In this document: piece by piece, positions 1 to 64,000 of the stretch
Layout: the number at the start of each line of letters is the position of its first letter
Numbering within the stretch: the first letter of the stretch is position 1
Assembly (NCBI GenBank): GCA_000621425.1
Contig: JHYJ01000016.1
Location: forward strand, 1 to 64,000
Length of the DNA stretch: 64,000 nt
Direction of reading: 5' to 3'
Source: Lachnospiraceae bacterium AB2028
Lineage (GTDB): Bacteria > Bacillota > Clostridia > Lachnospirales > Lachnospiraceae
The notes under the pieces: model-generated
The model's input: only the letters and a program-made list of their open reading frames with translations
What the model was told of the DNA's origin: nothing
Databases searched by the model: none
Program-made: the position numbers and the translations under genes

Positions 1-317
1 AAAGCATCATATGAAGCAGAGCATGTCCAGAGTGGCCCATTGTATTGATAACGGTCCGATGGAAGGCTTCTGGGGGATTCTGAAAAGGGAAACGTATTAT
101 GGGAGACGGTTCACTTCAAGATTAGACCTTGTAAATACCATAGAAACCTATATCAGGTATTACAACACGGAAAGGATCCAACGAAAGCTTCAGCTGATGA
201 CTCCTATTGAATACCATGAAAGCTACTACGCGGCTGCATAAGAATACCGCCAGCCGATTGCTCGACTGGCGGCACGAAACTTTTTAATTATTCACTGTCC
301 TCTTGACGGGTAGCACA
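1..317 (+). mobile_element. Right end of an IS3-family insertion sequence
   Basis: The left edge of the window holds the last part of an IS3/IS150-type element: the transposase C-terminus, a hairpin at 247-272 (CCGCCAG paired with CTGGCGG), and a likely terminal inverted repeat. Read on the minus strand, the presumed end begins TGTGCTACCCGTCAAGAGG, which keeps the TG...CA ends usual for this family. The left end and any target-site duplication lie outside the window, so the exact boundary near 317 is inferred. No second copy is visible here. Confidence 0.75.
2..241 (+). CDS. IS3-family transposase OrfB, C-terminal fragment
   Basis: This is the end of a DDE integrase-type transposase that catalyses strand transfer for an IS3-family element. 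The frame is already open at the window edge (residues KHH precede the first Met), so the apparent ATG at 11 is internal. Family hallmarks are the stretch SMSRVAHCIDNGPMEGFWG, containing the third catalytic acidic residue (the E of PMEGFWG), then ILKRETYY and the YIRYYNTERIQRKL segment near the C-terminus. About three quarters of the protein lies upstream and is not visible, so whether the element is intact cannot be judged. Confidence 0.85.
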   Translation, partial: KHHMKQSMSRVAHCIDNGPMEGFWGILKRETYYGRRFTSRLDLVNTIETYIRYYNTERIQRKLQLMTPIEYHESYYAAA

Positions 318-383
318 CCACCTCAGGCAACGGAGCCGTTTTTAGACTCAAATCAAATTATGACATTTCGGTTCGAGGTGCTA

Positions 384-740
384 TTAATAGCTGTAGCCGC
401 TCATAGCATCTGCGACTCCTACAGTAAAATAAAATACGCATATTAATATGAATATGATAACTGCGAGTATCCAGCCAATGATGTTCGTTATCATGGCAGT
501 CTTGATCTTCGAATCATGTGTTGCCATATCACCGATCTGATATGCTGTATTAGCGGCATTGGCATTTATAATAGTAATGAGACCTGTAGCGAGAGTGATT
601 AAACCACCCGCACAGCAGAATCCCGCTACTATCTGCACGATACCAAGTACAAGCCATAATGTGTACTTAGGAGACTTCTCACCGGGAGCCGGTGTATTGT
701 ACTGTCCCTGATTATAGTTGTTGTAGTTCTGATTATCCAT
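384..740 (-). CDS. CD225/dispanin-like small membrane protein
   Basis: A 118-residue protein with an Asn/Gln/Tyr-rich cytoplasmic start (MDNQNYNNYNQGQYN), a first hydrophobic segment at about residues 27-57, a polar loop with a basic patch (HDSKIKTAMI), and a second membrane segment at about 82-105. The order, two helices with an intervening A/G-x-(K)-A loop, is that of the CD225/dispanin superfamily. Bacterial members are common in Clostridia and have no established function. An AAGGAGG ribosome site supports the start. It stands alone between the IS remnant and a divergent promoter region. The superfamily assignment rests on pattern only. Confidence 0.7.
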   Translation of the reverse strand: MDNQNYNNYNQGQYNTPAPGEKSPKYTLWLVLGIVQIVAGFCCAGGLITLATGLITIINANAANTAYQIGDMATHDSKIKTAMITNIIGWILAVIIFILICVFYFTVGVADAMSGYSY

Positions 741-937
741 TTGTTCCCTCCTTGATTTTGCGACTGATCAACGCCCCCCGGCATCCTTCAGTCACTTGTT
801 TTTTTCCATCCGGATTCCTGCAGATTCCGGACATACATCTCATATTATAATACATAAGCCATTCAGATACCATAGCAAAAATTCAGTATAAGTCCGGCAG
901 CTCAAAAACATGTACTATTCTGAAGGATTACGAAAGA
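741..937 (-). promoter_or_regulatory. Upstream region of the CD225-like gene, with hairpins
   Basis: On the minus strand a TATAAT box (plus-strand positions 844-849) lies about 100 bases before the start codon; the -35 element is weak. The presumed leader has two inverted repeats: TCCGGA at 809-814 with 826-831, and GACTGA at 762-767 with TCAGTC at 788-793, the latter just upstream of the AAGGAGG ribosome site. A hairpin that close to the ribosome site could influence translation, but that is inference. Confidence 0.45.
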
Positions 938-1354
938 CTATAGTACCACAGGCGCCAGGAACTCAAAGGCCGGTATATTCCTTAAAATACCAAACAGGAT
1001 CATAAGAATCCCCCATATTTCCGCCACCACTCCCATCCAAGGAGACAAGCCCCCGGTCCTGACAAAAACAATAAGCTGCTGTGTATATAGCACCGCCGCA
1101 AAAGGCAGCGTCACGGCCAGCAATGCATTATAGCGGAAAGCCTGCAGGATATCGTGGTCATGTATCAGCGCATACATCATGCGGGTAACCCCGCAGCTTG
1201 GACAATAAAATCCTGTAAATTTATAAATGAGGCAGGGTACGCCTTCGCCGGTCCGGTCATACATCAAATAAAGCATGCCGCCTAGTATCAGTACCAGCAC
1301 ATGCAGCAATATAACTATTATCAGCCTTTTTCTCACCTGTTTTTCTATATCCAT
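938..1354 (-). CDS. DUF2752 membrane protein
   Basis: A 138-residue protein with an N-terminal helix (about residues 10-29), a middle Cys motif FYCPSCGVTRMMYAL typical of DUF2752, and further hydrophobic segments at about 72-93 and 105-125. The CPxCGxTR motif followed by a short helix and F-x-x-NxL is the diagnostic part of the family, which is widespread but uncharacterised. A GGGATGA ribosome site precedes the ATG. It is divergent from the unknown gene starting at 1512 and is separated from the CD225-like gene by about 200 bases, so it probably has its own transcript. Confidence 0.8.
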   Translation of the reverse strand: MDIEKQVRKRLIIVILLHVLVLILGGMLYLMYDRTGEGVPCLIYKFTGFYCPSCGVTRMMYALIHDHDILQAFRYNALLAVTLPFAAVLYTQQLIVFVRTGGLSPWMGVVAEIWGILMILFGILRNIPAFEFLAPVVL

Positions 1355-1476
1355 AATTCATCCCAGATTCTATCACACAGCCGGCATTTCTCCAAATCAT
1401 TCAAAATGCACAGGATAATCGAAATCATACACAGCAATTTTCACTGTCATTACTCTAAAAACGCCCAATTCCAGAT

Positions 1477-1505
1477 TTACATAAAACCTTCTCATAGGTT
1501 ATAAT
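1477..1505 (+). promoter_or_regulatory. Promoter that appears to yield a leaderless mRNA
   Basis: TTACAT (1477-1482), 17 bases, then TATAAT (1500-1505). The ATG of the next gene begins only seven bases after the -10 box, and there is no ribosome-binding sequence, so transcription would start at or next to the start codon. Confidence 0.55.
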
Positions 1506-1511
1506 ATCAGT

Positions 1512-2066
1512 ATGAATGTCGCTGAGCTTTCCACAAATGTATATCAGATCGCAGGACTTAAAAATACGGATATTCTGCAGTTCCGCAGTTATCCCGGCAA
1601 GCCTTCGGCGTCTGTCACCGGAAATACCGAGACAAGGAGTTTTTCCGAGATACTCTCAGACCATGTTTCAAAAAACACCCAGAATGTTTCTGCCACCCAG
1701 GCTTACTCAAATATGACCACAGATGCTGCGTCAGCATTAAGGGCCTCCCTTTCCGATTCCGAGCTTGAAAGCTTAAGGGCATCCCTTAATTCTGCCGACT
1801 TAAGCGCTGATGTGGTAAACACACTTACTGATTCAAACGGAAATATCGCAGATGCACTGCTGGATGCACTTCTTGATAATAAAGATGACGAGAAAGATCA
1901 GAGCCCTGCGGACTCTCTTTCATCCGCTCCCAGTTCTTCTGACAGCTTAAACAAGCTCCTTACGGACACCAAATTAGCCCAGGAATACTTAAGCTCTTCA
2001 TCCGGGCGCACTCTCATAAACGAGCTGGCCAACAATATGATCGCAGGCGTTGCCACAAACGTGTAA
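1512..2066 (+). CDS. Hypothetical Ser/Ala/Asp-rich protein
   Basis: I do not recognise this 184-residue protein. It has no signal peptide or membrane segment. The middle is rich in Ser, Ala, Leu, Asp and Asn, with two near-repeats, ASALRASLSDSELESL and RASLNSADLSADVVNTL, suggesting short amphipathic helices. It also has an acidic low-complexity stretch (LLDNKDDEKDQSPADS, then SSAPSSSDS). The first ATG is the only sensible start, since the next in-frame Met is far into the protein, yet it has no Shine-Dalgarno sequence and sits directly behind a -10 box. Its 3' end converges on the next gene with only 14 bases between stops. Confidence 0.6.
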   Translation: MNVAELSTNVYQIAGLKNTDILQFRSYPGKPSASVTGNTETRSFSEILSDHVSKNTQNVSATQAYSNMTTDAASALRASLSDSELESLRASLNSADLSADVVNTLTDSNGNIADALLDALLDNKDDEKDQSPADSLSSAPSSSDSLNKLLTDTKLAQEYLSSSSGRTLINELANNMIAGVATNV

Positions 2067-2079
2067 TACGCCCCTGATT

Positions 2080-2841
2080 CTATGTCTTCTTAAAGAACTG
2101 AAAAGTTCCCCCTATCAGTATCATTGCCCCCACTATGGCATAAAACACTTCTATCCCCGGTTCCAAGAGTACCGATACCCCTTCTGCCATCAGGAAAGCA
2201 CCTGCCGCACTGGTAAAGATTATTATTATCACATCCCCGAATATATTTACGAGAACTGACACCACCACTGCTGCCAGGGACGCTACCACAAGTCCTGTCT
2301 GCAGTACATTAAGGGCCTCGGATATCTGATCGATCACCGGCTGGGCGTACTCTACCGACATCTCCCCGGTGGCAGCTGATATATCACCATGATTGAATAT
2401 CTTTGTTATCCATATCTGCACAAGTGCCCCCGTATCCGGAATATCGCTGATAGCCTTTCTCGCCGTAATAAGGGCAGACCTGGCAAAGCATCCCGCCACC
2501 GCCAGATACGTGCACACTCCTGCCGTCACACACAAGCCTGCCTTGTAGCGCCTAAGTCCTGCATATCCTGCTACAAACGCCACCACTGCTGCCGCCACAT
2601 ACACCCATATGCTGTCCCAGTGTTTTCCTATCTGGAACACAGTACCGCCCGCCAGTACTGCACATGTGCAGAACTGCACTATCTTGCACAGGTTCAGTCC
2701 CTGAAAACAGAGCACGGCCCCGGCCACAAGAAAAAACAGGGCAACCGCCCATCCGGGTATTGCCGCTATATCAGACGATATGCTTTTTTCTGCCTCTGCC
2801 ACTGTCTCCGCAGCCAGAGCCATATAGTATGCTGTCACCAT
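2080..2841 (-). CDS. Polytopic membrane protein of unknown function
   Basis: A 253-residue protein with about six hydrophobic segments (roughly residues 28-48, 54-74, 80-95, 103-120, 183-205 and 210-248). A soluble loop at about 121-182 contains DIPDTGALVQIWITKIFNHGD. No enzymatic or transporter motif is evident. It follows the sensor histidine kinase gene by about 30 bases on the same strand, so it may be the last gene of that operon and could act with the kinase at the membrane; this is inference from spacing only. The ribosome site before the ATG is weak (AAGTGA). Confidence 0.6.
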   Translation of the reverse strand: MVTAYYMALAAETVAEAEKSISSDIAAIPGWAVALFFLVAGAVLCFQGLNLCKIVQFCTCAVLAGGTVFQIGKHWDSIWVYVAAAVVAFVAGYAGLRRYKAGLCVTAGVCTYLAVAGCFARSALITARKAISDIPDTGALVQIWITKIFNHGDISAATGEMSVEYAQPVIDQISEALNVLQTGLVVASLAAVVVSVLVNIFGDVIIIIFTSAAGAFLMAEGVSVLLEPGIEVFYAIVGAMILIGGTFQFFKKT

Positions 2842-2873
2842 TTCACTTATTCAATAATTGCCCACTCACAAAG

Positions 2874-4184
2874 CTACTGCTTGTAAGTCACGGTAAAGAC
2901 TATCTCTTCCCTTTTCCTGTCATAGCTCACCTGAATATTTGCGTTCATCTTCGCGCACATTTCCTCTGCAATGGAAAGCCCTATGCCAAAACCGCTCTTC
3001 TTGCTGTTGTGGGATTCATCCTCCCTGTAAAACCTTTCAAAGAACCTGGTATAGTCCACAGTCGCACCGGCCCTATAGGTATTCTGTACATACAGCTTTG
3101 CGCCCTTCCCCATATAGCCCTTCTCAAGCTTGACCAGGACACGGCCGCCGTCATCACAGTACTTTGATGCATTGTCTAAGAGAATGGATGCCACCTCCTG
3201 CACGCCGTTCTGCATCGCTTTCACTGTAAGCCCCTCTTCTATGCTGGTCTCATATATCTTTCCGGCACCTTCCACTACGGAGGCAAAAGAGTCAGCCTGA
3301 TCCTTAACAATAGCAGATATATCCACTGCAGAAAAAACCTGCACATCCTTTTCATTCAGCTTTGAAAGCACTACCAGGTTTGAAACAAGTTCGTTCATCT
3401 TCTTGATCTGCCGCATATTGGACTCCGTCCATTTTGACTTTCCTGCAGTCATCTCTATCATTTCTGTATTGGCAGAAATAACCGTCAGCGGCGTTTTCAG
3501 TTCATGGCTTGCATTAGTTATGAAACGTTTCTGCCTCTCCTGGTTTTCAATAAAGGGGTCCATAAGCTGCTTTGAAAAATATATAAAGAGCAGGCAGAAT
3601 ACTAACAGTATGACACCGGCCACTATCAGCAAGTAGGAATACATCTGCTGGACTATCAGGTATCTTGACGTATAGTCAACGAAAACATAGAGCCGTCCGC
3701 CGTTTCCCTTTTCCCGGCTGTCATAATAATAGACATTATTATCATGGAAAAATTTCCCTGACTCCCACCTTGTATCCGTAAACAGTTTCCGGAATGATTC
3801 AGCCAGTGACATATCGGCATCATTGGACCTTCCCTCATATATGGAAAAAGCTATATCCGCCGCTTCATTTTCCTCTATGGAAAAAATATGCTCCGTATTG
3901 ACGTGGGTAATATTTCCATCCTTATCTGTTATCACGCTGAAATACCTGGTTTCATACTGCAGTTCTTCCGACAGTCCGCCGGGCATACGCTTGTTTCCCA
4001 CTGCCCATACTCTGTCCGGCGGCATTTCGCCGCCATTTTCAAGCAAAACAGTCAGCATGGTATTAACCTGGGCATCAAAGAAATTGTCCGTCAAGAAAAA
4101 AACCATGGAAAGAACCAGGGTAAGACATATTAGCAACGTAAGCGCCGCCAAGGATACAAATTTTACTCTGAGTTTTGCAAGCAT
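2874..4184 (-). CDS. Sensor histidine kinase
   Basis: A 436-residue two-component kinase. Transmembrane helix 1 is at about residues 10-32, an extracellular sensor region spans about 33-175, and helix 2 is at about 183-205. There is no clear HAMP domain. The dimerisation and phosphoacceptor motif is FITNASHELKTPL, with the H as phosphorylation site. The ATPase region shows an N box LLDNASKYC, an F box FFERFYRED and a G2 box GFGIGLSIAEEM; the usual DxGxG of the G1 box is replaced by NTYRAGA, a common variant. It follows its response regulator by about 90 bases in the same direction, as in most OmpR-type pairs. The signal sensed is unknown. Confidence 0.92.
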   Translation of the reverse strand: MLAKLRVKFVSLAALTLLICLTLVLSMVFFLTDNFFDAQVNTMLTVLLENGGEMPPDRVWAVGNKRMPGGLSEELQYETRYFSVITDKDGNITHVNTEHIFSIEENEAADIAFSIYEGRSNDADMSLAESFRKLFTDTRWESGKFFHDNNVYYYDSREKGNGGRLYVFVDYTSRYLIVQQMYSYLLIVAGVILLVFCLLFIYFSKQLMDPFIENQERQKRFITNASHELKTPLTVISANTEMIEMTAGKSKWTESNMRQIKKMNELVSNLVVLSKLNEKDVQVFSAVDISAIVKDQADSFASVVEGAGKIYETSIEEGLTVKAMQNGVQEVASILLDNASKYCDDGGRVLVKLEKGYMGKGAKLYVQNTYRAGATVDYTRFFERFYREDESHNSKKSGFGIGLSIAEEMCAKMNANIQVSYDRKREEIVFTVTYKQ

Positions 4185-4276
4185 ACCTTACTAAACCCTC
4201 TATGCTGTATCAGAAATAACAGAACAATTTAAATTCTGTCATCACATTATGTACACCGTTTCCAGTACTCCTGCAT

Positions 4277-4948
4277 TCAGTTTATACTTGCCAGACGATA
4301 TGAATGGCCTTTCTCACCTTCAATGGTAGCAGTTGCACCGACTGCCCGGAGCTTGTTCTTAAGGAACGACACATAAAGCCAAACAGCCTCTTCATCCGCA
4401 TTTTCCTCATTCTTCCAGAACTTTTCTATAAGTTCCGCCGTGGAAAAATCCTTTTCCGGGTTGTTCATGAAGAAACCCAGCATGTGGCTCTCTTTAGCCG
4501 GCAGCCTTATGGAATTCTGTCCGGTAAGCTCCTCCTTCTCGGTATCCAGGGTGATGTTGTAAACGGATATGACCTTCTGTGTAGTGGTTCTGCTTCTTCT
4601 TGTCATCGCCCTTACCCTGGCCAATAATTCTCCCACGGCAAAAGGCTTAGTAAGATAATCATCAGCACCCGCATCCAAGCCATTTATCCTGTCATCAACT
4701 TCTGTCTTTGCTGTAAGAAAAAGCACAGGTGTATCATTACCGCTCTCCCTAAGTTTCTTTACAGCTGTTATCCCATCCATCACAGGCATCATTATGTCAG
4801 ACACAATGGCCGCATATTCATTTGCGCTGGCCTTTTCAAGCATCTGCGCGCCATTCTCCGTCACATCCACGGTATAGCCGTTAGCGGCAAGCACAGCCTC
4901 TATGACATCCTTAAGGTCTTCTTCATCTTCTGCTACAAGTATGTTCAT
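4277..4948 (-). CDS. OmpR-family response regulator
   Basis: An N-terminal receiver domain has the acidic pair in LVAEDEEDL, the phosphoacceptor Asp in AAIVSDIMMPVMDG, the conserved Thr (VLFLTAKTE) and Lys (DDYLTKPFAVGELLARV). A C-terminal winged helix at about residues 130-223 carries the recognition features LPAKESHMLGFFM and AVWLYVSFLKNKLRAVGA. The listed ATG follows AGAGG by six bases and is preferred over a GTG one codon upstream. It is the partner of the histidine kinase encoded next. The surface-glycan genes and the (p)ppGpp synthetase lie directly upstream on the same strand, suggesting coordinated envelope and stress control. Confidence 0.93.
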   Translation of the reverse strand: MNILVAEDEEDLKDVIEAVLAANGYTVDVTENGAQMLEKASANEYAAIVSDIMMPVMDGITAVKKLRESGNDTPVLFLTAKTEVDDRINGLDAGADDYLTKPFAVGELLARVRAMTRRSRTTTQKVISVYNITLDTEKEELTGQNSIRLPAKESHMLGFFMNNPEKDFSTAELIEKFWKNEENADEEAVWLYVSFLKNKLRAVGATATIEGEKGHSYRLASIN

Positions 4949-4994
4949 CACTACCTCTTTCTTTCAAACAGTTCTCTTCTTTATTTCTGATATT

Positions 4995-5594
4995 TCAGCT
5001 GCCCCTGATCATATCCTTTAGTGTCTGCATCGAGATATCGCAGCTTGCCAGTTCCCCGGCACAGCGTTTTAGCTCTTCTGCTATTATTGCGCTGTTTTTT
5101 ATGTCTTTTTTATATCTAAGTTCATGTTCAAGTGCCGCCCAGGTATCCATTGCTATTGTACGCAGCTGGACCTCTATGTAATATTTTCCGGGATCATTGC
5201 CTGCCGCATCGGGCACATCGCTTTCTACCTCAAGCAACATATGATAGCTCCTGTAACCATTAGGTTTAGTGGCGCTTATATAGTCCTTTTCCTTCACAAT
5301 GGTTATTCCATCCATCTCCCGGATCTTATTTACATTCTTCATTATGTCATCGATGAAAAGGCATATCACCCTGACGCCTATGGCATCATGCACTACCTTA
5401 AGCGCATTATATGCCGTCAGCTCCACCCCTATCTTGCTGCATTTTTCCTGCATGCTCTCAACTGACTTAATGCGGCTGGACAGATGCTCATATAGTTTCT
5501 CTCCACCGTCATCCTGCGCTGTTGCTTCATACCGCCTGACAAAATCATCCGCGATCTTTGTCAGGTCGTCTATATAATCTGCATATTCCTTCAT
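4995..5594 (-). CDS. Small alarmone (p)ppGpp synthetase, RelQ/YjbM type
   Basis: A single-domain GTP pyrophosphokinase (about 199 residues from the preferred start) that transfers pyrophosphate from ATP to GDP or GTP, making the stringent-response alarmone. The synthetase core shows the metal-site region HDAIGVRVICLFIDDI, the substrate loop KPNGYRSYHMLLEV, and VQLRTIAMDTWAALEHELRYK. There is no HD hydrolase domain and no TGS/ACT part, as expected for small alarmone synthetases. The start MKEYADY is preferred because GAGAGG precedes it by ten bases; the longer reading with MQSFVLRGYRK lacks such a site. It is packed between the WecG-type gene and the two-component system. Confidence 0.88.
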   Translation of the reverse strand: MKEYADYIDDLTKIADDFVRRYEATAQDDGGEKLYEHLSSRIKSVESMQEKCSKIGVELTAYNALKVVHDAIGVRVICLFIDDIMKNVNKIREMDGITIVKEKDYISATKPNGYRSYHMLLEVESDVPDAAGNDPGKYYIEVQLRTIAMDTWAALEHELRYKKDIKNSAIIAEELKRCAGELASCDISMQTLKDMIRGS

Positions 5595-5628
5595 TTTCCT
5601 GTAACCTCTCAATACAAAACTTTGCAAT

Positions 5629-6405
5629 TCAGTATCTTCCCTGCAGCATCAGCATAATAAATCTCGTATTCGTCCTTAGATATCTTGAAAAAAGCCGTTT
5701 CGGATCCTGCATCAACCTGTAGCACCATTCAAGTCCGGTCTTCTGCATCCACAAAGGTGCCCTTTTCACGGTTCCCGCATGGAAATCAAATCCTGCTCCT
5801 ACGCCCAGCATCAGAGCATCAATCTTTCCTGCGTGATCTGCCATCCACTTCTCCTGTTTTGGTGCACCTAAGCCTATCCAGACAAGATCTGCGCCGGAAT
5901 CGTTTATCATTTTTATGACATCACTGTCTTCGTCTGCCGTAAGTTCTCTGAAAGGTGGCGAATACTTCCCGCAGATATTTATTCCCGGATACTCCTTTTC
6001 CAGTTTCTCAGTTAGAGCTGTCAGTGTCGCCTCCGTGGCACCATAGAAAAAATGTTTTACTTTTCCATCCCTGCTGTTTTCAAATGCAAGCCTCATAAAA
6101 TCAGGACCTGCCACTCGCTTAGTGCTGTATGACCTTCCGGTTCTCAGTGCTTTGACCCTTGCCGCAAATGCAACCGGCATTCCATCCGGAAATGTAAATG
6201 CTGCACCGTTCAGTACCTTCCTGTATTCCGTATCCTCATGAGCTTCCACTGTGGTATGCACATTGGTAAAGCAGATATAACGTCCCTTTAGGTTCCTGTA
6301 CTTCTTTAGTACAACCCTTACTGCCGTCCCTATATCGCAGAAGGTAAACTTAACCCCCATTACCTTTATATGTACTGCCATATTTTTTGTTTCTTCTTTT
6401 CCCAT
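5629..6405 (-). CDS. WecG/TagA/CpsF-family glycosyltransferase
   Basis: Transfers an activated hexosamine or mannosamine sugar to a lipid-linked acceptor in teichoic-acid or capsule synthesis; the exact donor here is unknown. Family marks are VMGVKFTFCDI, YICFTNVHTTVEA, TFPDGMPVAFAARV, the segment RVAGPDFMRLAFE, FYGATEATLTALTEKL, and the closing WIGLGAPKQEKWMADH with GVGAGFDFHAGTVKRAP. The length is normal for the family. The start is uncertain: a TTG twelve bases upstream or an ATG 24 bases downstream are alternatives, and none has a strong ribosome site. It lies immediately after manA, with near overlap. Confidence 0.88.
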   Translation of the reverse strand: MGKEETKNMAVHIKVMGVKFTFCDIGTAVRVVLKKYRNLKGRYICFTNVHTTVEAHEDTEYRKVLNGAAFTFPDGMPVAFAARVKALRTGRSYSTKRVAGPDFMRLAFENSRDGKVKHFFYGATEATLTALTEKLEKEYPGINICGKYSPPFRELTADEDSDVIKMINDSGADLVWIGLGAPKQEKWMADHAGKIDALMLGVGAGFDFHAGTVKRAPLWMQKTGLEWCYRLMQDPKRLFSRYLRTNTRFIMLMLQGRY

Positions 6406-6410
6406 TTCAA

Positions 6411-7436
6411 TCAACAACTGATTTTAAGCAACGTTGAGTTTCCATGCAGCAACATCTCATCCGAATCAGCCGGAATAAAGATGCAGTCTCCTTTGAAAAA
6501 CGGAAGAACCTCTTTACCATCGCAACTATCCGTAATGATGCCACAGCCATCTACGCATAACAGCACAGCAAAAGAATTTGCTTCTGTTTTTATCCCTGCC
6601 ATCTGCTTTATGCGCTCAGTATTCAGCATCATGCGTTCCATCTGAAAATACTTGCATCTCCCCAAAAGTTCCGTTGCATAGCCAGGCCTGAATTTCAACA
6701 CCCGCATGGGCTGCTTAGGTTCCGATGCTCCAGACATGTTCATAACATCCAATGCCTTGTCTATATGGAGTTCTCTTTTATTTCCGTTTTTATCTACCCT
6801 GTCATAATCATACAGCCTGTAAGTCAGGTTAGAATTCTCCTGCACCTCGGCAATCACCGCGCCACTTCCTATGGCATGTACGGTTCCTGCCTCTATGAAA
6901 AAAACATCATCCTTGTGTACTTTTACTTTCTGCAGGTACCTGGTAAGCGTACCATCGTTTACAGCTTTTTTCAGCTTATCTGCTGTAATGGAATGCCTAA
7001 AACCATAAATAAGGGATGTATCCGGAGCGGCATCTATCACATACCACATCTCCGTCTTCCCTCTCTGCCCATTCTCGTGTTCCATAGCATACTCATCAGT
7101 TGGGTGCACCTGCACTGACAAGTCACTGTCCGCATCAATAAATTTCACCAGTATAGGCAGATCATCGTATCCATTCTCTCTTGGATGCGTGCCGAGGTAT
7201 TCCGGATGTTCCTTAAGGACATCAGAAAGCAGCCTGCCCTTGTACTCCCCGCTGGCTACCATGCTCACACCGTCAGGATGTGTACTACACTCCCATGTTT
7301 CAGCTAAAGGCGTAGTATCCGTATCTTTACAGAAATCATCCTTTAGCCTCCTGCCGCCCCAGAGATAATCCTTCTCTGCCGGCTTTAAAAGAAACGGCAT
7401 TACAGATGCATTATTTTCAGCATCAACTCTACTCAT
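6411..7436 (-). CDS. manA: Mannose-6-phosphate isomerase, class I
   Basis: Zinc enzyme that interconverts fructose-6-phosphate and mannose-6-phosphate, feeding GDP-mannose synthesis. The class I marks are KPAEKDYLWGGRRLKDDF near the N-terminus, the zinc and active-site region LVKFIDADSDLSVQVHPTD, KTEMWYVIDAAPDTSLIYGF, and DDVFFIEAGTVHAIGSGAVIAE with the second metal-binding part. At 341 residues it is a typical short bacterial form. The ATG has a GAGGATAAG ribosome site at a rather long distance. It sits between manC and the WecG-type transferase in one transcription unit, so it most likely serves glycan synthesis. Confidence 0.93.
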   Translation of the reverse strand: MSRVDAENNASVMPFLLKPAEKDYLWGGRRLKDDFCKDTDTTPLAETWECSTHPDGVSMVASGEYKGRLLSDVLKEHPEYLGTHPRENGYDDLPILVKFIDADSDLSVQVHPTDEYAMEHENGQRGKTEMWYVIDAAPDTSLIYGFRHSITADKLKKAVNDGTLTRYLQKVKVHKDDVFFIEAGTVHAIGSGAVIAEVQENSNLTYRLYDYDRVDKNGNKRELHIDKALDVMNMSGASEPKQPMRVLKFRPGYATELLGRCKYFQMERMMLNTERIKQMAGIKTEANSFAVLLCVDGCGIITDSCDGKEVLPFFKGDCIFIPADSDEMLLHGNSTLLKISC

Positions 7437-7524
7437 ATATCGGTTAACTTATCCTCATCATTTAATCCGGACCGTTTCATGTTTCATGATTGCGCAGCCC
7501 GTCCATGCTTTCACAATCGCAGTA

Positions 7525-8844
7525 TCAGATATCCAGCTTATACTTGGTCTTGTCATGTACGCTTATGGCATCACCTATCTGGACCTCTATAAGACACAGT
7601 TCCGTCTCAGCAACCACCGTATGCCTGCATCCTGCAGCCATTGTCACCACATCACCTGTTGACACAGGCTGCTTCATTCCATCCACGATTACAGTACCCC
7701 TTCCGGATACTATACTCCATATCTCATCCCTGTGGGCATGTGAATGATAATTCATTGACCTTCCTGCAAGAACGGTTATCTTATTTGTCATGCTGCCCGG
7801 TCCTACATCCAGCACACGGAAACTTCCCCAGGATTTATCAGCAAACATAACCTGCTGGTCGATCTTATCAACCACCGGCTTATTATGGCTCGAGGCTTCC
7901 TTATCTGAAACAAAAACCCCCTCCGCCGAAGCTGCCACCACCACATTTTTAAGTCCCATACATACAACAGGCACATCCAGTTCATTCAGCACATTTACAT
8001 TTTCACAGCTGCTGTCCACCACAGCCTTGCCTGTCGCAGAATCATCCATGGCCTCCGTCAAAGTATTCCATGTCCCCAGATCCTTCCATGGTCCACTGAA
8101 TTCCAAGACACAGACCTTTTCTTCAGTCTCAAGTATCTCCTTATCGAAACTTATTGCATTAAGGCTCTCATACTTTTCATACAGGTCTTCATAGTCCGTA
8201 AATTCAATCTTTTCGTGAGCCCTTCTCAATATATAGCTCATCTTGAAAACAAATACACCTGCATTCCACAAAGCGCCCTGTGCGATGTATTCCTTTGCCT
8301 TTTCCTCGCTGGGCTTTTCGTAGCATACACCATAAAACCTGTCCGCATTCTTTTCCTTAGGCAAAATATATCCGTACTTTTCCGCGGGATATGTAGGCTT
8401 TGCCCCAATAACACATATATCGGCATCATTTTCAGAAAGGGCAAGTTTTTCCAGATTTTTCAATGCCTCAAAATAGTCATCCTCTACATAGGGATCCACC
8501 GGACATACCATCAGCAACTGATCCTCATCCACATGCTTTATCTCATGCAGAAAAACAGCCGCAAGGACAATGGCCGGGAATGTATCCCTTCTGCAAGGCT
8601 CCACAGACAGGGTAATATTTTCGCCTATCTGACTATGAAGCGCAGCCACCTGGGCACGAGATGTGGCAACAGTCACATCCGCATCCTTATCAGCTGAAAC
8701 TATTCCCCGGTACATTCTCTGTACCATGGATTCCACTGTTCCGTCTTCCCTTTTTAAAATCTTTATGAACTGCTTTGATCTGTTATCATTTGACAGCGGC
8801 CAAAGCCTTTTGCCTGAACCGCCGGAAAGAAGTATCACATTCAT
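7525..8844 (-). CDS. manC: Mannose-1-phosphate guanylyltransferase
   Basis: Makes GDP-mannose from mannose-1-phosphate and GTP. The N-terminal nucleotidyltransferase domain carries the signature LSGGSGKRLWPLSNDNRSKQ, VCPVDPYVEDDYFE, GYILPKEK, EKPSEEKA and WNAGVFVFKMSYIL, followed by FSGPWKDLGTWNTL. The last 110 residues form a cupin domain (MNYHSHAHRDEIWSIVSGRG) like the isomerase half of bifunctional ManC/AlgA enzymes; the separate manA makes a second isomerase activity unnecessary. GGGGG lies nine bases before the ATG. Phosphomannomutase, needed between ManA and ManC, is not found in this window. Confidence 0.93.
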   Translation of the reverse strand: MNVILLSGGSGKRLWPLSNDNRSKQFIKILKREDGTVESMVQRMYRGIVSADKDADVTVATSRAQVAALHSQIGENITLSVEPCRRDTFPAIVLAAVFLHEIKHVDEDQLLMVCPVDPYVEDDYFEALKNLEKLALSENDADICVIGAKPTYPAEKYGYILPKEKNADRFYGVCYEKPSEEKAKEYIAQGALWNAGVFVFKMSYILRRAHEKIEFTDYEDLYEKYESLNAISFDKEILETEEKVCVLEFSGPWKDLGTWNTLTEAMDDSATGKAVVDSSCENVNVLNELDVPVVCMGLKNVVVAASAEGVFVSDKEASSHNKPVVDKIDQQVMFADKSWGSFRVLDVGPGSMTNKITVLAGRSMNYHSHAHRDEIWSIVSGRGTVIVDGMKQPVSTGDVVTMAAGCRHTVVAETELCLIEVQIGDAISVHDKTKYKLDI

Positions 8845-8871
8845 TATTGTTAGCCCCCATTATCTCATTAC

Positions 8872-9861
8872 CTACGAGGATACATGATCGTACATGTCCT
8901 TTATGGTATCCTGCAGGCTGTAGGTTGCCCGCCATCCGGTATCTTTTTCTATCTTGCTGTTGTCTGATTCGAATTTCGGCGTATCTATAGGACGCATGCG
9001 GCTGGGATCAACTATTATGTCAGCCTTCACACCACTTATATCTTCAAGCATCTCAATGACATTCCGCACGCTGACCGCATTTCCCCTGCCTGCATTGTAT
9101 ATCTCGCCGCCTTTTCCCTTGTCTGCGATTTCAATAAAAGCATTTGTCAGGTCCCGCACATCCGTATAGTCACGTTCAATGTTTATGTTGCCCACATGCA
9201 GTTTGAATTCCTTCCTGCCCTCTTTTGCGGCCCTTGCAAACTGCATGCAGAAATTTGAAACGGAAAACCGCTTGCTCATGCCGGGGCCTATTTCATTAAA
9301 GGTCCTCAGGGTGATCACATCCAGACCGTAAGCCCTGTGATAAATATTTGCAAGCAGAGCCTGGCAAACCTTCGTTGACGCAAAGATATTGTTTGGTCTA
9401 GGCTGCAGTTCCTCCGACATAGGGATGCGGTCAAAATCATTACGGCCGTACTCCTCACCGGATCCTGCCATTATTATCCTTGGCGTATACCCCTCTATGC
9501 TCCTAACTGCATCAAAAAGATTCAGTGCCCCTATTACATTGATGTCCACTGTCTCCGCCGGTTCCTTCCAGGCATAGCCCACGGAATTCTGGACAGCTAA
9601 ATCATATATAACATCAGGCATAAAGCGTTTAAGCACGGAAACTATGCCTTCCCTATCAAGCACATCCAACTCCACCCATTCGGTACATTTTTCCGTGCCT
9701 GCATACTTCGACAGATCATCTCTTTCAATATCTGCAGCCTTTAAATATGTGGCCGTTACATTTTCCCCTCTTCTTATAAGCTGCGGTATAAGATACCTGC
9801 CGAAAAGGCTTGTACCACCTATTATGAGAGAACTTATTTTCTTTGTATCTGACATGGTCAC
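8872..9861 (-). CDS. SDR-family nucleotide-sugar epimerase/reductase paralogue with altered active site
   Basis: A 329-residue extended short-chain dehydrogenase resembling GDP-4-keto-6-deoxymannose reductases, and a tandem paralogue of the next gene upstream. The fold is clear (DVIYDLAVQNSVGYAW, MAGSGEEYGR, TFNEIGPGM, GNINIERDYTDVRD, YNAGRGNAVSV). However, the catalytic YxxxK is FASTK (Phe160, Lys164), and the dinucleotide motif GxxGxxG reads GGTSLFG (residues 15-21), with Ser at the middle Gly. It may have lost or changed catalysis, or may act in a heteromer. It probably starts at a GTG overlapping the upstream stop as GTGA, eight bases after a GAGGAG, which indicates translational coupling; an ATG two codons later is possible. 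Confidence 0.85.
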   Translation of the reverse strand: MTMSDTKKISSLIIGGTSLFGRYLIPQLIRRGENVTATYLKAADIERDDLSKYAGTEKCTEWVELDVLDREGIVSVLKRFMPDVIYDLAVQNSVGYAWKEPAETVDINVIGALNLFDAVRSIEGYTPRIIMAGSGEEYGRNDFDRIPMSEELQPRPNNIFASTKVCQALLANIYHRAYGLDVITLRTFNEIGPGMSKRFSVSNFCMQFARAAKEGRKEFKLHVGNINIERDYTDVRDLTNAFIEIADKGKGGEIYNAGRGNAVSVRNVIEMLEDISGVKADIIVDPSRMRPIDTPKFESDNSKIEKDTGWRATYSLQDTIKDMYDHVSS

Positions 9862-10808
9862 TTAAGCAACTCCTCATTCTCACGGAAATAATCCAGTGTA
9901 TCGGCTATGGTCTGTTCAAGTGCTATCTGCGGCCTCCAGCCTGTGGCCTTATAAAGCTTTGACACATCAGGCTCAATGATGGGCACATCCACCGGCCTAA
10001 GTTTCTCTTCATCAACAACAGGCTTAATATCAGCACCACTTACTTTTATTATCAGGTCAAGTATATCGGCAATCTTTACAGCCCTTCCAGTGCCTACATT
10101 GTAGGTTTCACCGGGCATTCCGAACTGCGCCAGTGCTGTATAAGCATTTACCACATCACGCACATCAGTAAAATCCCGCATAGCAGACAGATTCCCCACA
10201 TGTATTTCCGGAGACTGCAGTCCCTTTTCTACCCTGACAGCCTGCCTGCAAAAATCAGCCACCACAAAAACCGGCGACTGGCCCGGTCCCATGTGGTTAA
10301 AGCTCCTGGTCATGATGAGCTGCAGGTTATAGGCCTGGGCATATACCGTAGCCATCATGTTCTGTCCCGCCTTGGTTGCCGCATATATATTTCCGGGGCG
10401 GAGGAACTGTTCTTCCTTGACCGGCACCTCATCAGGACGCACATATCCGTATTCCTCTCCAGAACCGGCAAGTATCACCTTAGGGCTGTATTCCAGTTGC
10501 CTTAACGCATCCAGCAGATTCAGTGTTCCCTTTACATTTACGCTTACAGTTTCTGCCGGATCCTTCCACGACTTGGATACCGAACTCTGGGCTGCCAAAT
10601 GAAAAATGCACTGGGGATGCTCATCCTGAAGCAAGGCCAGAACTGCTGCGGGATCCATGATATCCAGTTCCCGCACTTCCCCTTCAGAAAAGCTGTCCGT
10701 ATTATGGTTCTGTATGGTGCCTACGACTTCGTATTTAAGATTTTCACGCACTGCCTTTGCAAGATAAGGTCCCACAAAACCGGATGCGCCTGTAATAAGA
10801 GCTTTCAT
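9858..10808 (-). CDS. SDR-family GDP-6-deoxysugar reductase/epimerase-like enzyme
   Basis: A 316-residue extended SDR that probably acts on a GDP-linked sugar made by ManC; GDP-4-keto-6-deoxymannose reductase (Rmd-like) is the best guess, and a dehydratase or epimerase cannot be excluded. The catalytic machinery is intact: TGASGFVG at residues 6-13 binds NAD(P), HLAAQSSV follows, and the triad is Ser116 in LAGSGEEYG with Y142-x-x-x-K146 in IYAATK. Later parts include FNHMGPGQSPVFVVADF and RDFTDVRDVVNAY. GTGAGG precedes the ATG by four bases. It overlaps the following paralogue by four bases, and the two products may form one enzyme. Confidence 0.88.
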   Translation of the reverse strand: MKALITGASGFVGPYLAKAVRENLKYEVVGTIQNHNTDSFSEGEVRELDIMDPAAVLALLQDEHPQCIFHLAAQSSVSKSWKDPAETVSVNVKGTLNLLDALRQLEYSPKVILAGSGEEYGYVRPDEVPVKEEQFLRPGNIYAATKAGQNMMATVYAQAYNLQLIMTRSFNHMGPGQSPVFVVADFCRQAVRVEKGLQSPEIHVGNLSAMRDFTDVRDVVNAYTALAQFGMPGETYNVGTGRAVKIADILDLIIKVSGADIKPVVDEEKLRPVDVPIIEPDVSKLYKATGWRPQIALEQTIADTLDYFRENEELLK

Positions 10809-10814
10809 AAAACC

Positions 10815-11756
10815 TCACTTCATCTTTGCGATGATATACCTGGGTCTGCGTTTTACCTCATCATATATCTTTGCCAGGTAAAGCCCCACAATACCTATAC
10901 CTATCATGATCACACTGGCACTAAAGAGCTGCAGTAGTATTACCGTAGTAAAGCCCTCCGCCGCTGTTCCGCAGAAATAGCGCACAAGGGTCTGTATCCC
11001 AAGTGCAAAAGCAAAAACAAGGGACACAATACCTATCCCTGTTATTAAATGCAGGGGAACGGCAGAATATTCCACAATATTGTTAACAGCATATTTAAAG
11101 AGTGCAGAAGTACTCCACTTGCTGGTCCCTACTTCCCTGTCCCTTACGTCAAATTCAACAGAAGTCTTTTTATATCCTATCCAGGACGAAAGCGCCCTGA
11201 AGAAAACATGGTATTCTGGAAACATAAGGAGCGATTCCACGGCACGCCTGTCCAAGAGCTTGAAATCCGACGCCCTGTACATATCTATTTTCGTAGCCTT
11301 GCTCATTATTCCGTAAAACATGCCGGCGCTCAGCCTGTGAAAAATCGATTCACGTCCGCGGCTCTTCTTTACGCCTTCTACGATCTCATAGCCGTCCTCC
11401 CATAGATGGTACATCTCTATCAGCACTTCAGGAGGATGTTGAAGGTCACAGTCCATTACCGCAGCACAACCGCCCTTTGCTGCACCCAGTCCTGCAAAGA
11501 TAGCCGCTTCCTTGCCGAAATTTCTGGAAAAGCAGACATATCTCACTGCCTGATCCTTTTCTGCCGCTTCCTCTATGCGATCCTGGGTCAGGTCTGATGA
11601 GCCGTCATTAACAAAAATAAGCTCATAAATGATGCCTGCATCATCCATCAGAGCTTTTAGTGTTTCTGCTGTCTTCAGTATCATCCCTTCCTCATTATAG
11701 GCAGGGATGACCACTGACAGCAGCTTATTATCCTGTTGTAAAGTATTTTTTTCCAT
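10815..11756 (-). CDS. GT2 glycosyltransferase, GtrB/polyprenyl-phosphate type
   Basis: A 313-residue family 2 glycosyltransferase that likely loads a sugar from a nucleotide donor onto a polyprenyl phosphate at the inner face of the membrane. The catalytic domain shows LSVVIPAYNEEG, IYELIFVNDGSSDLT, FSRNFGKEAAIFAGL and the metal-binding DCDLQHPPEV. Two C-terminal transmembrane segments (about residues 226-250 and 265-290) are followed by a basic end, YDEVKRRPRYII, a layout shared with GtrB/YfdH and DPM1-like enzymes. It is the first gene of the glycan operon. It lacks a Shine-Dalgarno sequence, and the -10 box ends eleven bases before the ATG. Confidence 0.9.
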   Translation of the reverse strand: MEKNTLQQDNKLLSVVIPAYNEEGMILKTAETLKALMDDAGIIYELIFVNDGSSDLTQDRIEEAAEKDQAVRYVCFSRNFGKEAAIFAGLGAAKGGCAAVMDCDLQHPPEVLIEMYHLWEDGYEIVEGVKKSRGRESIFHRLSAGMFYGIMSKATKIDMYRASDFKLLDRRAVESLLMFPEYHVFFRALSSWIGYKKTSVEFDVRDREVGTSKWSTSALFKYAVNNIVEYSAVPLHLITGIGIVSLVFAFALGIQTLVRYFCGTAAEGFTTVILLQLFSASVIMIGIGIVGLYLAKIYDEVKRRPRYIIAKMK

Positions 11757-11767
11757 AGTTATGGACT

Positions 11768-11796
11768 ATTATACCATAATTGCTCGGTGTTCGCCA
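11768..11796 (-). promoter_or_regulatory. Extended -10 promoter of the glycan operon
   Basis: On the minus strand TGGTATAAT (TG-N-TATAAT; the -10 box is at 11768-11773) lies eleven bases before the glycosyltransferase ATG. The -35 region (11791-11796) reads TGGCGA, which is poor, as is usual for extended -10 promoters, and it overlaps the first copy of a 23-bp repeat. The 5' leader would be only about four bases. Confidence 0.5.
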
Positions 11797-11887
11797 TCCT
11801 TGGCTCACTGTTCCCTCGCAATTAACATACAACATCCATGTTGTAGCATAATTGCGAAACGTCTGCCATCCTTGGCTCACTGTTCCC
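11775..11887. repeat. Intergenic direct repeat with nested hairpin
   Basis: Two copies of a 23-bp sequence beginning GCCATCCTTGGCTCACTG occur at 11793-11815 and 11865-11887, exactly 72 bases apart, and each is preceded by CATAATTGC. Between the copies is an inverted repeat, GCAATTA at 11818-11824 with TAATTGC at 11849-11855, enclosing a second hairpin, CAACAT at 11830-11835 with ATGTTG at 11838-11843. It lies between two minus-strand transcription units and could be a regulatory array, a small mobile repeat or an RNA structure. Confidence 0.7.
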
Positions 11888-11931
11888 GTATGCCGCATTT
11901 AATCCGTAGGTTCACACGCCGTGCCCACAGA

Positions 11932-12462
11932 TCATGACAGCAGTTCCTGGAACGCCTCCGCAGAAACTTCACCCTTGGCATACCCGCACAGCGGACCGGC
12001 TGTAGTCTTAAGGACAGCAGCACTTGTTTCTATTGCATCATAAACCTCGTTTATAACCCAGTCCTTTTCGCCTATCTTCCCGACCGGAAGTACTATACGG
12101 TACATAAGACTTATACGCGAGGGGACTTTATCCTCTGCATCATCTTCCGGTTCTTCATTAAACACTGCGTATCCTCCTACAGGAAGTATAGTGTTCAAAA
12201 GCGCTATCCCTGCACACAGGTTCGCATGCTCTGCAGAACTATAACCTGTTATATCCGCTACTTCCCATTGAAGTACGATCAGTCCGTTATCAAAATCATC
12301 ACCGCCGTATGTCGCATAAAAGATATCACCGTATATATCGGAATCCGTTACCGGTGCTGAAAAGAGAACCGTGAGTACAGGTCTGTCCTCTTCTATTATC
12401 CTTGCAGGAATCTTATTGCCATCCAGTTTCGCCTTTAATCCATTTAATACTTCTTCAACCAT
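11932..12462 (-). CDS. YbjN-like small protein, last gene of the 933-residue-protein operon
   Basis: A 176-residue soluble protein without signal peptide. Alternating beta segments (ARIIEEDRPVLTVLFSA, NGLIVLQWEVADI), a helix with HANLCAGIALLNTILPVGGYAVF and a closing helix give the pattern of the YbjN/type III secretion chaperone-like fold. A second protein of similar pattern (157 residues) is encoded at the other end of the same operon. Proteins of this fold often bind a partner polypeptide, so it may chaperone the large protein encoded just upstream, 40 bases away. This is inference; I do not recognise a specific family member. Confidence 0.6.
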   Translation of the reverse strand: MVEEVLNGLKAKLDGNKIPARIIEEDRPVLTVLFSAPVTDSDIYGDIFYATYGGDDFDNGLIVLQWEVADITGYSSAEHANLCAGIALLNTILPVGGYAVFNEEPEDDAEDKVPSRISLMYRIVLPVGKIGEKDWVINEVYDAIETSAAVLKTTAGPLCGYAKGEVSAEAFQELLS

Positions 12463-12502
12463 ATCCTTATTTTCTCCCAGTCATTGCTTATTGTTTACGG
12501 GT

Positions 12503-15304
12503 TCACCCACCTAACTTTGCTGCTATCGACTTTGCAGTAGGACGAATTTTTTCTATAGATTTTTTATCTGTACCCCTTGGAAATTTCACACGAAGTCCCA
12601 TTCCCTTTACAAGCTGTACACAAGCTTTTGAAACATCATGGGCATTTTTGTCATCCTCTGTTATCAGATCATCCTGTTCGTCATAGAAAAGTTTTCTGAA
12701 CAGGAATTCCGCATATTTCCCGGCTATATGTTTAAAGAATGTCCTGAATGTTGTAAAACCAAGCTCCGCTGCCATATGGTTCATAAGGTTCTTCTTTAAT
12801 TCCTTCATCTTTTTCTTATTGTTCAAAAGATTATCCTTGGCCGCCTTATCCATGTTACCCAAAAGATCCTCGATATTATTTAAGTTCAGGAATTCCTCAG
12901 CGGTCCGTTCCTTAGAACGTTCGCTAAGCAGATATTCCGTCATCTTGCCGGCCAACGACAGTACAACGGACGCCCCACCCCATATAAGTGAAAATGCAGG
13001 ACCCGCAATCAATGCTGTAAATCCGCCGATATTGTTCACCGTGGAAAAAGTGGTGCTTACAGCCTGTTTTGTTTTATTCCTTCCATCAAGCTTGATTATG
13101 CCATCCATGTATGTAGCATCATCCCTGACTATATTAAGGCTGCTAATCTGTTTTTTCGCCTGATGGCGATGATACAGATGCTTGCCCTGAACCGCATAAT
13201 CAGCAGCATTCATGGCAAGTCCTCCCACAGATACGGCTTTAGAGGCGAAGGAAATTTTGCCCGATATGTCCTTCACAAGCTCAGGAGTGTTTTCGACAAG
13301 CGCCTTTGCTGTGTCAGCTGCATAGCGCATACTGGCCAGTCCAATACCGGTACTAACGACCGATGCGCCCAGCCCATACAGATAATTGGTTCCTGTATAA
13401 ACCCTGTCTAACACTGACAGATTACCATTAAACATAGCCGTAACAGTCTTTTTGATACCTTTCAGGCTTCCAAGAAGCCCCACTGCTCCGCTTACTGCTG
13501 ATGCCGCCCCTGAAATATAATTTGCCTTTTCAACCATGCCTAAAAGATCATGGTTTCCTATCATAGCGGTCTGTCCAACAGCCATGGCATTTTCTGCCAT
13601 TGCCTGTATTTCAGATTTATATATCGAAGGTATCGTTGAAAGCTTGGAAGTCACGATAGCCGTCTGCTTTACTGCGTATTCCGTATTCTCTTCGAGTTCT
13701 AGCGCAACATCCCCTACGCTCTCAGCAGAATAATTCGTTGCATATAAAAGCTCCTGCTGCCTTTCCTGTAATACTCTGTCCTTGCCAAACAGCTGATCCA
13801 GCTTCCCTATCGCTAACTGTTTCTTCTCCTCCGCAGTCTCTTTTCTCTCTTGCTTTTTAATCCACGCGCCGTCGCTGGTCTTCTGGGCTTTGACGTATTC
13901 CTCGACGGCCTTTATTGCTTCATCAAGGAGCCGGTCACGTTCTTTAGCCGCCGTATAAACAGAGCCTGCAATTTTCTTTACGCCCTCATCCGCAATATTC
14001 TCAATCGCCTGACTGATATCATTCTGGTCATCCTTACCATTCTTTTCAGACTTTTCACGCTCAGCAAACTTAGCAAAATCATCTATTGCCTGTTTGACAT
14101 CAGGACGCGTAACTACGCTGAGCGCGGTTTCCAGCATCCCCCAGTGATGGCGCATCACACCGTCCTTCCCAAGCTTTTCCCATAGGCGGAAAGGAACACG
14201 GTACATCTTGAAGCTGATCTTTGACACATTCGGAATATAAGTTGTCTGTGACAGTCCTATATCCGAGATGTCCGGATTTGCCAAATGCCCCGTCTCTACA
14301 AGCCTGTATACAAACAGCCTTTCCCTTGCCGAAAGAGCCAATATCCGATTTATGAAAGGAAGGCGTTTGGGAGAATTTATTCCAAGTCCCATAAGCCAGT
14401 CATCGGTACGGCCCAGTGCCTCCGCCTGCTCTGCCGACAGTCCGCTGTCATACTGTTTCAAATTATACTCATGCGGCTGTTCTTCCGCCTGCTGCCCTGC
14501 GCTATGCTTATCGAGCTTTAATGCTCTCTTTTTTGCCCTGTCTAAAACACTATCCGCTTCATTCCCCAAAATACTCGAATCGACAAGCAGGCCATCCCCT
14601 TCATCAAGGAATGAAAGTTCAGCCATATCCTGCGAGTTGTTTTCGAAATGTTCCCTCAGGGTATCATAACGTCTTAAATATTCATCTATTTCGAGCCCTC
14701 TCTTGACATTAAAATTCTTTGAACAATATATAGTCTTATATACCTCAACCTCTGTCTCAAAGGTTTTGGCATAGTTATACAGCATTTTTGCCTTTTCCTT
14801 TCTTGAAAGGAACTTATCCTTGGCAAGTGCTTTCTTGAGTGACCAGAATTTTTCAAGCTTTGCCTTCGTTTCCTTGGCTACTTTTTTTCTTTCCACATCA
14901 TTCAGGTATCCAGTTACCATCTTGCGAAGGCCATCTTTATCCTCTTCCAGTTCTGCATTTACCGTCTTACTTTTCTTTATTTTCTCTATCAGGCGTTTTC
15001 TTGCTATCTTTGCAGATGCTGACAGCGCATGAAACTGGTATGTATCCCTGATCGGATCCAGTATTTCATCTCTCTGATCCCGAATTTGCATATCATCCTG
15101 ATCATTGTGAATAATTATGTTGTTGTTGATCAGATCGATTTCATTTTCTTTGTCAATTTCGATTTCAGAATATTCATTGTCAGATTCCTTCATACCGTTC
15201 AATTTTATTTTGTCGGTATTCAGATCCTTTAAGTTGTCTTTCTTTTCATCATTGATAAGAATGTCCTTATTCAGTTCATTTGTTTTAAACTTACCGGATT
15301 CCAT
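12503..15304 (-). CDS. Large protein of unknown function with glycine/alanine-rich hydrophobic segments
   Basis: I do not recognise this 933-residue protein. The first 80 residues are Asn, Asp, Ile, Lys and Glu-rich low complexity (IDLINNNIIIHNDQDD), encoded by more AT-rich DNA than the rest. Residues about 90-470 are charged and helical, with probable coiled coils. Around 595-615 (AVSGAVGLLGSL), 635-660 (YGLGASVVSTGIGLA) and 755-790 (LIAGPAFSLIWGGASVVL) are hydrophobic, Gly/Ala-rich stretches like those of membrane-inserting or tail-measure-type proteins. The end is helical with FTTFRTFFKHIAGKYAEFLF. No signal peptide is seen. AAGGAAG precedes the ATG. It is flanked by YbjN-like proteins and follows a GNAT gene by 49 bases. 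A pore-forming, scaffold or secreted-substrate role is possible but unproven. Confidence 0.6.
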   Translation of the reverse strand: MESGKFKTNELNKDILINDEKKDNLKDLNTDKIKLNGMKESDNEYSEIEIDKENEIDLINNNIIIHNDQDDMQIRDQRDEILDPIRDTYQFHALSASAKIARKRLIEKIKKSKTVNAELEEDKDGLRKMVTGYLNDVERKKVAKETKAKLEKFWSLKKALAKDKFLSRKEKAKMLYNYAKTFETEVEVYKTIYCSKNFNVKRGLEIDEYLRRYDTLREHFENNSQDMAELSFLDEGDGLLVDSSILGNEADSVLDRAKKRALKLDKHSAGQQAEEQPHEYNLKQYDSGLSAEQAEALGRTDDWLMGLGINSPKRLPFINRILALSARERLFVYRLVETGHLANPDISDIGLSQTTYIPNVSKISFKMYRVPFRLWEKLGKDGVMRHHWGMLETALSVVTRPDVKQAIDDFAKFAEREKSEKNGKDDQNDISQAIENIADEGVKKIAGSVYTAAKERDRLLDEAIKAVEEYVKAQKTSDGAWIKKQERKETAEEKKQLAIGKLDQLFGKDRVLQERQQELLYATNYSAESVGDVALELEENTEYAVKQTAIVTSKLSTIPSIYKSEIQAMAENAMAVGQTAMIGNHDLLGMVEKANYISGAASAVSGAVGLLGSLKGIKKTVTAMFNGNLSVLDRVYTGTNYLYGLGASVVSTGIGLASMRYAADTAKALVENTPELVKDISGKISFASKAVSVGGLAMNAADYAVQGKHLYHRHQAKKQISSLNIVRDDATYMDGIIKLDGRNKTKQAVSTTFSTVNNIGGFTALIAGPAFSLIWGGASVVLSLAGKMTEYLLSERSKERTAEEFLNLNNIEDLLGNMDKAAKDNLLNNKKKMKELKKNLMNHMAAELGFTTFRTFFKHIAGKYAEFLFRKLFYDEQDDLITEDDKNAHDVSKACVQLVKGMGLRVKFPRGTDKKSIEKIRPTAKSIAAKLGG

Positions 15305-15353
15305 TGAACTCTTCCTTTCTGTAGTTTTGACCTGCAGATGACCTCAGCAGCGT

Positions 15354-16217
15354 TCATCTCCCTGCTATATATTTCATATGTTCAAGCACTAAACGCTCAC
15401 ATTCCGGAGGATTGAATATCTTAAGCATTCCGTTGTACAAAACCTCGTCATTCAAATTGATTATTATAGTTATCTTTTCCTGACTTGCCTTGCTTATAAG
15501 CGGTTCTATGCAGCCGCAAAAAAGCGGCAGAAACATATTGTTCTTTTTTGCCAGGGCATCAATATAGATTGCAGAGATATCCAGCGTCCCCTCAACAGGC
15601 ATTGACGCTATCATGGCACCATGTATTTTTTGGTCTGCCTCATAAAAACGGCTGTAACACTCATCACACTCTTCCCTGTAAAAATAAAAACCTGTATGGT
15701 TTTCCTCGTCAAGAAAGGCATTTATATGTTTCTTGTCAATCTCGTTTATCCTTTTTACCGGCGGAAGCAGATGCATGCCTTTTAAGACAGTCTGTATTGT
15801 TTCTGCCCCCAGCATATCCTTAAGGTCATAGACCAGTATCCTTCCGGTCAGATTAAGCGGTATGAATCCGTTTCTTGTCATGAAACTGTTGTACTCAAGT
15901 GCATATTCATGAACTATATCAATGCGTGATGTGATAATTCGTACTCCTATACCTGCAAGATATGATTCACAGTACTCCAAAAGTTTCCAGATTCTCCCCT
16001 GTTCCCTAAACTCCGGTACAGTATAGAGATATTCCATATACATTTCTGCATCCGTTCCCGGTATATGCGAAAAAACCGCATAGCAGGCAAGCTCATCGCC
16101 TTCTAAGCCTGCAATTATACAAATCTCATATTTTTTGCCAAATACCACACTGCACACTGCCCTGCTGGCGGTTGCTTCCAGTATTTTTTTATCCGGCTTT
16201 ACCCTGACAAATTTCAT
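15354..16217 (-). CDS. GNAT-family N-acetyltransferase-like protein (two-domain)
   Basis: A 287-residue protein whose first half (about 1-135) has the GNAT fold: ELACYAVFSHI, the beta strand YMEYLYTVPEF, then REQGRIWKLLEYC in the place of the acetyl-CoA loop (R/QxxGxG/A, here without the second Gly), and a closing NGFIPLN. The second half (from about 150) looks like another, more diverged GNAT-like domain without an evident loop. The substrate is unknown. It starts immediately after the stop of the upstream 157-residue gene (TAAATG), with AGAGGAG as ribosome site. Two similar-sized GNAT proteins occur in the operon with the 1785-residue protein. Confidence 0.7.
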   Translation of the reverse strand: MKFVRVKPDKKILEATASRAVCSVVFGKKYEICIIAGLEGDELACYAVFSHIPGTDAEMYMEYLYTVPEFREQGRIWKLLEYCESYLAGIGVRIITSRIDIVHEYALEYNSFMTRNGFIPLNLTGRILVYDLKDMLGAETIQTVLKGMHLLPPVKRINEIDKKHINAFLDEENHTGFYFYREECDECYSRFYEADQKIHGAMIASMPVEGTLDISAIYIDALAKKNNMFLPLFCGCIEPLISKASQEKITIIINLNDEVLYNGMLKIFNPPECERLVLEHMKYIAGR

Positions 16218-16691
16218 TTATACTCCTCTTCCTGACAACGCAAACTCCATAAGTTCCCTGCAGTTTTGCTCGGCTACCGACAGCGCCACAGCCATTATCC
16301 GGTCGCAGAGTTCCTCCGTTTCCTTTTCTGACAGACCGCTGACAATTGGCATTTTCAGGGAATATGCAAGTGAATTCTCATATGAATCATATTCAAAACA
16401 GCCTGCCTGTGTCTGTGCATTTACAATGCTGATAAGTACGCAGAGTTCAGGTATGATATCACGCTTAAGCTCCGGCACAAGAATCATCCTGGCCACAAAG
16501 GTGTCCTCGTCAAAAAAGAATTCACCTTCTGCCAAACCGGCCTCCGTGCCAAATCCATAATGCAATGTAGTCAGCAATGTAGTCTCAAGTCCGCTTTCCT
16601 CTGCCGGGACAAGCATTATTTCAAAATCTTCTTCGTCCCTGTTTTCTGATATTGTCTTATAAAGTTTTTTCAGAATTTTTTCGCTGTTCAT
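16218..16691 (-). CDS. YbjN-like small protein, first gene of the 933-residue-protein operon
   Basis: A 157-residue acidic soluble protein with strands and helices in the order of the YbjN/secretion-chaperone-like fold: EDFEIMLVPAEE, a variable hairpin, FVARMILVPELKRDIIPELC, VLISIVNAQTQAGCFEY, LAYSLKMPIVSGL, and a final helix AVALSVAEQNCRELMEF. The middle motif I-x-x-(L/V)N-x-x-x-x-x-G-x-(A/F) parallels the 176-residue protein at the operon's other end. The ATG follows AAAGGAT. The gene lies downstream of the chemoreceptor terminator, so the four-gene unit appears to start here. Its function is unknown. Confidence 0.6.
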   Translation of the reverse strand: MNSEKILKKLYKTISENRDEEDFEIMLVPAEESGLETTLLTTLHYGFGTEAGLAEGEFFFDEDTFVARMILVPELKRDIIPELCVLISIVNAQTQAGCFEYDSYENSLAYSLKMPIVSGLSEKETEELCDRIMAVALSVAEQNCRELMEFALSGRGV

Positions 16692-16716
16692 AATATCCTT
16701 TCTCCGCTGAAGCCAA

Positions 16717-16757
16717 AATTCCCGACCGAAAGTTTTTATGCTTTCAAATCGGGAATC
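16717..16757 (-). terminator. Intrinsic terminator after the chemoreceptor gene
   Basis: On the minus strand ATTCCCGA (16749-16756) pairs with TCGGGAAT (16718-16725), and GAAAG/CTTTC extends the stem inside; the hairpin is followed by TTTTGG. It separates the chemoreceptor from the four-gene unit downstream. Confidence 0.6.
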
Positions 16758-16799
16758 TTATCTTTCATCACTGCCTCACTTGTTTGTTGCCGCTATTTC

Positions 16800-19268
16800 C
16801 TACAGTTCGAATTTTGATATGATCTCCTTAAGTTCAGCAACCGCTGTCTTACACTGTTCTACCTTCGCCATGCTGTCCGTGGTATCAGATACCATATCCG
16901 AAGTCTTACCTGCTATATCAGAGATACCTCTGGTGGATTCATTGACAGTATTGTCGATTCCGCTGATAGCCGCTGCTATACGGTCTATAGCTTCATTCAG
17001 GCTGTCAACGCTCTCGCGTATGGTAGCCATGCTCCGTCCGAAGCTTTCGGCATCCTCACGGTACTGCACGCTCACCTTGCCGAATTCCTCATAGTCTGAA
17101 AGAACATTGCTCTCAAGGAATCCTGTAGTTTCCGTCAGGCATTCTGCCATCTGATTAACTGCTGAAACAACCTCAGTAACAATGTGACCGATATCGCTGA
17201 CTGCTGATGATGACTGTGTAGCCAGGTTGCCCACTTCTGTAGCAACAACAGCAAAGCCTCTTCCTGCCTCACCTGCCCTGGCTGCCTCTATGGATGCATT
17301 CAGTGCCAGCAGGCTTGTCTGTGAAGAAATCTCCATAATGGTACCGGAAAGTGCATTTATCTTGTCTACAGACTTGGATGCCTGTATTGCCCGCTCCGAT
17401 TTTTCCTTAACAGATTCATAAATCTCTATTGTCTTCTTGCTTGCCTTGTCCGTGGTAGACGCAAGCTCGGTTGCACGCTGGGATACCTCCTTTGAAAGGT
17501 TGCTGCCATCAGCTGCAAGCTTTTCAATGCTCTGTGCATTTTCCTGGATATCTCCGATATTACCGGTTATGCCAGCAGTGGTAGCTGCAGTTTCCTGCAT
17601 GCCGGCTGCCAGTTCCTCTGTTGTAGCAGAATTGTCCTGGCAGATATTGCCCACATTTCTCATTGTAAGATCCAGATCGTCAACATTGGAATCAATGCTC
17701 TGTCCGGCACCTTCAATAGATTCCACAACATCCCTTAAGCTGTCATGCATACGCTCAACAGTCCTTGAGATTGCACCCACTTCATCAGACCGCTTTGCCA
17801 GCGTCTTAGCAGTTTTATCTTCAGAGAAATCAAGTCCTGCAATCTTGTTTATTACAGGCACAAGTGCATTTATGCCCTTCATCAGCATTGATGAAACAAG
17901 TATAACCGCAACTATTGCTACGATCAGGCAGAGTACTGCGTATATGATCATCTTGTTGCGCATCTTGGATACGCTCTTGAGCATCTCTGACTTGTCTGCC
18001 GTAACGATTACGATATTGCCGTCCTTTGTAAATGAATAGCCTGCAACTTTATTAACGCCCTTGTACTTATAGATGCATGAGCCGTCAGGAACTTCCTTGC
18101 CTGCCTGAAGGTCTGCAACAATGCCCTTTACCGCATCATTTTCTACAGGCTGGCCAATCTTCTCAGGTGTCTTATGCCAGAGCATGGTTCCGTCAGGAGA
18201 TACCATATACGCATATGATCCTTCAACTCCTGTCATCTCTATCTTTCCGATGAGAGAATCGTAATCGATCTTAACCAGTTCATCGTAATCAGATGTAACA
18301 AGAACTATGTTTCCGGTGTCAGTAAAGGAGTATCCTGCAAGTTTTTTGGAGCCCTTGTAATCATATATTACATATCCGTCCTCAACTGTCTTGCCTGCCT
18401 GAAGGTCTGCAACTATGCCCTTTACTGCGGCATTCTCAACGGGCTGGCCGATCTTTTCGGGAGTAGGATGCCAGAGCATCGTTCCATCGGGAGATACCAT
18501 ATATGCATAGGAGCCTTCTGCTACATCTATCTTTATATTTCCTATAAGGGAATCATAATTGATCTTCATGAAAGCATCATAATCAGCCGTTACGATCACG
18601 ATATCACCTGCTTTAGTGAAAGCATAGCCGGCAAGCTTTATTGCATCTTTGTATTCGTAGAAGATCGCGCCGGGTTCAACTTTGTTGCCCGCCTTAAGCT
18701 CCTCAACGATTCCTTTTACTGCGGCATTCTCTACAGGCTGACCGATCTTTTCGGTTGTCTGATGCCAGAGCATTGTTCCGTCAGGACTTACCATGTATGC
18801 ATATGAACCTTCAACGCCTGTTATGGTCACATTGCTAAGCACAGATTTAAGGGTAGCCCTGTCCGGACGGATTCCATCCACTGAAACCTTGTCAATAGCC
18901 TGTGCTGTATTTACTGCCAGGTCATAAGCATAGTTCTTATAAACCTCTTCACCGAATTCCCTTGAAAAGTCTATGGAAACTGCAGCCTCCTCTGCCAGGT
19001 TCTTTGCATATCCGCCATAGGCCTCTTCACCGAACTCTGTGGCAAAATCCACTGCCACCACTGTCTCCTGTGCCAGGTTAAGCGCGTAGTTAAGATATGT
19101 GTTCTGCATCGCTTTTGACGCATTTAACACACCGCTTATAACCTGTATAAGCACCGCAACAAACAGTATTCCTCCTGCAAATAAAGCAATTTTGGTACTC
19201 AGCCTGGAAAAGAAACCAACACTCTCGGCTTTCACGGCTGTTCTTGAAGAACTAACTTTAGAATCCAT
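16800..19268 (-). CDS. Methyl-accepting chemotaxis protein with triplicated sensor module
   Basis: An 822-residue chemoreceptor that signals through CheA/CheW to the flagellar motor. Transmembrane helix 1 is at about residues 22-46. Residues about 55-125 are helical, with three similar ~25-residue units ([20 protein letters not shown] and relatives). Three near-identical 98-residue cache/PAS-like modules follow (from about 151, 249 and 347), each with [15 protein letters not shown] and EKIGQPVEN. Then come transmembrane helix 2 (about 435-460), a HAMP region with LDFSEDKTA, and the cytoplasmic coiled coil with the conserved tip [20 protein letters not shown]. The gene stands alone between a candidate promoter and a terminator. 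The ligand is unknown. Confidence 0.93.
17970..18818 (-). repeat. Three tandem 294-bp coding repeats in the chemoreceptor
   Basis: The repeat period is exactly 294 bases (98 codons): the CCAGAGCAT marker recurs at 18177, 18471 and 18765. Copies one and two are full length, and copy three runs into the second transmembrane segment. Protein identity is high in the core ([23 protein letters not shown]), and the DNA differs mostly at third positions, so the duplication is real and not very recent. Confidence 0.9.
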
Positions 19269-19341
19269 TTGCGTAACCCCCTTCGTATTTTGTTTTTACA
19301 ATTTGTTTTAATTGTTTTAAGAAAACCTTTTCTGTAACATT

Positions 19342-19369
19342 TTATCATAGACAGTGCGCATAGTCTATA
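19342..19369 (-). promoter_or_regulatory. Candidate chemoreceptor promoter with inverted repeat
   Basis: On the minus strand TATGATAA (19342-19349) resembles the sigma-28/sigma-D -10 box GCCGATAA, with TATAGACT (19362-19369) twelve bases upstream. ATAGAC/GTCTAT (19347-19352 and 19363-19368) form an inverted repeat across the spacer. The match to flagellar promoters is partial. Confidence 0.3.
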
Positions 19370-19396
19370 AAATTGTATATAAAATAATACCTAAAC

Positions 19397-20104
19397 TCAG
19401 CAGGTTATTCTAAGTTCATCCGGCTCCACATGGCATTTAAGAAACAGTACCCGGACGCCCGCATCTTCAGCCTCCCTAAGGGCAGTACCGAACTCAGCAT
19501 GGGTTTCAATATTAGGCCGGACTTCGGATACGCCTTCCACCTGGATCACGAATGCCAATATTGCCTTATATCCGTTCTTTACCGCTCCGGCCAGCTCCCG
19601 CAGATGTTTTACTCCACGCTCCGTCGGGGCATCAGGAAAGTAGCCTATGCCGTCCACTTCAAGGGTACACCCCTTCACTTCCATTAGATACCGTTCTCCG
19701 GCACGCTCCATATAGAAATCTATTCTGGAATCTCCGTATGTACACTCCGGCACCACCCTGTCATAGTCCTGGCTTTCCAGCCATTCCTTCACGACCTTAT
19801 TTGGAGCCTGGCTGTCGATATTAAAAAGAAGGCCGTTATCCTTCCTGACAGCCACCAGGTCGTACTTAGTCTTCCTGCCCGGTGTTCCCGGTGCAGTAAG
19901 CCACACTTCACAGCCGGGTATCAGAAGTTCCCTGCATCTGCCCGTATTCTTTACATGAACTATTTCCTTATGTCCATTTATCTCAACCCCGGCGATAAAC
20001 CTGTTTGGACGGTTCCGGAATACAGCCTTGGTTATGTTCTCGTATTTCAATAATTTATCCTCTAAAAAATCACTATATGTGAGCCCGGTTTTAACCGGCA
20101 TCAC
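19397..20104 (-). CDS. sfsA: SfsA family protein
   Basis: A 235-residue SfsA protein, a PD-(D/E)xK-fold nucleic-acid-binding family named for a sugar-fermentation phenotype. Visible motifs are RPNRFIAGVEI, HVKNTGRCRELLIPG, the nuclease-like core RIDFYMERAGERYLMEVKGCTLE (the Asp of RIDFY and ExK of MEVKG), YFPDAPTERGVKHLREL, and AILAFVIQ. The length and motif order are standard. The start overlaps the preceding stop by four bases, so it is translationally coupled and is the last gene of the long operon that begins near 27.6 kb. Confidence 0.92.
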   Translation of the reverse strand: MMPVKTGLTYSDFLEDKLLKYENITKAVFRNRPNRFIAGVEINGHKEIVHVKNTGRCRELLIPGCEVWLTAPGTPGRKTKYDLVAVRKDNGLLFNIDSQAPNKVVKEWLESQDYDRVVPECTYGDSRIDFYMERAGERYLMEVKGCTLEVDGIGYFPDAPTERGVKHLRELAGAVKNGYKAILAFVIQVEGVSEVRPNIETHAEFGTALREAEDAGVRVLFLKCHVEPDELRITC

Positions 20105-20424
20105 TCATCTTCCGAGCCTAATCCGCTATACAGTATATCATTGTACGCCGCGTTGGCATCCTCGCAGGCCTTTTTCTCGCGCCATGCCTCTATCTCGCTG
20201 CGGATTGCCAGCATCTCATCCACCACAAGCTCGACTTTATTTGGCTTTACATTGTATAAATAAGCCATCATGCGCCGCATGGCCTTCGGGCTCCCAAGGT
20301 TCTTCGCAATCTCATTTCCCAGTTCTTTCGGAAAGCCTAATGCCACAACTGAGCTTACCAGTTCGTCCCTTGTCGCTATCCATTCCCGCTGTTCTGCTGT
20401 CAGTTTCTGTTTTTCCTGACTCAT
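20101..20424 (-). CDS. Small helical protein of unknown function
   Basis: A 107-residue protein with no signal or membrane segment. It consists mainly of amphipathic helices (TAEQREWIATRDELVSSV, KELGNEIAKNLGSPKAMRRM, VELVVDEMLAIRSEIEAW) and ends in an acidic tail, GLGSEDE. I do not recognise a family. A helical nucleic-acid- or protein-binding role is conceivable, but there is no motif to support it. It overlaps sfsA by four bases and follows the 2H phosphoesterase gene by about 80 bases. Confidence 0.6.
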   Translation of the reverse strand: MSQEKQKLTAEQREWIATRDELVSSVVALGFPKELGNEIAKNLGSPKAMRRMMAYLYNVKPNKVELVVDEMLAIRSEIEAWREKKACEDANAAYNDILYSGLGSEDE

Positions 20425-20505
20425 ATTTCCATCTCCGTAAACACTGCCATAACACGTTTCCAGATTGTCTTTCTTTTCCGCTCTTGAATCCTTGTCAGCA
20501 CACGC

Positions 20506-21012
20506 TTATTCCACATATCCGATTTCCGTATATATCATGCCATTCTTTCCACGTTCTGACCTCATCAGCGAAACCTTTGCCGCTTTCATACTCGCTTTAG
20601 GCGGAGCCGATACCGGGATTTCTCCTCCACCCCTGCAGGAATACTTCCTGATAAGGGTGATATGGGGAGAAAACCGTTTCTTATCGAAGGGAATGCCCCG
20701 CTCAGAGAGTTCTCGTCTGAGCCTCTTCACATAAGCTGCTAACTGCGGATTCTCAGCAAGTCCTACCCAGAATAAATCTCCGAAACTGCCCACTCCATCC
20801 ATGCTTATTTCCATAGGCCTGAAATCCACATGCTCCATGGCATCCAACACATCATCCGGATTCCCATAGTCCCCGACAAACGCCAAAGTGATATGCAGAT
20901 TCTCCCGCTTGGTATAATTTCCTTTTACACCCATGGTCCTCAGCTCATCCTGAAAATCCGTCAGGGCGTTAATTATGTTTTCATCAAACTGTATTGCTAT
21001 AAAAAGACGCAT
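20506..21012 (-). CDS. thpR: RNA 2',3'-cyclic phosphodiesterase (2H superfamily)
   Basis: A 168-residue 2H phosphoesterase (LigT/ThpR type) that opens 2',3'-cyclic phosphate ends; some relatives act on ADP-ribose cyclic phosphate. The two catalytic HxT motifs are visible: H40-x-T42 in ENLHITLAFVG and H117-x-T119 in FSPHITLIRKY. The N-terminal MRLFIAIQF is typical. The gene is four bases downstream of the zinc-ribbon gene in the same operon as NADAR and TIR genes, which makes an ADP-ribose-related substrate worth considering alongside tRNA or RNA ends. Confidence 0.9.
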   Translation of the reverse strand: MRLFIAIQFDENIINALTDFQDELRTMGVKGNYTKRENLHITLAFVGDYGNPDDVLDAMEHVDFRPMEISMDGVGSFGDLFWVGLAENPQLAAYVKRLRRELSERGIPFDKKRFSPHITLIRKYSCRGGGEIPVSAPPKASMKAAKVSLMRSERGKNGMIYTEIGYVE

Positions 21013-21015
21013 GTT

Positions 21016-21780
21016 TTACTCTTCCTGACTCTTTTTCGCAGCCTCGTTGAACAGGCCCATCAGCTCATAATACACAGACTGCACCACGCTGCCTTTGTCG
21101 TACATTGATGCATTCACAATATTATCGCCGTCCTTAAAGCAGACATTCACCATGCCGCCCACCATAGCCATACCATAAGGATCCTTTACCGTTGGATCAT
21201 CCAGACGGGCAGCCCTTATGATCTCGTATGCAGGTCCGATAATATCAGCTGAAATACGCATTCTCCTGCCATGAACTTCCAGCATAAGCTCGGAATCTGA
21301 ATACTCGTAAACCGTCGCCCCGTCTGTCCTGGGCGGATTCGTAGTCATATACATAGCTATCCTGAAAATGATTTCCTTCCGGATCTTTGCCCCACATACA
21401 ATGCATCTTTCTTCCGCCTGGTCTTCTGCCCCGCAGTGTGGGCACTTCCAGCCCGGCTGTTTTTCCGGCTCCGGTTGGGGTTCCGGTGCTGCAGCCACGC
21501 CTGCAACAGGAACAGGCACGCTCTGGACGGCCTGCACTTTTACTCCAACAGCCCTTCCGCAGTTCGGACAGAATTTTGCTCCCTTGCTCCTAAAACCGCA
21601 CTCACAGGTATATTCTTCCTCAACCTTCCTGCCGCATTCAGGACAGAACTTGCTTATCGGCCCGGAATAGCCGCATTCACAAGTAAAGGTCGTATCTGCT
21701 GTTTTCTGTTTCCCACACTCACTGCAGAATTTTCCGATATTCATTGTGCCGCAGTCCGGACATTTCCATTCATCTGACAT
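21016..21780 (-). CDS. Zinc-ribbon protein
   Basis: A 254-residue cytosolic protein with four or five short zinc ribbons in the first 135 residues: CPDCGTMNIGKFCSECG, CECGYSGPISKFCPECG, CECGFRSKGAKFCPNCG, and CPHCGAEDQAEERCIVCG after a Pro/Glu linker. The C-terminal domain (about 136-250) has a mixed alpha/beta pattern (SDSELMLEVHGRRMRISADI) that I cannot assign. Such proteins usually bind nucleic acid or other proteins. GCAGGA precedes the ATG, which lies inside the end of the NADAR gene (11-base overlap), indicating coupled translation. Confidence 0.8.
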   Translation of the reverse strand: MSDEWKCPDCGTMNIGKFCSECGKQKTADTTFTCECGYSGPISKFCPECGRKVEEEYTCECGFRSKGAKFCPNCGRAVGVKVQAVQSVPVPVAGVAAAPEPQPEPEKQPGWKCPHCGAEDQAEERCIVCGAKIRKEIIFRIAMYMTTNPPRTDGATVYEYSDSELMLEVHGRRMRISADIIGPAYEIIRAARLDDPTVKDPYGMAMVGGMVNVCFKDGDNIVNASMYDKGSVVQSVYYELMGLFNEAAKKSQEE

Positions 21781-22258
21781 TTTTCCTGCAATTCTCCCTC
21801 GCCATCATCAATGCGTAACCCAGCAGATTCTGACCGTTCCATTTCTCCGGATCCAGCCGGTCCGGATCTGTCATTGACAGACCTATTCCCCATATCCTGT
21901 CGCTCACGGCACACTCTGCCAGAATAGCATCGCCTGTCGCCCTTAGCTGATCCCCCAGCTCTTCATTCTGACGGAACTTTTCCAGCAGCCCTTCATAAAC
22001 GACTATCTGCCTCTTTCCCGCCCAGATATAATCAACATAGTTTGAGACCTTCCGTCCAAACTGTTTTATCTCTGCCACATCATCTGTTTCAAGTATTTTT
22101 GCAGCAATGTCATCATCGTGAAAACAGACTGCCTTCTGATACATCATGTACTGCTCCATTGACGAAAATTTAACCCCGTCCTTAACAAACTCCGACATAT
22201 ACCAGTTGCTTAAGTATCCGTTTTCTTCATTCGGATTATGAAAACATATCACATTCAT
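21770..22258 (-). CDS. NADAR (YbiA/RibX) domain protein
   Basis: A 162-residue single-domain NADAR protein. The family binds NAD/ADP-ribose-like or riboflavin-pathway N-glycosides, and some members remove ADP-ribose from nucleic acid. Signatures are NEENGYLSNWY, the substrate-pocket segment FSSMEQYMMYQKAVCFHDD, AEIKQFGRKVSNY, and IWGIGLSMTDP with NLLGYALMMAREN. The start three codons inside the longest frame is chosen because GGGGAG lies nine bases before it. It follows the RNA methyltransferase gene in the operon that also encodes a TIR protein, a possible NAD-degrading enzyme. Confidence 0.9.
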   Translation of the reverse strand: MNVICFHNPNEENGYLSNWYMSEFVKDGVKFSSMEQYMMYQKAVCFHDDDIAAKILETDDVAEIKQFGRKVSNYVDYIWAGKRQIVVYEGLLEKFRQNEELGDQLRATGDAILAECAVSDRIWGIGLSMTDPDRLDPEKWNGQNLLGYALMMARENCRKNVR

Positions 22259-22282
22259 TTTTATCATCTCCCCATAAGAACC

Positions 22283-23128
22283 TTATTTCAGCAGCTCCCA
22301 GAAACTTACAGCGCTGGCGGTTGCTACATTCAGTGAATCCACACCATGATGCATAGGAATCATGACACGATAATCACATGCATATATAGCCGCTTCCGAA
22401 AGCCCTGTTCCTTCATTGCCAAGCACTACGGCAAGCTTTTCATTTTTACGGATTTCATCATTATCAATCCCTGTAGAATCTTCGGTCAAAGCCATCGCAA
22501 CTGTTACAAAGCCTAAAGACTTAAGATTGCTGATCAAGGCTGCCCCCTCAGACTCTTCCTTTGATGCCTTGGTCCATGGAATCTGGAAAACAGTTCCCAT
22601 GCTGACTCTTGAAGACCTTCTTGAAAGCGGATCCACCGATGAGTAGTTCAATAATATGCCGTCCATTCCCAGTGCCGCAGCAGACCTTATAATGGCGCCG
22701 GCATTTGTCGGGTTCACCACCGTATCCAGAACCGCAATGCGTTTTTTATCCTGACAGAAGTCTTTCACGGAAGGCACCGGCTTCCGCCTTAATGTCATCC
22801 ACAGTCCGCGGACCAGGGTATATCCGGTAAGCTGAGTTACGATTTCTGTTCCGGCAATATATACCGGAACAGTATCCTTTTTTTCAGCACCCCACTTTTT
22901 CCCTATCATTTCAAAAACAGGACCGGCCTCAGCCTCGATCCTGCTCTTTTCCACCAGTACTGACAGCGGTTCATACCCGGCCTCAAGTGCACGCAGGATT
23001 ACATTGCAGCTTTCAGCAAGAAAGATCCCGGTATCCGGCTCATAATACCTGAACAGCTGCGACTCTGAAAGCCTTGCAAACACATCCAGCTCAGGCGCAT
23101 TTATATCCTTTATCTCAATAAGGTTCAA
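22283..23128 (-). CDS. SpoU/TrmH-family RNA methyltransferase
   Basis: A 281-residue SPOUT methyltransferase that would 2'-O-methylate rRNA or tRNA using S-adenosylmethionine; the site is unknown. The N-terminal substrate-binding region includes FLAESCNVILRALEAGYEPLSVLV. The catalytic domain has motif 1 VVNPTNAGAIIRSAAALG, motif 2 LAVVLGNEGTGLSE and motif 3 IPMHHGVDSLNVATASAV, forming the trefoil knot. The start is a TTG eleven bases after CGGAG. It sits 25 bases downstream of the TIR gene. Confidence 0.9.
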   Translation of the reverse strand: MNLIEIKDINAPELDVFARLSESQLFRYYEPDTGIFLAESCNVILRALEAGYEPLSVLVEKSRIEAEAGPVFEMIGKKWGAEKKDTVPVYIAGTEIVTQLTGYTLVRGLWMTLRRKPVPSVKDFCQDKKRIAVLDTVVNPTNAGAIIRSAAALGMDGILLNYSSVDPLSRRSSRVSMGTVFQIPWTKASKEESEGAALISNLKSLGFVTVAMALTEDSTGIDNDEIRKNEKLAVVLGNEGTGLSEAAIYACDYRVMIPMHHGVDSLNVATASAVSFWELLK

Positions 23129-23153
23129 TCCGTGTTTCGCTCCGTTGATAAAA

Positions 23154-25640
23154 TCACTGCATATTATATTTTAAGCGCACATCATCCGACGGTTCATAGC
23201 CATCCAGATACTCATCCGCACGGCCTAAAAGTTCTTCATAGCTTACATAAGGCACACTGTAATAATCACCGATGGAACTGTATGGCTCAAGTATAAGTTC
23301 CCCGTTTTTCTCATCCGCGATCCTTGCCTGCATCCGGCAGAATACCTCAAACTTATCATTTAACAGGTAGCCTGAATAATCGGTATCAATAACATAGCAC
23401 CCCATCATTTCAGACCTGTAGAATTTTGTGATGCCAAAGTCCCAACTGTCAATCATGAACGCACCCTGAACTTCCATCGTGTCCCTTTCATAAATCTTTA
23501 TGATATTATCAGGATAAAGTGCTGCTATATATTTTTTATCTTCGGAATATTTCGCATAATCCGGCAGCGCACCTCCGTTTCCGAAAGCATTATTAATTTC
23601 TTCATAGGCCGACTCATCCTGCTCAGAAGAACATTCATACTCATATAACACGCTCTCTGCGCCTTCGGCCATTTTTTCTGAATACCTTACCACAAAGTTA
23701 TTGCGGTAACCGACCAGATACAGGCTGTTGCCCCGTATCTGCGCCCAGTATGTTTCATTCTCCGGTTTCCTTGCAAAGAACCGGTCAGTCTCGTCCCACC
23801 CGTTAAAGTTTCCGTCATTGGAAAAAAGCTTTCCTTTAGATGTCAGATAGTAATATATGTCTCCATCTGTCCATGAACACGTGATCTCGCCTTCGCTGGG
23901 AATCGTCTCAACTACACTCCCCGTATAGCGGTCAATTATCGTAACAAGGTCCAGGCCATTTATATACACGCATTCACCGGCAGCCTCTATATTATATGGT
24001 GTATACCCTTCTATGCTAATATTCCAGGCGTTTTCCCCTGTAAGGTAGTCAGTGCAGCTTACTGTTGTGCAGTTTTTTCCTTCTTCCTCGTCATATGATA
24101 CGACCGATGTAAACAGTTCGCCGTCCTGTATTTCCATCGCAGCGCCGCCATTTTCTGAAGCGCTTGCAATGACCCTTCCCGACTCCGTCTCCGCAATAAT
24201 CATGCAATAATCTTCATTAGTGTTTATATTGCAAAGAAAATTTTTGCCGTCAAAATCCATCTCGAAAATATAGCCATCCTCTATTCCGAATAGTTCTTTC
24301 GCATCTATCTCATATAAAAGTTCTCCCTTACTGTCAAACGCGTACAGTATGCAGTCATAAAAACAAAACATCAGTTTTCCGTCCGGAGAACTGAAAAAAT
24401 CTGTATACCCCTTTATGCCTTCAATGCTTTTCTTTTCATCAGAAGATATTTCCGTAAAATAAACATCTTTCCCGTCAATGACCACAAGTCCCTCCGTTCC
24501 GCAAAAGCCTGCAGAAAAAATGTCGTCATCCAGGTATTCTCCTGGTTCACTGCTTCTATTTATGGTTCTTACGAGAAGACCTGATTCCGTATCAAAAATC
24601 CGGATTTCCTCATCATTATTTATCATGATGTACCTGTCATCCTGCGTCACGGAAAATTCCATCATTTCCGAACCGCCTTCATAGATTCTGTCAGGCGCAT
24701 ACTTTTCAGGCACAGTGTAGATATTCAAAGCATCGAATAAAACGCGCAGCGCCGCAGCGTTTGGCGCATCATCCACACTGTCAGGAAGAACATTTCTTGC
24801 CTCATACACTGCATCAAGGCTCCGTCCCATACCGTATAATGAGTCCGCATTATCCGCCACCGTTCCTACATATTTATCATGCAGTTCTGCATACTGTTCC
24901 GAGATCAGCGCATTCTTATTCTCCAGTTCAGCATTCTGTTCTGAAATAACCGCATTCTGCCGCCCTATCCTTATCAGCATAACCGTGGCAAAAACCGCAA
25001 ATAAAAGAACAGCCGCACCGATGCTTCCGAAAACCGCAGCCATTCTTTTAATCTTCTGCTCGCGGTGACGCTGCTTTAAGTCATCATAATTCAGCCCGAA
25101 TATTGCGGCACAGAGCTTAATGACCGCAATATCCATAGCCTTCAGGATTTCCTTCTTATTGCCACCCCTGGTATCAGCCGCCAGGGGTTCCAGCTCTTTT
25201 TCTGTTTTAACCGTATTGCCATTCTCATCTGTACTTATGACTTCTTCATAAGTAAGAATCCTTGGAAATGAATTCTGCGGTTCATCCTCCGCAAGCACCA
25301 CAAGAATATGGTCCCTGTCATGGGTCTGAAGGAACACTTCTATTTCCTTCATGCACCACCTTGATTCAAGATACCTTGGGGTACATATGGTGATAAGAAA
25401 GTCCGAATTAGCTAAAGCTGCATTGATTGGTTCAGACAGGTTTTCAGACAATGGCAGCTCGTCCACATCCCTGAAAACCCTTTCAATCTTTGTCTTTCCG
25501 TTTTTCATTTTTCCCCTGAGGGATTTCGGAAGCCTGAAGGACTCCAGCTTAGTATGGATATTTTTTGCCACGAAGGCATCAAGTTCACTATGACGGTAAC
25601 TTATAAACGCATCATAGTGCACATCTTTCAGATCACTCAA
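23154..25640 (-). CDS. TIR domain, transmembrane, beta-propeller protein
   Basis: An 828-residue protein. Residues about 7-135 form a TIR domain (YDAFISYRHSELD, VFRDVDELP, LITICTPRYLESRWCMKEI). Glu99 in the WCxxE position matches the catalytic glutamate of NAD-cleaving TIR domains such as SARM1. A single transmembrane helix at 201-225 is followed by a coiled coil with repeated ISEQNAELENKNALISEQ. The rest (about 290-790) is a run of WD/PQQ-like beta strands, probably a propeller outside the cell. It may sense an outside signal and activate the inner TIR domain. The start is a TTG six bases after AGGGGAG. It follows a lipoprotein and an amidase gene. Confidence 0.88.
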   Translation of the reverse strand: MSDLKDVHYDAFISYRHSELDAFVAKNIHTKLESFRLPKSLRGKMKNGKTKIERVFRDVDELPLSENLSEPINAALANSDFLITICTPRYLESRWCMKEIEVFLQTHDRDHILVVLAEDEPQNSFPRILTYEEVISTDENGNTVKTEKELEPLAADTRGGNKKEILKAMDIAVIKLCAAIFGLNYDDLKQRHREQKIKRMAAVFGSIGAAVLLFAVFATVMLIRIGRQNAVISEQNAELENKNALISEQYAELHDKYVGTVADNADSLYGMGRSLDAVYEARNVLPDSVDDAPNAAALRVLFDALNIYTVPEKYAPDRIYEGGSEMMEFSVTQDDRYIMINNDEEIRIFDTESGLLVRTINRSSEPGEYLDDDIFSAGFCGTEGLVVIDGKDVYFTEISSDEKKSIEGIKGYTDFFSSPDGKLMFCFYDCILYAFDSKGELLYEIDAKELFGIEDGYIFEMDFDGKNFLCNINTNEDYCMIIAETESGRVIASASENGGAAMEIQDGELFTSVVSYDEEEGKNCTTVSCTDYLTGENAWNISIEGYTPYNIEAAGECVYINGLDLVTIIDRYTGSVVETIPSEGEITCSWTDGDIYYYLTSKGKLFSNDGNFNGWDETDRFFARKPENETYWAQIRGNSLYLVGYRNNFVVRYSEKMAEGAESVLYEYECSSEQDESAYEEINNAFGNGGALPDYAKYSEDKKYIAALYPDNIIKIYERDTMEVQGAFMIDSWDFGITKFYRSEMMGCYVIDTDYSGYLLNDKFEVFCRMQARIADEKNGELILEPYSSIGDYYSVPYVSYEELLGRADEYLDGYEPSDDVRLKYNMQ

Positions 25641-25665
25641 AACTTACTCCCCTCATTTTTACTCA

Positions 25666-25911
25666 TTAAAAATCTGACTCTTCGCTGTTTTCACTTACAC
25701 TCACAGCATCATCCGAAACGGCACTGTCAGCACTTACACCCACAACATCTTCTGACACAGTGCTGTTTTCGCTTACGCTATTACCTGATGTTTCCGCATA
25801 TTCGTCATAATCAGGGGCAGGGCCATATACACATCCGCTAAACCCTCCGACACTTACTATTGTAAGAGCTGCAAGTCCGAATATCGAAGCTTTTTTCTTA
25901 GTCATCTTCAT
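25666..25911 (-). CDS. Small Ser/Val-rich lipoprotein
   Basis: An 81-residue protein with a lipoprotein signal: basic MKMTKKK, a hydrophobic stretch IFGLAALTIVSVGGF and a Cys in the box FSGC. The mature part is only about 54 residues, acidic and low-complexity, built from SVSENS/SADSAVSDD units, with an N-terminal GPAPDYDEY after the Cys. No domain is recognisable; it may be a cell-surface spacer or sensor partner for the neighbouring TIR-propeller protein. AAGGGGG lies nine bases before the ATG. Confidence 0.7.
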   Translation of the reverse strand: MKMTKKKASIFGLAALTIVSVGGFSGCVYGPAPDYDEYAETSGNSVSENSTVSEDVVGVSADSAVSDDAVSVSENSEESDF

Positions 25912-25938
25912 AACTTTGAGCCCCCTTAAATATCCAAA

Positions 25939-27054
25939 TCAGCCTATCCCAAAGAATGCATCCAAACCGGTTATTATACCTGCAGCATTAAGACGCAGGC
26001 GGCTATCACTGTGGTCACTCGCTTTATCACCAAGCTCCAGATCTATGCTGGGTATGCTGGAGTATGATGTCTGCGTCAGATCAAGAGCCATGGTTCCGCT
26101 TGAAAAAATCTTTATCCCCTGGCCCTTAAGTCCTGCTATTATGCTGTCACCAAGCGCATGGCTCTTCTGCCAGGTGCTTGCCACAGGCTCCATTGCACGG
26201 TAGCTTGCCACATCGGGAACAGAGCAGTAGAACGCTCCCTTGTCCTTTTCAGAGCTGTCCCAGTGAAGGGCGATATGGCAGTCAGCGAATTCATTTGCAA
26301 GAACGGTCCTTGCCACATTGTCTAACTGCACATCATCCGTCTCCCTTATCATCAGCACGCTGTAGCCTGCATCCAAAAGCATTTCCTTTAAAATTAGCGC
26401 CTGGGCTAAAGTCACACTGCTTTCAGACTTACCGTCTCCAAAAGTCATTCCCGAAGAAACTGCGACAGCAGTGGTAGCTCCTGCACCGGTTGTACCGCCT
26501 GTTACTTTAGGCGATCCGTCCGGATGGCACTGGGTCTTTACGCTCTGGCCGCCCTTTGTGCCGTGTCCCGCATTTACGCAGATCACATATTTTCCCCTGA
26601 CGGGATCAGGATTCTTATATAGGGTTGCCGCACCTGTGTTTATCGCGGAAAAAGATGCATAGGGCATGCTGTCCGTAAGCGACACCGTCGATACGGTAAG
26701 TCCGTCAATCACGGTTGCTTCACTCTCACCTGTATCCGCATCGGTTTCAGCATTTTCTCCTGTAGTATCTGCTTCATCCCGAGCATCAGCCGTATCTGCT
26801 GATACTTCAACAGCTCCCTCAATATCTTCACCGGACTCGTCATCTCCCCTGGATGCGTCAGTCTCCGGCTGATCCACTGTTCCCCCTGCATCTGCCTGAT
26901 TAAGGATAAGCGTTACTTCCGGCAATTTCTCTGCAGTCGCACTTTCTGTCCCGCTTTCAGCAACTGTATCCGCCACACCGGCTTTATCCGTACATGCACC
27001 CAGAATAGCAGCTGTCAGTACCATGCATATTAAAAACTTTGTTCTCTTTTTCAT
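25939..27054 (-). CDS. N-acetylmuramoyl-L-alanine amidase (Amidase_3) lipoprotein
   Basis: A cell-wall hydrolase that cleaves the amide bond between muramic acid and the stem peptide. The signal MKKRTKFLICMVLTAAILGAC ends in a lipobox, and a low-complexity acidic, Thr/Ala-rich linker runs to about residue 150. The Amidase_3 domain has zinc-ligand regions KYVICVNAGHGTKG (His), SSVTLAQALILKEMLLDAGY with the Glu of the SE/T motif, CHIALHWDSSEKDKGAFYC (His) and SSIPSIDLELGDKASDHSD (catalytic Glu). The start shown is preferred over a TTG three codons upstream because AAGGG lies ten bases before it. It is in one operon with the membrane-anchored protein upstream and the lipoprotein downstream. Confidence 0.88.
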   Translation of the reverse strand: MKKRTKFLICMVLTAAILGACTDKAGVADTVAESGTESATAEKLPEVTLILNQADAGGTVDQPETDASRGDDESGEDIEGAVEVSADTADARDEADTTGENAETDADTGESEATVIDGLTVSTVSLTDSMPYASFSAINTGAATLYKNPDPVRGKYVICVNAGHGTKGGQSVKTQCHPDGSPKVTGGTTGAGATTAVAVSSGMTFGDGKSESSVTLAQALILKEMLLDAGYSVLMIRETDDVQLDNVARTVLANEFADCHIALHWDSSEKDKGAFYCSVPDVASYRAMEPVASTWQKSHALGDSIIAGLKGQGIKIFSSGTMALDLTQTSYSSIPSIDLELGDKASDHSDSRLRLNAAGIITGLDAFFGIG

Positions 27055-27077
27055 AGTTCCCAAGCCCTTTTTCTCTG

Positions 27078-27620
27078 TCAGGTCACGGCAATCTCTATGC
27101 GAAATCTGTATGTGCCGTCCTCATATTCCAATATACTGTAATCTACAAAGTTATACTGATATATGTCATAATCAGATCCTATCTCCGCAGGTCCCGCAAA
27201 AGGGATCTCATATATCAGATGATAAAGGCCTACGCTTTTTCCATCCAAGTCAGTGGCACCCTCATAGTTGCCCGCTTCTGCCACGGAATTCCTTATCCCT
27301 TCATCTGAACCTTCGGGAAGTACAGCTATCATTTCATCCAGGGAGCCAAACCGCCCTGTCTCTATCGTATACACCGGATCTCTGAATCCTCCGACAGCAT
27401 ACCGTTCAAAATCATCCCCTAAATCCGGCAAAAATGCCATTTTACTGAAGCGCTCCCTTTCCGAGCCTGTCATTGACTCACGGACCTCAGGCAAAGCCGA
27501 TTTCCTGACATACATCACAATTGATGTCACTAAAAGAAGTGCAAACAGCACCACAGCAAGAACCGCTATGCCTGCTGCAATGATCATTTTATTGCTGCCG
27601 CTCTTATCTTTTCCTTCCAT
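27078..27620 (-). CDS. Membrane-anchored protein of unknown function
   Basis: A 180-residue protein with one N-terminal helix (MIIAAGIAVLAVVLFALLLVTSIVMYV, given here as positions 12-38) preceded by KDKSGSNK, so it probably faces outward. The extracellular part has mixed strands (YQYNFVDYSILEYEDGTYRFRIEIAV) but no motif that I recognise. It is the first gene of the operon that continues with the amidase, and a role in envelope maintenance is inferred only from this position. Confidence 0.55.
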   Translation of the reverse strand: MEGKDKSGSNKMIIAAGIAVLAVVLFALLLVTSIVMYVRKSALPEVRESMTGSERERFSKMAFLPDLGDDFERYAVGGFRDPVYTIETGRFGSLDEMIAVLPEGSDEGIRNSVAEAGNYEGATDLDGKSVGLYHLIYEIPFAGPAEIGSDYDIYQYNFVDYSILEYEDGTYRFRIEIAVT

Positions 27621-27696
27621 AAGTACACCATTTTGTCTGCAAAACTGTTTCTGATCCTATAATGATAACATAATTGCAGGTACTATGCATAAAATC

Positions 27697-27724
27697 GAGC
27701 AGGGATGATGAAATCCCCCTGCTC
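27697..27724 (-). terminator. Hairpin downstream of fba (distal)
   Basis: GAGCAGGG (27697-27704) pairs with CCCTGCTC (27717-27724); read on the minus strand it is followed by GATTTTAT. It is the third of three consecutive hairpins after fba and may be a back-up terminator. Confidence 0.5.
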
Positions 27725-27730
27725 GCCCGC

Positions 27731-27774
27731 GAGGCGGCGGTCAGCTTTAGCCGACATCTTCCTTGCGCCGCCTC
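27731..27774 (-). other. GC-rich hairpin between two terminators
   Basis: GAGGCGGCG (27731-27739) pairs perfectly with CGCCGCCTC (27766-27774), and GTC-GC/GC-GAC extends the stem inside. No T-run follows on either strand. It lies between the fba terminator and a second hairpin, so it may be part of a structured transcript end or a small RNA. Confidence 0.5.
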
Positions 27775-27780
27775 TACGAT

Positions 27781-27816
27781 AAAACAAGAACCGGGACTGT
27801 TAACCAGCCCCAGTTC
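27781..27816 (-). terminator. Intrinsic terminator of fba
   Basis: On the minus strand GAACTGGGGCT (27806-27816) pairs with AGTCCCGGTTC (27788-27798), allowing G-U pairs, around a GGTTAAC loop, followed by TTGTTTT. It lies about 35 bases after the fba stop codon. Confidence 0.75.
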
Positions 27817-27851
27817 CCTGTCCTAAAATAATTTATGCAATCAGCTTATCT

Positions 27852-28718
27852 TCAAGCCTTGCCTGCTGCCTCGAATGCCTCGCAGAGCTCTTTAGCCTTT
27901 GCGATGATAGCATCTGAACCGGGCTTAAGAAGCTTTCTGGGATCATATCCCTTGCCCTCAAGATCCTTACCAGCCTCGATGTACTTACGTGTAGCATCTG
28001 CAAATACAAGCTGAAGCTCTGTGTTGATGTTGATCTTGGATACGCCAAGGCTGACAGCCTTCTTGGTCTGCTCGAAAGGAATGCCGGAACCGCCGTGAAG
28101 AACCATGGGCTTTCCGCCGATAGCCTCCTTGATCTCAGCAAGACGATCGAAGTTAAGTCCTGCCCAGTCTGCGGGATACTTGCCGTGGATGTTACCGATA
28201 CCTGCTGCCAGGAAATCAACGCCGAGATCAGCGATAAGCTTGCACTCTGCAGGATCAGCAAGCTCACCAGCGGAAGCAACACCGTCTTCTACACCGCCGA
28301 TACCGCCAACTTCACACTCTACTGAAACACCCTTGCTGTGTGCAAGTGCGATGATTTCCTTAGACTTCTCGATGTTCTCATCGATGCCGAAGTGTGAACC
28401 GTCGAACATAACTGAAGAATAACCAACTTCGATGCACTTCTTTGCGCCTTCGAATGTACCATGATCAAGGTGAAGAGCAACGGGAACAGTGATACCCATA
28501 GAATCGATAAGGTCGTTAACCATATCTACAACCAGCTTGTAGCCGCCCATGTACTTTGCAGCGCCTTCTGAAGTCTGGATCATAACGGGTGTCTTTGTCT
28601 CCTCAACAGCCGTAAGAATGCACTTTGTCCACTCAAGGTTGTTTGTGTTGAAGGCCGGAATAGCATAATGACCTTCAAGAGCTTTGTTGACCATCTCTGT
28701 AGCTGAAACGATTGCCAT
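27852..28718 (-). CDS. fba: Fructose-bisphosphate aldolase, class II
   Basis: A zinc-dependent aldolase of glycolysis and gluconeogenesis that splits fructose-1,6-bisphosphate into glyceraldehyde-3-phosphate and dihydroxyacetone phosphate. Motifs are the zinc-binding and active-site stretch VALHLDHGTFEGAKKCIEVG, SSVMFDGSHFGIDENI, the second metal region VSVECEVGGIGGVEDG, AAGIGNIHGKYPAD, and the phosphate loop LHGGSGIPFEQTKKAV with INTELQ. At 288 residues it is the usual short class II form. AGGAGG precedes the ATG, and the codon choice is noticeably more uniform than in neighbours, as expected for a highly expressed gene. It is monocistronic, with its own promoter and terminator. Confidence 0.96.
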   Translation of the reverse strand: MAIVSATEMVNKALEGHYAIPAFNTNNLEWTKCILTAVEETKTPVMIQTSEGAAKYMGGYKLVVDMVNDLIDSMGITVPVALHLDHGTFEGAKKCIEVGYSSVMFDGSHFGIDENIEKSKEIIALAHSKGVSVECEVGGIGGVEDGVASAGELADPAECKLIADLGVDFLAAGIGNIHGKYPADWAGLNFDRLAEIKEAIGGKPMVLHGGSGIPFEQTKKAVSLGVSKININTELQLVFADATRKYIEAGKDLEGKGYDPRKLLKPGSDAIIAKAKELCEAFEAAGKA

Positions 28719-28772
28719 AAAAATATCCTCCTGATTTAAATAATTTGAAAAATTGTATTGAACAACACATAA

Positions 28773-28801
28773 ATTTTATATTCTTTTTCCCTAAAAATCA
28801 A
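28773..28801 (-). promoter_or_regulatory. Promoter of fba
   Basis: On the minus strand TTGATT (28796-28801), 17 bases, TAAAAT (28773-28778), giving a leader of about 50 bases that ends in the AGGAGG ribosome site. A closer TTGTTC/TATTTA pair was set aside because transcription would begin inside the ribosome site. Confidence 0.5.
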
Positions 28802-28930
28802 GGTATTGAGAGCTTTATTCTATCTTTCTCACATCTGCTTTTACAGATGGTTTACATATAAATATTATGCAAACCATCGACACCTAAATTTACGATAACT
28901 GTTCAGTGTCAACAGATTCTCAAGCTACCC

Positions 28931-29851
28931 TTATTTTTTATGATTCATCCAGCACACCTTCCAGCCGATATTGGGCTGATTCCTGACAGTGTGCACCTCC
29001 TTGTGCCACAGTATCTCCTTCCCTTCTGTCAGTGCATCCTCAGGCTGCTCCAGTTCTTCATAGCCTGCGTCCGTGAGTTCTTTTTTAGCATAACAGGTAC
29101 CGCAGTCCCTCTGGGGCACAACTCCCTTTTCAGCAATCTTTTTTACGAACAGCTTTACGCCGGGATCCGATACTATGCCCACTATTTTCTTTACAGAATT
29201 GATGCCGGCATTTTCAATAATGTTCAGCACCAGTCCGGCAAATGCCGCCAGTACATATTTCTGGCCGGTTTTAGGCATGGCACCCACAACTTCTATCGTA
29301 AGCACTTTCTTGCACAGGCTGCAGAATACCACAACCTGTGGCCTGTTTTTCTCGTCAAAAAGCACCCCGCTTAAAGACCTGGAAAAGGTGCAGATATCGT
29401 CCCAGGTCAGGCCCAGGCCCAGCCTGTTAATGATCCTGTACATTGCCTTGTATTCATCAAGATTCAGTTCTCCGATTCCCTTGAAAACGGTCCCCGGATA
29501 ATCCTCCATTAACATCAGTTCAATCTCTTTTTTCCCAAAGAGCGCCTTTCGGTCAAAGGATATCATCTCAGGCCCTTCATCTATCATGTATCCGGAAGCT
29601 TCCAAAAATGACGGTATCTCCTGCTGCTCATCGGAAAAAGCAGCCTCCATGTACTTCGCACCCCGGCCAAGGCACTCCTTTTCAGCTAAGGCAAGCAGCG
29701 CGGAGCCTGTGCCCTTTCTCCTCATATCATCAGGAACATATACGGACAGCAGGCGTGCTGCATCCCTTTCCTGTCTCACAGTGAGCCTTGCACCCTCAGC
29801 CGCTTCGATACGGATAAGGCCATCTTTGTCAATTACTTTGTAAAAGTCCAT
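28931..29851 (-). CDS. GNAT-family N-acetyltransferase-like protein (two-domain)
   Basis: A 306-residue protein. Residues 1-105 form a GNAT domain with a full acetyl-CoA loop: LLSVYVPDDMRRKGTGSALLALAE, then KYMEAAFSDEQQEIPSFLEASGYM. The second half (about 125-300) has another alpha/beta pattern that lacks the loop, with FCSLCKKVLTIEVVGAM. The substrate is unknown. It is the last gene of the operon with the 1785-residue protein, about 43 bases downstream. AGAGGAG is the ribosome site, and a short GCCGC hairpin lies just upstream of it, as in metF. Confidence 0.72.
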   Translation of the reverse strand: MDFYKVIDKDGLIRIEAAEGARLTVRQERDAARLLSVYVPDDMRRKGTGSALLALAEKECLGRGAKYMEAAFSDEQQEIPSFLEASGYMIDEGPEMISFDRKALFGKKEIELMLMEDYPGTVFKGIGELNLDEYKAMYRIINRLGLGLTWDDICTFSRSLSGVLFDEKNRPQVVVFCSLCKKVLTIEVVGAMPKTGQKYVLAAFAGLVLNIIENAGINSVKKIVGIVSDPGVKLFVKKIAEKGVVPQRDCGTCYAKKELTDAGYEELEQPEDALTEGKEILWHKEVHTVRNQPNIGWKVCWMNHKK

Positions 29852-29865
29852 AATCTCCTCTTTCT

Positions 29866-29879
29866 GCCGCTTTAGCGGC
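29866..29879 (-). promoter_or_regulatory. Hairpin just upstream of the GNAT ribosome site
   Basis: GCCGC (29866-29870) pairs with GCGGC (29875-29879), ending about eight bases before AGAGGAG. The surrounding leader resembles that of metF, including TAGCCG before the stem and GAAAG plus GGAGA after it. Confidence 0.5.
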
Positions 29880-29894
29880 TACGCCCCCCATCAA

Positions 29895-32800
29895 TCATTT
29901 ATTTTTGGAAAAGAAGCCTTTTACCGCATCCCAGGCCATTCCCGCAGCAATGCCGGCAGACTTCAGTATGCCAACCCTTAAGAACGCACTTCCCTTGTTA
30001 CGCTGAATGACATCACCCATGACATCAAAGAAATTATCCGGCTCGTCAGTACTCTTCAATACGTACTTCTTTTTGTCAATCTCCTTTGTAGTCTTATCAT
30101 CCAGCGTCTTAAGTACATTCACCTGTGCCTTAAAGCTAAGATCCAGGATTTTCTTCTTTGCCTCTTCGAGTTTTTTCTCAAGCTCTTCATCCTTTTCCAG
30201 CTTCTGACCGCATTCTTCGGTGATTGCCTTATAATCGCCCAATACCTGCTCTAAAGCTTTTCCATATTTAGCTTCCTTAAAGAAAGGATGCATTATTTCT
30301 TCAAGCTGTCTAAAACATGTCTGGTTAAGCACTGTTGCTACATTTACTTTAGCCGCATCGTCAGCCTCAGCCCGTTCGTAACCATAGCTGATTGTCATCA
30401 TTGTGCTCAGCTGACTGTCATGTTTGTCCTTTGCAGCCGGCTTTTCATCAATTTTCTTCTTCTTTTCCGTCCAGACCCTATCCTCCAGCTCCTTAAGTAC
30501 TTCTTCAGTCTCCCCCCTGTCCTGGGCCTCAAAATACTCCCGTACAGCCTTATCCAGTTCTGTTTCTTCCGGGATAACAGCCATAAGTGCTTCGCTCTCT
30601 CCCAACAGTTCTAACAGACCTTTGGGCTTATATGCCTTAACACCATCTTCATCTTGTAGCAATTCCGATACTTCACCGAGATATGAAATCATTATATTAT
30701 CAAGAGCATAATACGCCGTCGCATCGGCATTCGGGTCTATTGTTTTTTCCTTTAACTTTTCAAGCAGCGGCTTCAGGCTTTTTGACAGGTACTGACTGGG
30801 AACATCATCAGTAGACAGAGCTTCCAGTTCTTCTTCGGTCAGTTCGTCAAATTCCTTTCTCAGCAAAAGGTCTGCCATATTGATCTCACCACGCGGTGAA
30901 TAAAAAGCTATGTGCTCCCGCATAAAAGCAATCCTGTCCTTTTTGCTGCGGAGCTGTTCCCTGAATTTCTCTTCAAATTCAGGATTCTGTGAAATCCCGT
31001 AATCTTCCTTGACCTTCTGGAGCTTTTGGGACAGCGACTTATTATCCTTGCTCTTATCTGCCAGCTGGGAATACTTGTTATAAACGGAGGCATCCTCTAA
31101 ATAGTTGGAATTCTCAATAACCATTTTGTCCATCTTTGCACGGGTAGCCTTCAGCTCCATAAGAAGCCCGTTCATGTCATCCACCGCATTCTGCAGACGG
31201 AGCTGGCATGAAGCGAAATTTGCGATGGAAGGAGGCAGCTCAAATCCCAGCTCCTGGGCACGCATTAAGGCAACCGATATCCTGAGGGCTGAATCTTTTT
31301 CCGTGCCTATATTAAGCACTTCCGTAAACACAGCCTTCAGTTCGTCCTTCATCCTGTTCCAGTCCTTTTCCGGAGTATTCTCAAGCAGCTTATGGTACCC
31401 TTCAAAGAAAGGCTCTATATCGGAACGGCCTGCAGCGATCATCATACGGGTCACATGGGTAAGCTGTTCTTCCGTAAGCTGAGTCGCATTACCAAAGTCA
31501 ATGATGGTAGCACCGTTATCATCCAGCATTATGTTGCCGGCATGGAGATCACCATGGTAGAACCCGCCCTTGAATATGGCCTCCCTGGACCATGTATCCG
31601 ATATCTCCAGTAGATATTTCTGCCTGGCCTCAGTCTTGGCTATCATTTCATCAATCTTTTTCTTTGTGTCCTCCAAATTTTCAAAGTCATTGGCTTTAAA
31701 ATCAGATTTGATCACATACTTTAAGTTATCGTCGTCTTTCGCAGTAACATTCTCCAGTATGCCGTCGCTGTTAGGCTTCTTCTCATAGAAGGGATCCATG
31801 ATCCTGTTAAGCTCTTCGCGGGTATCACTCATATACCTCTTGGCCGTGGTACCCTCTGCCTTTTCAAGGACCATGGTGTCAGGGCCTGCATCAATGTCCT
31901 TGTCAAGCTGCATGACCTTAACCTTTTTCTTGACATACTTGCTGTTTTTGCTGCAGTTATTGTAGCACTGGCCTGCCTCCACATTTTTCGCCTCAAGTGT
32001 CAGGTCCAGTTCTTCCTCAATCCTCTTATATGTTCCCTGGAAGGTAGCATACATTCCGCCAGTATATTTTGTATCGGTTTCAGGTATTCCGGCAGATTCG
32101 CGGTCAACTTTTTTAGCAGCCTCCTCCATGATCTTTCTTTCACGGACCATACGGTTTCTGACATCAGGGCGCAGAAGTTTTATAACCACTTCCTTGCCTT
32201 CCGGATAAGCAGGCCCATACATCTTGCACAGGAAAGCCTGGCCCACAGAGGCAGCTCCCAGGCTCTTCAGTACATCAATGCTCTTTACCTTGCCCTTGGA
32301 GTTTTCAATAATGGCACTCATGCGTTCCTTGACTATTTTTTCAGGGATAGGTGCCAGGGAATCCTTCATATCGTCGATTGCCTTCTGCAGCCCTTTCGGG
32401 ATGGCACCCACAGGAAGTCCCTGCAGGAGCTTCTGGAACAGCGGGCCTGCACCCTTGAACATTCCGCCCATGTATTCGCCATAGATATTCATTTTTTCTT
32501 TATTGTCAAGGTGGTCAAACTGCTCTTTTGTATAGCTCTGCTTTAAGGGCTTTGCGTTCCTTATTGCAGATGCGATCATGGAACGCTTGTCAATAGCGGA
32601 AAGCGACCCGAAATAGGACTTCATTACATTCTTGAGATATGCACCCTGGCCCTTGTTTCCCTTGGCTACATCATCAAGGTTCTTCTTTAATTCTTTCCTC
32701 TCATTCTCGGTGAAATCCCTTACATACGCGGCATCCTTCTGTGCTCTTTCTTTTTCTTCAGGAGACGGCTTATAGCCGGGATCCGCTACTTTCTTGTTAT

Positions 32801-35252
32801 AGGCTTCAACAAAAGCCTTGCACTCTTTGTACTTTGCTTTTTTCGCCTTAATGCGGTCGTAGATTGCCTTGGTCCTTGCCTTGGATTCTTCCGCCTCCTT
32901 CTTTGCCTTTTCCTCCGGCGTAGGCACAGAGGCAGGGGCCTGCATCTTGACCCCGGCAGTCTTTACTGCGTCAGCCTTAACTTCCTCGGTCTTTTCTTCA
33001 GTTTTAACCTCTTCAGTCTCTTCTTCAACCTCGATATCCTCGGGGTCAGTTTCTTTATCTTTAGTCTCCTCAGCCCCAAAGAAGAGTGAAGTGCACTCTC
33101 CCATCATGGAGTCCACCTGATTCTCCATCTCAGTGACCTTGTTCTGCAGGGTTATATATCCATCCCCCATCTCATTAAAAAGATCCGAGCCTGCTTTTGC
33201 GTCCTTAAGCTGCTTCCGAATCTTAGTCTCGAGCATTGCCGGTGCTGCCAATGCAGCCTTTGCCATCGTATTCAGAACCTTATTCTTAACGGTCGCATCG
33301 ATTTCATCCAGGATTTTCTTTATCACACCCGAGATAGCATCTCTTATCGACTTTTTGATAGACTCAGCGCCTTCATCTCCTGCCATGAAGATAGGAAGCT
33401 TGTCTATCATGTTATCTAAAATAGTAGGCTCAGGAACATAATCTGCCTCCACCTTTTTCTGAATTTCTTCCTCACTTAATCCAGGAAACTTATTACTGTA
33501 GGCATATGCCATATCTATCTTTTTCTTTTCACCCTTTTTATAAGTATCCACAAGGATGACACTCAGGGTATCGGCATTCTTTAAAAGAACATCACGCATC
33601 CTCTCTGCGGCGGTTTCTTTTGTGAGGTTGCCGTTCTCATCAAACCTGGTCTTGTCTGCATAAAAGGCATCCTGCTCCCTGGTGTCCTCAAAATAGATGA
33701 GCTCTGCCACCATGTTTTTAACCAGCTCTTCTTCCTTAGTCCAATGGTTTTCTTTTTCTTCACAGGTTATGCTGTACTTCACATTAGACACATCAACGGT
33801 CTGAGTACGCATCAGCTCCATCTCTGCCTCAGTATTCACAGACCCCCATTTAAAGTCATTTGCATGGTCAACTTCTTTCTTTATTTCAGCCTTGTCATAA
33901 TCACCGGATAGATACCCCACTGCCAGAAGTCTAAGGTCCATAAAAGGCACATTGTCAAAGTCGGGCTTGCCTATACCGGTCTTCTTGGAAAGTATCTCCG
34001 TAAACAGGCGGCGTCCGCGGACAAGGGTGGCAGGACTTGCATTTTCCACATCAATTCCTGCATAGCTTCCCAGGGCTCGCATCACATCCTCATCGCCATA
34101 CCTTTTCTCCTTGTTGGAGAAAATATCCTCTTCGATGTCGTCCTTGATCTTTTCGGCATTGCCCAATTCGATGATTTTTTCGCCCATAACAAGTTGTACC
34201 GAGCCGTTCTCCCGGTAAACAAGACAGCCGGACTGGCCGCCCACTTCTATGACGGCAGCCTTTGCCTCCCCTGGCACTGTCTGATACAGGAATTCCCTGA
34301 TCTCATGCACTGACGGAACTATGTCCGCAGATTTCGCCTTTTTATCCTTCTGTACAGGCATGACAGAAGAAAGTGCCTTATTTACAGGAACTGCATCTTT
34401 CACATCCGCCGGTTCTGCTGGCCTTATATGAGTCTTCATTGCGCCGCCCAGCTGGTACATGCGTGATAATGTGATAAGGTCCATACCGCTCTTTACCACA
34501 GCCCCCTCCGCCTGATCCTCCTCAAAGAGCACGGAGCCGAGCCGGACGAGAGCAGCCTCGTTTTTAAGCCTGGTCAGCATGTCTCGCACCAGTGCCTTTC
34601 TGCCTGACCAGGATTTTATTAAGCTGCCCTGATTTGCAAGATAATCCATGCAGGCTTCGATAGCTATCTCGTAATTAGCATTGAGTGCATCCATGTCAGC
34701 CTTCTTCATGCCTTTGCTGTGTTTCTTGGAAAGCATGTTTTCAACCACATCTATGGACTGTTTTACCCTTGTCATGCGTTTGGAATCGCCGCCGAACTTC
34801 TGGTCGTTCATCATGATCTCAGCTTCATTGCGGTTAAGCATCATCTCAAGCTGTGCCAGGGTCTGCTCACGGTCCTCAACTGTGATGGTACCGTCTTCCA
34901 GTTTCTGCATATATGCTCTTATCTCTTCATCCTGTTCCTTAAGGGAGTCCACATAGACTTTATCTACCTTGCCTTTTGAAGCGGATTTTTGTTTCGATGT
35001 CTTTCTCAGGTCAAGGGCCAGAAGACTTTTGATGTCATCCTGAATCTCTTTATCAAAAACCTGCTGGTACTCATCCAGATGCGACTCAAATTCTGCAAAA
35101 TCCTGCCGGAGGTCCTTTTCCTCAAAAGCATCATCCCCCATAGGAAAGCCGTCTGCGTCAAACATACGCATGTCGTTCTGTTCTTGATAAAGCATCCCTT
35201 CAGCGAAAACATCCTGCTGCTTCTGCTTTTTCTTATCTAAAAAATCCGTCAT
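29895..35252 (-). CDS. Giant protein with AarF/UbiB-type kinase domain
   Basis: A 1785-residue cytosolic protein. The first 900 residues are charged and mostly helical, with probable coiled coils and an acidic Glu/Val/Thr repeat near 745-775 (EVEEETEEVKTEEKTEEVKA). Residues about 920-1330 hold an ABC1/AarF/UbiB atypical kinase domain: KGAGPLFQKLLQGLP in place of the family KxGQ motif, the Ala-rich loop GAASVGQAF, the lysine strand EVVIKLLRPDV, the catalytic loop FYHGDLHAGNIML and the metal-binding TIIDFGNA. All catalytic residues appear intact. The last 450 residues are helical, and the end (AGIAAGMAWDAVKGFFSK) could touch membrane. Typical UbiB proteins are about 550 residues, so this is a large elaboration. 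The ribosome site is AGGAAGGGG. The substrate is unknown. Confidence 0.8.
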   Translation of the reverse strand: MTDFLDKKKQKQQDVFAEGMLYQEQNDMRMFDADGFPMGDDAFEEKDLRQDFAEFESHLDEYQQVFDKEIQDDIKSLLALDLRKTSKQKSASKGKVDKVYVDSLKEQDEEIRAYMQKLEDGTITVEDREQTLAQLEMMLNRNEAEIMMNDQKFGGDSKRMTRVKQSIDVVENMLSKKHSKGMKKADMDALNANYEIAIEACMDYLANQGSLIKSWSGRKALVRDMLTRLKNEAALVRLGSVLFEEDQAEGAVVKSGMDLITLSRMYQLGGAMKTHIRPAEPADVKDAVPVNKALSSVMPVQKDKKAKSADIVPSVHEIREFLYQTVPGEAKAAVIEVGGQSGCLVYRENGSVQLVMGEKIIELGNAEKIKDDIEEDIFSNKEKRYGDEDVMRALGSYAGIDVENASPATLVRGRRLFTEILSKKTGIGKPDFDNVPFMDLRLLAVGYLSGDYDKAEIKKEVDHANDFKWGSVNTEAEMELMRTQTVDVSNVKYSITCEEKENHWTKEEELVKNMVAELIYFEDTREQDAFYADKTRFDENGNLTKETAAERMRDVLLKNADTLSVILVDTYKKGEKKKIDMAYAYSNKFPGLSEEEIQKKVEADYVPEPTILDNMIDKLPIFMAGDEGAESIKKSIRDAISGVIKKILDEIDATVKNKVLNTMAKAALAAPAMLETKIRKQLKDAKAGSDLFNEMGDGYITLQNKVTEMENQVDSMMGECTSLFFGAEETKDKETDPEDIEVEEETEEVKTEEKTEEVKADAVKTAGVKMQAPASVPTPEEKAKKEAEESKARTKAIYDRIKAKKAKYKECKAFVEAYNKKVADPGYKPSPEEKERAQKDAAYVRDFTENERKELKKNLDDVAKGNKGQGAYLKNVMKSYFGSLSAIDKRSMIASAIRNAKPLKQSYTKEQFDHLDNKEKMNIYGEYMGGMFKGAGPLFQKLLQGLPVGAIPKGLQKAIDDMKDSLAPIPEKIVKERMSAIIENSKGKVKSIDVLKSLGAASVGQAFLCKMYGPAYPEGKEVVIKLLRPDVRNRMVRERKIMEEAAKKVDRESAGIPETDTKYTGGMYATFQGTYKRIEEELDLTLEAKNVEAGQCYNNCSKNSKYVKKKVKVMQLDKDIDAGPDTMVLEKAEGTTAKRYMSDTREELNRIMDPFYEKKPNSDGILENVTAKDDDNLKYVIKSDFKANDFENLEDTKKKIDEMIAKTEARQKYLLEISDTWSREAIFKGGFYHGDLHAGNIMLDDNGATIIDFGNATQLTEEQLTHVTRMMIAAGRSDIEPFFEGYHKLLENTPEKDWNRMKDELKAVFTEVLNIGTEKDSALRISVALMRAQELGFELPPSIANFASCQLRLQNAVDDMNGLLMELKATRAKMDKMVIENSNYLEDASVYNKYSQLADKSKDNKSLSQKLQKVKEDYGISQNPEFEEKFREQLRSKKDRIAFMREHIAFYSPRGEINMADLLLRKEFDELTEEELEALSTDDVPSQYLSKSLKPLLEKLKEKTIDPNADATAYYALDNIMISYLGEVSELLQDEDGVKAYKPKGLLELLGESEALMAVIPEETELDKAVREYFEAQDRGETEEVLKELEDRVWTEKKKKIDEKPAAKDKHDSQLSTMMTISYGYERAEADDAAKVNVATVLNQTCFRQLEEIMHPFFKEAKYGKALEQVLGDYKAITEECGQKLEKDEELEKKLEEAKKKILDLSFKAQVNVLKTLDDKTTKEIDKKKYVLKSTDEPDNFFDVMGDVIQRNKGSAFLRVGILKSAGIAAGMAWDAVKGFFSKNK

Positions 35253-35295
35253 ATTTTCCCCTTCCTGTTCTATACCTCAGAACTTCCCCTTAGGA

Positions 35296-36369
35296 TCAGT
35301 AACCCTGTTTTTCTACCAGCTTTGCAAAAAATTCTTCTATCGGTTCATCCGTCCTCATAGCAGAATCTGCCTCCAGCTCAATGCCTTCCTCTGCCGCCTG
35401 AGCCTTGATCAGTGCCATATACTGTTTTACCATAGCCTTGTCTAAGCTTTCCGAAACCACAAGGAATCTGCCGCCGTCAAGCACCAGGGACCTCGCATCA
35501 TCAGGCACCCACTCCTTTATTATATCCGCCGTTTTTTTAATATCGCCCTTCGTTATGAAGCGGATAACAGTGCATCCCCTTTCAGCACTTTTACTGTAGT
35601 ACTTAGACAAAACCTTAATGTATTTTTCTGTAAAGAAGCCTGTTTCCGGATCCATATAGTCAAAACGCCTGAACATGAAAAACCATATTAAGAAAAGCCC
35701 CAGCGTAAAAAATATTGACTGTACCCTGTGCATGTAATCCTTGTCATAATACATCCCGACGACAAAACATATCACCGTAGGCGATATAACCACATAGTTC
35801 GGAATCTTTATGCGTTTCTTTTCCTTTATTACCAGATAGAAAGCAAATATGTAATAGAATGCCATGACATCTTTCGCTACTGCCTGGAATACACGGGTGA
35901 TGACGCCCCCTATGAGGCCAAAAGCCTCCTTGTTGGGCGCAAGGTTAAAAAAGAAATCATTATAGAAAAGATAATTGGAGACTATAAGGGCAACTGCGAT
36001 CCAGAAGGGAATCATTATGTACTTATAGTCCCTCTTTATCACATCATTGCTCTGATGCAGCGAATACTCAACGAACAGCAACCACTGCCCCACCAGCAGG
36101 AATCCGCAGACATCGATAAGGAGCCAGGCTATGTTGATTAATGTGCTTGCATCCCCACCATCTATCCTGATAATTTCCATGTAATAGACAACATCAGCTA
36201 CTGCGATACCCGCTGTGAGAACGCACATCCTGATGAACATTTTCATCTCACGGACCTTGTGCTTATTCGTTGCAGCCCATATTGCCATAGCTAAGATCAC
36301 AACAAGTGCAGCGCCATTTATGAATATATTCTTGTTATATGTTAAAAGTTCGAATTCCGTATTTGGCAT
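35296..36369 (-). CDS. Seven-helix membrane protein with degenerate GGDEF-like domain
   Basis: A 357-residue protein with about seven transmembrane segments in the first 230 residues (starting with NGAALVVILAMAIWAA and ending with IFFTLGLFLIWFFMF). The cytoplasmic end begins YMDPETGFFTEKYIKVLSKY, which resembles the DxLTGxxNR start of diguanylate cyclases. Where GGDEF would be it has LDGGRFLVVSES, so the catalytic acidic residues are missing. If it is a GGDEF relative, it is likely a binding or signalling domain, not an enzyme. GGAAGGAG precedes the ATG. It lies between a GNAT gene (2-base gap) and the giant kinase-domain gene (43-base gap), so it may be the membrane sensor of that operon. 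Confidence 0.7.
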   Translation of the reverse strand: MPNTEFELLTYNKNIFINGAALVVILAMAIWAATNKHKVREMKMFIRMCVLTAGIAVADVVYYMEIIRIDGGDASTLINIAWLLIDVCGFLLVGQWLLFVEYSLHQSNDVIKRDYKYIMIPFWIAVALIVSNYLFYNDFFFNLAPNKEAFGLIGGVITRVFQAVAKDVMAFYYIFAFYLVIKEKKRIKIPNYVVISPTVICFVVGMYYDKDYMHRVQSIFFTLGLFLIWFFMFRRFDYMDPETGFFTEKYIKVLSKYYSKSAERGCTVIRFITKGDIKKTADIIKEWVPDDARSLVLDGGRFLVVSESLDKAMVKQYMALIKAQAAEEGIELEADSAMRTDEPIEEFFAKLVEKQGY

Positions 36370-36371
36370 AA

Positions 36372-37217
36372 CTACTCCTTCCTCTGTCCGGCCGTAGCAG
36401 GCAGCCCCTTCTTGCCGGGAAAAAGCTTATTTACTATCGCTTCAATATTTGCCGCACGCCTTTTCACTAAAACCACCCTGTCACCGGGATACTTTTCTGC
36501 AGCTTTCTGCATGGAATAGATCATCATATATGCTATATGGTGGGATGCATCAGGACCACTGGCCCTTAAAAACAGTGGCATCAGTATACCTGAGGGAAAC
36601 TCATGTATCAGAAGAAAGCCGTTTACTTTTCCGTCTGTGGTTACATAGCAGGAAACATCCTGGTCAAACCAGTTTTTCGGGATATAGCACATATCTTCAA
36701 GAGGACATGCATCAGGCTGGAACAGCAGTTTCATGACACCCTGATGGTAGGATTTTATGTCCAATCCGGAAATGCTCTGGACAAAATCCGGTGCCTTCTT
36801 TTTTGCCAGCGGGTTCGCCGCCAGTTCATCTACAGTGAGTCTTACCACCCTGCTTTCAACAGATTCCACATCAAAGCCGCAGCCACCCAGGGCACTGCCT
36901 ATCTGTTCATCAAGAGAAGGGATTTCAAAAAAGGACCTCTTCACTTCATCCTCGGTCACCTTTTCCTTATAAGCTTCCAGCAGGGATTCAAGATTATCGA
37001 TACCGTCCGCATAAATCCAGTCGATCCGAGATTCCGTGTCGGTATCCTTTTCCACAGACTGAAGTTCCCATATCATGGCCGACTTCACAGAATCATCACC
37101 GGGATCATGACATGCCAATCCCCTGAAATATGTACGCTCCATATTTTCCGCAATATCCTGATCAACGATATCCGCATACTCTTCGATATTATCTTCATCG
37201 ATTTCTATTATGCTCAT
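36372..37217 (-). CDS. GNAT-like protein (two-domain, degenerate)
   Basis: A 281-residue acidic protein. By length and strand/helix order it resembles the tandem-GNAT proteins encoded at 15354 and 28931: a first half with MIWELQSVEK and WIYADGIDNLESLLEAYKE, and a second half with DVSCYVTTDGKVNGFLLIHEF, ILMPLFLRASG and a long helix. Neither half shows the R/QxxGxG acetyl-CoA loop, so activity is doubtful. AGGAGAGGAG precedes the ATG. It precedes the seven-helix protein by two bases and overlaps the small upstream gene, so it is part of the giant-kinase operon. Confidence 0.65.
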   Translation of the reverse strand: MSIIEIDEDNIEEYADIVDQDIAENMERTYFRGLACHDPGDDSVKSAMIWELQSVEKDTDTESRIDWIYADGIDNLESLLEAYKEKVTEDEVKRSFFEIPSLDEQIGSALGGCGFDVESVESRVVRLTVDELAANPLAKKKAPDFVQSISGLDIKSYHQGVMKLLFQPDACPLEDMCYIPKNWFDQDVSCYVTTDGKVNGFLLIHEFPSGILMPLFLRASGPDASHHIAYMMIYSMQKAAEKYPGDRVVLVKRRAANIEAIVNKLFPGKKGLPATAGQRKE

Positions 37218-37389
37218 ACTGTCTCCTCTCCTGCCTTAACTTTTTGAAACTATCGAATCTTCCAGTTACGATAGCCCTCATATTGAAGATTTGCTCCGCA
37301 AACATCGGGGCGCCAATGCCGAATTCACTCTTTAGTATCCCAATGACTGCAAGTGCTTCAGACTGTTCTGAACAGCTAATCTCCAACAT
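37195..37389 (-). CDS. Possible small protein at the head of the giant-kinase operon
   Basis: A 64-residue frame (MLEISCSEQSEALAVIGIL to an Arg/Asn-rich end, HNRNR) that overlaps the next gene by 23 bases. A longer reading of 80 residues would begin inside the upstream terminator and is unlikely. The composition looks coding (helical SEALAVIGILKSEFGIGAP), and the overlap would suit translational coupling. There is no strong ribosome site and I do not recognise a family. A pseudogene remnant or chance frame remains possible. Confidence 0.45.
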   Translation of the reverse strand: MLEISCSEQSEALAVIGILKSEFGIGAPMFAEQIFNMRAIVTGRFDSFKKLRQERRQYEHNRNR

Positions 37390-37414
37390 ATCTATTTTAT
37401 CAAAAAAGTAAAAA

Positions 37415-37449
37415 TAACCAAAAAGGAACCGCCACAAAATAACGGTTCC
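37415..37449 (-). terminator. Intrinsic terminator of the phosphoesterase operon
   Basis: On the minus strand GGAACCG (37443-37449) and CGGTTCC (37425-37431) pair, followed by TTTTTGG and more T-rich sequence. It ends the run that begins with the metF-metH genes or within it, and separates it from the giant-kinase operon. Confidence 0.75.
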
Positions 37450-37457
37450 CTGCCTGT

Positions 37458-38309
37458 CTACTCGACATCTATAATAACCACTTCCGGCTGATTGAAATAC
37501 CTTGGCAAGGGCGTGCTCTCACGGCCCAGTCCCCTGCTGACTTCCATAAGGCTTCCGTTTGGTAATCCATAAAGTCCGTTCACATATTCCGCCATCAGGC
37601 CCTGGTCCGGAGCAAAGAGCCCTTTGTCTAAAACCGGGATAAAGAACTGTCCCGCATGGGCATGTCCTGCCATTATCAGGTCAAAATCATACTTCGCATA
37701 TTTATCCACCTTTTCCGGCCTGTGGGTAAGCAGCACCTTCAGATGGGAATCATCGGTCTGCGCATATGCCCGGTCAATCTGCTCCGTCCACTGTTTATCC
37801 GTCATGTCAGTGGGATCATCAACGCCGCAGATGTCTATAATGCAGCCGTTTATATCTACTGTCTCGCAGTCCCCCTCCAGGACATGTACACCTATCCCCT
37901 TAAGGTAATCTTTCATTTCATCCTGCCTGTGACTCCAAAATTCGTGGTTTCCCGTCACATAGTAACAGGGATACTTTGACACCAGATACTCTGCAGTTAT
38001 CTTCGCATTATCATCATCCAGCACATCATCAAAAAAATCCCCGCCAAGCATCACTATGTCAGGGGACTCCTTATCTATCCTGTTCAGTAACCATTTCTGG
38101 TCCTTGCCGTAATAACAGGAATGCAGATCTGTAACCAGTGCGAAACGCACACTGCCTTCAGTGATTTTTTCATGATCCACCACTATACGTTCCGTCACCG
38201 GAAGCCATGTGGAAAGCGAAAAAAGAATAAATAATATCGGAACTGATATTTTTGCGATAAGAACTGCTTTTTTATTTTTAAAAAAATTCTTTATGTTCAA
38301 GATGGTCAC
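37458..38309 (-). CDS. Metallophosphoesterase, YkuE/YaeI type
   Basis: A 283-residue membrane-anchored calcineurin-like phosphoesterase. After a basic start (NIKNFFKNKKAVL) there is one transmembrane helix (about residues 18-38), then the dinuclear metal-site motifs ALVTDLHSC (D-x-H), DIVMLGGDFFDD (GD), VTGNHEFWSH (GNHE), LLTHRPE and IMAGHAHAGQF (GHxH). Relatives act on UDP-diacylglucosamine or unknown phospholipid-like substrates. It begins at a GTG overlapping the stop of the lipid-kinase gene (GTGA), so the two are translationally coupled and may act in the same lipid pathway. Confidence 0.9.
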   Translation of the reverse strand: MTILNIKNFFKNKKAVLIAKISVPILFILFSLSTWLPVTERIVVDHEKITEGSVRFALVTDLHSCYYGKDQKWLLNRIDKESPDIVMLGGDFFDDVLDDDNAKITAEYLVSKYPCYYVTGNHEFWSHRQDEMKDYLKGIGVHVLEGDCETVDINGCIIDICGVDDPTDMTDKQWTEQIDRAYAQTDDSHLKVLLTHRPEKVDKYAKYDFDLIMAGHAHAGQFFIPVLDKGLFAPDQGLMAEYVNGLYGLPNGSLMEVSRGLGRESTPLPRYFNQPEVVIIDVE

Positions 38310-39304
38310 TCACAATACTTTACCATGCACAGGCGTTTCTTCATGCACTCCACTTCTATGGAAACAGCCTTGGTCTCTACTTCACCGTCAGTGTGCACAT
38401 AAAGATTCTCGCCGCACCAGATAGCAAGTCTGCTGCCTTTTCCGAAATAAACTCCGTCCACATCCGTGTGGGTTCCCTTGTACATCTTCGGAAGTGCCAG
38501 CGCCACCTCGCGCCTGTTCAGCTTGTTTGTATAGACATAGTCAAAAACACCGTCATTACAGGATGCATCCGGAGCAAACATAAGTCCGCCACCCTGATAC
38601 TTGTGGTTCATCACTGCCACCACCATACTCTTGGACATGCGTTTCTTTTCACCGGTATCTTCATTTTCAATAGTGATATCCGTAATGGGTGATACCCCCA
38701 GCTGCTTAACGCATATTGCCGGATAACTTAAGGAACCTGCGTCAAATTTATTAAGAGCCTTCTTAGCCCTTGAGTGCATAGCCTCTGCACAGACGGAAGC
38801 GTCCAGTCCCATACCGCAGCTTACCGCAAAGTACCTGCTCTTTCCGTTAAACTTTTCATCCTCTGCCTCTATGTAAGTAAGCTTACCCAGGTCATTATAT
38901 ATGCAGCGTTCCTCGTCTTTTTTCAAGGACCTCATAATGCCCCTGAAGATCTCAACAGGCTTTTTCGGATACTCAAGTCCCCTTGCCAGGTCATTGGACG
39001 AGCCCACCGGAATGTATGCAAATTCCACTCTTTTAAAGGGATCATCTTCAGGGTGGCTGTTCTCATACATGAGCATTCCCTGCAGCGCCGTATTGAAAGT
39101 GCCGTCACCTCCCAGCACAAAAATAGTAAGGTGACCCTTATCCTTTTCCAGGAGTTTTTTTACTATCATATCCGCACCCCTGTCCCTGGCGGTAAGATAT
39201 CCCCTGAAAGGCTCTTCTATCTTCCTTACTGCCTCAATGAGATTGTGCCTTTCGATCTGGCCTTTTCCTATTCCCGATGCGGGATTCATTACAAAATAAA
39301 GCAT
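38306..39304 (-). CDS. Diacylglycerol/lipid kinase family protein (YegS/DagK-like)
   Basis: A 332-residue protein of the diacylglycerol kinase catalytic family, which phosphorylates lipid hydroxyls using ATP. Motifs are FVMNPASGIGKG (N-P-x-(S/A)-G), ATP-binding VLGGDGTFNTALQGM (GGDGT), and YIPVGSSNDLARGL (P-x-G-(S/T)-x-N-D-x-A). A long insert follows with GMGLDASVCAEAM, and the C-terminal beta domain has GGGLMFAPDASCNDGVFDYV. GAGGTGAG is the ribosome site, just after the metH stop. It is coupled to the phosphoesterase gene. Confidence 0.9.
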   Translation of the reverse strand: MLYFVMNPASGIGKGQIERHNLIEAVRKIEEPFRGYLTARDRGADMIVKKLLEKDKGHLTIFVLGGDGTFNTALQGMLMYENSHPEDDPFKRVEFAYIPVGSSNDLARGLEYPKKPVEIFRGIMRSLKKDEERCIYNDLGKLTYIEAEDEKFNGKSRYFAVSCGMGLDASVCAEAMHSRAKKALNKFDAGSLSYPAICVKQLGVSPITDITIENEDTGEKKRMSKSMVVAVMNHKYQGGGLMFAPDASCNDGVFDYVYTNKLNRREVALALPKMYKGTHTDVDGVYFGKGSRLAIWCGENLYVHTDGEVETKAVSIEVECMKKRLCMVKYCE

Positions 39305-39306
39305 GT

Positions 39307-41817
39307 TCAGCTCACCTCAAAAACTTTTTCCGCATATCTGACAGACCCCATTGCATCCTTTGAATAATGGTCAGCGCCTATCATGTCAGCATACTCCTGT
39401 GTCATAACGGCACCGCCTACCATGACAAGGGTTCCCGTCTTTTCCTTCTGCAGCTGCTTGATGGTTTCTTCCATTGAAGGCACTGTTGTAGTCATCAATG
39501 CACTCAGACCCACCAGTTTTATATCCTCCGCAATAGCGGTCTCAACGATCAGCTCAGGTGCCACGTCCTTGCCCAGATCTATCACTTCATAACCGTAATT
39601 TTCAAGCAGTACCTTAACGATATTTTTTCCGATATCGTGGATGTCGCCCTTCACGGTAGCCAGAATGATACGTCCCTTTATCTGGCCTTCATCCCCGCTC
39701 TTTTTCAGCGTCCCCCTTATTACCGCAAAAGCCGCCGAAGCGGATTCCGCACTCATAAGGAGCTGTGGCAGGAACATGGTCTTTTTTTCAAAGCCCCGTC
39801 CCACTATATCAAGTGCCGGTATAAGTGCTCCGTCAATTATTTCAAGGGAATCCATACCCTCGTTTAAAAGTTCTTCCGTCAGCACCCCCGCCCTGTCCTT
39901 CATGCCTTTTACAATGCAGTCCACAAGGGGAAGTTTTCTTTCGTCCTCTATGCTTTCATAGAGGCTGCTTTTTTTCACCGGGGATTTTTTTTCTCCTGTA
40001 GCAGCACCTCCGCCCGCAGCGAGCCTCGCAGCTTTTTCATCTTCAGCTGCCTTATACTCCTCTGCGAAACCTATGAAAGACATGCAGTTTTCATCCTGCA
40101 TGTTTAAAGCGCAGAACGCATAATAAGCCTTCATCATCTCCGTGGATGCCGGGTTCATTATGGCTGCCGACAGGCCGTTGTTCATGGCCTGCGTGAAAAA
40201 TATAGAATTGACTATTTCCCTGCAGGGAAGCCCGAAGGATATGTTGGATACGCCAAGGGATGTAAGTCCCCCCAGCTCATCATGTATCCTTTTCAGTGCT
40301 TCAAGGGTTACCAGTGCGGAATCCGGCTCAGCACTTATGCTCATGGCCAAAGGATCTATAATGATATCCTTTTTCTTTATTCCATACTCTGCAGCCCTTG
40401 CATATATCTTCTTTGCAATATCCAGCCTGCCTTCCGCAGTCTTGGGTATTCCTTCTTCGTCAATTGTAAGCGCCACCACCAGGCCGCCGTATTTTGCAGC
40501 CAGGGGGAAAACCTGCTCCATGACTTCTTCTTTTCCGTTTACGGAATTGATCATGGGCTTGCCGTTGTATAGCCTTAAGGCTTTTTCCATTGCAACGGGA
40601 TCCGTTGTATCGATCTGCAGCGGTAGATCGGTGATCGCCTGAAGTTCAGACACCACCTCGCACATCATTGCCACTTCATCAATTTCAGGAAGGCCAACAT
40701 TTACATCCAGCACGTCTGCATGGTTATCCTGCTCATCCATTCCCACCTGAAGTATGTGATCTATATCGTGTTCACGCAGCGCCTGCTTGAATCTCTTTTT
40801 ACCCGTAGGATTTATGCGCTCGCCTATAAGGATGGGCTTGCCGCCGAAACGGACAGACCTTGTATATGATGTGATGAAAGTATCATTTTTTTCGGTAAGG
40901 GGAAGCGGAGTCATTTCCTTAACCGAATCTATCATTGCAGCTATATGTGACGGCGTGGTACCGCAGCAGCCGCCCAGGACTCTTGCGCCTTTTGATGCTA
41001 TCTTTACCATCGCCTCCGCAAAATCTTCAGGCTTAACATCGAATATGGTCCTGCCGTTTTCGGTTCGCGGAAGTCCTGCATTGGGATTTACCACCACCGG
41101 AACAGATGCATATTTAACCAGCTCGTCAACTATCTCCATCATCTGATCAGGACCAAGGGAACAGTTTACGCCGATGCAGTCTACTCCAAGTCCTTCAGCC
41201 ACAGCAACCACGGTACAGGGATCCGCACCCGTAAGCAGCTTATGTGACTCGTCATATGCAGTGGTAAGCACCACGGGAAGCCCGCTTTCCTTTGCCGCAA
41301 GGACCGCTGCCTTTGACTCATAAATATCAGTCATGGTTTCCACAAGGATAAGATCCACGCCGGCCTTCATTCCGGAATCCACGGTGGCCTTAAATATCTC
41401 GTAAGCCCTTTCAAATTCCATATCTCCCAGGGGCTTCAACAGATGTCCCAGGGGGCCGATATCAAGTGCAACAAAATGGTCCTTTCCTACGGAAGGATCC
41501 TTTTCCATGTTTTCTATGGCATTGCGGGCATGACTTACCGCAGATGCTATTATCACATCAAGAGGCATCTCGGGATCGTCTGCCGGAAACTTCAGGATGT
41601 TTCCGCCGAAAGTATTTGTCTTAAGTATATTTGCCCCGGCCTTAATGTAGTCGCTGTGCATCTTTTCGATGACATCGCCATGGGTAAGGTTCCATGTCTC
41701 AGGAAGCTCACCGGGCTTAAGCCCCGCAGCCTGCAGGATGGTACCGCACCCGCCTTCAAAGTAGGTGAAACCCTCCCGTATCTTTTCCATTACATTTCGT
41801 TTTTCAGTAGTACTCAT
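39307..41817 (-). CDS. metH: Cobalamin-dependent methionine synthase, short form
   Basis: Transfers a methyl group from methyltetrahydrofolate via cobalamin to homocysteine. Domains in order: homocysteine/zinc barrel (about 1-300; GVNCS and GGCCGTTPSH supply the Cys ligands), pterin-binding barrel (about 320-570; ILIGERINPTGKKRF, LDVNVGLPEID), cobalamin cap (about 640-715), and the B12-binding domain with the base-off His in GDIHDIGKNIV and SALMTTTVPSM (about 716-836). It is 836 residues, against about 1200 for E. coli MetH, because the C-terminal reactivation domain is absent and is encoded by the next gene upstream. The metF gene is further upstream in the same unit. Confidence 0.95.
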   Translation of the reverse strand: MSTTEKRNVMEKIREGFTYFEGGCGTILQAAGLKPGELPETWNLTHGDVIEKMHSDYIKAGANILKTNTFGGNILKFPADDPEMPLDVIIASAVSHARNAIENMEKDPSVGKDHFVALDIGPLGHLLKPLGDMEFERAYEIFKATVDSGMKAGVDLILVETMTDIYESKAAVLAAKESGLPVVLTTAYDESHKLLTGADPCTVVAVAEGLGVDCIGVNCSLGPDQMMEIVDELVKYASVPVVVNPNAGLPRTENGRTIFDVKPEDFAEAMVKIASKGARVLGGCCGTTPSHIAAMIDSVKEMTPLPLTEKNDTFITSYTRSVRFGGKPILIGERINPTGKKRFKQALREHDIDHILQVGMDEQDNHADVLDVNVGLPEIDEVAMMCEVVSELQAITDLPLQIDTTDPVAMEKALRLYNGKPMINSVNGKEEVMEQVFPLAAKYGGLVVALTIDEEGIPKTAEGRLDIAKKIYARAAEYGIKKKDIIIDPLAMSISAEPDSALVTLEALKRIHDELGGLTSLGVSNISFGLPCREIVNSIFFTQAMNNGLSAAIMNPASTEMMKAYYAFCALNMQDENCMSFIGFAEEYKAAEDEKAARLAAGGGAATGEKKSPVKKSSLYESIEDERKLPLVDCIVKGMKDRAGVLTEELLNEGMDSLEIIDGALIPALDIVGRGFEKKTMFLPQLLMSAESASAAFAVIRGTLKKSGDEGQIKGRIILATVKGDIHDIGKNIVKVLLENYGYEVIDLGKDVAPELIVETAIAEDIKLVGLSALMTTTVPSMEETIKQLQKEKTGTLVMVGGAVMTQEYADMIGADHYSKDAMGSVRYAEKVFEVS

Positions 41818-41847
41818 ATGCCGTATCCGTTTTCTTTACTCTGTCGC

Positions 41848-42495
41848 TTATGTTTCATATCCGTTCCTGCCCGGCTTATCGCTTATGCCTATGACAGCCG
41901 TAACAGATTTTTCCGGTGCCATTATCATGGTATCCATCAGGGTAATGCCAATATTCTTTGCAGGATTCAATACCGAGAATATTCCCCTCTGGTTTTCCAG
42001 TTCAAAGTCTCCGTAGCCGGGACTGAATCTTGCCCTTAAGTATTTTGACTCTTCCGCAGCCTTCTGCTCCAGCATGCCGTTGACCGAATCACATACCGCC
42101 TCAACTGCTGCCGCACCCACTGCCTGCATCACTGCAGTCTCTGACATGGATAAAAACCTGGTGCGCTGCAGCATACGGTCAAATACCGCGCCTATGGTCG
42201 CCGCAAAGATGAACACTTCACTGCAACCTGAAAGATGCCTGGACAGCACCTCGCTCTTTGTCGCCCCATAGGGAAATGTCAGCATGCTGTTTTCTTCATC
42301 ATTCTCAAAACTGTATCTGGCATAACAGGCTTTCGGTGCCATGATCTTTTTTACTTCGGCTATCTTTTTTTCGATAAGCTTCAGGTCCTCGCCTTCTGCC
42401 GGGTTACCGCCGTATCCCAGATACCTGGTCACCTCTTGTACCCTGATTTCAAGCTCATCCACAGCAGGTATGTAAATCAGTACAGGATACTCCAT
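41848..42495 (-). CDS. Stand-alone methionine synthase activation domain protein
   Basis: A 215-residue protein corresponding to the AdoMet-binding reactivation domain of MetH, which re-methylates inactive cob(II)alamin during reductive repair. The diagnostic segment is ARFSPGYGDFELENQRGIF (RxSPGYGD); before it come YSFENDEENSMLTFPYG, VFIFAATIGAVFDRML and GAAAVEAVCDSVNGML. The start MEYPVLIY is chosen because AAGGGGAG precedes it and its ATG overlaps the metF stop as TAATG; a longer reading has no support. The order metF, activator, metH gives a compact methionine-cycle operon. Confidence 0.92.
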   Translation of the reverse strand: MEYPVLIYIPAVDELEIRVQEVTRYLGYGGNPAEGEDLKLIEKKIAEVKKIMAPKACYARYSFENDEENSMLTFPYGATKSEVLSRHLSGCSEVFIFAATIGAVFDRMLQRTRFLSMSETAVMQAVGAAAVEAVCDSVNGMLEQKAAEESKYLRARFSPGYGDFELENQRGIFSVLNPAKNIGITLMDTMIMAPEKSVTAVIGISDKPGRNGYET

Positions 42496-43379
42496 TATCT
42501 CCCCTTGTCTGCACATGAAGGAATGATGTCGGAAAGGTTGGACATTATATTCTCCGCCACATCAGCCTTGTTCATTGTGTAAATATGTATATGCTCTATG
42601 CCGTTTGCAAGCAGGTCTATTATCTGGTCGGTAGCATAGGCTATTGCCGCCTGTTTCAGTGATTCAGGCTTATCGCCATAGCGATCGAGTATGGCAACAT
42701 ATCTCCTGGGCACAAATGCCTGGGAGAGTTTTATGATCCTTGCCATCTGGTTTGCCCTTGTGACAGGCATGATGCCTGCGGTCACGGGAACGCTTACCCC
42801 GGATTCCCTGAGCTTATACATATAGTTATAGAAAAGATCATTGTCGAAAAACATCTGGGTGGTAAGGAACTCGCAGCCAGCATCCACCTTCATCTTTATC
42901 GCCTCTATATCAGCTTTCATATTTTCCGACTCGGGATGCTTTTCCGGATAGCATGCGCAGCCTATACAGAAATCACCGTATTTTTTTATCACGGGAATAA
43001 GCTCACTTGCATGCTTGTATATCCATTCATCTGTGCTCTCCACACCTTCCGGCAGGTCACCCCTGAGGGCAAGGATATTCTCCACTCCTGCTGCCTTAAG
43101 GGACTCCAGCTGGTCCTTTATCTTTTCCTCGGAAGCATTTACACAGGTAAGATGCGCAAGTGCAGTCACACCTTTCTTCTCGATATCGGAAGCAATGGCG
43201 GTCGTATATTTTCTGGTGCTGCCGGCGGCTCCGTAGGTAACGCTCATAAAATCAGGTTTCAAATCAGCCACTTCACTTACCGCCTGGCTTACCTTATCAA
43301 AAACCTCGCTTGTCTTGGGTGGGAAAACCTCCAGTGAAAGCGTAGGTTTATCTGCCTTGTAGATTTCAGATATTTTCAT
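42495..43379 (-). CDS. metF: Methylenetetrahydrofolate reductase
   Basis: A flavoprotein that reduces 5,10-methylenetetrahydrofolate to the 5-methyl form used by MetH. The TIM-barrel motifs are LSLEVFPPKTSEVFD at the start, FMSVTYGAAGSTRKYT, VTALAHLTCVN, ILALRGDLPEG, IGCACYPEKHPESE, CEFLTTQMFFDNDLFY and VPVTAGIMPVTRANQM. The start MKISEIY is preferred: AAAGGGAG lies three bases before it, whereas the reading twelve codons longer has no site. A hairpin lies just upstream of the ribosome site. It probably heads the methionine operon or follows the DUF1653 gene. Confidence 0.94.
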   Translation of the reverse strand: MKISEIYKADKPTLSLEVFPPKTSEVFDKVSQAVSEVADLKPDFMSVTYGAAGSTRKYTTAIASDIEKKGVTALAHLTCVNASEEKIKDQLESLKAAGVENILALRGDLPEGVESTDEWIYKHASELIPVIKKYGDFCIGCACYPEKHPESENMKADIEAIKMKVDAGCEFLTTQMFFDNDLFYNYMYKLRESGVSVPVTAGIMPVTRANQMARIIKLSQAFVPRRYVAILDRYGDKPESLKQAAIAYATDQIIDLLANGIEHIHIYTMNKADVAENIMSNLSDIIPSCADKGR

Positions 43380-43392
43380 AGTCTCCCTTTCC

Positions 43393-43408
43393 GCCGTACT
43401 TTTACGGC
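43393..43408 (-). promoter_or_regulatory. Hairpin just upstream of the metF ribosome site
   Basis: GCCGTA (43393-43398) pairs perfectly with TACGGC (43403-43408) around a four-base loop, directly followed on the minus strand by GGAAAGGGAGACT and the ATG. It resembles the leader of the GNAT gene at 29851. It is too short to be a known riboswitch. Confidence 0.5.
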
Positions 43409-43424
43409 TATGCAAACTCCCTCT

Positions 43425-44111
43425 TTATCTCAACCTTCTTTTCTCATACTGATCCCTGACAGTCAGGGTTTCCTTTATCAACATAACCCTTTTTTCAACA
43501 GTGTCATCTATAGGCTCCATCCCCAGTGACAGTTCCATGGGGGTAAGTATTTCCGGAGTAATATCATCCCGTATCTCATAGAGAACCGACAATTTTTCCT
43601 CAACCGTGCGTGCATCCAGGAACTTAAGCAATGCCGGATTAATCTGCCCTTCGGACTTTTTCTCAGCTGCAGGCTGTATATCTGCATCCGATGCGACAGT
43701 TTCAGGCTGAATGACCGGTTCTACCACTGTCTGCTGCGTAGGCTGAGGAGCTGTCCTTACCGCCATCCCTGATGGTTGGACCGAGTGCATATTTGCCCTA
43801 TAGGCAGCTCCATCAGTATCTGCGACCACATCTGTATCAACAGTGACCACCTCCGGGCCAATTGGCTGTACCTGCCTCTGCAGTGGCATGAATCTTTCTT
43901 TCTGTGCCACATCAGGATATTTATTCCTGTCCACATCGCTTAAGAACTCTTCCAGGCTCCTGGTGTAGATCTTGTACGGATGATACAGTGCCTGGTATAT
44001 GACCACTTTTTCTCCCGTCCCCGAATCCTCCGCTATCATTAGAACCTGATATTCACCGCCTTTGAAATGCTTAAACCTTTCAAAAGGTACCGGTATGTTC
44101 CTGTCGCTCAT
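43425..44111 (-). CDS. DUF1653 domain protein
   Basis: A 228-residue protein. Residues about 8-70 are a DUF1653 domain (FERFKHFKGGEYQVLMIAED, VVIYQALYHPYKIYTRSLEE, FLSDVDRNKYPD), a small beta fold of unknown function. A Thr/Val/Gln/Pro-rich disordered linker covers about 85-150. The C-terminal part (NPALLKFLDARTVEEKLSVLYEIRDDI) is helical and contains two hydrophobic repeats. DUF1653 often occurs alone as a 65-90-residue protein, so this long version with linker is unusual. The ribosome site GGAGG is only one or two bases before the ATG. Confidence 0.78.
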   Translation of the reverse strand: MSDRNIPVPFERFKHFKGGEYQVLMIAEDSGTGEKVVIYQALYHPYKIYTRSLEEFLSDVDRNKYPDVAQKERFMPLQRQVQPIGPEVVTVDTDVVADTDGAAYRANMHSVQPSGMAVRTAPQPTQQTVVEPVIQPETVASDADIQPAAEKKSEGQINPALLKFLDARTVEEKLSVLYEIRDDITPEILTPMELSLGMEPIDDTVEKRVMLIKETLTVRDQYEKRRLR

Positions 44112-44156
44112 TTCATTCCTCCACTAAGGTGCCGCCTTATCAAAATAACTGACCTG

Positions 44157-44387
44157 TTACCAGTCAAACACTTCTTCCCTTGTCATCTGTGCATCAGCCT
44201 CGGCCTTTGCTTTTTTTGCTGCCTTTTCCCCTATCCTCTTTATTCCGGACAGGGCATCAAAAGCACCGAACTGCGCAGCCCGCGATTCCATGCTCATCTG
44301 CGGATGCTTGGACGAAACATGGTGCGGCATGTCTATTATTTTACTGTAGTCACCGTCTTTTGACGGAGTAGACATTCTTCCCTTCAT
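44157..44387 (-). CDS. YolD-like small protein
   Basis: A 76-residue basic protein with the YolD-like signature HPQMSMESRAAQFGAFDAL (consensus HPxMS..RAAQFAPFAAL). YolD-like proteins are usually encoded beside Y-family DNA polymerases of the UmuC/ImuB type and are thought to regulate them. No polymerase gene is in this window, so this copy is solitary. The start shown has GTGAGG six bases upstream; an ATG seven codons earlier would sit almost on the predicted transcription start (TATAAT at 44417-44422, minus strand). It is divergent from the lipoprotein gene. Confidence 0.75.
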   Translation of the reverse strand: MKGRMSTPSKDGDYSKIIDMPHHVSSKHPQMSMESRAAQFGAFDALSGIKRIGEKAAKKAKAEADAQMTREEVFDW

Positions 44388-44525
44388 CAATAGCCTCACT
44401 TTTGACATACTCGTTTATTATACTACATCTTTACTATATATAGAATTACTTTACACACTTAACATTTTAGATGCCGACCCACACCATGACAACAAAAAAG
44501 CAGATGAAAAACGTTGAAAAAGTAA

Positions 44526-44531
44526 TATAAT
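44526..44531 (+). promoter_or_regulatory. -10 box directly before the lipoprotein start codon
   Basis: TATAAT lies eight bases before the ATG at 44540, with no ribosome-binding sequence in between. If it is the promoter, the mRNA is leaderless. The -35 region around 44503 is poor. Confidence 0.4.
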
Positions 44532-44539
44532 ATATCATT

Positions 44540-45388
44540 ATGAAAGAAAAACTTTCACACAAATTCATTATAGCAATAGCAGCGTCACTCCTGACACTTC
44601 TTTTGTGTGCCTGCGGCAAGACCACCTGCGATTTCTGCGGCCAGCAGAAAGTCTGCAAGGAATTCGATGTCATGGGCACCACCAGACATATCTGCAATGA
44701 CTGTCTCAATAACACCGCCTCTGCCGTTTCCGGAAACGTGGCAAGACAGTATGCGGAACTGTTTGAGAACGGCACACTTGAATATCCGGCTGATTCTCCC
44801 CTGGCAGACCATTCAGAAGATGAGCAGACAGAAGGAGAAGAAAGTGCAGAAACACCTGAGCCTGTAGAAGTATATACACCCGTAGATGATTCTTCTGATA
44901 ATAATGAACAGAATGACGAACAGGCAGACCCGGGCCAGACCGACAGCAGCGCTGAACCTACCGAAGACACTCCGGTTGATACCTCCGGCCTCACCAACGA
45001 TGCACTTATCTCTGACCTGAACCGTAAGCTCCAGGCCGACTCAATGATACTGTACGCAGACACAAATGATACAAACATTTACCACCTGTATGAAAACGGC
45101 GGAGACACCGGCATAGTATTCACTGTATCCCCCGGCACATCAGGGGATAAGATTTCTATTTGCCAGTATTCGCCTGACTCTTCCCAGGCCTATGTAAAAG
45201 CAGTCATCCGCTCGATCCTTACATATGTTGACAGCAATGACTATGACGGCCTGGGACATGATATATACAATGGCACGATCCAGAACGGAAATTACACACA
45301 GAGCGGCATAAGTTTCTACTCTTCCATAGGCACCGCAGATGAAATTGAAAGAGGACTGCCTTCCAGCACCTTTGAAATAGTCCCATAG
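44540..45388 (+). CDS. Lipoprotein with an extracellular four-cysteine motif
   Basis: A 282-residue predicted lipoprotein: basic MKEKLSHK, a hydrophobic core, and a lipobox ending LLCAC. Just after it is a zinc-finger-like set of cysteines, CDFCGQQKVC and HICNDCL (about residues 30-57), unusual in an exported protein. An acidic Glu/Asp/Ser/Thr/Pro linker (about 75-150) leads to a C-terminal domain of about 120 residues with strands and ILYADTNDTNIYHLYENGG. I do not recognise that domain. The gene starts the plus-strand island and lies 250 bases upstream of the AAA+-like gene. Confidence 0.72.
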   Translation: MKEKLSHKFIIAIAASLLTLLLCACGKTTCDFCGQQKVCKEFDVMGTTRHICNDCLNNTASAVSGNVARQYAELFENGTLEYPADSPLADHSEDEQTEGEESAETPEPVEVYTPVDDSSDNNEQNDEQADPGQTDSSAEPTEDTPVDTSGLTNDALISDLNRKLQADSMILYADTNDTNIYHLYENGGDTGIVFTVSPGTSGDKISICQYSPDSSQAYVKAVIRSILTYVDSNDYDGLGHDIYNGTIQNGNYTQSGISFYSSIGTADEIERGLPSSTFEIVP

Positions 45389-45527
45389 TTCCTTTTGTAT
45401 ACAAAAAGCCCTGATTTTCAGCTTGTCGGTTTTGTGGATATTTTATCTATCAGTCACTGTTTTATTGTCATTTTTCACAATTCCTCATTCAAAAATTCAC
45501 TTTGCTATGGTAATTTTTTCAGCTTAT

Positions 45528-45536
45528 TGCTATAAT
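45528..45536 (+). promoter_or_regulatory. Extended -10 promoter of the AAA+-like/VirD4-like pair
   Basis: TGCTATAAT (TG-N-TATAAT) gives a leader of about 95 bases before the gene pair; there is no good -35 box. The leader has a GGCAG/CTGCC hairpin with a TTTT loop (45587-45600). The rest of the stretch from 45389 to 45638 is AT-rich, with a TTTTGTATACAAAA palindrome at 45394-45407 and no credible gene. Confidence 0.5.
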
Positions 45537-45638
45537 GCCATGTGGGGGTTTGGTCAGACTCCCTGTTATGTGTTTACATCAGCAGGCAGTTTTCTGCCAC
45601 TGTTGTAAGATTATAAAATAGAAAGGCGGAAAACTTAA

Positions 45639-46502
45639 ATGGCAGAAAACCGGTACTACAATGAAATCATGGGCCTCAGCGGCATGGATGATTTCAAAGA
45701 TGTTGTGGAACAGTGGCACACTCTCAGTGAAAACATCCGTAAATACAATGTAAAAAGACCTCCCGTTCTCCCTAGCCTTCTGTGGGCTTCAGACAGCGGC
45801 ATGGATCTTGCAAGACTCATGAACATGCTCACAGGTTTCGTTTATGAAGAAAAAAATCTCATTGATTTTTATGGATCGGTTCAGACACTTGATTACTATA
45901 TGGAATATCCTTCCGAGGCGTCACAGTTCCATGAACTGGAGAAGATAATGGAAAAGATCCGCAGCGCTGCCGGATTCCGTTCTGAATATCACGGTCTTAT
46001 GTCTATCGATGTAAGCGAATGGATAGGCCACTTCAATGAAGAGAACTTCATCGACGTACTTAAGTACCTCCAGAGTATCAATTCTGACATACTCTATGTA
46101 TTCCAGGTACCTAATTACAATCCCCAGGCTATAGAGCAGCTCACCCAGATACTGGCTCTGTTCTTCCATATACAGCCTATCACCTTAAAGCTTCCGGATG
46201 CAGATGCCCTTGGTTTCTATACTAAGAACGAGCTTCTTAAGTATGGTCTTGCTCTTGATCCTGAAGCTGAGCAGCTCATATACGCATCCGTTGCAAGACT
46301 TAAGGAAGACCAGTATTTTGCTGGATACACTCTTCTCGACAGAATGGCATCGGATATCGCATATTCGCTCTACAGCACCACCCCTCCCAGTAACGGAATG
46401 GTGACCAGGAGCATGATAAGTGCATTCGGGCCCGACGGCATGTATGTCACCGAAATGATCCAGAACAATGCACGCGTATTCACATCCCAGTTCAGTTACT
46501 AA
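45639..46502 (+). CDS. Degenerate AAA+ ATPase-like protein
   Basis: I propose that this 287-residue protein is a pseudo-AAA+ ATPase, by pattern only. Where Walker A is expected it has PSLLWASDSGMDLARLM (residues 45-61; compare GxPGTGKTxxARLL), with no P-loop Gly-Lys-Thr. In the Walker B place it has GLMSIDVSEWI (119-129), with Val where the catalytic Glu belongs. A sensor-1-like strand ILYVFQVPNYNP follows. The end (LLKYGLALDPEAEQLIYASVARLKE and TLLDRMASDIAYSLY) matches the helical lid of CbxX/SpoVK-type AAA+ proteins. GAAAGGCGG precedes the ATG. The VirD4-like gene follows after 22 bases, so the two are surely co-transcribed. Confidence 0.65.
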   Translation: MAENRYYNEIMGLSGMDDFKDVVEQWHTLSENIRKYNVKRPPVLPSLLWASDSGMDLARLMNMLTGFVYEEKNLIDFYGSVQTLDYYMEYPSEASQFHELEKIMEKIRSAAGFRSEYHGLMSIDVSEWIGHFNEENFIDVLKYLQSINSDILYVFQVPNYNPQAIEQLTQILALFFHIQPITLKLPDADALGFYTKNELLKYGLALDPEAEQLIYASVARLKEDQYFAGYTLLDRMASDIAYSLYSTTPPSNGMVTRSMISAFGPDGMYVTEMIQNNARVFTSQFSY

Positions 46503-46524
46503 AGATAAGGAGGCCCGTTAAAAA

Positions 46525-48021
46525 ATGGCAAGTAATCAGATAAAAAACACAAGATATAAAGCAAACAACGGTCAGACCAGATGGGCAACCGTTGAAGAGA
46601 TGCAGCGTTCCGCCACAAAGGTGGATCTTCATGCACCCTCTTATCCTACCGCAGGTATCCCCGTAATGTCAGACGGAAATACCGCTTACCTTGACGGTAC
46701 CGATACGCATACACTTATCTTCGGTGCTACAGGTTCCAAGAAGACCCGTATCTTCTGTATGCCTACCATCAACATGATGATACGTGCAGGCGAGTCTTTC
46801 ATCGTAACCGACCCTAAGGCTGAGCTTTATGTCCGCACCGGCGGATTTGCAAAGGAGCGCGGCTACAAGCTGGTAGTTCTTAATTTCCGTGATATCGGTT
46901 ACGGAGACATGTGGGATCCCCTGGCACTTCCTTTCGAGTACTACACCACAGGCCGTAAGGACGAAGCCAACAACCTTATAAACGACCTTGCTGCTACACT
47001 TTCAGCAAGACAGAAGGAAAACTCAACCGATCTGCTCTATCCTCTGATGGCTGAGACGTTGCTTACAGCTAATATGTATCTTCTTTTCGAAGCTGCAGCA
47101 AATGAAGGCGCAGTTAACATGCGAAGCCTCACAGCCCTCTGCTCACAGTCCTCACTCGAGTCACTGAGAACACTGGCAGGTAAGATGAGCTCACAGAATA
47201 CGATCGGTATGCTCTTCAAGGGTACACTTCTTGGTGAGAATGAAAAGACAATTTCTTCCATCATGTCGGTGCTTTACGGAATGGTTTCCATCTTCAACCT
47301 GAACAAGAGACTTACCGACATGCTCTGCCACAATACTTTCGATATGAGAATGTTCGGACATGAGAAGACAGCGGTTTACATCATCGTACCCGATGAAAAA
47401 ACAACCTGTCATTTCCTGGTAACAATGTTCATCAAGCAGGTATACGAAATCCTGATCGGTGAAGCTCAGAGACAGCCGACACTTTCACTGCCTGTCCGTG
47501 TTAATTTCGTATTGGACGAGTTCTGTAATATCCCGAAGATACCTGATATGCCTTCCATGATATCTGCAGGACGAAGCCGAAACATGAGATTCTACCTTAT
47601 TGTACAGTCCATACACCAGTTGAAAGGACGTTATGGTGAAGACGCTGATACGATCAAGGGTAACTGCGATAACTGGATATTCCTCACCTCCCGTGAGCGA
47701 GACCTCTTAAATGAAATGAGTTTCCTCTGCGGTGAGATCGATGCATGGGGACCGGGCGGAGCCGAAAAGAGACGGCTGATATCCATTTCCGAGCTGCAGC
47801 GTTTCAATAAGCAGAAGGGTGAAGTACTTATACTCCATGGCCGTGAATATCCTTTCATCACATACATGGCAGATATCGACCAGTATCCTGATTTCGCAAA
47901 CTGGAGGGTTGTTCCCATCGCGCCGATCGAGATACCGCACGTACCTACCTTCGACGTAATCAAGTTCACAACCAAGAACGCATTCCTTCCGGACGGTGTT
48001 CCCTTCAACGAGCCCGACTAA
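46525..48021 (+). CDS. Soluble VirD4/TraG-like ATPase with variant Walker A
   Basis: A 498-residue relative of type IV coupling proteins, the hexameric ATPases that feed DNA or protein into a secretion channel. Visible are the P-loop region HTLIFGATGSKKTRIFC (residues 62-78), FIVTDPKAELY, VLNFRDIGYGDMWDPL, Walker B VNFVLDEFCNIP (D331, E332), the motif LIVQSIHQLKGRYG, and WIFLTSRE. Two oddities: the usual Gly before the catalytic Lys is Lys72 (GATGSKKT), and there is no N-terminal membrane anchor. No relaxase, VirB4, VirB6 or other transfer genes are nearby, so it is not an evident conjugative element. AAGGAGG precedes the ATG. A strong terminator follows. Confidence 0.82.
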   Translation: MASNQIKNTRYKANNGQTRWATVEEMQRSATKVDLHAPSYPTAGIPVMSDGNTAYLDGTDTHTLIFGATGSKKTRIFCMPTINMMIRAGESFIVTDPKAELYVRTGGFAKERGYKLVVLNFRDIGYGDMWDPLALPFEYYTTGRKDEANNLINDLAATLSARQKENSTDLLYPLMAETLLTANMYLLFEAAANEGAVNMRSLTALCSQSSLESLRTLAGKMSSQNTIGMLFKGTLLGENEKTISSIMSVLYGMVSIFNLNKRLTDMLCHNTFDMRMFGHEKTAVYIIVPDEKTTCHFLVTMFIKQVYEILIGEAQRQPTLSLPVRVNFVLDEFCNIPKIPDMPSMISAGRSRNMRFYLIVQSIHQLKGRYGEDADTIKGNCDNWIFLTSRERDLLNEMSFLCGEIDAWGPGGAEKRRLISISELQRFNKQKGEVLILHGREYPFITYMADIDQYPDFANWRVVPIAPIEIPHVPTFDVIKFTTKNAFLPDGVPFNEPD

Positions 48022-48044
48022 GGATACGAAAAATAAAAATGTTA

Positions 48045-48074
48045 AAACTGCGCATCAGCCGATGCGCAGTTTTT
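48045..48074 (+). terminator. Intrinsic terminator of the AAA+-like/VirD4-like operon
   Basis: ACTGCGCATC pairs perfectly with GATGCGCAGT around an AGCC loop and is followed by TTTTTATTT. The A-run on the 5' side could also let it work in the opposite direction. Confidence 0.92.
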
Positions 48075-48090
48075 ATTTGAAGCATTTGAA

Positions 48091-48286
48091 TTTTGTCTGA
48101 AAATGTATTTTGACCTGTTTTATCTCCCTGTTCTGGCAAGTTTTTGCCAAAAATCTGCTTTTGTCCCTGTTTTGACAATTTTTACTTCATATGACCATAC
48201 AGCCTTCATTTTGCTAAAAATTTTGAAGTCCCAAGCACTCATTTTGTCAAAATTACGCCCTGACGCATTCTAACTTATGTCAAAAT
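48091..48286. repeat. AT-rich intergenic stretch with recurring TTTTGNC/GNCAAAA motif
   Basis: The 308-base gap between the terminator and the HD-GYP gene has no credible gene. Within it the motif TTTTG(T/A/C)C or its complement recurs about eight times (48091, 48108, 48141, 48159, 48170, 48209, 48242 and 48278). Two copies, TTTTGCCAAAA at 48142-48152 and TTTTGTCAAAA at 48242-48252, are near-palindromes. It could be a cluster of binding sites, or simply biased AT-rich sequence. Confidence 0.5.
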
Positions 48287-48382
48287 CCAACTTAACTTTT
48301 ATCCGCGTTGCTTAATTAAACTTAAATTTAATCATTACGTAAAATCCTTATGTAACCTGCATTATATCTGGATTTTATGACC

Positions 48383-50563
48383 TTACTCATCCCCTCGCAT
48401 GATTCTCGACTCGTCATCCATACGGGCCTCGTGGTCCTTTGTCACCCGCCTGACATCCTCGGCATATTCCACGAAGAGTTCTGCGATTTCCGGATCAAAC
48501 TGGGTGCCTGCGCCTTCCTTTATTATTTCCATGGACTTCTCAAAACTGAAAGGCTCCTTATAGCTCCTCTTTGACACCAGGGCGTCAAAGACATCTGCGA
48601 CAGCCATTATCCGTGCTGACAGTGGAATATCCTCCCCAGCGAGCCCGCTGGGGTATCCCTTGCCATCCCACCTCTCATGATGGTAGGTTGCAAGGTTCTT
48701 TGCTTCCTTAAGGTAACCGCTGTCGGAAACCAGTGCCATGGCGCTGTCTATGATCCGGCTGCCCGCCGTGGTATGCTTCTTCATCAGTTCATATTCCTCG
48801 TCCGTAAGCCTGTCAGGCTTGTTCAGGATAATATCCGAAACCATTATCTTGCCCACATCATGGAGCGGCGCCGAATTGGCCACATCCTCCACATAGGCAT
48901 CCGTAAGCTTGTCTGCGTGCATCCCCTTTTCCTTCATTTTTTCCATTATCAGCCGCACATAGGCAGCGGTCTTCCTGACATGGTCGCCGGTATTCTTGTC
49001 CCTGCTCTCCACCATGTCTGCCAGTACATAGATCAGGCCGTTCTGCATATGGGCGATCTCCTCGCCCTTTGCCTCCACATCTTCCAGGTAGCCTACGGTT
49101 TCCGCAATGGTCTTTGAAAGGGACTCGTAAAGGTTCTCTATCTCGTCGCCGGTGGATATGTCCAGGTGCTGCAGCCGGTCCACGCTCACCTCCCTGGCCT
49201 CTTCGCTGTCATAGGCAAACTTCCTTGCCGACATGGTCATGGCGGCTATCGGGTAGATCAGGTGGTAGTCCACCAGCCATATGCATAGAGCAAGTATGAA
49301 TATGTAAAATCCTATGAACAGGGAGAACACCTTCGTCATGAAGTTCAGTGTCGTAAGCCATATATCCTCTACCTTGATGTCCGCCGCCGCATAGCACAGG
49401 CAGTTTCCGTCTGCGTCATATACAGGCTCAAACACCGTCATCAGGTGACCGTATATCGTCTCATCCATGACCGGCTCCACAGCCTCGCCCTTTAGGAACG
49501 AATCCTTGTACGGCAGGAGATAATCCTCATATTCTATGAGTGTGCCTGCATCCTGTCCCTTCACATCCGGCGTATCCAGGTCGAATATTACCCGCACGCC
49601 TTCCGGCTCGAACCTGTATACATAGATATATTCTATGTCAGGATTGCCTTCCCGTATTTTTTCCATCCGTTCCTCGATCCGTCTGTAATCAGCCGATACA
49701 TCGCCGAATGAAATATAGGCCTCCACCTTTTCCGGGTCGACCATGTCGGCAGCAAGAAGCGCCGCGCTGGTACAGCTGCTTTCGTACTGCTTTATGGCAA
49801 AGCTCTGGAAAAGGATGTAGCTGATCATGGTCGTAACCACCGCCACGCAGACCATTATCACGGATATGATCGCAATGATCTTCCCACGTAATGAAAAAGA
49901 TCTGGTGGCATTGTGCTTAGCATCCGTCAAAGCAGCATCTGAAAGTGGTGCCTGCCTCCAGCCCGTAAGCCACAGCCCCGGCTTAAGCCGTTCAGGTATG
50001 AGTTTCAGTATAACGAACACAAGCACTACGGTTATGGCTTTATCCACCATGTCTATGCCTGCATCGGACGCCATCTGTGCCCAGAACGCATCCAGCTTTC
50101 CGCTTTCAAAGAGAGTCTTTGCAAACGACGCGCTTATCCCTTCCCCTATTCCATATCCGTAGAGAAGGTATGTCAGTATAGAGCCCAGCACTCCGCCGAT
50201 AAAAGCATATACCGGAATTGTAAGGAGCGCTTTTCCGAAATTCTTATAATACCCCTTCCTGCCGAAGTATGTTCCGCAGGCCGCGATCATGGTGGAAAGC
50301 ACTACATAATAAGCATTTCCAGGATTTCCCTGCATATTGATTATGTTATTGAGATAGCCCACGACGATTCCCGGTACATAGCCTCCCAGTATGGCAGCAA
50401 GAAGCGTTCCCACATTATCTAAATATAAAGGCAACCCCAACGCACTCGCAGTACGCGGCAGGACGAAGTTTATTATTATCGTTCCTGCAAAGAATAGTGC
50501 CTGAAACAGCAGGTATTTATTGCTCCTGACTTCAGCTTTCCTCGTGACTTCAGAATTGTCCAT
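48383..50563 (-). CDS. HD-GYP domain protein with ECF-S-like membrane domain
   Basis: A 726-residue membrane protein. Residues about 15-190 hold six hydrophobic segments resembling the substrate-binding component of ECF vitamin transporters (FVLPRTASALGLPLYLDNVG, LAAILGGYVPGIVVG). Then comes a transmembrane helix (about 230-255), an extracellular cache-like region, another helix (about 415-435) and a HAMP-like linker. The HD-GYP domain (about 515-700) hydrolyses cyclic di-GMP: GDHVRKTAAYVRL, PLHDVGKIMVSD, HHERWDGKGYPSGLAGE, all canonical. The protein may couple a small-molecule signal to c-di-GMP breakdown. GGGGGAAAC precedes the ATG. It follows the nuclease-helicase gene by 21 bases. Confidence 0.9.
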   Translation of the reverse strand: MDNSEVTRKAEVRSNKYLLFQALFFAGTIIINFVLPRTASALGLPLYLDNVGTLLAAILGGYVPGIVVGYLNNIINMQGNPGNAYYVVLSTMIAACGTYFGRKGYYKNFGKALLTIPVYAFIGGVLGSILTYLLYGYGIGEGISASFAKTLFESGKLDAFWAQMASDAGIDMVDKAITVVLVFVILKLIPERLKPGLWLTGWRQAPLSDAALTDAKHNATRSFSLRGKIIAIISVIMVCVAVVTTMISYILFQSFAIKQYESSCTSAALLAADMVDPEKVEAYISFGDVSADYRRIEERMEKIREGNPDIEYIYVYRFEPEGVRVIFDLDTPDVKGQDAGTLIEYEDYLLPYKDSFLKGEAVEPVMDETIYGHLMTVFEPVYDADGNCLCYAAADIKVEDIWLTTLNFMTKVFSLFIGFYIFILALCIWLVDYHLIYPIAAMTMSARKFAYDSEEAREVSVDRLQHLDISTGDEIENLYESLSKTIAETVGYLEDVEAKGEEIAHMQNGLIYVLADMVESRDKNTGDHVRKTAAYVRLIMEKMKEKGMHADKLTDAYVEDVANSAPLHDVGKIMVSDIILNKPDRLTDEEYELMKKHTTAGSRIIDSAMALVSDSGYLKEAKNLATYHHERWDGKGYPSGLAGEDIPLSARIMAVADVFDALVSKRSYKEPFSFEKSMEIIKEGAGTQFDPEIAELFVEYAEDVRRVTKDHEARMDDESRIMRGDE

Positions 50564-50584
50564 TTCCAGTTTCCCCCATATGTT

Positions 50585-52072
50585 TTACATTGGCTGCAGC
50601 ATCGACATCAGCCTTCCGAATACCGGCTCATTACCTTTTATCACTACTGCAACCTTTTCTTTCGCACGGCTAAGCCCCCTGAAAAGGTTTCTTACGGCCT
50701 GCGTATCTTCAGCATTATTTCCGTGACGCAGATATGACTTTTCATCGTAATAAAATGATTCATCCATTAGCATTACAACCTTCGGGTATTCCCTGCCCTC
50801 AGCCTCAGATATACTTACCTGGCTGCCTGCGTATCCGAAATCCTCAAGGGATGTATCCCTGATAAATTCGTAGCCTGCCTTGGCATATATCCCCAGCAGT
50901 GTTGTCGCCTCAGACTCGTCTGACGCATACGCAATTGAAACCGAAGGATACGATCTTCTTCTCTCCCCGAAACCGTAGTGCATTACAGCCCTTATGAATC
51001 CCGAAAGCTCAGTATTAAGCCTTATCCTGTTGGTCAGACGGTAACCCTTAAAATCTTTCATCGCCTCCACCAGCAGACTCCCGCACTCTCCCTGTTCTTC
51101 CGACGAAAGGGCATCTTCCCTATCGTAGGAGATCACTATTGGAGCATTCCATTTAACTGACAGGTCCATGAGTTTTTCTAGCATCAGGTTGTCCATATTG
51201 TGTCCTTCATCCACAAGTATGGCACGGTATTCTGTCCTTATCTCAGTTTCAAAAGCTTCCCGTCCGTAGTAAAAATCTATGCGCTTAAGCCTCCTGTCTA
51301 AATGCGCCAGCTCCTGCATATATGATCCTAAATGGAAAATGCACACCGGCTCCTTCTTTGACAGCTCCATCGCTATATCATAAAGCAGGATGGTCTTGCC
51401 GGTTCCCGGGAACCCCGTAAATCCCTGGGGCGGCGCAATCACACCTTCTTCTGGCGCCTGTCTTATCCGCCTTACTATCTGTTTCTTTATGTCCCTCTGC
51501 TGGGATGTTAGGAAGTACTCCTTCCTTAAGAACTTTTCCGGATCCGTCAGCGGAGAGATAAGGTAACGGTCCTCTTTGAAAAAATCCTCTATATCTCCCT
51601 GATAACACTCTACATTTTTTTCAAGGACAGACCTAAGTTCATCCCAAGACGCATCCACCAGCCTGCCGCTGTGGGTAAGCCGCACTAATCTGTCGCTGCC
51701 GCTCACATAGGTAAAGAAATACATATTAAGCCCCAGCATCGCAAGGTAGGCCTTGTTCTGCTCAAGCTGCCTGCGTATCACCTCGTCAGTCACATTACCG
51801 CTCTTTAGCTCTATGTTTATGACACAGTCATCATATATTCTCAGGAGATCGAATTCCTTGCCCAATTTAGGCAGGACAAAAGAATAATAGAAATCATATT
51901 CCGCAGCATCCGGCATGAACCCGCACAGCTTTCCGCAGAAAGCCCTAAGTCCCTCCATTTCCCACTTCCTTATTTTTAGAAAACCAGACCTTCCGGACAT
52001 CTGCCGTTCCAATCTGGATACAAATTGCATGTCTGCAACCCTTGTCAGTGCATAAATATTTATCGGACGCAT
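50585..52072 (-). CDS. PD-(D/E)xK nuclease-helicase fusion (DUF2075-like)
   Basis: A 495-residue protein. The N-terminal part (about 55-125) has a PD-(D/E)xK nuclease core: Asp75 in KEFDLLRIY, Glu88-x-Lys90 in VINIELKSGNV, then RRQLEQNKAYLAML, which matches the Q-x-x-x-Y helix of the fold. The C-terminal part (about 212-490) is a superfamily 1-type ATPase/helicase: Walker A GFPGTGKTILL (220-230), Walker B AILVDEGHNMD (288-289), and a late GLSRAKEKVAVV motif VI-like segment. GGTGAGG precedes the ATG. It lies between the dynamin-like gene (126 bases upstream) and the HD-GYP gene. A DNA-processing or defence role is inferred. Confidence 0.82.
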   Translation of the reverse strand: MRPINIYALTRVADMQFVSRLERQMSGRSGFLKIRKWEMEGLRAFCGKLCGFMPDAAEYDFYYSFVLPKLGKEFDLLRIYDDCVINIELKSGNVTDEVIRRQLEQNKAYLAMLGLNMYFFTYVSGSDRLVRLTHSGRLVDASWDELRSVLEKNVECYQGDIEDFFKEDRYLISPLTDPEKFLRKEYFLTSQQRDIKKQIVRRIRQAPEEGVIAPPQGFTGFPGTGKTILLYDIAMELSKKEPVCIFHLGSYMQELAHLDRRLKRIDFYYGREAFETEIRTEYRAILVDEGHNMDNLMLEKLMDLSVKWNAPIVISYDREDALSSEEQGECGSLLVEAMKDFKGYRLTNRIRLNTELSGFIRAVMHYGFGERRRSYPSVSIAYASDESEATTLLGIYAKAGYEFIRDTSLEDFGYAGSQVSISEAEGREYPKVVMLMDESFYYDEKSYLRHGNNAEDTQAVRNLFRGLSRAKEKVAVVIKGNEPVFGRLMSMLQPM

Positions 52073-52198
52073 ATCCTCACCCCCGGCATAGAATTCCTTA
52101 CGCAGCCCGTACGATATATAGAAAAGGCATTCGGGATCACTCCTAAATGCCTCTGTTGTTCTGGGAAATTGTATCCTTCTGCTGCCCGGATAGTCCCT

Positions 52199-54724
52199 TT
52201 AGTTTTGTTCCTTCTTCTCTTCCTCGCCCCAGATCTTCCTGTTAAGCTCGGCATCCTTGGCACCTATCATGTCGAGAACCTCTTTAGCTCTCTTCTGCTC
52301 TTCAATGGCCCTTGACTCATCTCTGAGTAGCAGCTCTAATGATCCGGAAATGGTATCGATGTTGTTCTTGAACTCCTCTACCATCTCTGCGGTTCTCTGT
52401 CTTGCCACACGAATGACCTCATCCTTGTATGCAACGAACTGCTCTACGGTCTGCGCATTGAATGCTCTCTCCAGGTCACGCTTGTAGGCCTTCTTATCCA
52501 TAGTATTAAAGATAAGGATGGCTTTCTGCTCGTTAATGTAGTCATTCATCTTAAGGGCTGTAAGCTCTGAAGGTGGAATCTCCGTATCAGAAATATTTGC
52601 AATTCTTCTGATAAGTCCTTCGTCTATTCCCTTGTATTCCTTGATCCTCTTTATGATTATGTTCTTAAGCTCCTGCACCTGAGCCGCAAGTATGTGACCC
52701 CTAATGCGCTTATAAACATCATCAATCTCCTGCAGGTAGCGGTTAAGCTCGCTGATTATGATCTCGTTCTTCTTCTCGAAGATCTCAGGCTTAAGCGCGA
52801 TCCACTGCATCTTGTCTGCCTGACGGCTTGCTGCCTCCTGGCGCTTTTCTATCTCGTGTACAAGACTCTTTATCTCAGCCACCTGCGTCTCTAAGGAGTC
52901 ATCAGTAATACGAGCCACAAATTCCTCATGGGCAGTCTCGATATCCTGAACCATGCTGGTTTTCATGATCTCGATATTCTTTTCGATATGCTCCTTGGAA
53001 AGCCTTGCCTGGTTCTCTATAGCCTCATAGTCAACGCGCACGAAATTGATAAGGTTCTCTATGCTGTCATAAAGCCCCTTTGCCTTAACAGCCAGGGCAT
53101 ATTTCTGAGCATACTTGATGATCTCCTGCTCGATGGCAAACATACCGGAATTGACATATATCCTGCGTACAACACCGTCCAGTGCATTACCGCATTCCTT
53201 TGCAGCTTTCTCGGAATCGGCAATGAGCTGCTTGGTTTCAAACTCTGCATTGGCAAGCTTGTCGTAACGGTAGAATATTCCGCTGTCAGCCTGTATGTTT
53301 GAAGGATCCTCTGTGAAAGGATCGACTGTAGGCTCATTGTTGATTTCATTCTTGTGGTTTGCAAGCCATGTACGCTCGTCATCGAGGTCTATACCATCCT
53401 GGATGGCCTTGCTTATGTAAGCAGCCTTCGATGAAACGAAGAAGAGCCTTGCCTCGGAAAGGTCGATCTCAACTTCTTCTTCATCACAGATCTTATCCTC
53501 TTCCTTAAGGGATACAACAACCTTCTTGTTGCGAAGGAGCTTTAAATCCTTGCTGGTCTTTGTATCAGCCTGGTTGATTACATGGAAAGAACGGTCAAGA
53601 TCAATGGATACACCCTGATCCCCTGCGGAACCGTCACGGAATCCGTTGATAAGCTTGTAAAGAACAGAGTTACCTGTACCTTCCATCTTGGTAGGCTCAT
53701 ACATTACGATAAGTATGGAATTGGTCTGCTGCTGCAGAGCCTCTTTAAGTATAAGCAGATGCTCCGATGAATTGGAATCCGTACCCGGAGTATCAAAGAA
53801 TGTAAAGTTAATGTCACGGCAAAGGGGAATGGGATAGCCCACCTCTATAACGCCGTTGATATAGCCTGAGCCGTCCTGCTGCTCGTGGTTAGGAACATCA
53901 TTGAGCTTTTTAAGAATACGACAAAGCTGCTCATGACGCTTAAGCCCAAGCTCAGCCACTACAGAAGTCTCCAGCTCTAAGGACTTTCTGATGCCTTCCT
54001 GGGATGCAGACTGTGACTTAACTAACTCAAACTGGCCAATGGCATCATTCCATACAATCTGGATATTGTCCGGCCTGTCCTCTTTCGTTGTATTTACGAC
54101 AAAACCTACACGGGGATTAGCCTCGTTGCGGATCTTGAACATCTTGGCAGTTTCGGAATTGATGCTCTCCGGAAGAATGCGCCTTCCGATGATCGCATTT
54201 ATGAATGTTGACTTTCCTGCTGAGTATGTACCTACTAAGCAGAGATTAACCTCATCCTGATCAAGTACAGCCTTTCTCTCATCGAAAAGTTTCTTACGCA
54301 GACGGAACATCTGCTTGGTTTCCTGGTTCTGCAGCTGCTCGTCGAAAGACTCAAGAGCCTCGTCACAGAACTTGCTTATTGCCTCATATATCTCTGATAC
54401 ATTGGGAAGTTCCACATAGTCAGCGATCTTAAATATTTCCTTGCCCTTCTCATCGTTATAGTCGGCAACTTTCTTACGGAAGTCCTCGTAATCTATCTTT
54501 GTGCCCTTGAAGGTAAGGTTAACATTATCCCTGGCGAACTGTTCCCAGATATCATCAAAAAAGCTTATGCCCTGATTCTGCAGAAGAAACTCACCCGATC
54601 CCGGACTGTATTTTTCAAGGTGAGGACACTCCTCATAAGGAATCTCCACAAAATCACCCTTAAATCTCGTAAAAAATCTGATCTCCTTTTTTACGGGATG
54701 ATACATTATCATAAGTTCTTTCAT
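52199..54724 (-). CDS. Dynamin-like GTPase
   Basis: An 841-residue large GTPase. The N-terminal 155 residues are a charged region of unknown fold. The GTPase domain shows G1 VGTYSAGKSTFINAI (Gly165-Ser172), a switch region with a conserved Thr, G3 FFDTPGTDSNSSEH and G4 HVINQADTKTS. From about 540 onward it is long helices with heptads (ENLINFVRVDYEAIENQ, SRQADKMQWIALKPEI), as in dynamin stalks; no transmembrane hairpin is seen. Bacterial dynamins remodel membranes and some protect against phage. GGGAGG lies nine bases before the ATG. It is the first gene of the run with the nuclease-helicase. Confidence 0.88.
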   Translation of the reverse strand: MKELMIMYHPVKKEIRFFTRFKGDFVEIPYEECPHLEKYSPGSGEFLLQNQGISFFDDIWEQFARDNVNLTFKGTKIDYEDFRKKVADYNDEKGKEIFKIADYVELPNVSEIYEAISKFCDEALESFDEQLQNQETKQMFRLRKKLFDERKAVLDQDEVNLCLVGTYSAGKSTFINAIIGRRILPESINSETAKMFKIRNEANPRVGFVVNTTKEDRPDNIQIVWNDAIGQFELVKSQSASQEGIRKSLELETSVVAELGLKRHEQLCRILKKLNDVPNHEQQDGSGYINGVIEVGYPIPLCRDINFTFFDTPGTDSNSSEHLLILKEALQQQTNSILIVMYEPTKMEGTGNSVLYKLINGFRDGSAGDQGVSIDLDRSFHVINQADTKTSKDLKLLRNKKVVVSLKEEDKICDEEEVEIDLSEARLFFVSSKAAYISKAIQDGIDLDDERTWLANHKNEINNEPTVDPFTEDPSNIQADSGIFYRYDKLANAEFETKQLIADSEKAAKECGNALDGVVRRIYVNSGMFAIEQEIIKYAQKYALAVKAKGLYDSIENLINFVRVDYEAIENQARLSKEHIEKNIEIMKTSMVQDIETAHEEFVARITDDSLETQVAEIKSLVHEIEKRQEAASRQADKMQWIALKPEIFEKKNEIIISELNRYLQEIDDVYKRIRGHILAAQVQELKNIIIKRIKEYKGIDEGLIRRIANISDTEIPPSELTALKMNDYINEQKAILIFNTMDKKAYKRDLERAFNAQTVEQFVAYKDEVIRVARQRTAEMVEEFKNNIDTISGSLELLLRDESRAIEEQKRAKEVLDMIGAKDAELNRKIWGEEEKKEQN

Positions 54725-54899
54725 CTACTGCAGCCTCCCAATTCCCTCTGTCCGATCAACCGTCAATCAAAAATTAAGAACGAACAAATATGTATTTTTC
54801 ATGTGGTAAAAAAAGACATCTTCGCCATACCACACCACGTTTAAGTATAGCGAAAATGTCCGAAAAAAACAAGCTAATAACTACTATAAATTGTAATAA

Positions 54900-55042
54900 T
54901 ATAGCAAACGCAATAAAAAATTGCTTTTGCTATATTGCTCCGCAAGGATGCGCACGGATTTTGTAAGGAAATTTGCCGCTTTCAGCGGCCAAAATCCGGC
55001 GCGGCAAACGACAAAACAAAAAGAGTTTTGTCGTTTGCTATA
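54900..55042. repeat. MITE-like, highly structured intergenic element
   Basis: A 143-bp block bounded by an 11-bp inverted repeat, TATAGCAAACG at 54900-54910 and CGTTTGCTATA at 55032-55042. Inside are three hairpins: ATAGCAAA...TTTTGCTAT at the left, CGGATTTTG/CAAAATCCG (54955-54963 and 54990-54998) enclosing GCCGC/GCGGC (54974-54988), and a perfect 14-bp stem at 55004-55017 with 55025-55038. It contains no gene. It lies between the dynamin-like gene start and the end of deoD; the last hairpin may also terminate deoD. The rest of the gap (54725-54899) holds only AT-rich upstream sequence. Confidence 0.65.
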
Positions 55043-55061
55043 CGATTTAGTCTATATGGGC

Positions 55062-55793
55062 TTATTTGTCCATCTTTACGGCCGTTTCAAGCGCGATTTT
55101 CATCATCTGGTCAAATGTAGTCTGTCTTTCCATGGCATTCAGAGCCTCTCCCGTAAGGATATGGTCTGATATGGTAAACATTCCCAGCGCCTTCTTGCCT
55201 GCCTTTGCGGCATTGAAATAAAGTGCTGCCGTTTCCATCTCTATGCAAAGGATTCCCATCTTTATCCACTTGTCATTGGCATCATCCTGAGCATCATAGA
55301 AGGTATCCGATGAAAGCACATTTCCTACCATATACTTTGCACATTCTGCATCTGCCGCATCAACTGCTGTCTTAAGCAGCTCATAGTCTGCGATAGGTGC
55401 CATTGTTCCCGGCAGTTCGAACTGCCTTGCATAATTTGAATTTGTAGACGCCCCCATAGCAAACACGATGTCCCTGACCTTAAGGGCATTGCTTATAGCT
55501 CCGGCAGAACCGATACGGATTATATTCTCCACTCCGAAAAAATTGTACAGCTCATAGCTGTAAATTCCTATGGACGGCATGCCCATTCCACTGGCCATGA
55601 CGCTCACTTTGTGTCCTTTGTATGTTCCGGTATACCCCTGCACACCACGAACATTATTTATAAGTTTCGCGTCCTCAATATATGTCTCTGCTATGTACTT
55701 TGACCTGAGGGGATCTCCCGGCATCAGGACAGTCTTTGCAAAATCCTCCGGTGTCGCATCAATATGCGGTGTGGGATACGGCTTATCTGACAT
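55062..55793 (-). CDS. deoD: Purine nucleoside phosphorylase, DeoD type
   Basis: A 243-residue hexameric-type phosphorylase that releases purine bases from (deoxy)nucleosides with phosphate. Motifs: TPHIDATPEDFAKTVLMPGDPLRSKYIAE (phosphate-binding Gly and Arg; positions about 7-35), GTYKGHKVSVMASGMGMPSIGIYSYEL, IIRIGSAGAI, and the nucleoside site MGILCIEMETAALYF with TISDHILTGE carrying the catalytic Asp. AGGAGG precedes the ATG by several bases. It lies 38 bases after the anti-sigma-like gene. Length and motifs are standard. Confidence 0.95.
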   Translation of the reverse strand: MSDKPYPTPHIDATPEDFAKTVLMPGDPLRSKYIAETYIEDAKLINNVRGVQGYTGTYKGHKVSVMASGMGMPSIGIYSYELYNFFGVENIIRIGSAGAISNALKVRDIVFAMGASTNSNYARQFELPGTMAPIADYELLKTAVDAADAECAKYMVGNVLSSDTFYDAQDDANDKWIKMGILCIEMETAALYFNAAKAGKKALGMFTISDHILTGEALNAMERQTTFDQMMKIALETAVKMDK

Positions 55794-55831
55794 AATGGTC
55801 CTCCTTTTTTTACCCGCCTTACGGCTGCCTC

Positions 55832-57067
55832 TTACTTACTCTTTCTTGAATAGTATATCACTTTTCCGTCCAGGTCGATGATACTACTGTAAGTATAACC
55901 GTTTGCGGTAAATTCTACAAACCATACTTTTTTATCCATATCGCCCATGCCTGAAAGTATAGGACTTACGTATGTCTTTTTATATGATGAGGAACTGCTT
56001 TCTTTTTTCTCAGCAGAATTCTCAGAAGTACTATTCCGGCCTTCATCATCAGCTAAAGCATCATCATTTTCTCCTGAACTTTCGGAATTCTTCTTATCCG
56101 GATCTTCATCTTCCTGATCGACGTTCTTATCGTCGTGCTTTCCGTCTGATGTTTCATCCGTTTTAGCAGATTCATCAGATTTTTTTTCATCTGTTTTTTC
56201 TGCTGTTTCGGTATTGTCATCCTTATCTAATGATGATGCCTCTGTGTTCAGCTCAGTTCCAAATATAAGATCTCCGAGGGTATAAAATCCTGTCTTTGTC
56301 ACTGTTGCATTTTCAGCCTTTATCCCTGCATCCGCAAGTGCGATAGTCACTGCAGCTTTCTTTCCGTCATCATCATCAGCAGCCAATGCCGCTATTGTTG
56401 CACTGTCGACGGAAACACTGCTATCTGCAGTCTTTTCATTAGTAACATCTGATGCCTTCTCCGTAGCAGAGGATGTACCAGTATTTTCTTCCGTTGTTGT
56501 TTCCACACTCTTTCCAGTGGTATCTGCTGATACACTTGAAGTTTCATGATTCTCAGGCTCCGTTGCATCAGGAGCGGTCTCCGTGACCACTATATCCGTC
56601 ACTTCTCCCCCAAGGCAGCCGTTCTGATACATGGCTCCCACAATGGCATTTACTGCCACATCAGAAGGGGTTCCGGTAAGATCTAAACTGTTAATGATTT
56701 CTGCCGTATCCGCATCTAAAGTCTTTACGGTAACTACCTGACCCACTGCATTTACATCTAAGGCCACGCTGTTTTCCAGGTCCAGAGTAAGGGTTCTTGC
56801 AACAGTCATTTCCTCTTTCTTTGTCCGGTTGCCTTGCTCAATGATCATTATGCCGTTTACTATAAGCAGCACAGCTGCCACTGCTGCCAACACACCGGTA
56901 TAAATGATGCTGTTATTCCTGAAACGTTTTTTCTTTCCCATATGCAGGGGAACAACTCCGTCCGCATCCGTAGCCTTATTTAATCTTTTTTTGATATCAT
57001 CCAACCTGTCAGGGGCTGCATGTTCAAAAGATCTCTTTATTTTTCTTTCTGTTTCTTTTCTATTCAT
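55832..57067 (-). CDS. RsgI-like anti-sigma factor, membrane-anchored
   Basis: A 411-residue protein that probably holds the co-encoded sigma factor at the membrane. The cytoplasmic start (MNRKETERKIKRSFEHAAPD) is short and helical, the transmembrane helix is at about 52-75, and the outer part begins with an RsgI-type module: TLDLENSVALDVNAVGQVV, then LDLTGTPSDVAVNAIVGAM. A long Ser/Thr/Glu/Asp low-complexity region (about 180-370) is followed by a PepSY-like end (VWFVEFTANGYTYSSIIDL). The chosen start has GAGAGGAAAG upstream and overlaps the sigma gene by eight bases. A start fifteen codons upstream is possible. Confidence 0.82.
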   Translation of the reverse strand: MNRKETERKIKRSFEHAAPDRLDDIKKRLNKATDADGVVPLHMGKKKRFRNNSIIYTGVLAAVAAVLLIVNGIMIIEQGNRTKKEEMTVARTLTLDLENSVALDVNAVGQVVTVKTLDADTAEIINSLDLTGTPSDVAVNAIVGAMYQNGCLGGEVTDIVVTETAPDATEPENHETSSVSADTTGKSVETTTEENTGTSSATEKASDVTNEKTADSSVSVDSATIAALAADDDDGKKAAVTIALADAGIKAENATVTKTGFYTLGDLIFGTELNTEASSLDKDDNTETAEKTDEKKSDESAKTDETSDGKHDDKNVDQEDEDPDKKNSESSGENDDALADDEGRNSTSENSAEKKESSSSSYKKTYVSPILSGMGDMDKKVWFVEFTANGYTYSSIIDLDGKVIYYSRKSK

Positions 57068-57683
57068 GGGTCTTTCCTCTCCGGTCTGACTTTGCCTGAA
57101 CTGATTCTTCATCTATGATCTTTGCAAGTTTCTTTATCGCTCTGTTGTACTTTGAAAGCACCGTTGCTAACGGCATGTCCATCATCTCCGCTATCTCCCT
57201 GTGCTTAAGCCCTGCCACCGCATGCAGCACGACTATCTGGGATTCTTCCTTGCTGACCTTGTCCAGCGCCGCCTTTAATACCATCCTGTCCTCGCTGCGG
57301 AACTCGGAATTTTCATCCGCTATGGCATCCCATTCGTAGTCCGGAATGTCCGCTATCCTTTTCTGGGATCTGATCCGCATCAACGAAAGATTTCTTGCTA
57401 TGGTCAGGATCCAGGCCATCGGTTTTCCCTGGGCCTGGTACTGGGATGCATTTAAGCAAACCTTTACGTAAGTATCCTGCATAACATCTTCCGCATCCTC
57501 AGGGTTCTTCAGTATCGAAAGTATAAAACCGTAAACACTGCCCTTGGTCAGCTCGTATATATCGTCCAGCGACTGGCTCTTTCCCTTTGCAAGGCGCTTA
57601 AGTGCCCTTTCCAGCCGCTTGTCCCTTTCTTTTACATCCTCCGACGCGGTTATGCTCCCCACATCGGCCGTCATAAAAAACAT
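57060..57683 (-). CDS. ECF-type RNA polymerase sigma factor
   Basis: A 207-residue sigma-70-family factor with only regions 2 and 4. Region 2: SLDDIYELTKGSVYGFILSI, NPEDAEDVMQDTYVKVCLNA, then GKPMAWILTIARNLSLMRIR. Region 4: LDKVSKEESQIVVLHAVAGL, KHREIAEMMDMPLATVLSKYNRAIKKL, the helix-turn-helix for the -35 element. There is an extra 35 charged residues at the start. The first ATG is kept, because GGAAGGAG lies about twelve bases before it. Overlap with the RsgI-like gene implies a sigma/anti-sigma pair responding to an envelope signal. Confidence 0.92.
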   Translation of the reverse strand: MFFMTADVGSITASEDVKERDKRLERALKRLAKGKSQSLDDIYELTKGSVYGFILSILKNPEDAEDVMQDTYVKVCLNASQYQAQGKPMAWILTIARNLSLMRIRSQKRIADIPDYEWDAIADENSEFRSEDRMVLKAALDKVSKEESQIVVLHAVAGLKHREIAEMMDMPLATVLSKYNRAIKKLAKIIDEESVQAKSDRRGKTHE

Positions 57684-57773
57684 GTCTTTTAAAATCTCCT
57701 TCCGGTCTATTTATGTAATGCTATAGATATCGGTTTTATTTCATAAAATTTTTTTTTGTAAAACTGCACAGAT

Positions 57774-57824
57774 ATTATACTCTATTCTCCCCCACACCGA
57801 TAACTCACCTTCCGACAGGAGTTA
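57774..57824 (-). promoter_or_regulatory. Promoter region of the sigma/anti-sigma operon
   Basis: On the minus strand TATAAT (57774-57779) lies about 90 bases before the sigma start, with no good -35 box. An inverted repeat TAACTC (57801-57806) and GAGTTA (57819-57824) sits at the -35 position and upstream, and may be a binding site. The remainder of the gap from 57684 to 57977 holds only A/T-rich leader and the next terminator. Confidence 0.4.
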
Positions 57825-57867
57825 CCGATGATTTAGGTTTTCACAAAAAACAATTAAACGAGAAAGA

Positions 57868-57903
57868 ATCCCGGCCATATCCCCATAGGATCCTGACCGG
57901 GAT
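57868..57903 (-). terminator. Hairpin downstream of the cytidylate kinase-like gene
   Basis: ATCCCGG (57868-57874) pairs with CCGGGAT (57897-57903), with TATCC/GGAT inside; on the minus strand it is followed by TCTTTCTCGTTT. It lies about 75 bases after the stop codon. Confidence 0.5.
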
Positions 57904-57977
57904 CAAATCATTCTCATTATTCTGTCATCAAAATATACATCCGCCGCTAAAAGTTCCTAAACCTGATGCCCGTCAGA

Positions 57978-58577
57978 TCACTCTATACTTTCCTTGATCA
58001 GTTCTACAGACTTGTCAATACCAAGCTTACCGGTATTTATACTCAGGTCATAGAAACGTCCATCGCCCCACTCGTGATTTGAGTAGTAGTTGTAATAGGC
58101 AGCCCTATCCTTGTCGCTCCTAAGGCACATTCCTTCAGCCTCCTTTTTAGAAACGCCGTGCTTTGCTGCCGTGCGCTCCACCCTGGATTTCATGTCTGCA
58201 TGGACAAATACATTCAGAAGATCCGGCATCTCGGAAAGAACATAATCAGCGCAGCGCCCTATGAATATACCAGGTCCCTCAGCAGCGAAACGCCTCATAG
58301 CATCAAACTGTGCCAGATACAGCTCCAGGGTCAATGGTTTCTGGAAACCTCCGCCGTAATAATTCATCCCCATAGCTACTGCAAACAGAAATGAGTTCGT
58401 GGGCTTTTCATCATTTTTCTCAAACAGTTCCTTGGTAAAACCGCTGTTCCTGGCAGCCTCTTCCAGTATCTCCCTGTCATAAAAAGGGATGCCCAGCTCC
58501 TCTGAAAGCCTTATGCCGATCTCCCTGCCGCCGCTGCCAAGCTCCCTTCCTATGGTAATTATCTGATGTTCCTTCAT
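57978..58577 (-). CDS. Cytidylate kinase-like protein
   Basis: A 199-residue P-loop kinase of the cytidylate kinase-like group. ATP site: IITIGRELGSGGREIGIRL, the variant G-R-E-x-G-S-G-G-R form found in this group. It also has FYDREILEEAARNSG, the substrate region RFAAEGPGIFIGRCADYVL, VFVHADMKSRVERTAAKHG and an Arg-rich lid with SDKDRAAYYNYYS. Related proteins are common in Clostridia, and their true substrate is often not tested. The start MKEHQII is chosen for the AAGGGGG ribosome site; the longer frame upstream is poor. It is monocistronic. Confidence 0.85.
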   Translation of the reverse strand: MKEHQIITIGRELGSGGREIGIRLSEELGIPFYDREILEEAARNSGFTKELFEKNDEKPTNSFLFAVAMGMNYYGGGFQKPLTLELYLAQFDAMRRFAAEGPGIFIGRCADYVLSEMPDLLNVFVHADMKSRVERTAAKHGVSKKEAEGMCLRSDKDRAAYYNYYSNHEWGDGRFYDLSINTGKLGIDKSVELIKESIE

Positions 58578-58701
58578 AATGCCGCCCCCTTTCCGTATCC
58601 CTGCACACGCCATATCCGGACTGTCCGGATTCCCCATGCTCCATAACGGATAACAGCTTTATCTGTTATTTATATTATACAACATTTATATTCCGAAATT
58701 C

Positions 58702-58734
58702 AAAAAGCCCCCCATGCATTCGCACAGGAGGCTC
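58702..58734 (-). terminator. Intrinsic terminator of cheY
   Basis: On the minus strand AGCCTCC (58727-58733) pairs with GGGGGCT in the 58706-58713 run and is followed by TTTTTG. It lies about 30 bases after the cheY stop. Confidence 0.8.
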
Positions 58735-58760
58735 ATTTTTTCATTACTTTTTTTTAGCGA

Positions 58761-59120
58761 TTAGCCTACTACCTTCTTAACAGCCTCGATAACACGGTCT
58801 GCCTGGAAAGGCTTAACTATGAAATCCCTTGCTCCGGACTGGATAGCCTCGATAACCATTGCCTGCTGACCCATAGCAGAACACATGATAACCTTTGCAT
58901 TTCCGTCACCCGCCTTAATTTCCTTAAGAGCCTGAATGCCATCCTTTTCAGGCATCGTAATATCCATCAGCACAAGATCAGGCTTAAGCTCGGAATACTT
59001 GCTTACTGCAATGCTTCCGTTCTCTGCCTCGCCTGCTACTTCGTAACCATTCTTTGTAAGTATATCCTTGATCATCATCCGCATGAATGCGGCATCATCA
59101 ACAACAAGTATCTTTGCCAT
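58761..59120 (-). CDS. cheY: CheY-like single-domain response regulator
   Basis: A 119-residue receiver-only protein, most like Firmicutes CheY, which when phosphorylated binds the flagellar motor switch. Residues: the acidic pair in ILVVDDAAFMRMM, phosphoacceptor Asp in DLVLMDITMPEKDG, Thr/Ser position in VIMCSAMGQQ, and Lys in FIVKPFQADRVIEAV. It is encoded apart from any other chemotaxis gene, with its own promoter (TAGACA/TATCAT) and terminator, which is usual for cheY in some Lachnospiraceae. GTGAGGAG precedes the ATG. Confidence 0.9.
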   Translation of the reverse strand: MAKILVVDDAAFMRMMIKDILTKNGYEVAGEAENGSIAVSKYSELKPDLVLMDITMPEKDGIQALKEIKAGDGNAKVIMCSAMGQQAMVIEAIQSGARDFIVKPFQADRVIEAVKKVVG

Positions 59121-59172
59121 TTACTATACTCCTCACAAAAATTATTGCCTGCTGTCTTTCAACAACATTTAA

Positions 59173-59201
59173 ATGATACACCAAATAACTGCTTTTGTCT
59201 A
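59173..59201 (-). promoter_or_regulatory. Promoter of cheY
   Basis: On the minus strand TAGACA (59196-59201), 17 bases, TATCAT (59173-59178), about 45 bases before the ATG. It is divergent from the amidohydrolase promoter. Confidence 0.6.
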
Positions 59202-59242
59202 TTGAAAATTTTTTTTCAAAACTATCCGTTACATATATTACC

Positions 59243-59287
59243 ACACTTATCACAAAGTGTCAAAATCATTATTTTTAGTGTTATAAT
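59243..59287 (+). promoter_or_regulatory. Promoter and possible operator of the amidohydrolase gene
   Basis: TGTCAA (59258-59263), 18 bases, TATAAT (59282-59287). A perfect inverted repeat, ACACTT at 59243-59248 and AAGTGT at 59255-59260, overlaps the -35 box and could be a repressor or activator site. Confidence 0.55.
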
Positions 59288-59334
59288 GTCCTTGCAGTAA
59301 CAGTATTCATAACAAAGAACAGGAGGAGTTCGCA

Positions 59335-60624
59335 TTGAACATAAAGATTGAAAAGATACTTACCGCCCTGCCGGACGGGGACGGCGTGACATTAAAGCCG
59401 GAAACAGATGTTTATGTCTGCGGAGATAAGATTGCATCCATAGATAAAGCCCCTGAAGGCTTTGTTCCTGACAAAACCATCGATGGCAGCGACAGGCTGC
59501 TTATCCCGGGGCTCATAAACGCCCATACCCATTCCTACATGGCTTTCATGCGGAATGTGGCAGACGACCTTTCATTCGAGGACTGGCTCTTCGGCCGTGT
59601 AAGCAAGATAGAAGATCAAATGACCGACGAGGAGGCCTACTGGGGTGCATGCCTTGCCATCATAGAAATGATGAAGTCCGGAACAACCTGCTTTAACGAT
59701 ATGCAGATGAACATCATGCAGACCACTAATGCCGTAAAGGAATCCGGCATGCGTGCCGTGATATGCAGGGGCCTTGTAGGAAACGGCAATGATGAGGCCG
59801 GCCGTTCAAGACTTGACCAGGCATACCGTGAGCGTGATGCCTTCAAGGACTGCGACAGGCTGACATTCCGCCTTGGTCCTCATGCCCCCTACACATGTGA
59901 TGAAGAGTTCTTAAAGACCGTTGCAAAAGAGGCCGCCGAACAGAACATGGGCATCCATATGCACCTGTCGGAAAGCGTCAACGAAATAGAAAACTGCAGA
60001 AAGACCTACGGTTGCAGCCCTATTGAGCTGGCAGAACGTACCGGCCTTTTCGAACATCCCTTTATCGCTGCTCACTGCGTGCAGATCGATGAAAAGGACA
60101 TGGATATAATGGCAAAGCACAATGTAAGCGTCGTTACCAACCCTGCCAGCAACATGAAGCTTGGCAACGGCTTTGCACCCGTTCCGGAAATGATGGAAAA
60201 AGGCATTAATGTCTGCATCGGTACAGATGGCGCAGCAAGCAACAACTCCCTGAACCTTATCCATGAAATGAGCCTGGTTACCCTCATCCACAAGGGCACT
60301 CACCGTTCTCCCCTTTCTGTAAGTGCAACAGACGCATTTAAGTTCGCAACTATAAACGGCGCAAAGGGACTCGGGCTTGAAAAAGAGATCGGCTCAATTG
60401 AAGTTGGAAAGAAGGCTGACCTTGCCATCCTTAATATGAAAACTGCCTCCATGTGGCCGACTAACAACGCCCTGGCTGCCCTTTCCTATTCCGCTAACGG
60501 TTCAGAAGTGGAAACCGTAATAATTAACGGTGAGATAACAATGGAAGACAGAAAAATACTCACCATGGACGAAGAAAAGATCTTTGCAGAAAATGAAAAG
60601 ACCATGAAGAGGATCTGCGGATAA
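59335..60624 (+). CDS. Amidohydrolase, MtaD/SAH-deaminase-like
   Basis: A 429-residue metal-dependent deaminase of the TrzA/AtzA/MtaD group, probably deaminating S-adenosylhomocysteine, methylthioadenosine or related adenosines. Metal and active-site motifs: LIPGLINAHTHSYMAFMRN (HxH), FRLGPHAPYTCDEEF, MGIHMHLSES (HxH), FIAAHCVQID (H) and NVCIGTDGAASNNSL (catalytic Asp). It begins at TTG eight bases after AGGAGG. It converges on sahH, sharing a bidirectional terminator, which supports a link to SAH turnover. The specific substrate cannot be read from sequence. Confidence 0.9.
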   Translation: MNIKIEKILTALPDGDGVTLKPETDVYVCGDKIASIDKAPEGFVPDKTIDGSDRLLIPGLINAHTHSYMAFMRNVADDLSFEDWLFGRVSKIEDQMTDEEAYWGACLAIIEMMKSGTTCFNDMQMNIMQTTNAVKESGMRAVICRGLVGNGNDEAGRSRLDQAYRERDAFKDCDRLTFRLGPHAPYTCDEEFLKTVAKEAAEQNMGIHMHLSESVNEIENCRKTYGCSPIELAERTGLFEHPFIAAHCVQIDEKDMDIMAKHNVSVVTNPASNMKLGNGFAPVPEMMEKGINVCIGTDGAASNNSLNLIHEMSLVTLIHKGTHRSPLSVSATDAFKFATINGAKGLGLEKEIGSIEVGKKADLAILNMKTASMWPTNNALAALSYSANGSEVETVIINGEITMEDRKILTMDEEKIFAENEKTMKRICG

Positions 60625-60646
60625 AAAAACGAAACCAACAGAAAGA

Positions 60647-60674
60647 AGGCTGCCCCGATATATCGGGACAGCCT
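60647..60674. terminator. Bidirectional terminator between the amidohydrolase gene and sahH
   Basis: AAGGCTGCCCCGATA faces TATCGGGACAGCCTT, a 15-bp stem with one C-A mismatch, followed by TTTTTTA on the plus strand and preceded by an A-rich stretch for the other direction. Confidence 0.85.
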
Positions 60675-60695
60675 TTTTTATACTTATCAATCTTT

Positions 60696-61943
60696 TTATA
60701 CAGAAGATGAGTTCAGGTATTTCTCCTGCTCCGGCGTGAGTACATCGATTTCCTTTCCAAGGAAGGCCAGTTTCTTTACCGCAACTTCCCTGTCAACCTC
60801 TTCCGGAACATCTATAAGCTTTTCCTTAAGCTCTGAGCCATGCTCAACGAGATACTTGGCTGACAGAGCCTGAATTGCAAAACTCATATCCATTATCTCT
60901 GCAGGATGTCCGTCACCGCAGGCAAGATTTACCAGCCTTCCCTCACCTAATACAGCAAGGGTATTTCCGTTTGAAAGCTTGTATCCGATTATGTTGTTCC
61001 TAAGTTCATGTGACTCAACAGCCATCTTGCGAAGGCCTGCCATATCTATCTCACAATCAAAATGTCCTGCGTTGCAGAGGATAGCACCATCCTTCATCTC
61101 CATGAAATCCTCAGCATCTATGACTTTATCGCAGCCTGTAACGGTTACGAAGAAATCGCCCTTTGCCGCAGCCTGCTTCATAGGCATCACTTCAAATCCG
61201 TCCATGACAGCCTCGATAGCCTTTACCGGATCTATCTCGGTAACGATAACCTTTGCGCCGAGCCCCTTTGCCCTCATGGCAACGCCCTTGCCGCACCAGC
61301 CGTAGCCCGCAACAACAACAGTCTTGCCTGCAACGATAAGGTTAGTTGTACGGTTTATGCCGTCCCATACAGACTGGCCCGTACCGTACCTGTTATCAAA
61401 GAAGTGTTTGCACTGTGCATTGTTTACCTTGACCATAGGGAACTGCAGCTTACCCTCACGGTTCATTGCCTCCAGCCTTATGATTCCTGTGGTAGTCTCC
61501 TCGCATCCGCCGATCACACCGGGGATCAGATCCTTGAATTCGGTATGCATCATATTTACCAGATCACCGCCGTCATCGATTATGATGTTAGGGCCGATCT
61601 CAAGTACTGCCCTGATATGTGCGTTGTATTCTTCCTCTGTGCTGCCATGCCATGCATGAACCTCAAGACCGTCTGCCACAAGAGCTGCAGCAACATCATC
61701 CTGAGTTGAAAGTGGGTTTGATCCGGTGACATACATATCGGCTCCGCCGGCCTTAAGCACTTTGCAGAGATATGCTGTCTTTGCCTCCAGATGTACTGAC
61801 AGGGCAACCTTTTTTCCTTCAAAGGGTTTTGTCTTTGAAAAATCCTCCTCAAGGGTCCTGAGCAGGTCGCAGTGGTTCTTTACCCACTCTATCTTCATAG
61901 CGCCTGACGGTGCCAGGTTAATGTCTCTGATCTCGCTTGCCAT
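60696..61943 (-). CDS. ahcY: Adenosylhomocysteinase
   Basis: A 415-residue NAD-dependent enzyme that splits S-adenosylhomocysteine into adenosine and homocysteine, removing the inhibitor of methyltransferases and feeding MetH. Motifs: ALSVHLEAKTAYLCKVLKAG, GSNPLSTQDDVAAAL, NIIIDDGGDLVNMMH, VNNAQCKHFFDNRYGTGQSV (substrate Lys/Asp/Asn-Cys region), and the NAD loop VVAGYGWCGKGVAMRAKGLGA. The start MASEIRD is chosen because AAGGAGG lies five bases before it. The protein ends QEKYLNSSSV and is of the short form, lacking the KPKYYRY tail of the mammalian type. Confidence 0.93.
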   Translation of the reverse strand: MASEIRDINLAPSGAMKIEWVKNHCDLLRTLEEDFSKTKPFEGKKVALSVHLEAKTAYLCKVLKAGGADMYVTGSNPLSTQDDVAAALVADGLEVHAWHGSTEEEYNAHIRAVLEIGPNIIIDDGGDLVNMMHTEFKDLIPGVIGGCEETTTGIIRLEAMNREGKLQFPMVKVNNAQCKHFFDNRYGTGQSVWDGINRTTNLIVAGKTVVVAGYGWCGKGVAMRAKGLGAKVIVTEIDPVKAIEAVMDGFEVMPMKQAAAKGDFFVTVTGCDKVIDAEDFMEMKDGAILCNAGHFDCEIDMAGLRKMAVESHELRNNIIGYKLSNGNTLAVLGEGRLVNLACGDGHPAEIMDMSFAIQALSAKYLVEHGSELKEKLIDVPEEVDREVAVKKLAFLGKEIDVLTPEQEKYLNSSSV

Positions 61944-62003
61944 ATCTTCCTCCTTATGATGCATTTATATGAAACACGATTTGTTGTAGATACAAACAGA
62001 GTT

Positions 62004-62053
62004 AGTATAAACTATCTGACTTTTTTTATCAAGGATGGGTGCACTGGTCCTTG
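62004..62053 (-). promoter_or_regulatory. Promoter and inverted repeat upstream of ahcY
   Basis: On the minus strand TTGATA (62027-62032), 17 bases, TATACT (62004-62009), a near-consensus promoter about 60 bases before the start. Directly upstream and touching the -35 box is an inverted repeat, CAAGGA (62030-62035) with TCCTTG (62048-62053), a candidate operator. No SAH or SAM riboswitch was recognised in the short leader. Confidence 0.6.
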
Positions 62054-62084
62054 TCAGCAGCCAGCCAAATAAGATTCTACGCAA

Positions 62085-62111
62085 AGAACCACGGCAATTC
62101 ACCGTGGTTCT
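62085..62111 (-). terminator. Perfect hairpin downstream of the 65-residue gene
   Basis: AGAACCACGG (62085-62094) pairs perfectly with CCGTGGTTCT (62102-62111) around a seven-base loop. On the minus strand only a short TTT-like stretch follows, so termination strength is uncertain. Confidence 0.6.
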
Positions 62112-62174
62112 GATATTATGTGCGTATTTTTATATCCTGCTTTCGTGCCATACGGCACCGGCCTGTTTCACTAC

Positions 62175-62372
62175 TTATGAAACAGATATTGTCTCTACCT
62201 TGAATGCGTCACTGCTCTTTACAGTCTGCTTGTCAATCTTGGCCCTGGCATCCTCCTCGGACTTTGCCTGGATAGCCTGCGAAATATCCGAAGTAAGATA
62301 AAAGCCTCTTAAAAACTTCTCTGCAAGATACTCACCTGAAACCATATCAATGATAATAAACTTTTCCTTCAT
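62175..62372 (-). CDS. Small conserved-looking protein of unknown function
   Basis: A 65-residue protein (MKEKFIIIDMVSGEYLAEKF at the start; a helix SEEDARAKIDKQ in the middle; end FKVETISVS). Its beta-strand start and alpha/beta pattern suggest a small folded domain, but I do not recognise it. The chosen start has GAGG eight bases upstream; the reading twenty codons longer has an unlikely composition. It has its own promoter (TTGCAT/TATAAT) divergent from the sensor kinase gene, and a hairpin 3' of its stop. Confidence 0.6.
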   Translation of the reverse strand: MKEKFIIIDMVSGEYLAEKFLRGFYLTSDISQAIQAKSEEDARAKIDKQTVKSSDAFKVETISVS

Positions 62373-62443
62373 AACTGCAACCTCGTACGATGACTCCCTC
62401 TCTCTGCCACAGTAAGAAATGCTGTTCTGCAAATTTCGTGAAT

Positions 62444-62472
62444 ATTATACCACTATAAATCCGATTATGCAA
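62444..62472 (-). promoter_or_regulatory. Promoter of the 65-residue gene
   Basis: On the minus strand TTGCAT (62467-62472), 17 bases, TATAAT (62444-62449). Confidence 0.6.
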
Positions 62473-62517
62473 CAAATGGAAAAAAGTTCTGTAAACCTAC
62501 CTATATACTGTATATGC

Positions 62518-62545
62518 TTGCTACAAAACAGCGCTTTGTGATAAT
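62518..62545 (+). promoter_or_regulatory. Promoter of the sensor kinase gene
   Basis: TTGCTA (62518-62523), 16 bases, GATAAT (62540-62545), preceded by a TG; about 60 bases before the ATG. ACAAA...TTTGT form a short inverted repeat across the spacer. Confidence 0.5.
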
Positions 62546-62608
62546 ATTACAGTGTTGGGGGATAGGTGTTCTTTTCCCAGAATTCATACTAATTGAGCGG
62601 AGGGGCAC

Positions 62609-64000
62609 ATGATAAAGAAGCTCGCTAATATTTTATTTCGTTCGAACCTTGGAATCCATCAGAGACTGCTCAACCTGATCTTAAGTGCTGCGCTTGTAGG
62701 CGGTTTCGTTTCAATGATAAGCACCCTGTTCATAGGCGGATATATGAGTGCCCTGATAGTATTCCTTATCCTTGTCGTAGTTTTTATTTCCCTTGTATTG
62801 TCTGTCAAATACAATAAGACTAATCTTGCCGGCGCACTTGTGACCGGTGTTTCCAACATAATCATTTTTCCCTGTATGTATTTCACTTCCGGCGGTTCAT
62901 ACAGCGGCATGCCCCTGTGGTTTGTGCTCGGTCTTATTTTTACATGGCTGACCCTTAAGGGTGTGCTCTGCTACATAATGTACGGTGTCAACCTTATCGC
63001 ACTGCTGGGAACCATCGTGATCGGCGAGCTCCACCCGGAATGGTTTACCGAGATGCCGGCAAACTACATGATCGGCGACATAATGCAGTCCATCGTCATC
63101 GTTTCCTGCATTATCGGCATCATTTTCAAATACCAGACTTACCTTTATGAAAAACAGCAGGCTAAGATCCTTGAGACAGACAGGCTGCTTCAGGTGGCTA
63201 ATGATGCAAAGAGCCAGTTCCTTGCAAATATGTCACACGAGATCCGTACCCCTATCAACGGCATCATCGGTATGAACACCATGCTGCTCAAGGAGCTTGA
63301 TAATGGAAATACTGAAGATGTAATGGAGTATGCAAAGAACATCCAGAGCGCATCCCAGACCCTGCTTTCCCTTATCAATGATATTCTCGACATCTCCAAG
63401 ATCGAGTCCGGAAAGATGGAGATCGTGCCGGTTGAGTACGACCTCTTCTCCATACTAAACGACTGCTACAACATGAACTTCATCAGGGCGCTGGAAAAAA
63501 ATCTTACACTTAACCTTGAAATAGAAGAGTCGCTTCCCGCCATACTCTACGGTGATGAAGTCCATGTCCGCCAGATCATCAACAACATTCTTTCCAACGC
63601 CGTAAAATATACTGAAAAAGGCAGCGTGCTCCTGCGCATGAGCGCTGCAGAGCAGGACGAAAAGGATGTTACCCTTAGGATAGAAGTCAAAGATACCGGC
63701 ATAGGAATTAAGGAAGAAAACCTTGAAAAACTCTTCCAGAACTTTACTCGTGTCGATGTAGAAAAGAACCGCAACATTGAAGGAACCGGCCTTGGACTCA
63801 GCCTTACCAAAAAGCTTATAGAACTTATGGATGGCGAGATCCAGGTACATAGTGAATACGGCGTAGGTTCCGTCTTCACAGTCATACTTAAACAAGGCGT
63901 GGCAAGTACCCATAAGATGGGATCCTTCGACGAAAAATACCGTGCATACATCCAGCAGGAAGAAAAGATCAGTGAGAACCGTGTTGCACCTTCTGCCAAG
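62609..64000 (+). CDS. Membrane-bound (probably hybrid) sensor histidine kinase, N-terminal part
   Basis: The frame starts at ATG after AGCGGAGGGGC and runs off the window without a stop; at least 464 residues are seen. An N-terminal block of about five or six hydrophobic segments (about residues 20-170) has no recognised sensor. A short coiled coil leads to the phosphoacceptor helix, [20 protein letters not shown] (His about 211). The ATPase domain follows: [14 protein letters not shown] (N box), [17 protein letters not shown] (G1), [16 protein letters not shown] (G2). The linker after about 430 is typical of kinases that continue into a receiver domain, which would lie beyond the window. 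Confidence 0.9.

Follow-up and report, generated by a model that had tools for sequence, protein, structure and literature searches.

The two genes described here, P1 and P2, lie on the plus strand of the window, a 64,000-nucleotide stretch of contig JHYJ01000016.1 from Lachnospiraceae bacterium AB2028. P1 (45639–46502) encodes 287 residues and P2 (46525–48021) encodes 498 residues, with a gap of 22 nucleotides in which a ribosome-binding site for P2, AAGGAGG, can be read at 46507–46513. This arrangement agrees with a preliminary description of the sequence, as does its setting among genes found mostly on the minus strand, the exception being a small lipoprotein-like gene on the plus strand (44540–45388). 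The single promoter postulated in that description is unsupported, since a sequence scan returned 7 sigma-70-like sites against a mean of 6.9 in shuffled sequences, and none in the region 5′ of P1 (45389 to 45638). The strong terminator stood in part. A 13-pair stem at 48044–48073, which the terminator scan lists on the minus strand and which leads into TTTTTATTTG when read on the plus strand, is probably a bidirectional terminator, judging from its sequence; however, terminator-like sites as a class show no excess (3, compared to 2.6 in shuffles). No relaxase or VirB4-type gene, the usual company of a coupling protein, was found near the pair, either among ten neighbors compared with Pfam or by reading the window's list of open reading frames, as had been noted. 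The same ten neighbors include no secretion or conjugation protein.

Predicted folds and ATPase motifs of P1 and P2

The AlphaFold model of P1 (pLDDT 91.2) has an AAA+ fold with a lid. The AAA+-like layout claimed earlier is thus borne out, and the non-AAA+ structure named as its refutation was not obtained. The closest solved structure is CbbX (Z 15.9), followed by the protease-associated ATPases HslU (Z 14.9) and ClpX (Z 13.4). Neither catalytic motif is present, as originally read: the P-loop position is occupied by ASDSGMDL (residues 50–57; 45786–45809) and the Walker B position by D124-V125 (46008–46013) within SIDVSEW. The Walker A motif GxGK[ST] is retained in 6 of 30 aligned P1 relatives, while a canonical Walker B (hhhDE) is found in none of the 30 aligned family members. 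P1 has no match in Pfam, nor a match with E below 1 in a sequence search of the PDB. A DNA polymerase III delta model gave 15.5 bits, far under its cut-off of 80, which is consistent with the AAA+ fold. The middle domain of a group of tandem AAA proteins is homologous to P1, and models for CbxX, SpoVK and EccA match the C-terminal AAA domain of one of these, under their cut-offs. P1 resembles the CbbX/SpoVK/EccA proteins (PF00004 plus PF17866) both by fold and through the CbxX/SpoVK-like domain that accompanies its counterpart in the tandem proteins, but it differs from them in consisting of a degenerate AAA domain alone, without a Pfam match.

P2 matches PF02534 (E 9.3e-39) and passes the cut-off of the NCBIfam model NF045973, named "VirD4-like conjugal transfer protein, CD1115 family" (267.7 bits, cut-off 250). 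A coupling-protein fold spans residues 14–471 (Z 23–25), with Cagbeta (Z 24.6, rmsd 4.7, 410 residues aligned) and TrwB (Z 23.4) among the best matches. By group, type IV coupling proteins (T4CPs) give Z 20–25, DndH 18.8 and HerA types about 12–16. In agreement with the preliminary description, P2 reads GATGSKKT at the P-loop (residues 67–74; 46723–46746) and has an intact Walker B, LDEF (residues 330–333; 47512–47523). The Walker A motif departs from the consensus GxxxxGK[ST] by a lysine at position 6, where glycine is expected. It had been suggested that this change might be typical of a subfamily, with a standard P-loop in most close relatives as the contrary outcome. The sequences support the suggestion: among 72 distinct P2 copies, which include truncated duplicates of one gene, the loop is readable in 70 and contains KK in 68, and both exceptions are a single gene, present twice in the set, with a standard P-loop. 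Sixteen aligned members of the genus all retain S71-K72-K73.

The membrane helices absent from P2 in the first reading are also absent from a 19-residue Kyte-Doolittle scan, which detected no N-terminal anchor or other membrane helix (maximum mean 1.27; two long VirD4s encoded by this genome reach 1.98 and 1.87). P2 thus shares its fold, its Walker B and an NCBIfam assignment with the VirD4/TrwB/Cagbeta T4CPs, but is anchorless, carries a lysine at P-loop position 6 and is partnered by P1; conjugation genes are absent among its ten neighbors, and ClpP genes adjoin some of its relatives.

P1 lacks both Walker motifs and nearly all P2 copies have a lysine in place of the glycine before the catalytic lysine, so the operon might encode a structural or regulatory pseudo-ATPase complex in which both proteins are catalytically dead scaffolds. 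We regard this as quite unlikely. K73, D331, E332, R350 and R352 of P2 are invariant over 30 divergent aligned rows, which argues against a dead site, since such a site would not need them; moreover, serine or alanine occupies the same P-loop position in three sister-group proteins (L138, L140 and L144). Because Walker B and the two conserved arginines are invariant, the fixed lysine probably tunes nucleotide binding rather than abolishing it. "One dead and one unusual ATPase", as the pair was first characterized, is supported at the level of sequence.

Cagbeta and DotL, both among the top solved matches of P2, serve protein-secreting type IV secretion systems. P2 could by analogy be a coupling ATPase that recruits substrates for a secretion system (type VII, for example) whose genes lie elsewhere, and P1 would then serve as a chaperone resembling EccA or CbxX. 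The sub-threshold CbxX, SpoVK and EccA matches of the tandem relative would fit such a role, and one locus (L082) adjoins WXG100-like genes, recognized by reading, and an EssC-like FHA-FtsK/SpoIIIE gene. However, P2 has no membrane anchor, no secretion protein is found among its ten Pfam-searched neighbors, and L082 is the only locus at which secretion genes happened to be noticed. We consider this role improbable.

Conservation of the pair and its relation to mobile elements

P2 is present in 32 of 35 genomes of the window's genus, and P1 lies upstream of it in 29 of 30 genus loci. The surroundings are partly conserved, with dynamin-like genes in 20 and phosphorylase genes in 18 of 31 loci. 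Over five comparisons each, dN/dS is 0.015–0.096 for P1, with dS saturated in some, and 0.008–0.042 for P2. These values indicate strong purifying selection on both genes, and the pair is inherited as one unit. Given this selection and the invariance of S71-K72-K73, the unusual motifs are not due to chance. In the P2 tree, many forks are unresolved and some branches are long (L125, L128 to L131). Neither of two labels clustered on it more tightly than in many shuffles: label changes were as low in 156 of 500 shuffles for the group with an intact P1 loop, and in 179 for the ClpP-adjacent group.

The NCBI name implies that the pair is what is left of a conjugative element after domestication or during decay. 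P2 does exceed the NF045973 cut-off, and distant VirD4s occur in 2,205 plasmid records. A long VirD4 of the same genome, however, scores 549.5 bits against that model. P1 has no match among plasmid or phage records, all matches of P2 there fall below 60% identity, and viral contigs yielded five distant VirD4 relatives (26–38% identity), all of them scoring 300 bits or less against the P2 model. Together with the selection on a nearly genus-wide pair, these results have already largely refuted the remnant interpretation, which we consider very improbable. Occurrence solely as debris of integrated conjugative elements, which would have contradicted the preliminary description, was rejected, as was plasmid debris, given the near genus-wide presence of the pair, the nearly constant upstream position of P1 and the plasmid and phage searches. 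The sequences thus support the chromosomal, non-conjugative character originally proposed.

ClpP neighbors and the C-terminal tail of P1

A connection to the peptidase ClpP, missed in the preliminary description, which had tentatively suggested translocation or assembly, points towards protein unfolding or degradation. At five loci (L066, L077, L128, L130 and L131), a ClpP paralog gene lies no more than 24 nt 3′ of P2 on the same strand, with start codons as listed. These are the ClpP-adjacent members of a set of 35 loci drawn from outside the window's genus or from its close vicinity, two of which (L062 and L078) belong in or next to that genus. Tandem AAA proteins adjoin ClpP at three further loci (L097, L132 and L136). 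Within the genus, none of 32 P2 genes has ClpP within 3 kb.

The association extends to other short VirD4-like proteins. Across 60 genomes, counted with one row per ORF and second pieces of the same ORF dropped, ClpP lies within 3 kb of 23 of 32 short VirD4-like ORFs (390–559 aa, length serving as a proxy for the anchor) but of none of the 34 long ORFs (Fisher P 8e-11). Ten fragments shorter than 390 aa, of which 1 is near ClpP, and 3 P2 fragments, of which none is, stand outside this comparison; its short class includes one gene of the P1-P2 type, G045, without which the count is 22 of 31. In a hydropathy test, an anchor-like stretch before the P-loop was found in 0 of 8 short and 3 of 3 long proteins. 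As judged by eye, the ClpP and VirD4 genes lie on the same strand in all 23 cases. The ClpP-adjacent short VirD4s form a sister group scoring 66 to 176 bits with the P2 model and, except for G045, are not P1-P2 pairs. The window's own genome has six ClpP genes and four short VirD4-like ORFs, all four with ClpP within 3 kb. At least 12 more such pairs occur in at least 10 genomes elsewhere in the family, and among the rows listed for the wider family, ClpP is nearby in at least 15 of 44 short-frame VirD4-like rows (at least 12 outside the window's genome), a count that covers short frames only and includes conjugation-type proteins. The tallies of other family- and class-level searches, which sampled genomes and scored few candidates in each, are not taken as frequencies. 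A ClpP search of 28 genomes (those of 22 of the 26 loci L060–L085, plus six others) gave, at E <= 1e-25, exactly one ClpP in 20 genomes and no ClpP in two.

The possibility that the neighbors are phage prohead proteases was rejected because ordinary ClpP models outscore the head-maturation model: for three sister-group paralogs (L138, L139 and L141) and the L066 paralog, the latter gave 80 to 94 bits (cut-off 120) and the best ordinary ClpP models 163 to 291 bits.

ClpX and ClpC dock on ClpP through an IGF/IGL loop. Outside the window's genus, 25 of 29 P1 proteins carry [IL]GF or a close variant at the C-terminus, scored in every class as [ILVMF]G[FL] within the last 16 residues; the 29 include L095, a shortened tandem-type protein without the tail, and L091, which ends in SAGFRPGF and was scored negative. 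The same tail is found in 13 of 15 tandem AAA proteins, compared to 60 of 1,692 background ORFs, overlapping frames included. It is absent from all 23 P1 proteins of the window's genus, where the corresponding C-terminal tail lies at 46452–46499, and from the P1 proteins of L130 and L131, which are nevertheless ClpP-adjacent.

Neighboring genes also bear on a different reading. In HerA-effector systems, a soluble motor of the VirD4/HerA superfamily is encoded together with the gene of an effector enzyme. P1-P2 could likewise be a DNA-handling or defense motor, a soluble DNA translocase under nucleotide-signal control whose effector would vary among ClpP, CARF-nuclease, RyR or TIR proteins. The fold of P2 also matches HerA, SIR2-HerA and DUF4297-HerA, as well as DndH, at the Z scores given above; a CARF-PDDEXK (Card1-like) protein is encoded 3′ of P2 in L067, with similar-looking genes in L076 and L084, and P2 of L080 carries a C-terminal extension recognized as RyR-like by eye only. 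Unlike in SIR2-HerA and DUF4297-HerA, the neighboring enzyme of P1-P2 relatives is ClpP, and sequence and fold are T4CP-like, the T4CP matches being clearly better. P2 is near-universal and slow-evolving in the window's genus, unlike a typical defense island, and PADLOC models gave no match for P1 and only a weak mad8 match for P2 (E 0.0013), neither convincing. A HerA-like function is, in our view, unlikely.

A candidate unfolding machine

Since relatives of both genes adjoin ClpP, they suggest an undescribed protein-unfolding or -degrading machine. We propose, with a probability of roughly 45%, that P1-P2 is a soluble two-ring machine that uses ATP to unfold or remodel proteins and evolved from a proteolytic system of the Clp type; its function is inferred from the evidence above. 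P2 would be the hexameric motor and P1 a docking ring or adaptor that does not hydrolyze ATP. In the ancestral state, the IGF tail would seat the P1 ring on ClpP, into which P2 would feed substrates. As the genus has neither linked ClpP nor IGF tails, the role of ClpP is drawn from the relatives. Most likely, the pair in the window's genus works independently of ClpP, unfolding or remodelling proteins, or docks via another contact.

The proposed machine resembles ClpX/ClpC-ClpP and HslUV in the fold of P1 (Z 13–15 with ClpX and HslU), in the IGF-like end of P1 relatives and in the ClpP genes adjoining some of them. Unlike them, it would be driven by a T4CP-fold ring rather than an Hsp100 protein; in addition, P1 lacks catalytic motifs, the P1 of the window lacks the IGF motif, and the motif of its relatives is a C-terminal tail instead of a loop. 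In open-license PMC papers, no T4CP- or VirD4-type ATPase was found as a ClpP partner among the top-ranked matches of long lists. ClpI of Actinomycetota (PMC10149685), described as a distinct class of Clp unfoldases, is comparable as a non-standard class found bioinformatically, but it is reported among the Hsp100/Clp unfoldases and not with VirD4-fold proteins.

A broader and more tentative proposal, for which the odds are somewhat against, is that Clostridia use soluble VirD4-fold hexamers as unfoldases for dedicated ClpPs, with the P1 pseudo-ring docking through its IGF tail, and that the window's genus has a ClpP-free form. To our knowledge, AAA+ rings drive the ATP-dependent proteases established in the bacterial cytosol. 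If the proposal is correct, ATP-dependent proteolysis would have a second motor lineage beside the AAA+ ATPases, and a T4CP/HerA-lineage motor that works with ClpP would represent a novel means of driving it, one hidden under the automatic NCBI name "conjugal transfer protein". It would also help explain the six ClpP genes of the window's genome, assign P1 a role that can be tested and offer enzymology a P-loop with lysine for glycine.

Organisation and predicted folds of the P1-P2 operon

The two genes lie on the plus strand, separated by 22 nt. The first, P1 (45639–46502, 287 aa), carries ASDSGMDL at the P-loop position and IDV at the Walker B position; the second, P2 (46525–48021, 498 aa), has GATGSKKT as its P-loop and LDEF as its Walker B motif. 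A stem of 13 pairs is located 3' of P2. The preliminary description placed the operon under one promoter, which was not upheld by a promoter scan: no candidate exceeded the level of shuffled sequence. A small lipoprotein-like gene with CxxC pairs and no Pfam match (44540–45388) lies upstream. Elsewhere in the window, a gene at 23154–25640 encodes an 828-aa protein that, by reading, has a TIR-like start followed by a membrane segment and a repeat-like region.

P1 has no match in Pfam. Its predicted structure (pLDDT 91.2) is AAA+, bearing out the earlier assignment. CbbX ranked top in a Foldseek search and a second structural alignment (Z 15.9), followed in the latter by HslU (14.9), clamp-loader subunits (13.9) and ClpX (13.4); several of the leading matches are ATPases of ATP-dependent proteases.

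P2 is assigned by Pfam to a T4SS DNA-transfer family, and by its predicted fold it is a coupling protein. The model has a pLDDT of 83, with low confidence before residue 20 and values of about 58–69 at residues 380–450; it matches Cagbeta (Z 24.6), TrwB (23.4), DotL (20.0) and VirB4 (19.4), with DndH (18.8), HerA (15.9) and FtsK (11.8) lower. P2 lacks a hydrophobic stretch of the kind found in long VirD4 proteins. It scores 267.7 bits against the NCBIfam 'conjugal transfer, CD1115' model, barely over the cut-off of 250, compared with 549.5 bits for a long VirD4 of its own genome.

Conservation of the operon and its active-site residues

P1-P2 is a chromosomal operon of almost the entire genus. 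P2 was found in 32 of 35 genomes (84–100% identity), with a 79-aa fragment in one more, and P1 is upstream of P2 in 29 of 30 loci, the remaining locus ending at a contig edge. Five comparisons each gave dN/dS of 0.015–0.096 for P1, with dS saturated in some, and 0.008–0.042 for P2. P1 evolves faster, with identities of 53–74% versus 82–96% for P2 in more distant members. In the genus and at its edge, 31 named loci were compared, many of them on short contigs: a dynamin-like gene is close by in 20, the small lipoprotein-like gene likewise in 20 and a phosphorylase-family gene in 18; the metH to YolD genes, left of the operon in the window, are nearby in only three. None of ten operon neighbours is a conjugation gene, P1 has no match among plasmid or phage records, and every P2 match there is below 60% identity. 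An origin as mobile debris was rejected on this near-genus-wide distribution, the neighbours and the lack of close plasmid or phage matches.

Relatives at 47–60% identity occur in Lachnospiraceae, Oscillospiraceae, Defluviitaleaceae and unclassified Clostridia. The suggestion that lysine for glycine in the P-loop typifies a subfamily holds at the sequence level: of 70 P2 copies with a readable loop, 68 carry Lys-Lys, and the two exceptions (GSTGSGKS) are a single gene fetched twice. K73, D331, E332, R350 and R352 of P2 are invariant across 30 divergent rows. Short VirD4s of a sister group have Gly, Ser or Ala before the catalytic Lys; loop position 6 is therefore variable across the superfamily and a near-fixed Lys in P2. 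The P1 family retains GxGK[ST] in six of 30 aligned members and a canonical Walker B motif in none of the 30. On these motifs, P1 looks like a long-standing pseudo-ATPase whose P-loop is also eroding.

ClpP genes and other neighbours of short VirD4-like ATPases

Across 60 genomes, ClpP lies within 3 kb of 23 of 32 short VirD4-like ORFs (390–559 aa) versus none of the 34 long ORFs (Fisher P 8e-11; 22 of 31 short ORFs when one P1-P2 type gene is removed). An anchor-like stretch before the P-loop is absent in the eight short proteins tested and present in three long ones. In a wider family sample, restricted to short frames and including some conjugation-type proteins, at least 15 of 44 listed rows are near a listed ClpP, at least 12 of them from ten further genomes. 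Besides P2, the AB2028 genome encodes four short, unanchored VirD4-like ATPases (loci L138, L139, L140 and L141); each has a same-strand ClpP paralog no more than 0.7 kb away, which accounts for four of the genome's six ClpP genes. At L140, an IGF-tailed tandem AAA protein is also upstream in the same direction. Six large AAA-related proteins of this genome (623–954 aa) end in [ILV]GF (L168 5226–7097, L169 4605–6665, L170 3787–5829, L171 3742–6606, L172 5131–7134, L167 5286–7250); a further one (L173 4269–6062) does not. In one genome region, a KK-type P2 is accompanied by another short VirD4-like gene, of GK type, which is followed after 12 nt by ClpP (L126 12493–13749 and 11905–12480). Among the open-licence papers listed by literature searches, we found none that links ClpP and a VirD4-type ATPase as partners.

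For P1-P2 itself, a ClpP paralog is the next same-strand gene, within 24 nt (start codons as listed), in five loci (L066, L077, L128, L130 and L131); 30 of 35 loci have no adjoining ClpP, and in the window's own P2 group none of 32 has one within 3 kb. Aligned ClpP sequences have invariant Ser and His columns, which we take to be the catalytic residues. Outside the genus, 25 of 29 distinct P1 proteins have [IL]GF or a close variant at the C terminus (background, 60 of 1,692 ORFs), as against 0 of 23 within it; P1 of L130 and L131 also lacks the tail. P1 is homologous to the middle domain of the tandem AAA proteins, of which 13 of 15 have an IGF-like tail and three adjoin ClpP (L097, L132 and L136). 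According to PMC9823225, the IGF/IGL loop of ClpX and ClpC docks onto hydrophobic pockets of ClpP. Only one ClpP was found in 20 of 28 searched genomes with P1-P2 outside the genus, where P1 is usually tailed; docking on the general ClpP is thus possible there.

Other neighbours would also fit a rival reading, a nucleotide-controlled conflict or stress module. A Card1-like CARF-PDDEXK nuclease gene (PADLOC CARF4 PDDEXK, E 1.9e-24) is downstream of P1-P2 in L067 (4537–5817), probable copies, identified from the resemblance of their starts, occupy the downstream position in L076 (11904–13151) and L084 (11557–12792), and a TPR-like protein adjoins some loci, such as L070. By eye, P2 of L080 (9977–11995) has a long RyR-like C-terminal extension. 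A different context is seen at L082 (1383–8866), where an EssC-like FHA-FtsK/SpoIIIE protein and, by reading, two WXG100-like genes adjoin P1-P2.

Proposed function

We favour a protein-remodelling role at a probability slightly below one half (about 0.45). P2 would be an active, soluble motor and P1 its pseudo-AAA+ adaptor ring; the pair would unfold or remodel proteins, ancestrally with ClpP and, in this genus, probably independently of it. Members of the genus have neither the tail nor a linked ClpP. Several of their genomes (e.g. G002, G004, G015, G028 and G029) give just one ClpP match, so any ClpP role there would require a different contact with that ClpP. Genes, predicted folds, motifs, conservation and neighbourhood statistics are the observations behind this proposal, from which we infer hexamers, stacking, docking and the type of substrate. 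By ancestry, the window's pair would belong with a Clp-like machine. The ClpP counts for short and long proteins, together with the missing anchors, lead us to think that some soluble VirD4-like ATPases of Clostridia, labelled conjugal transfer by the automatic naming model, are a ClpP-linked family.
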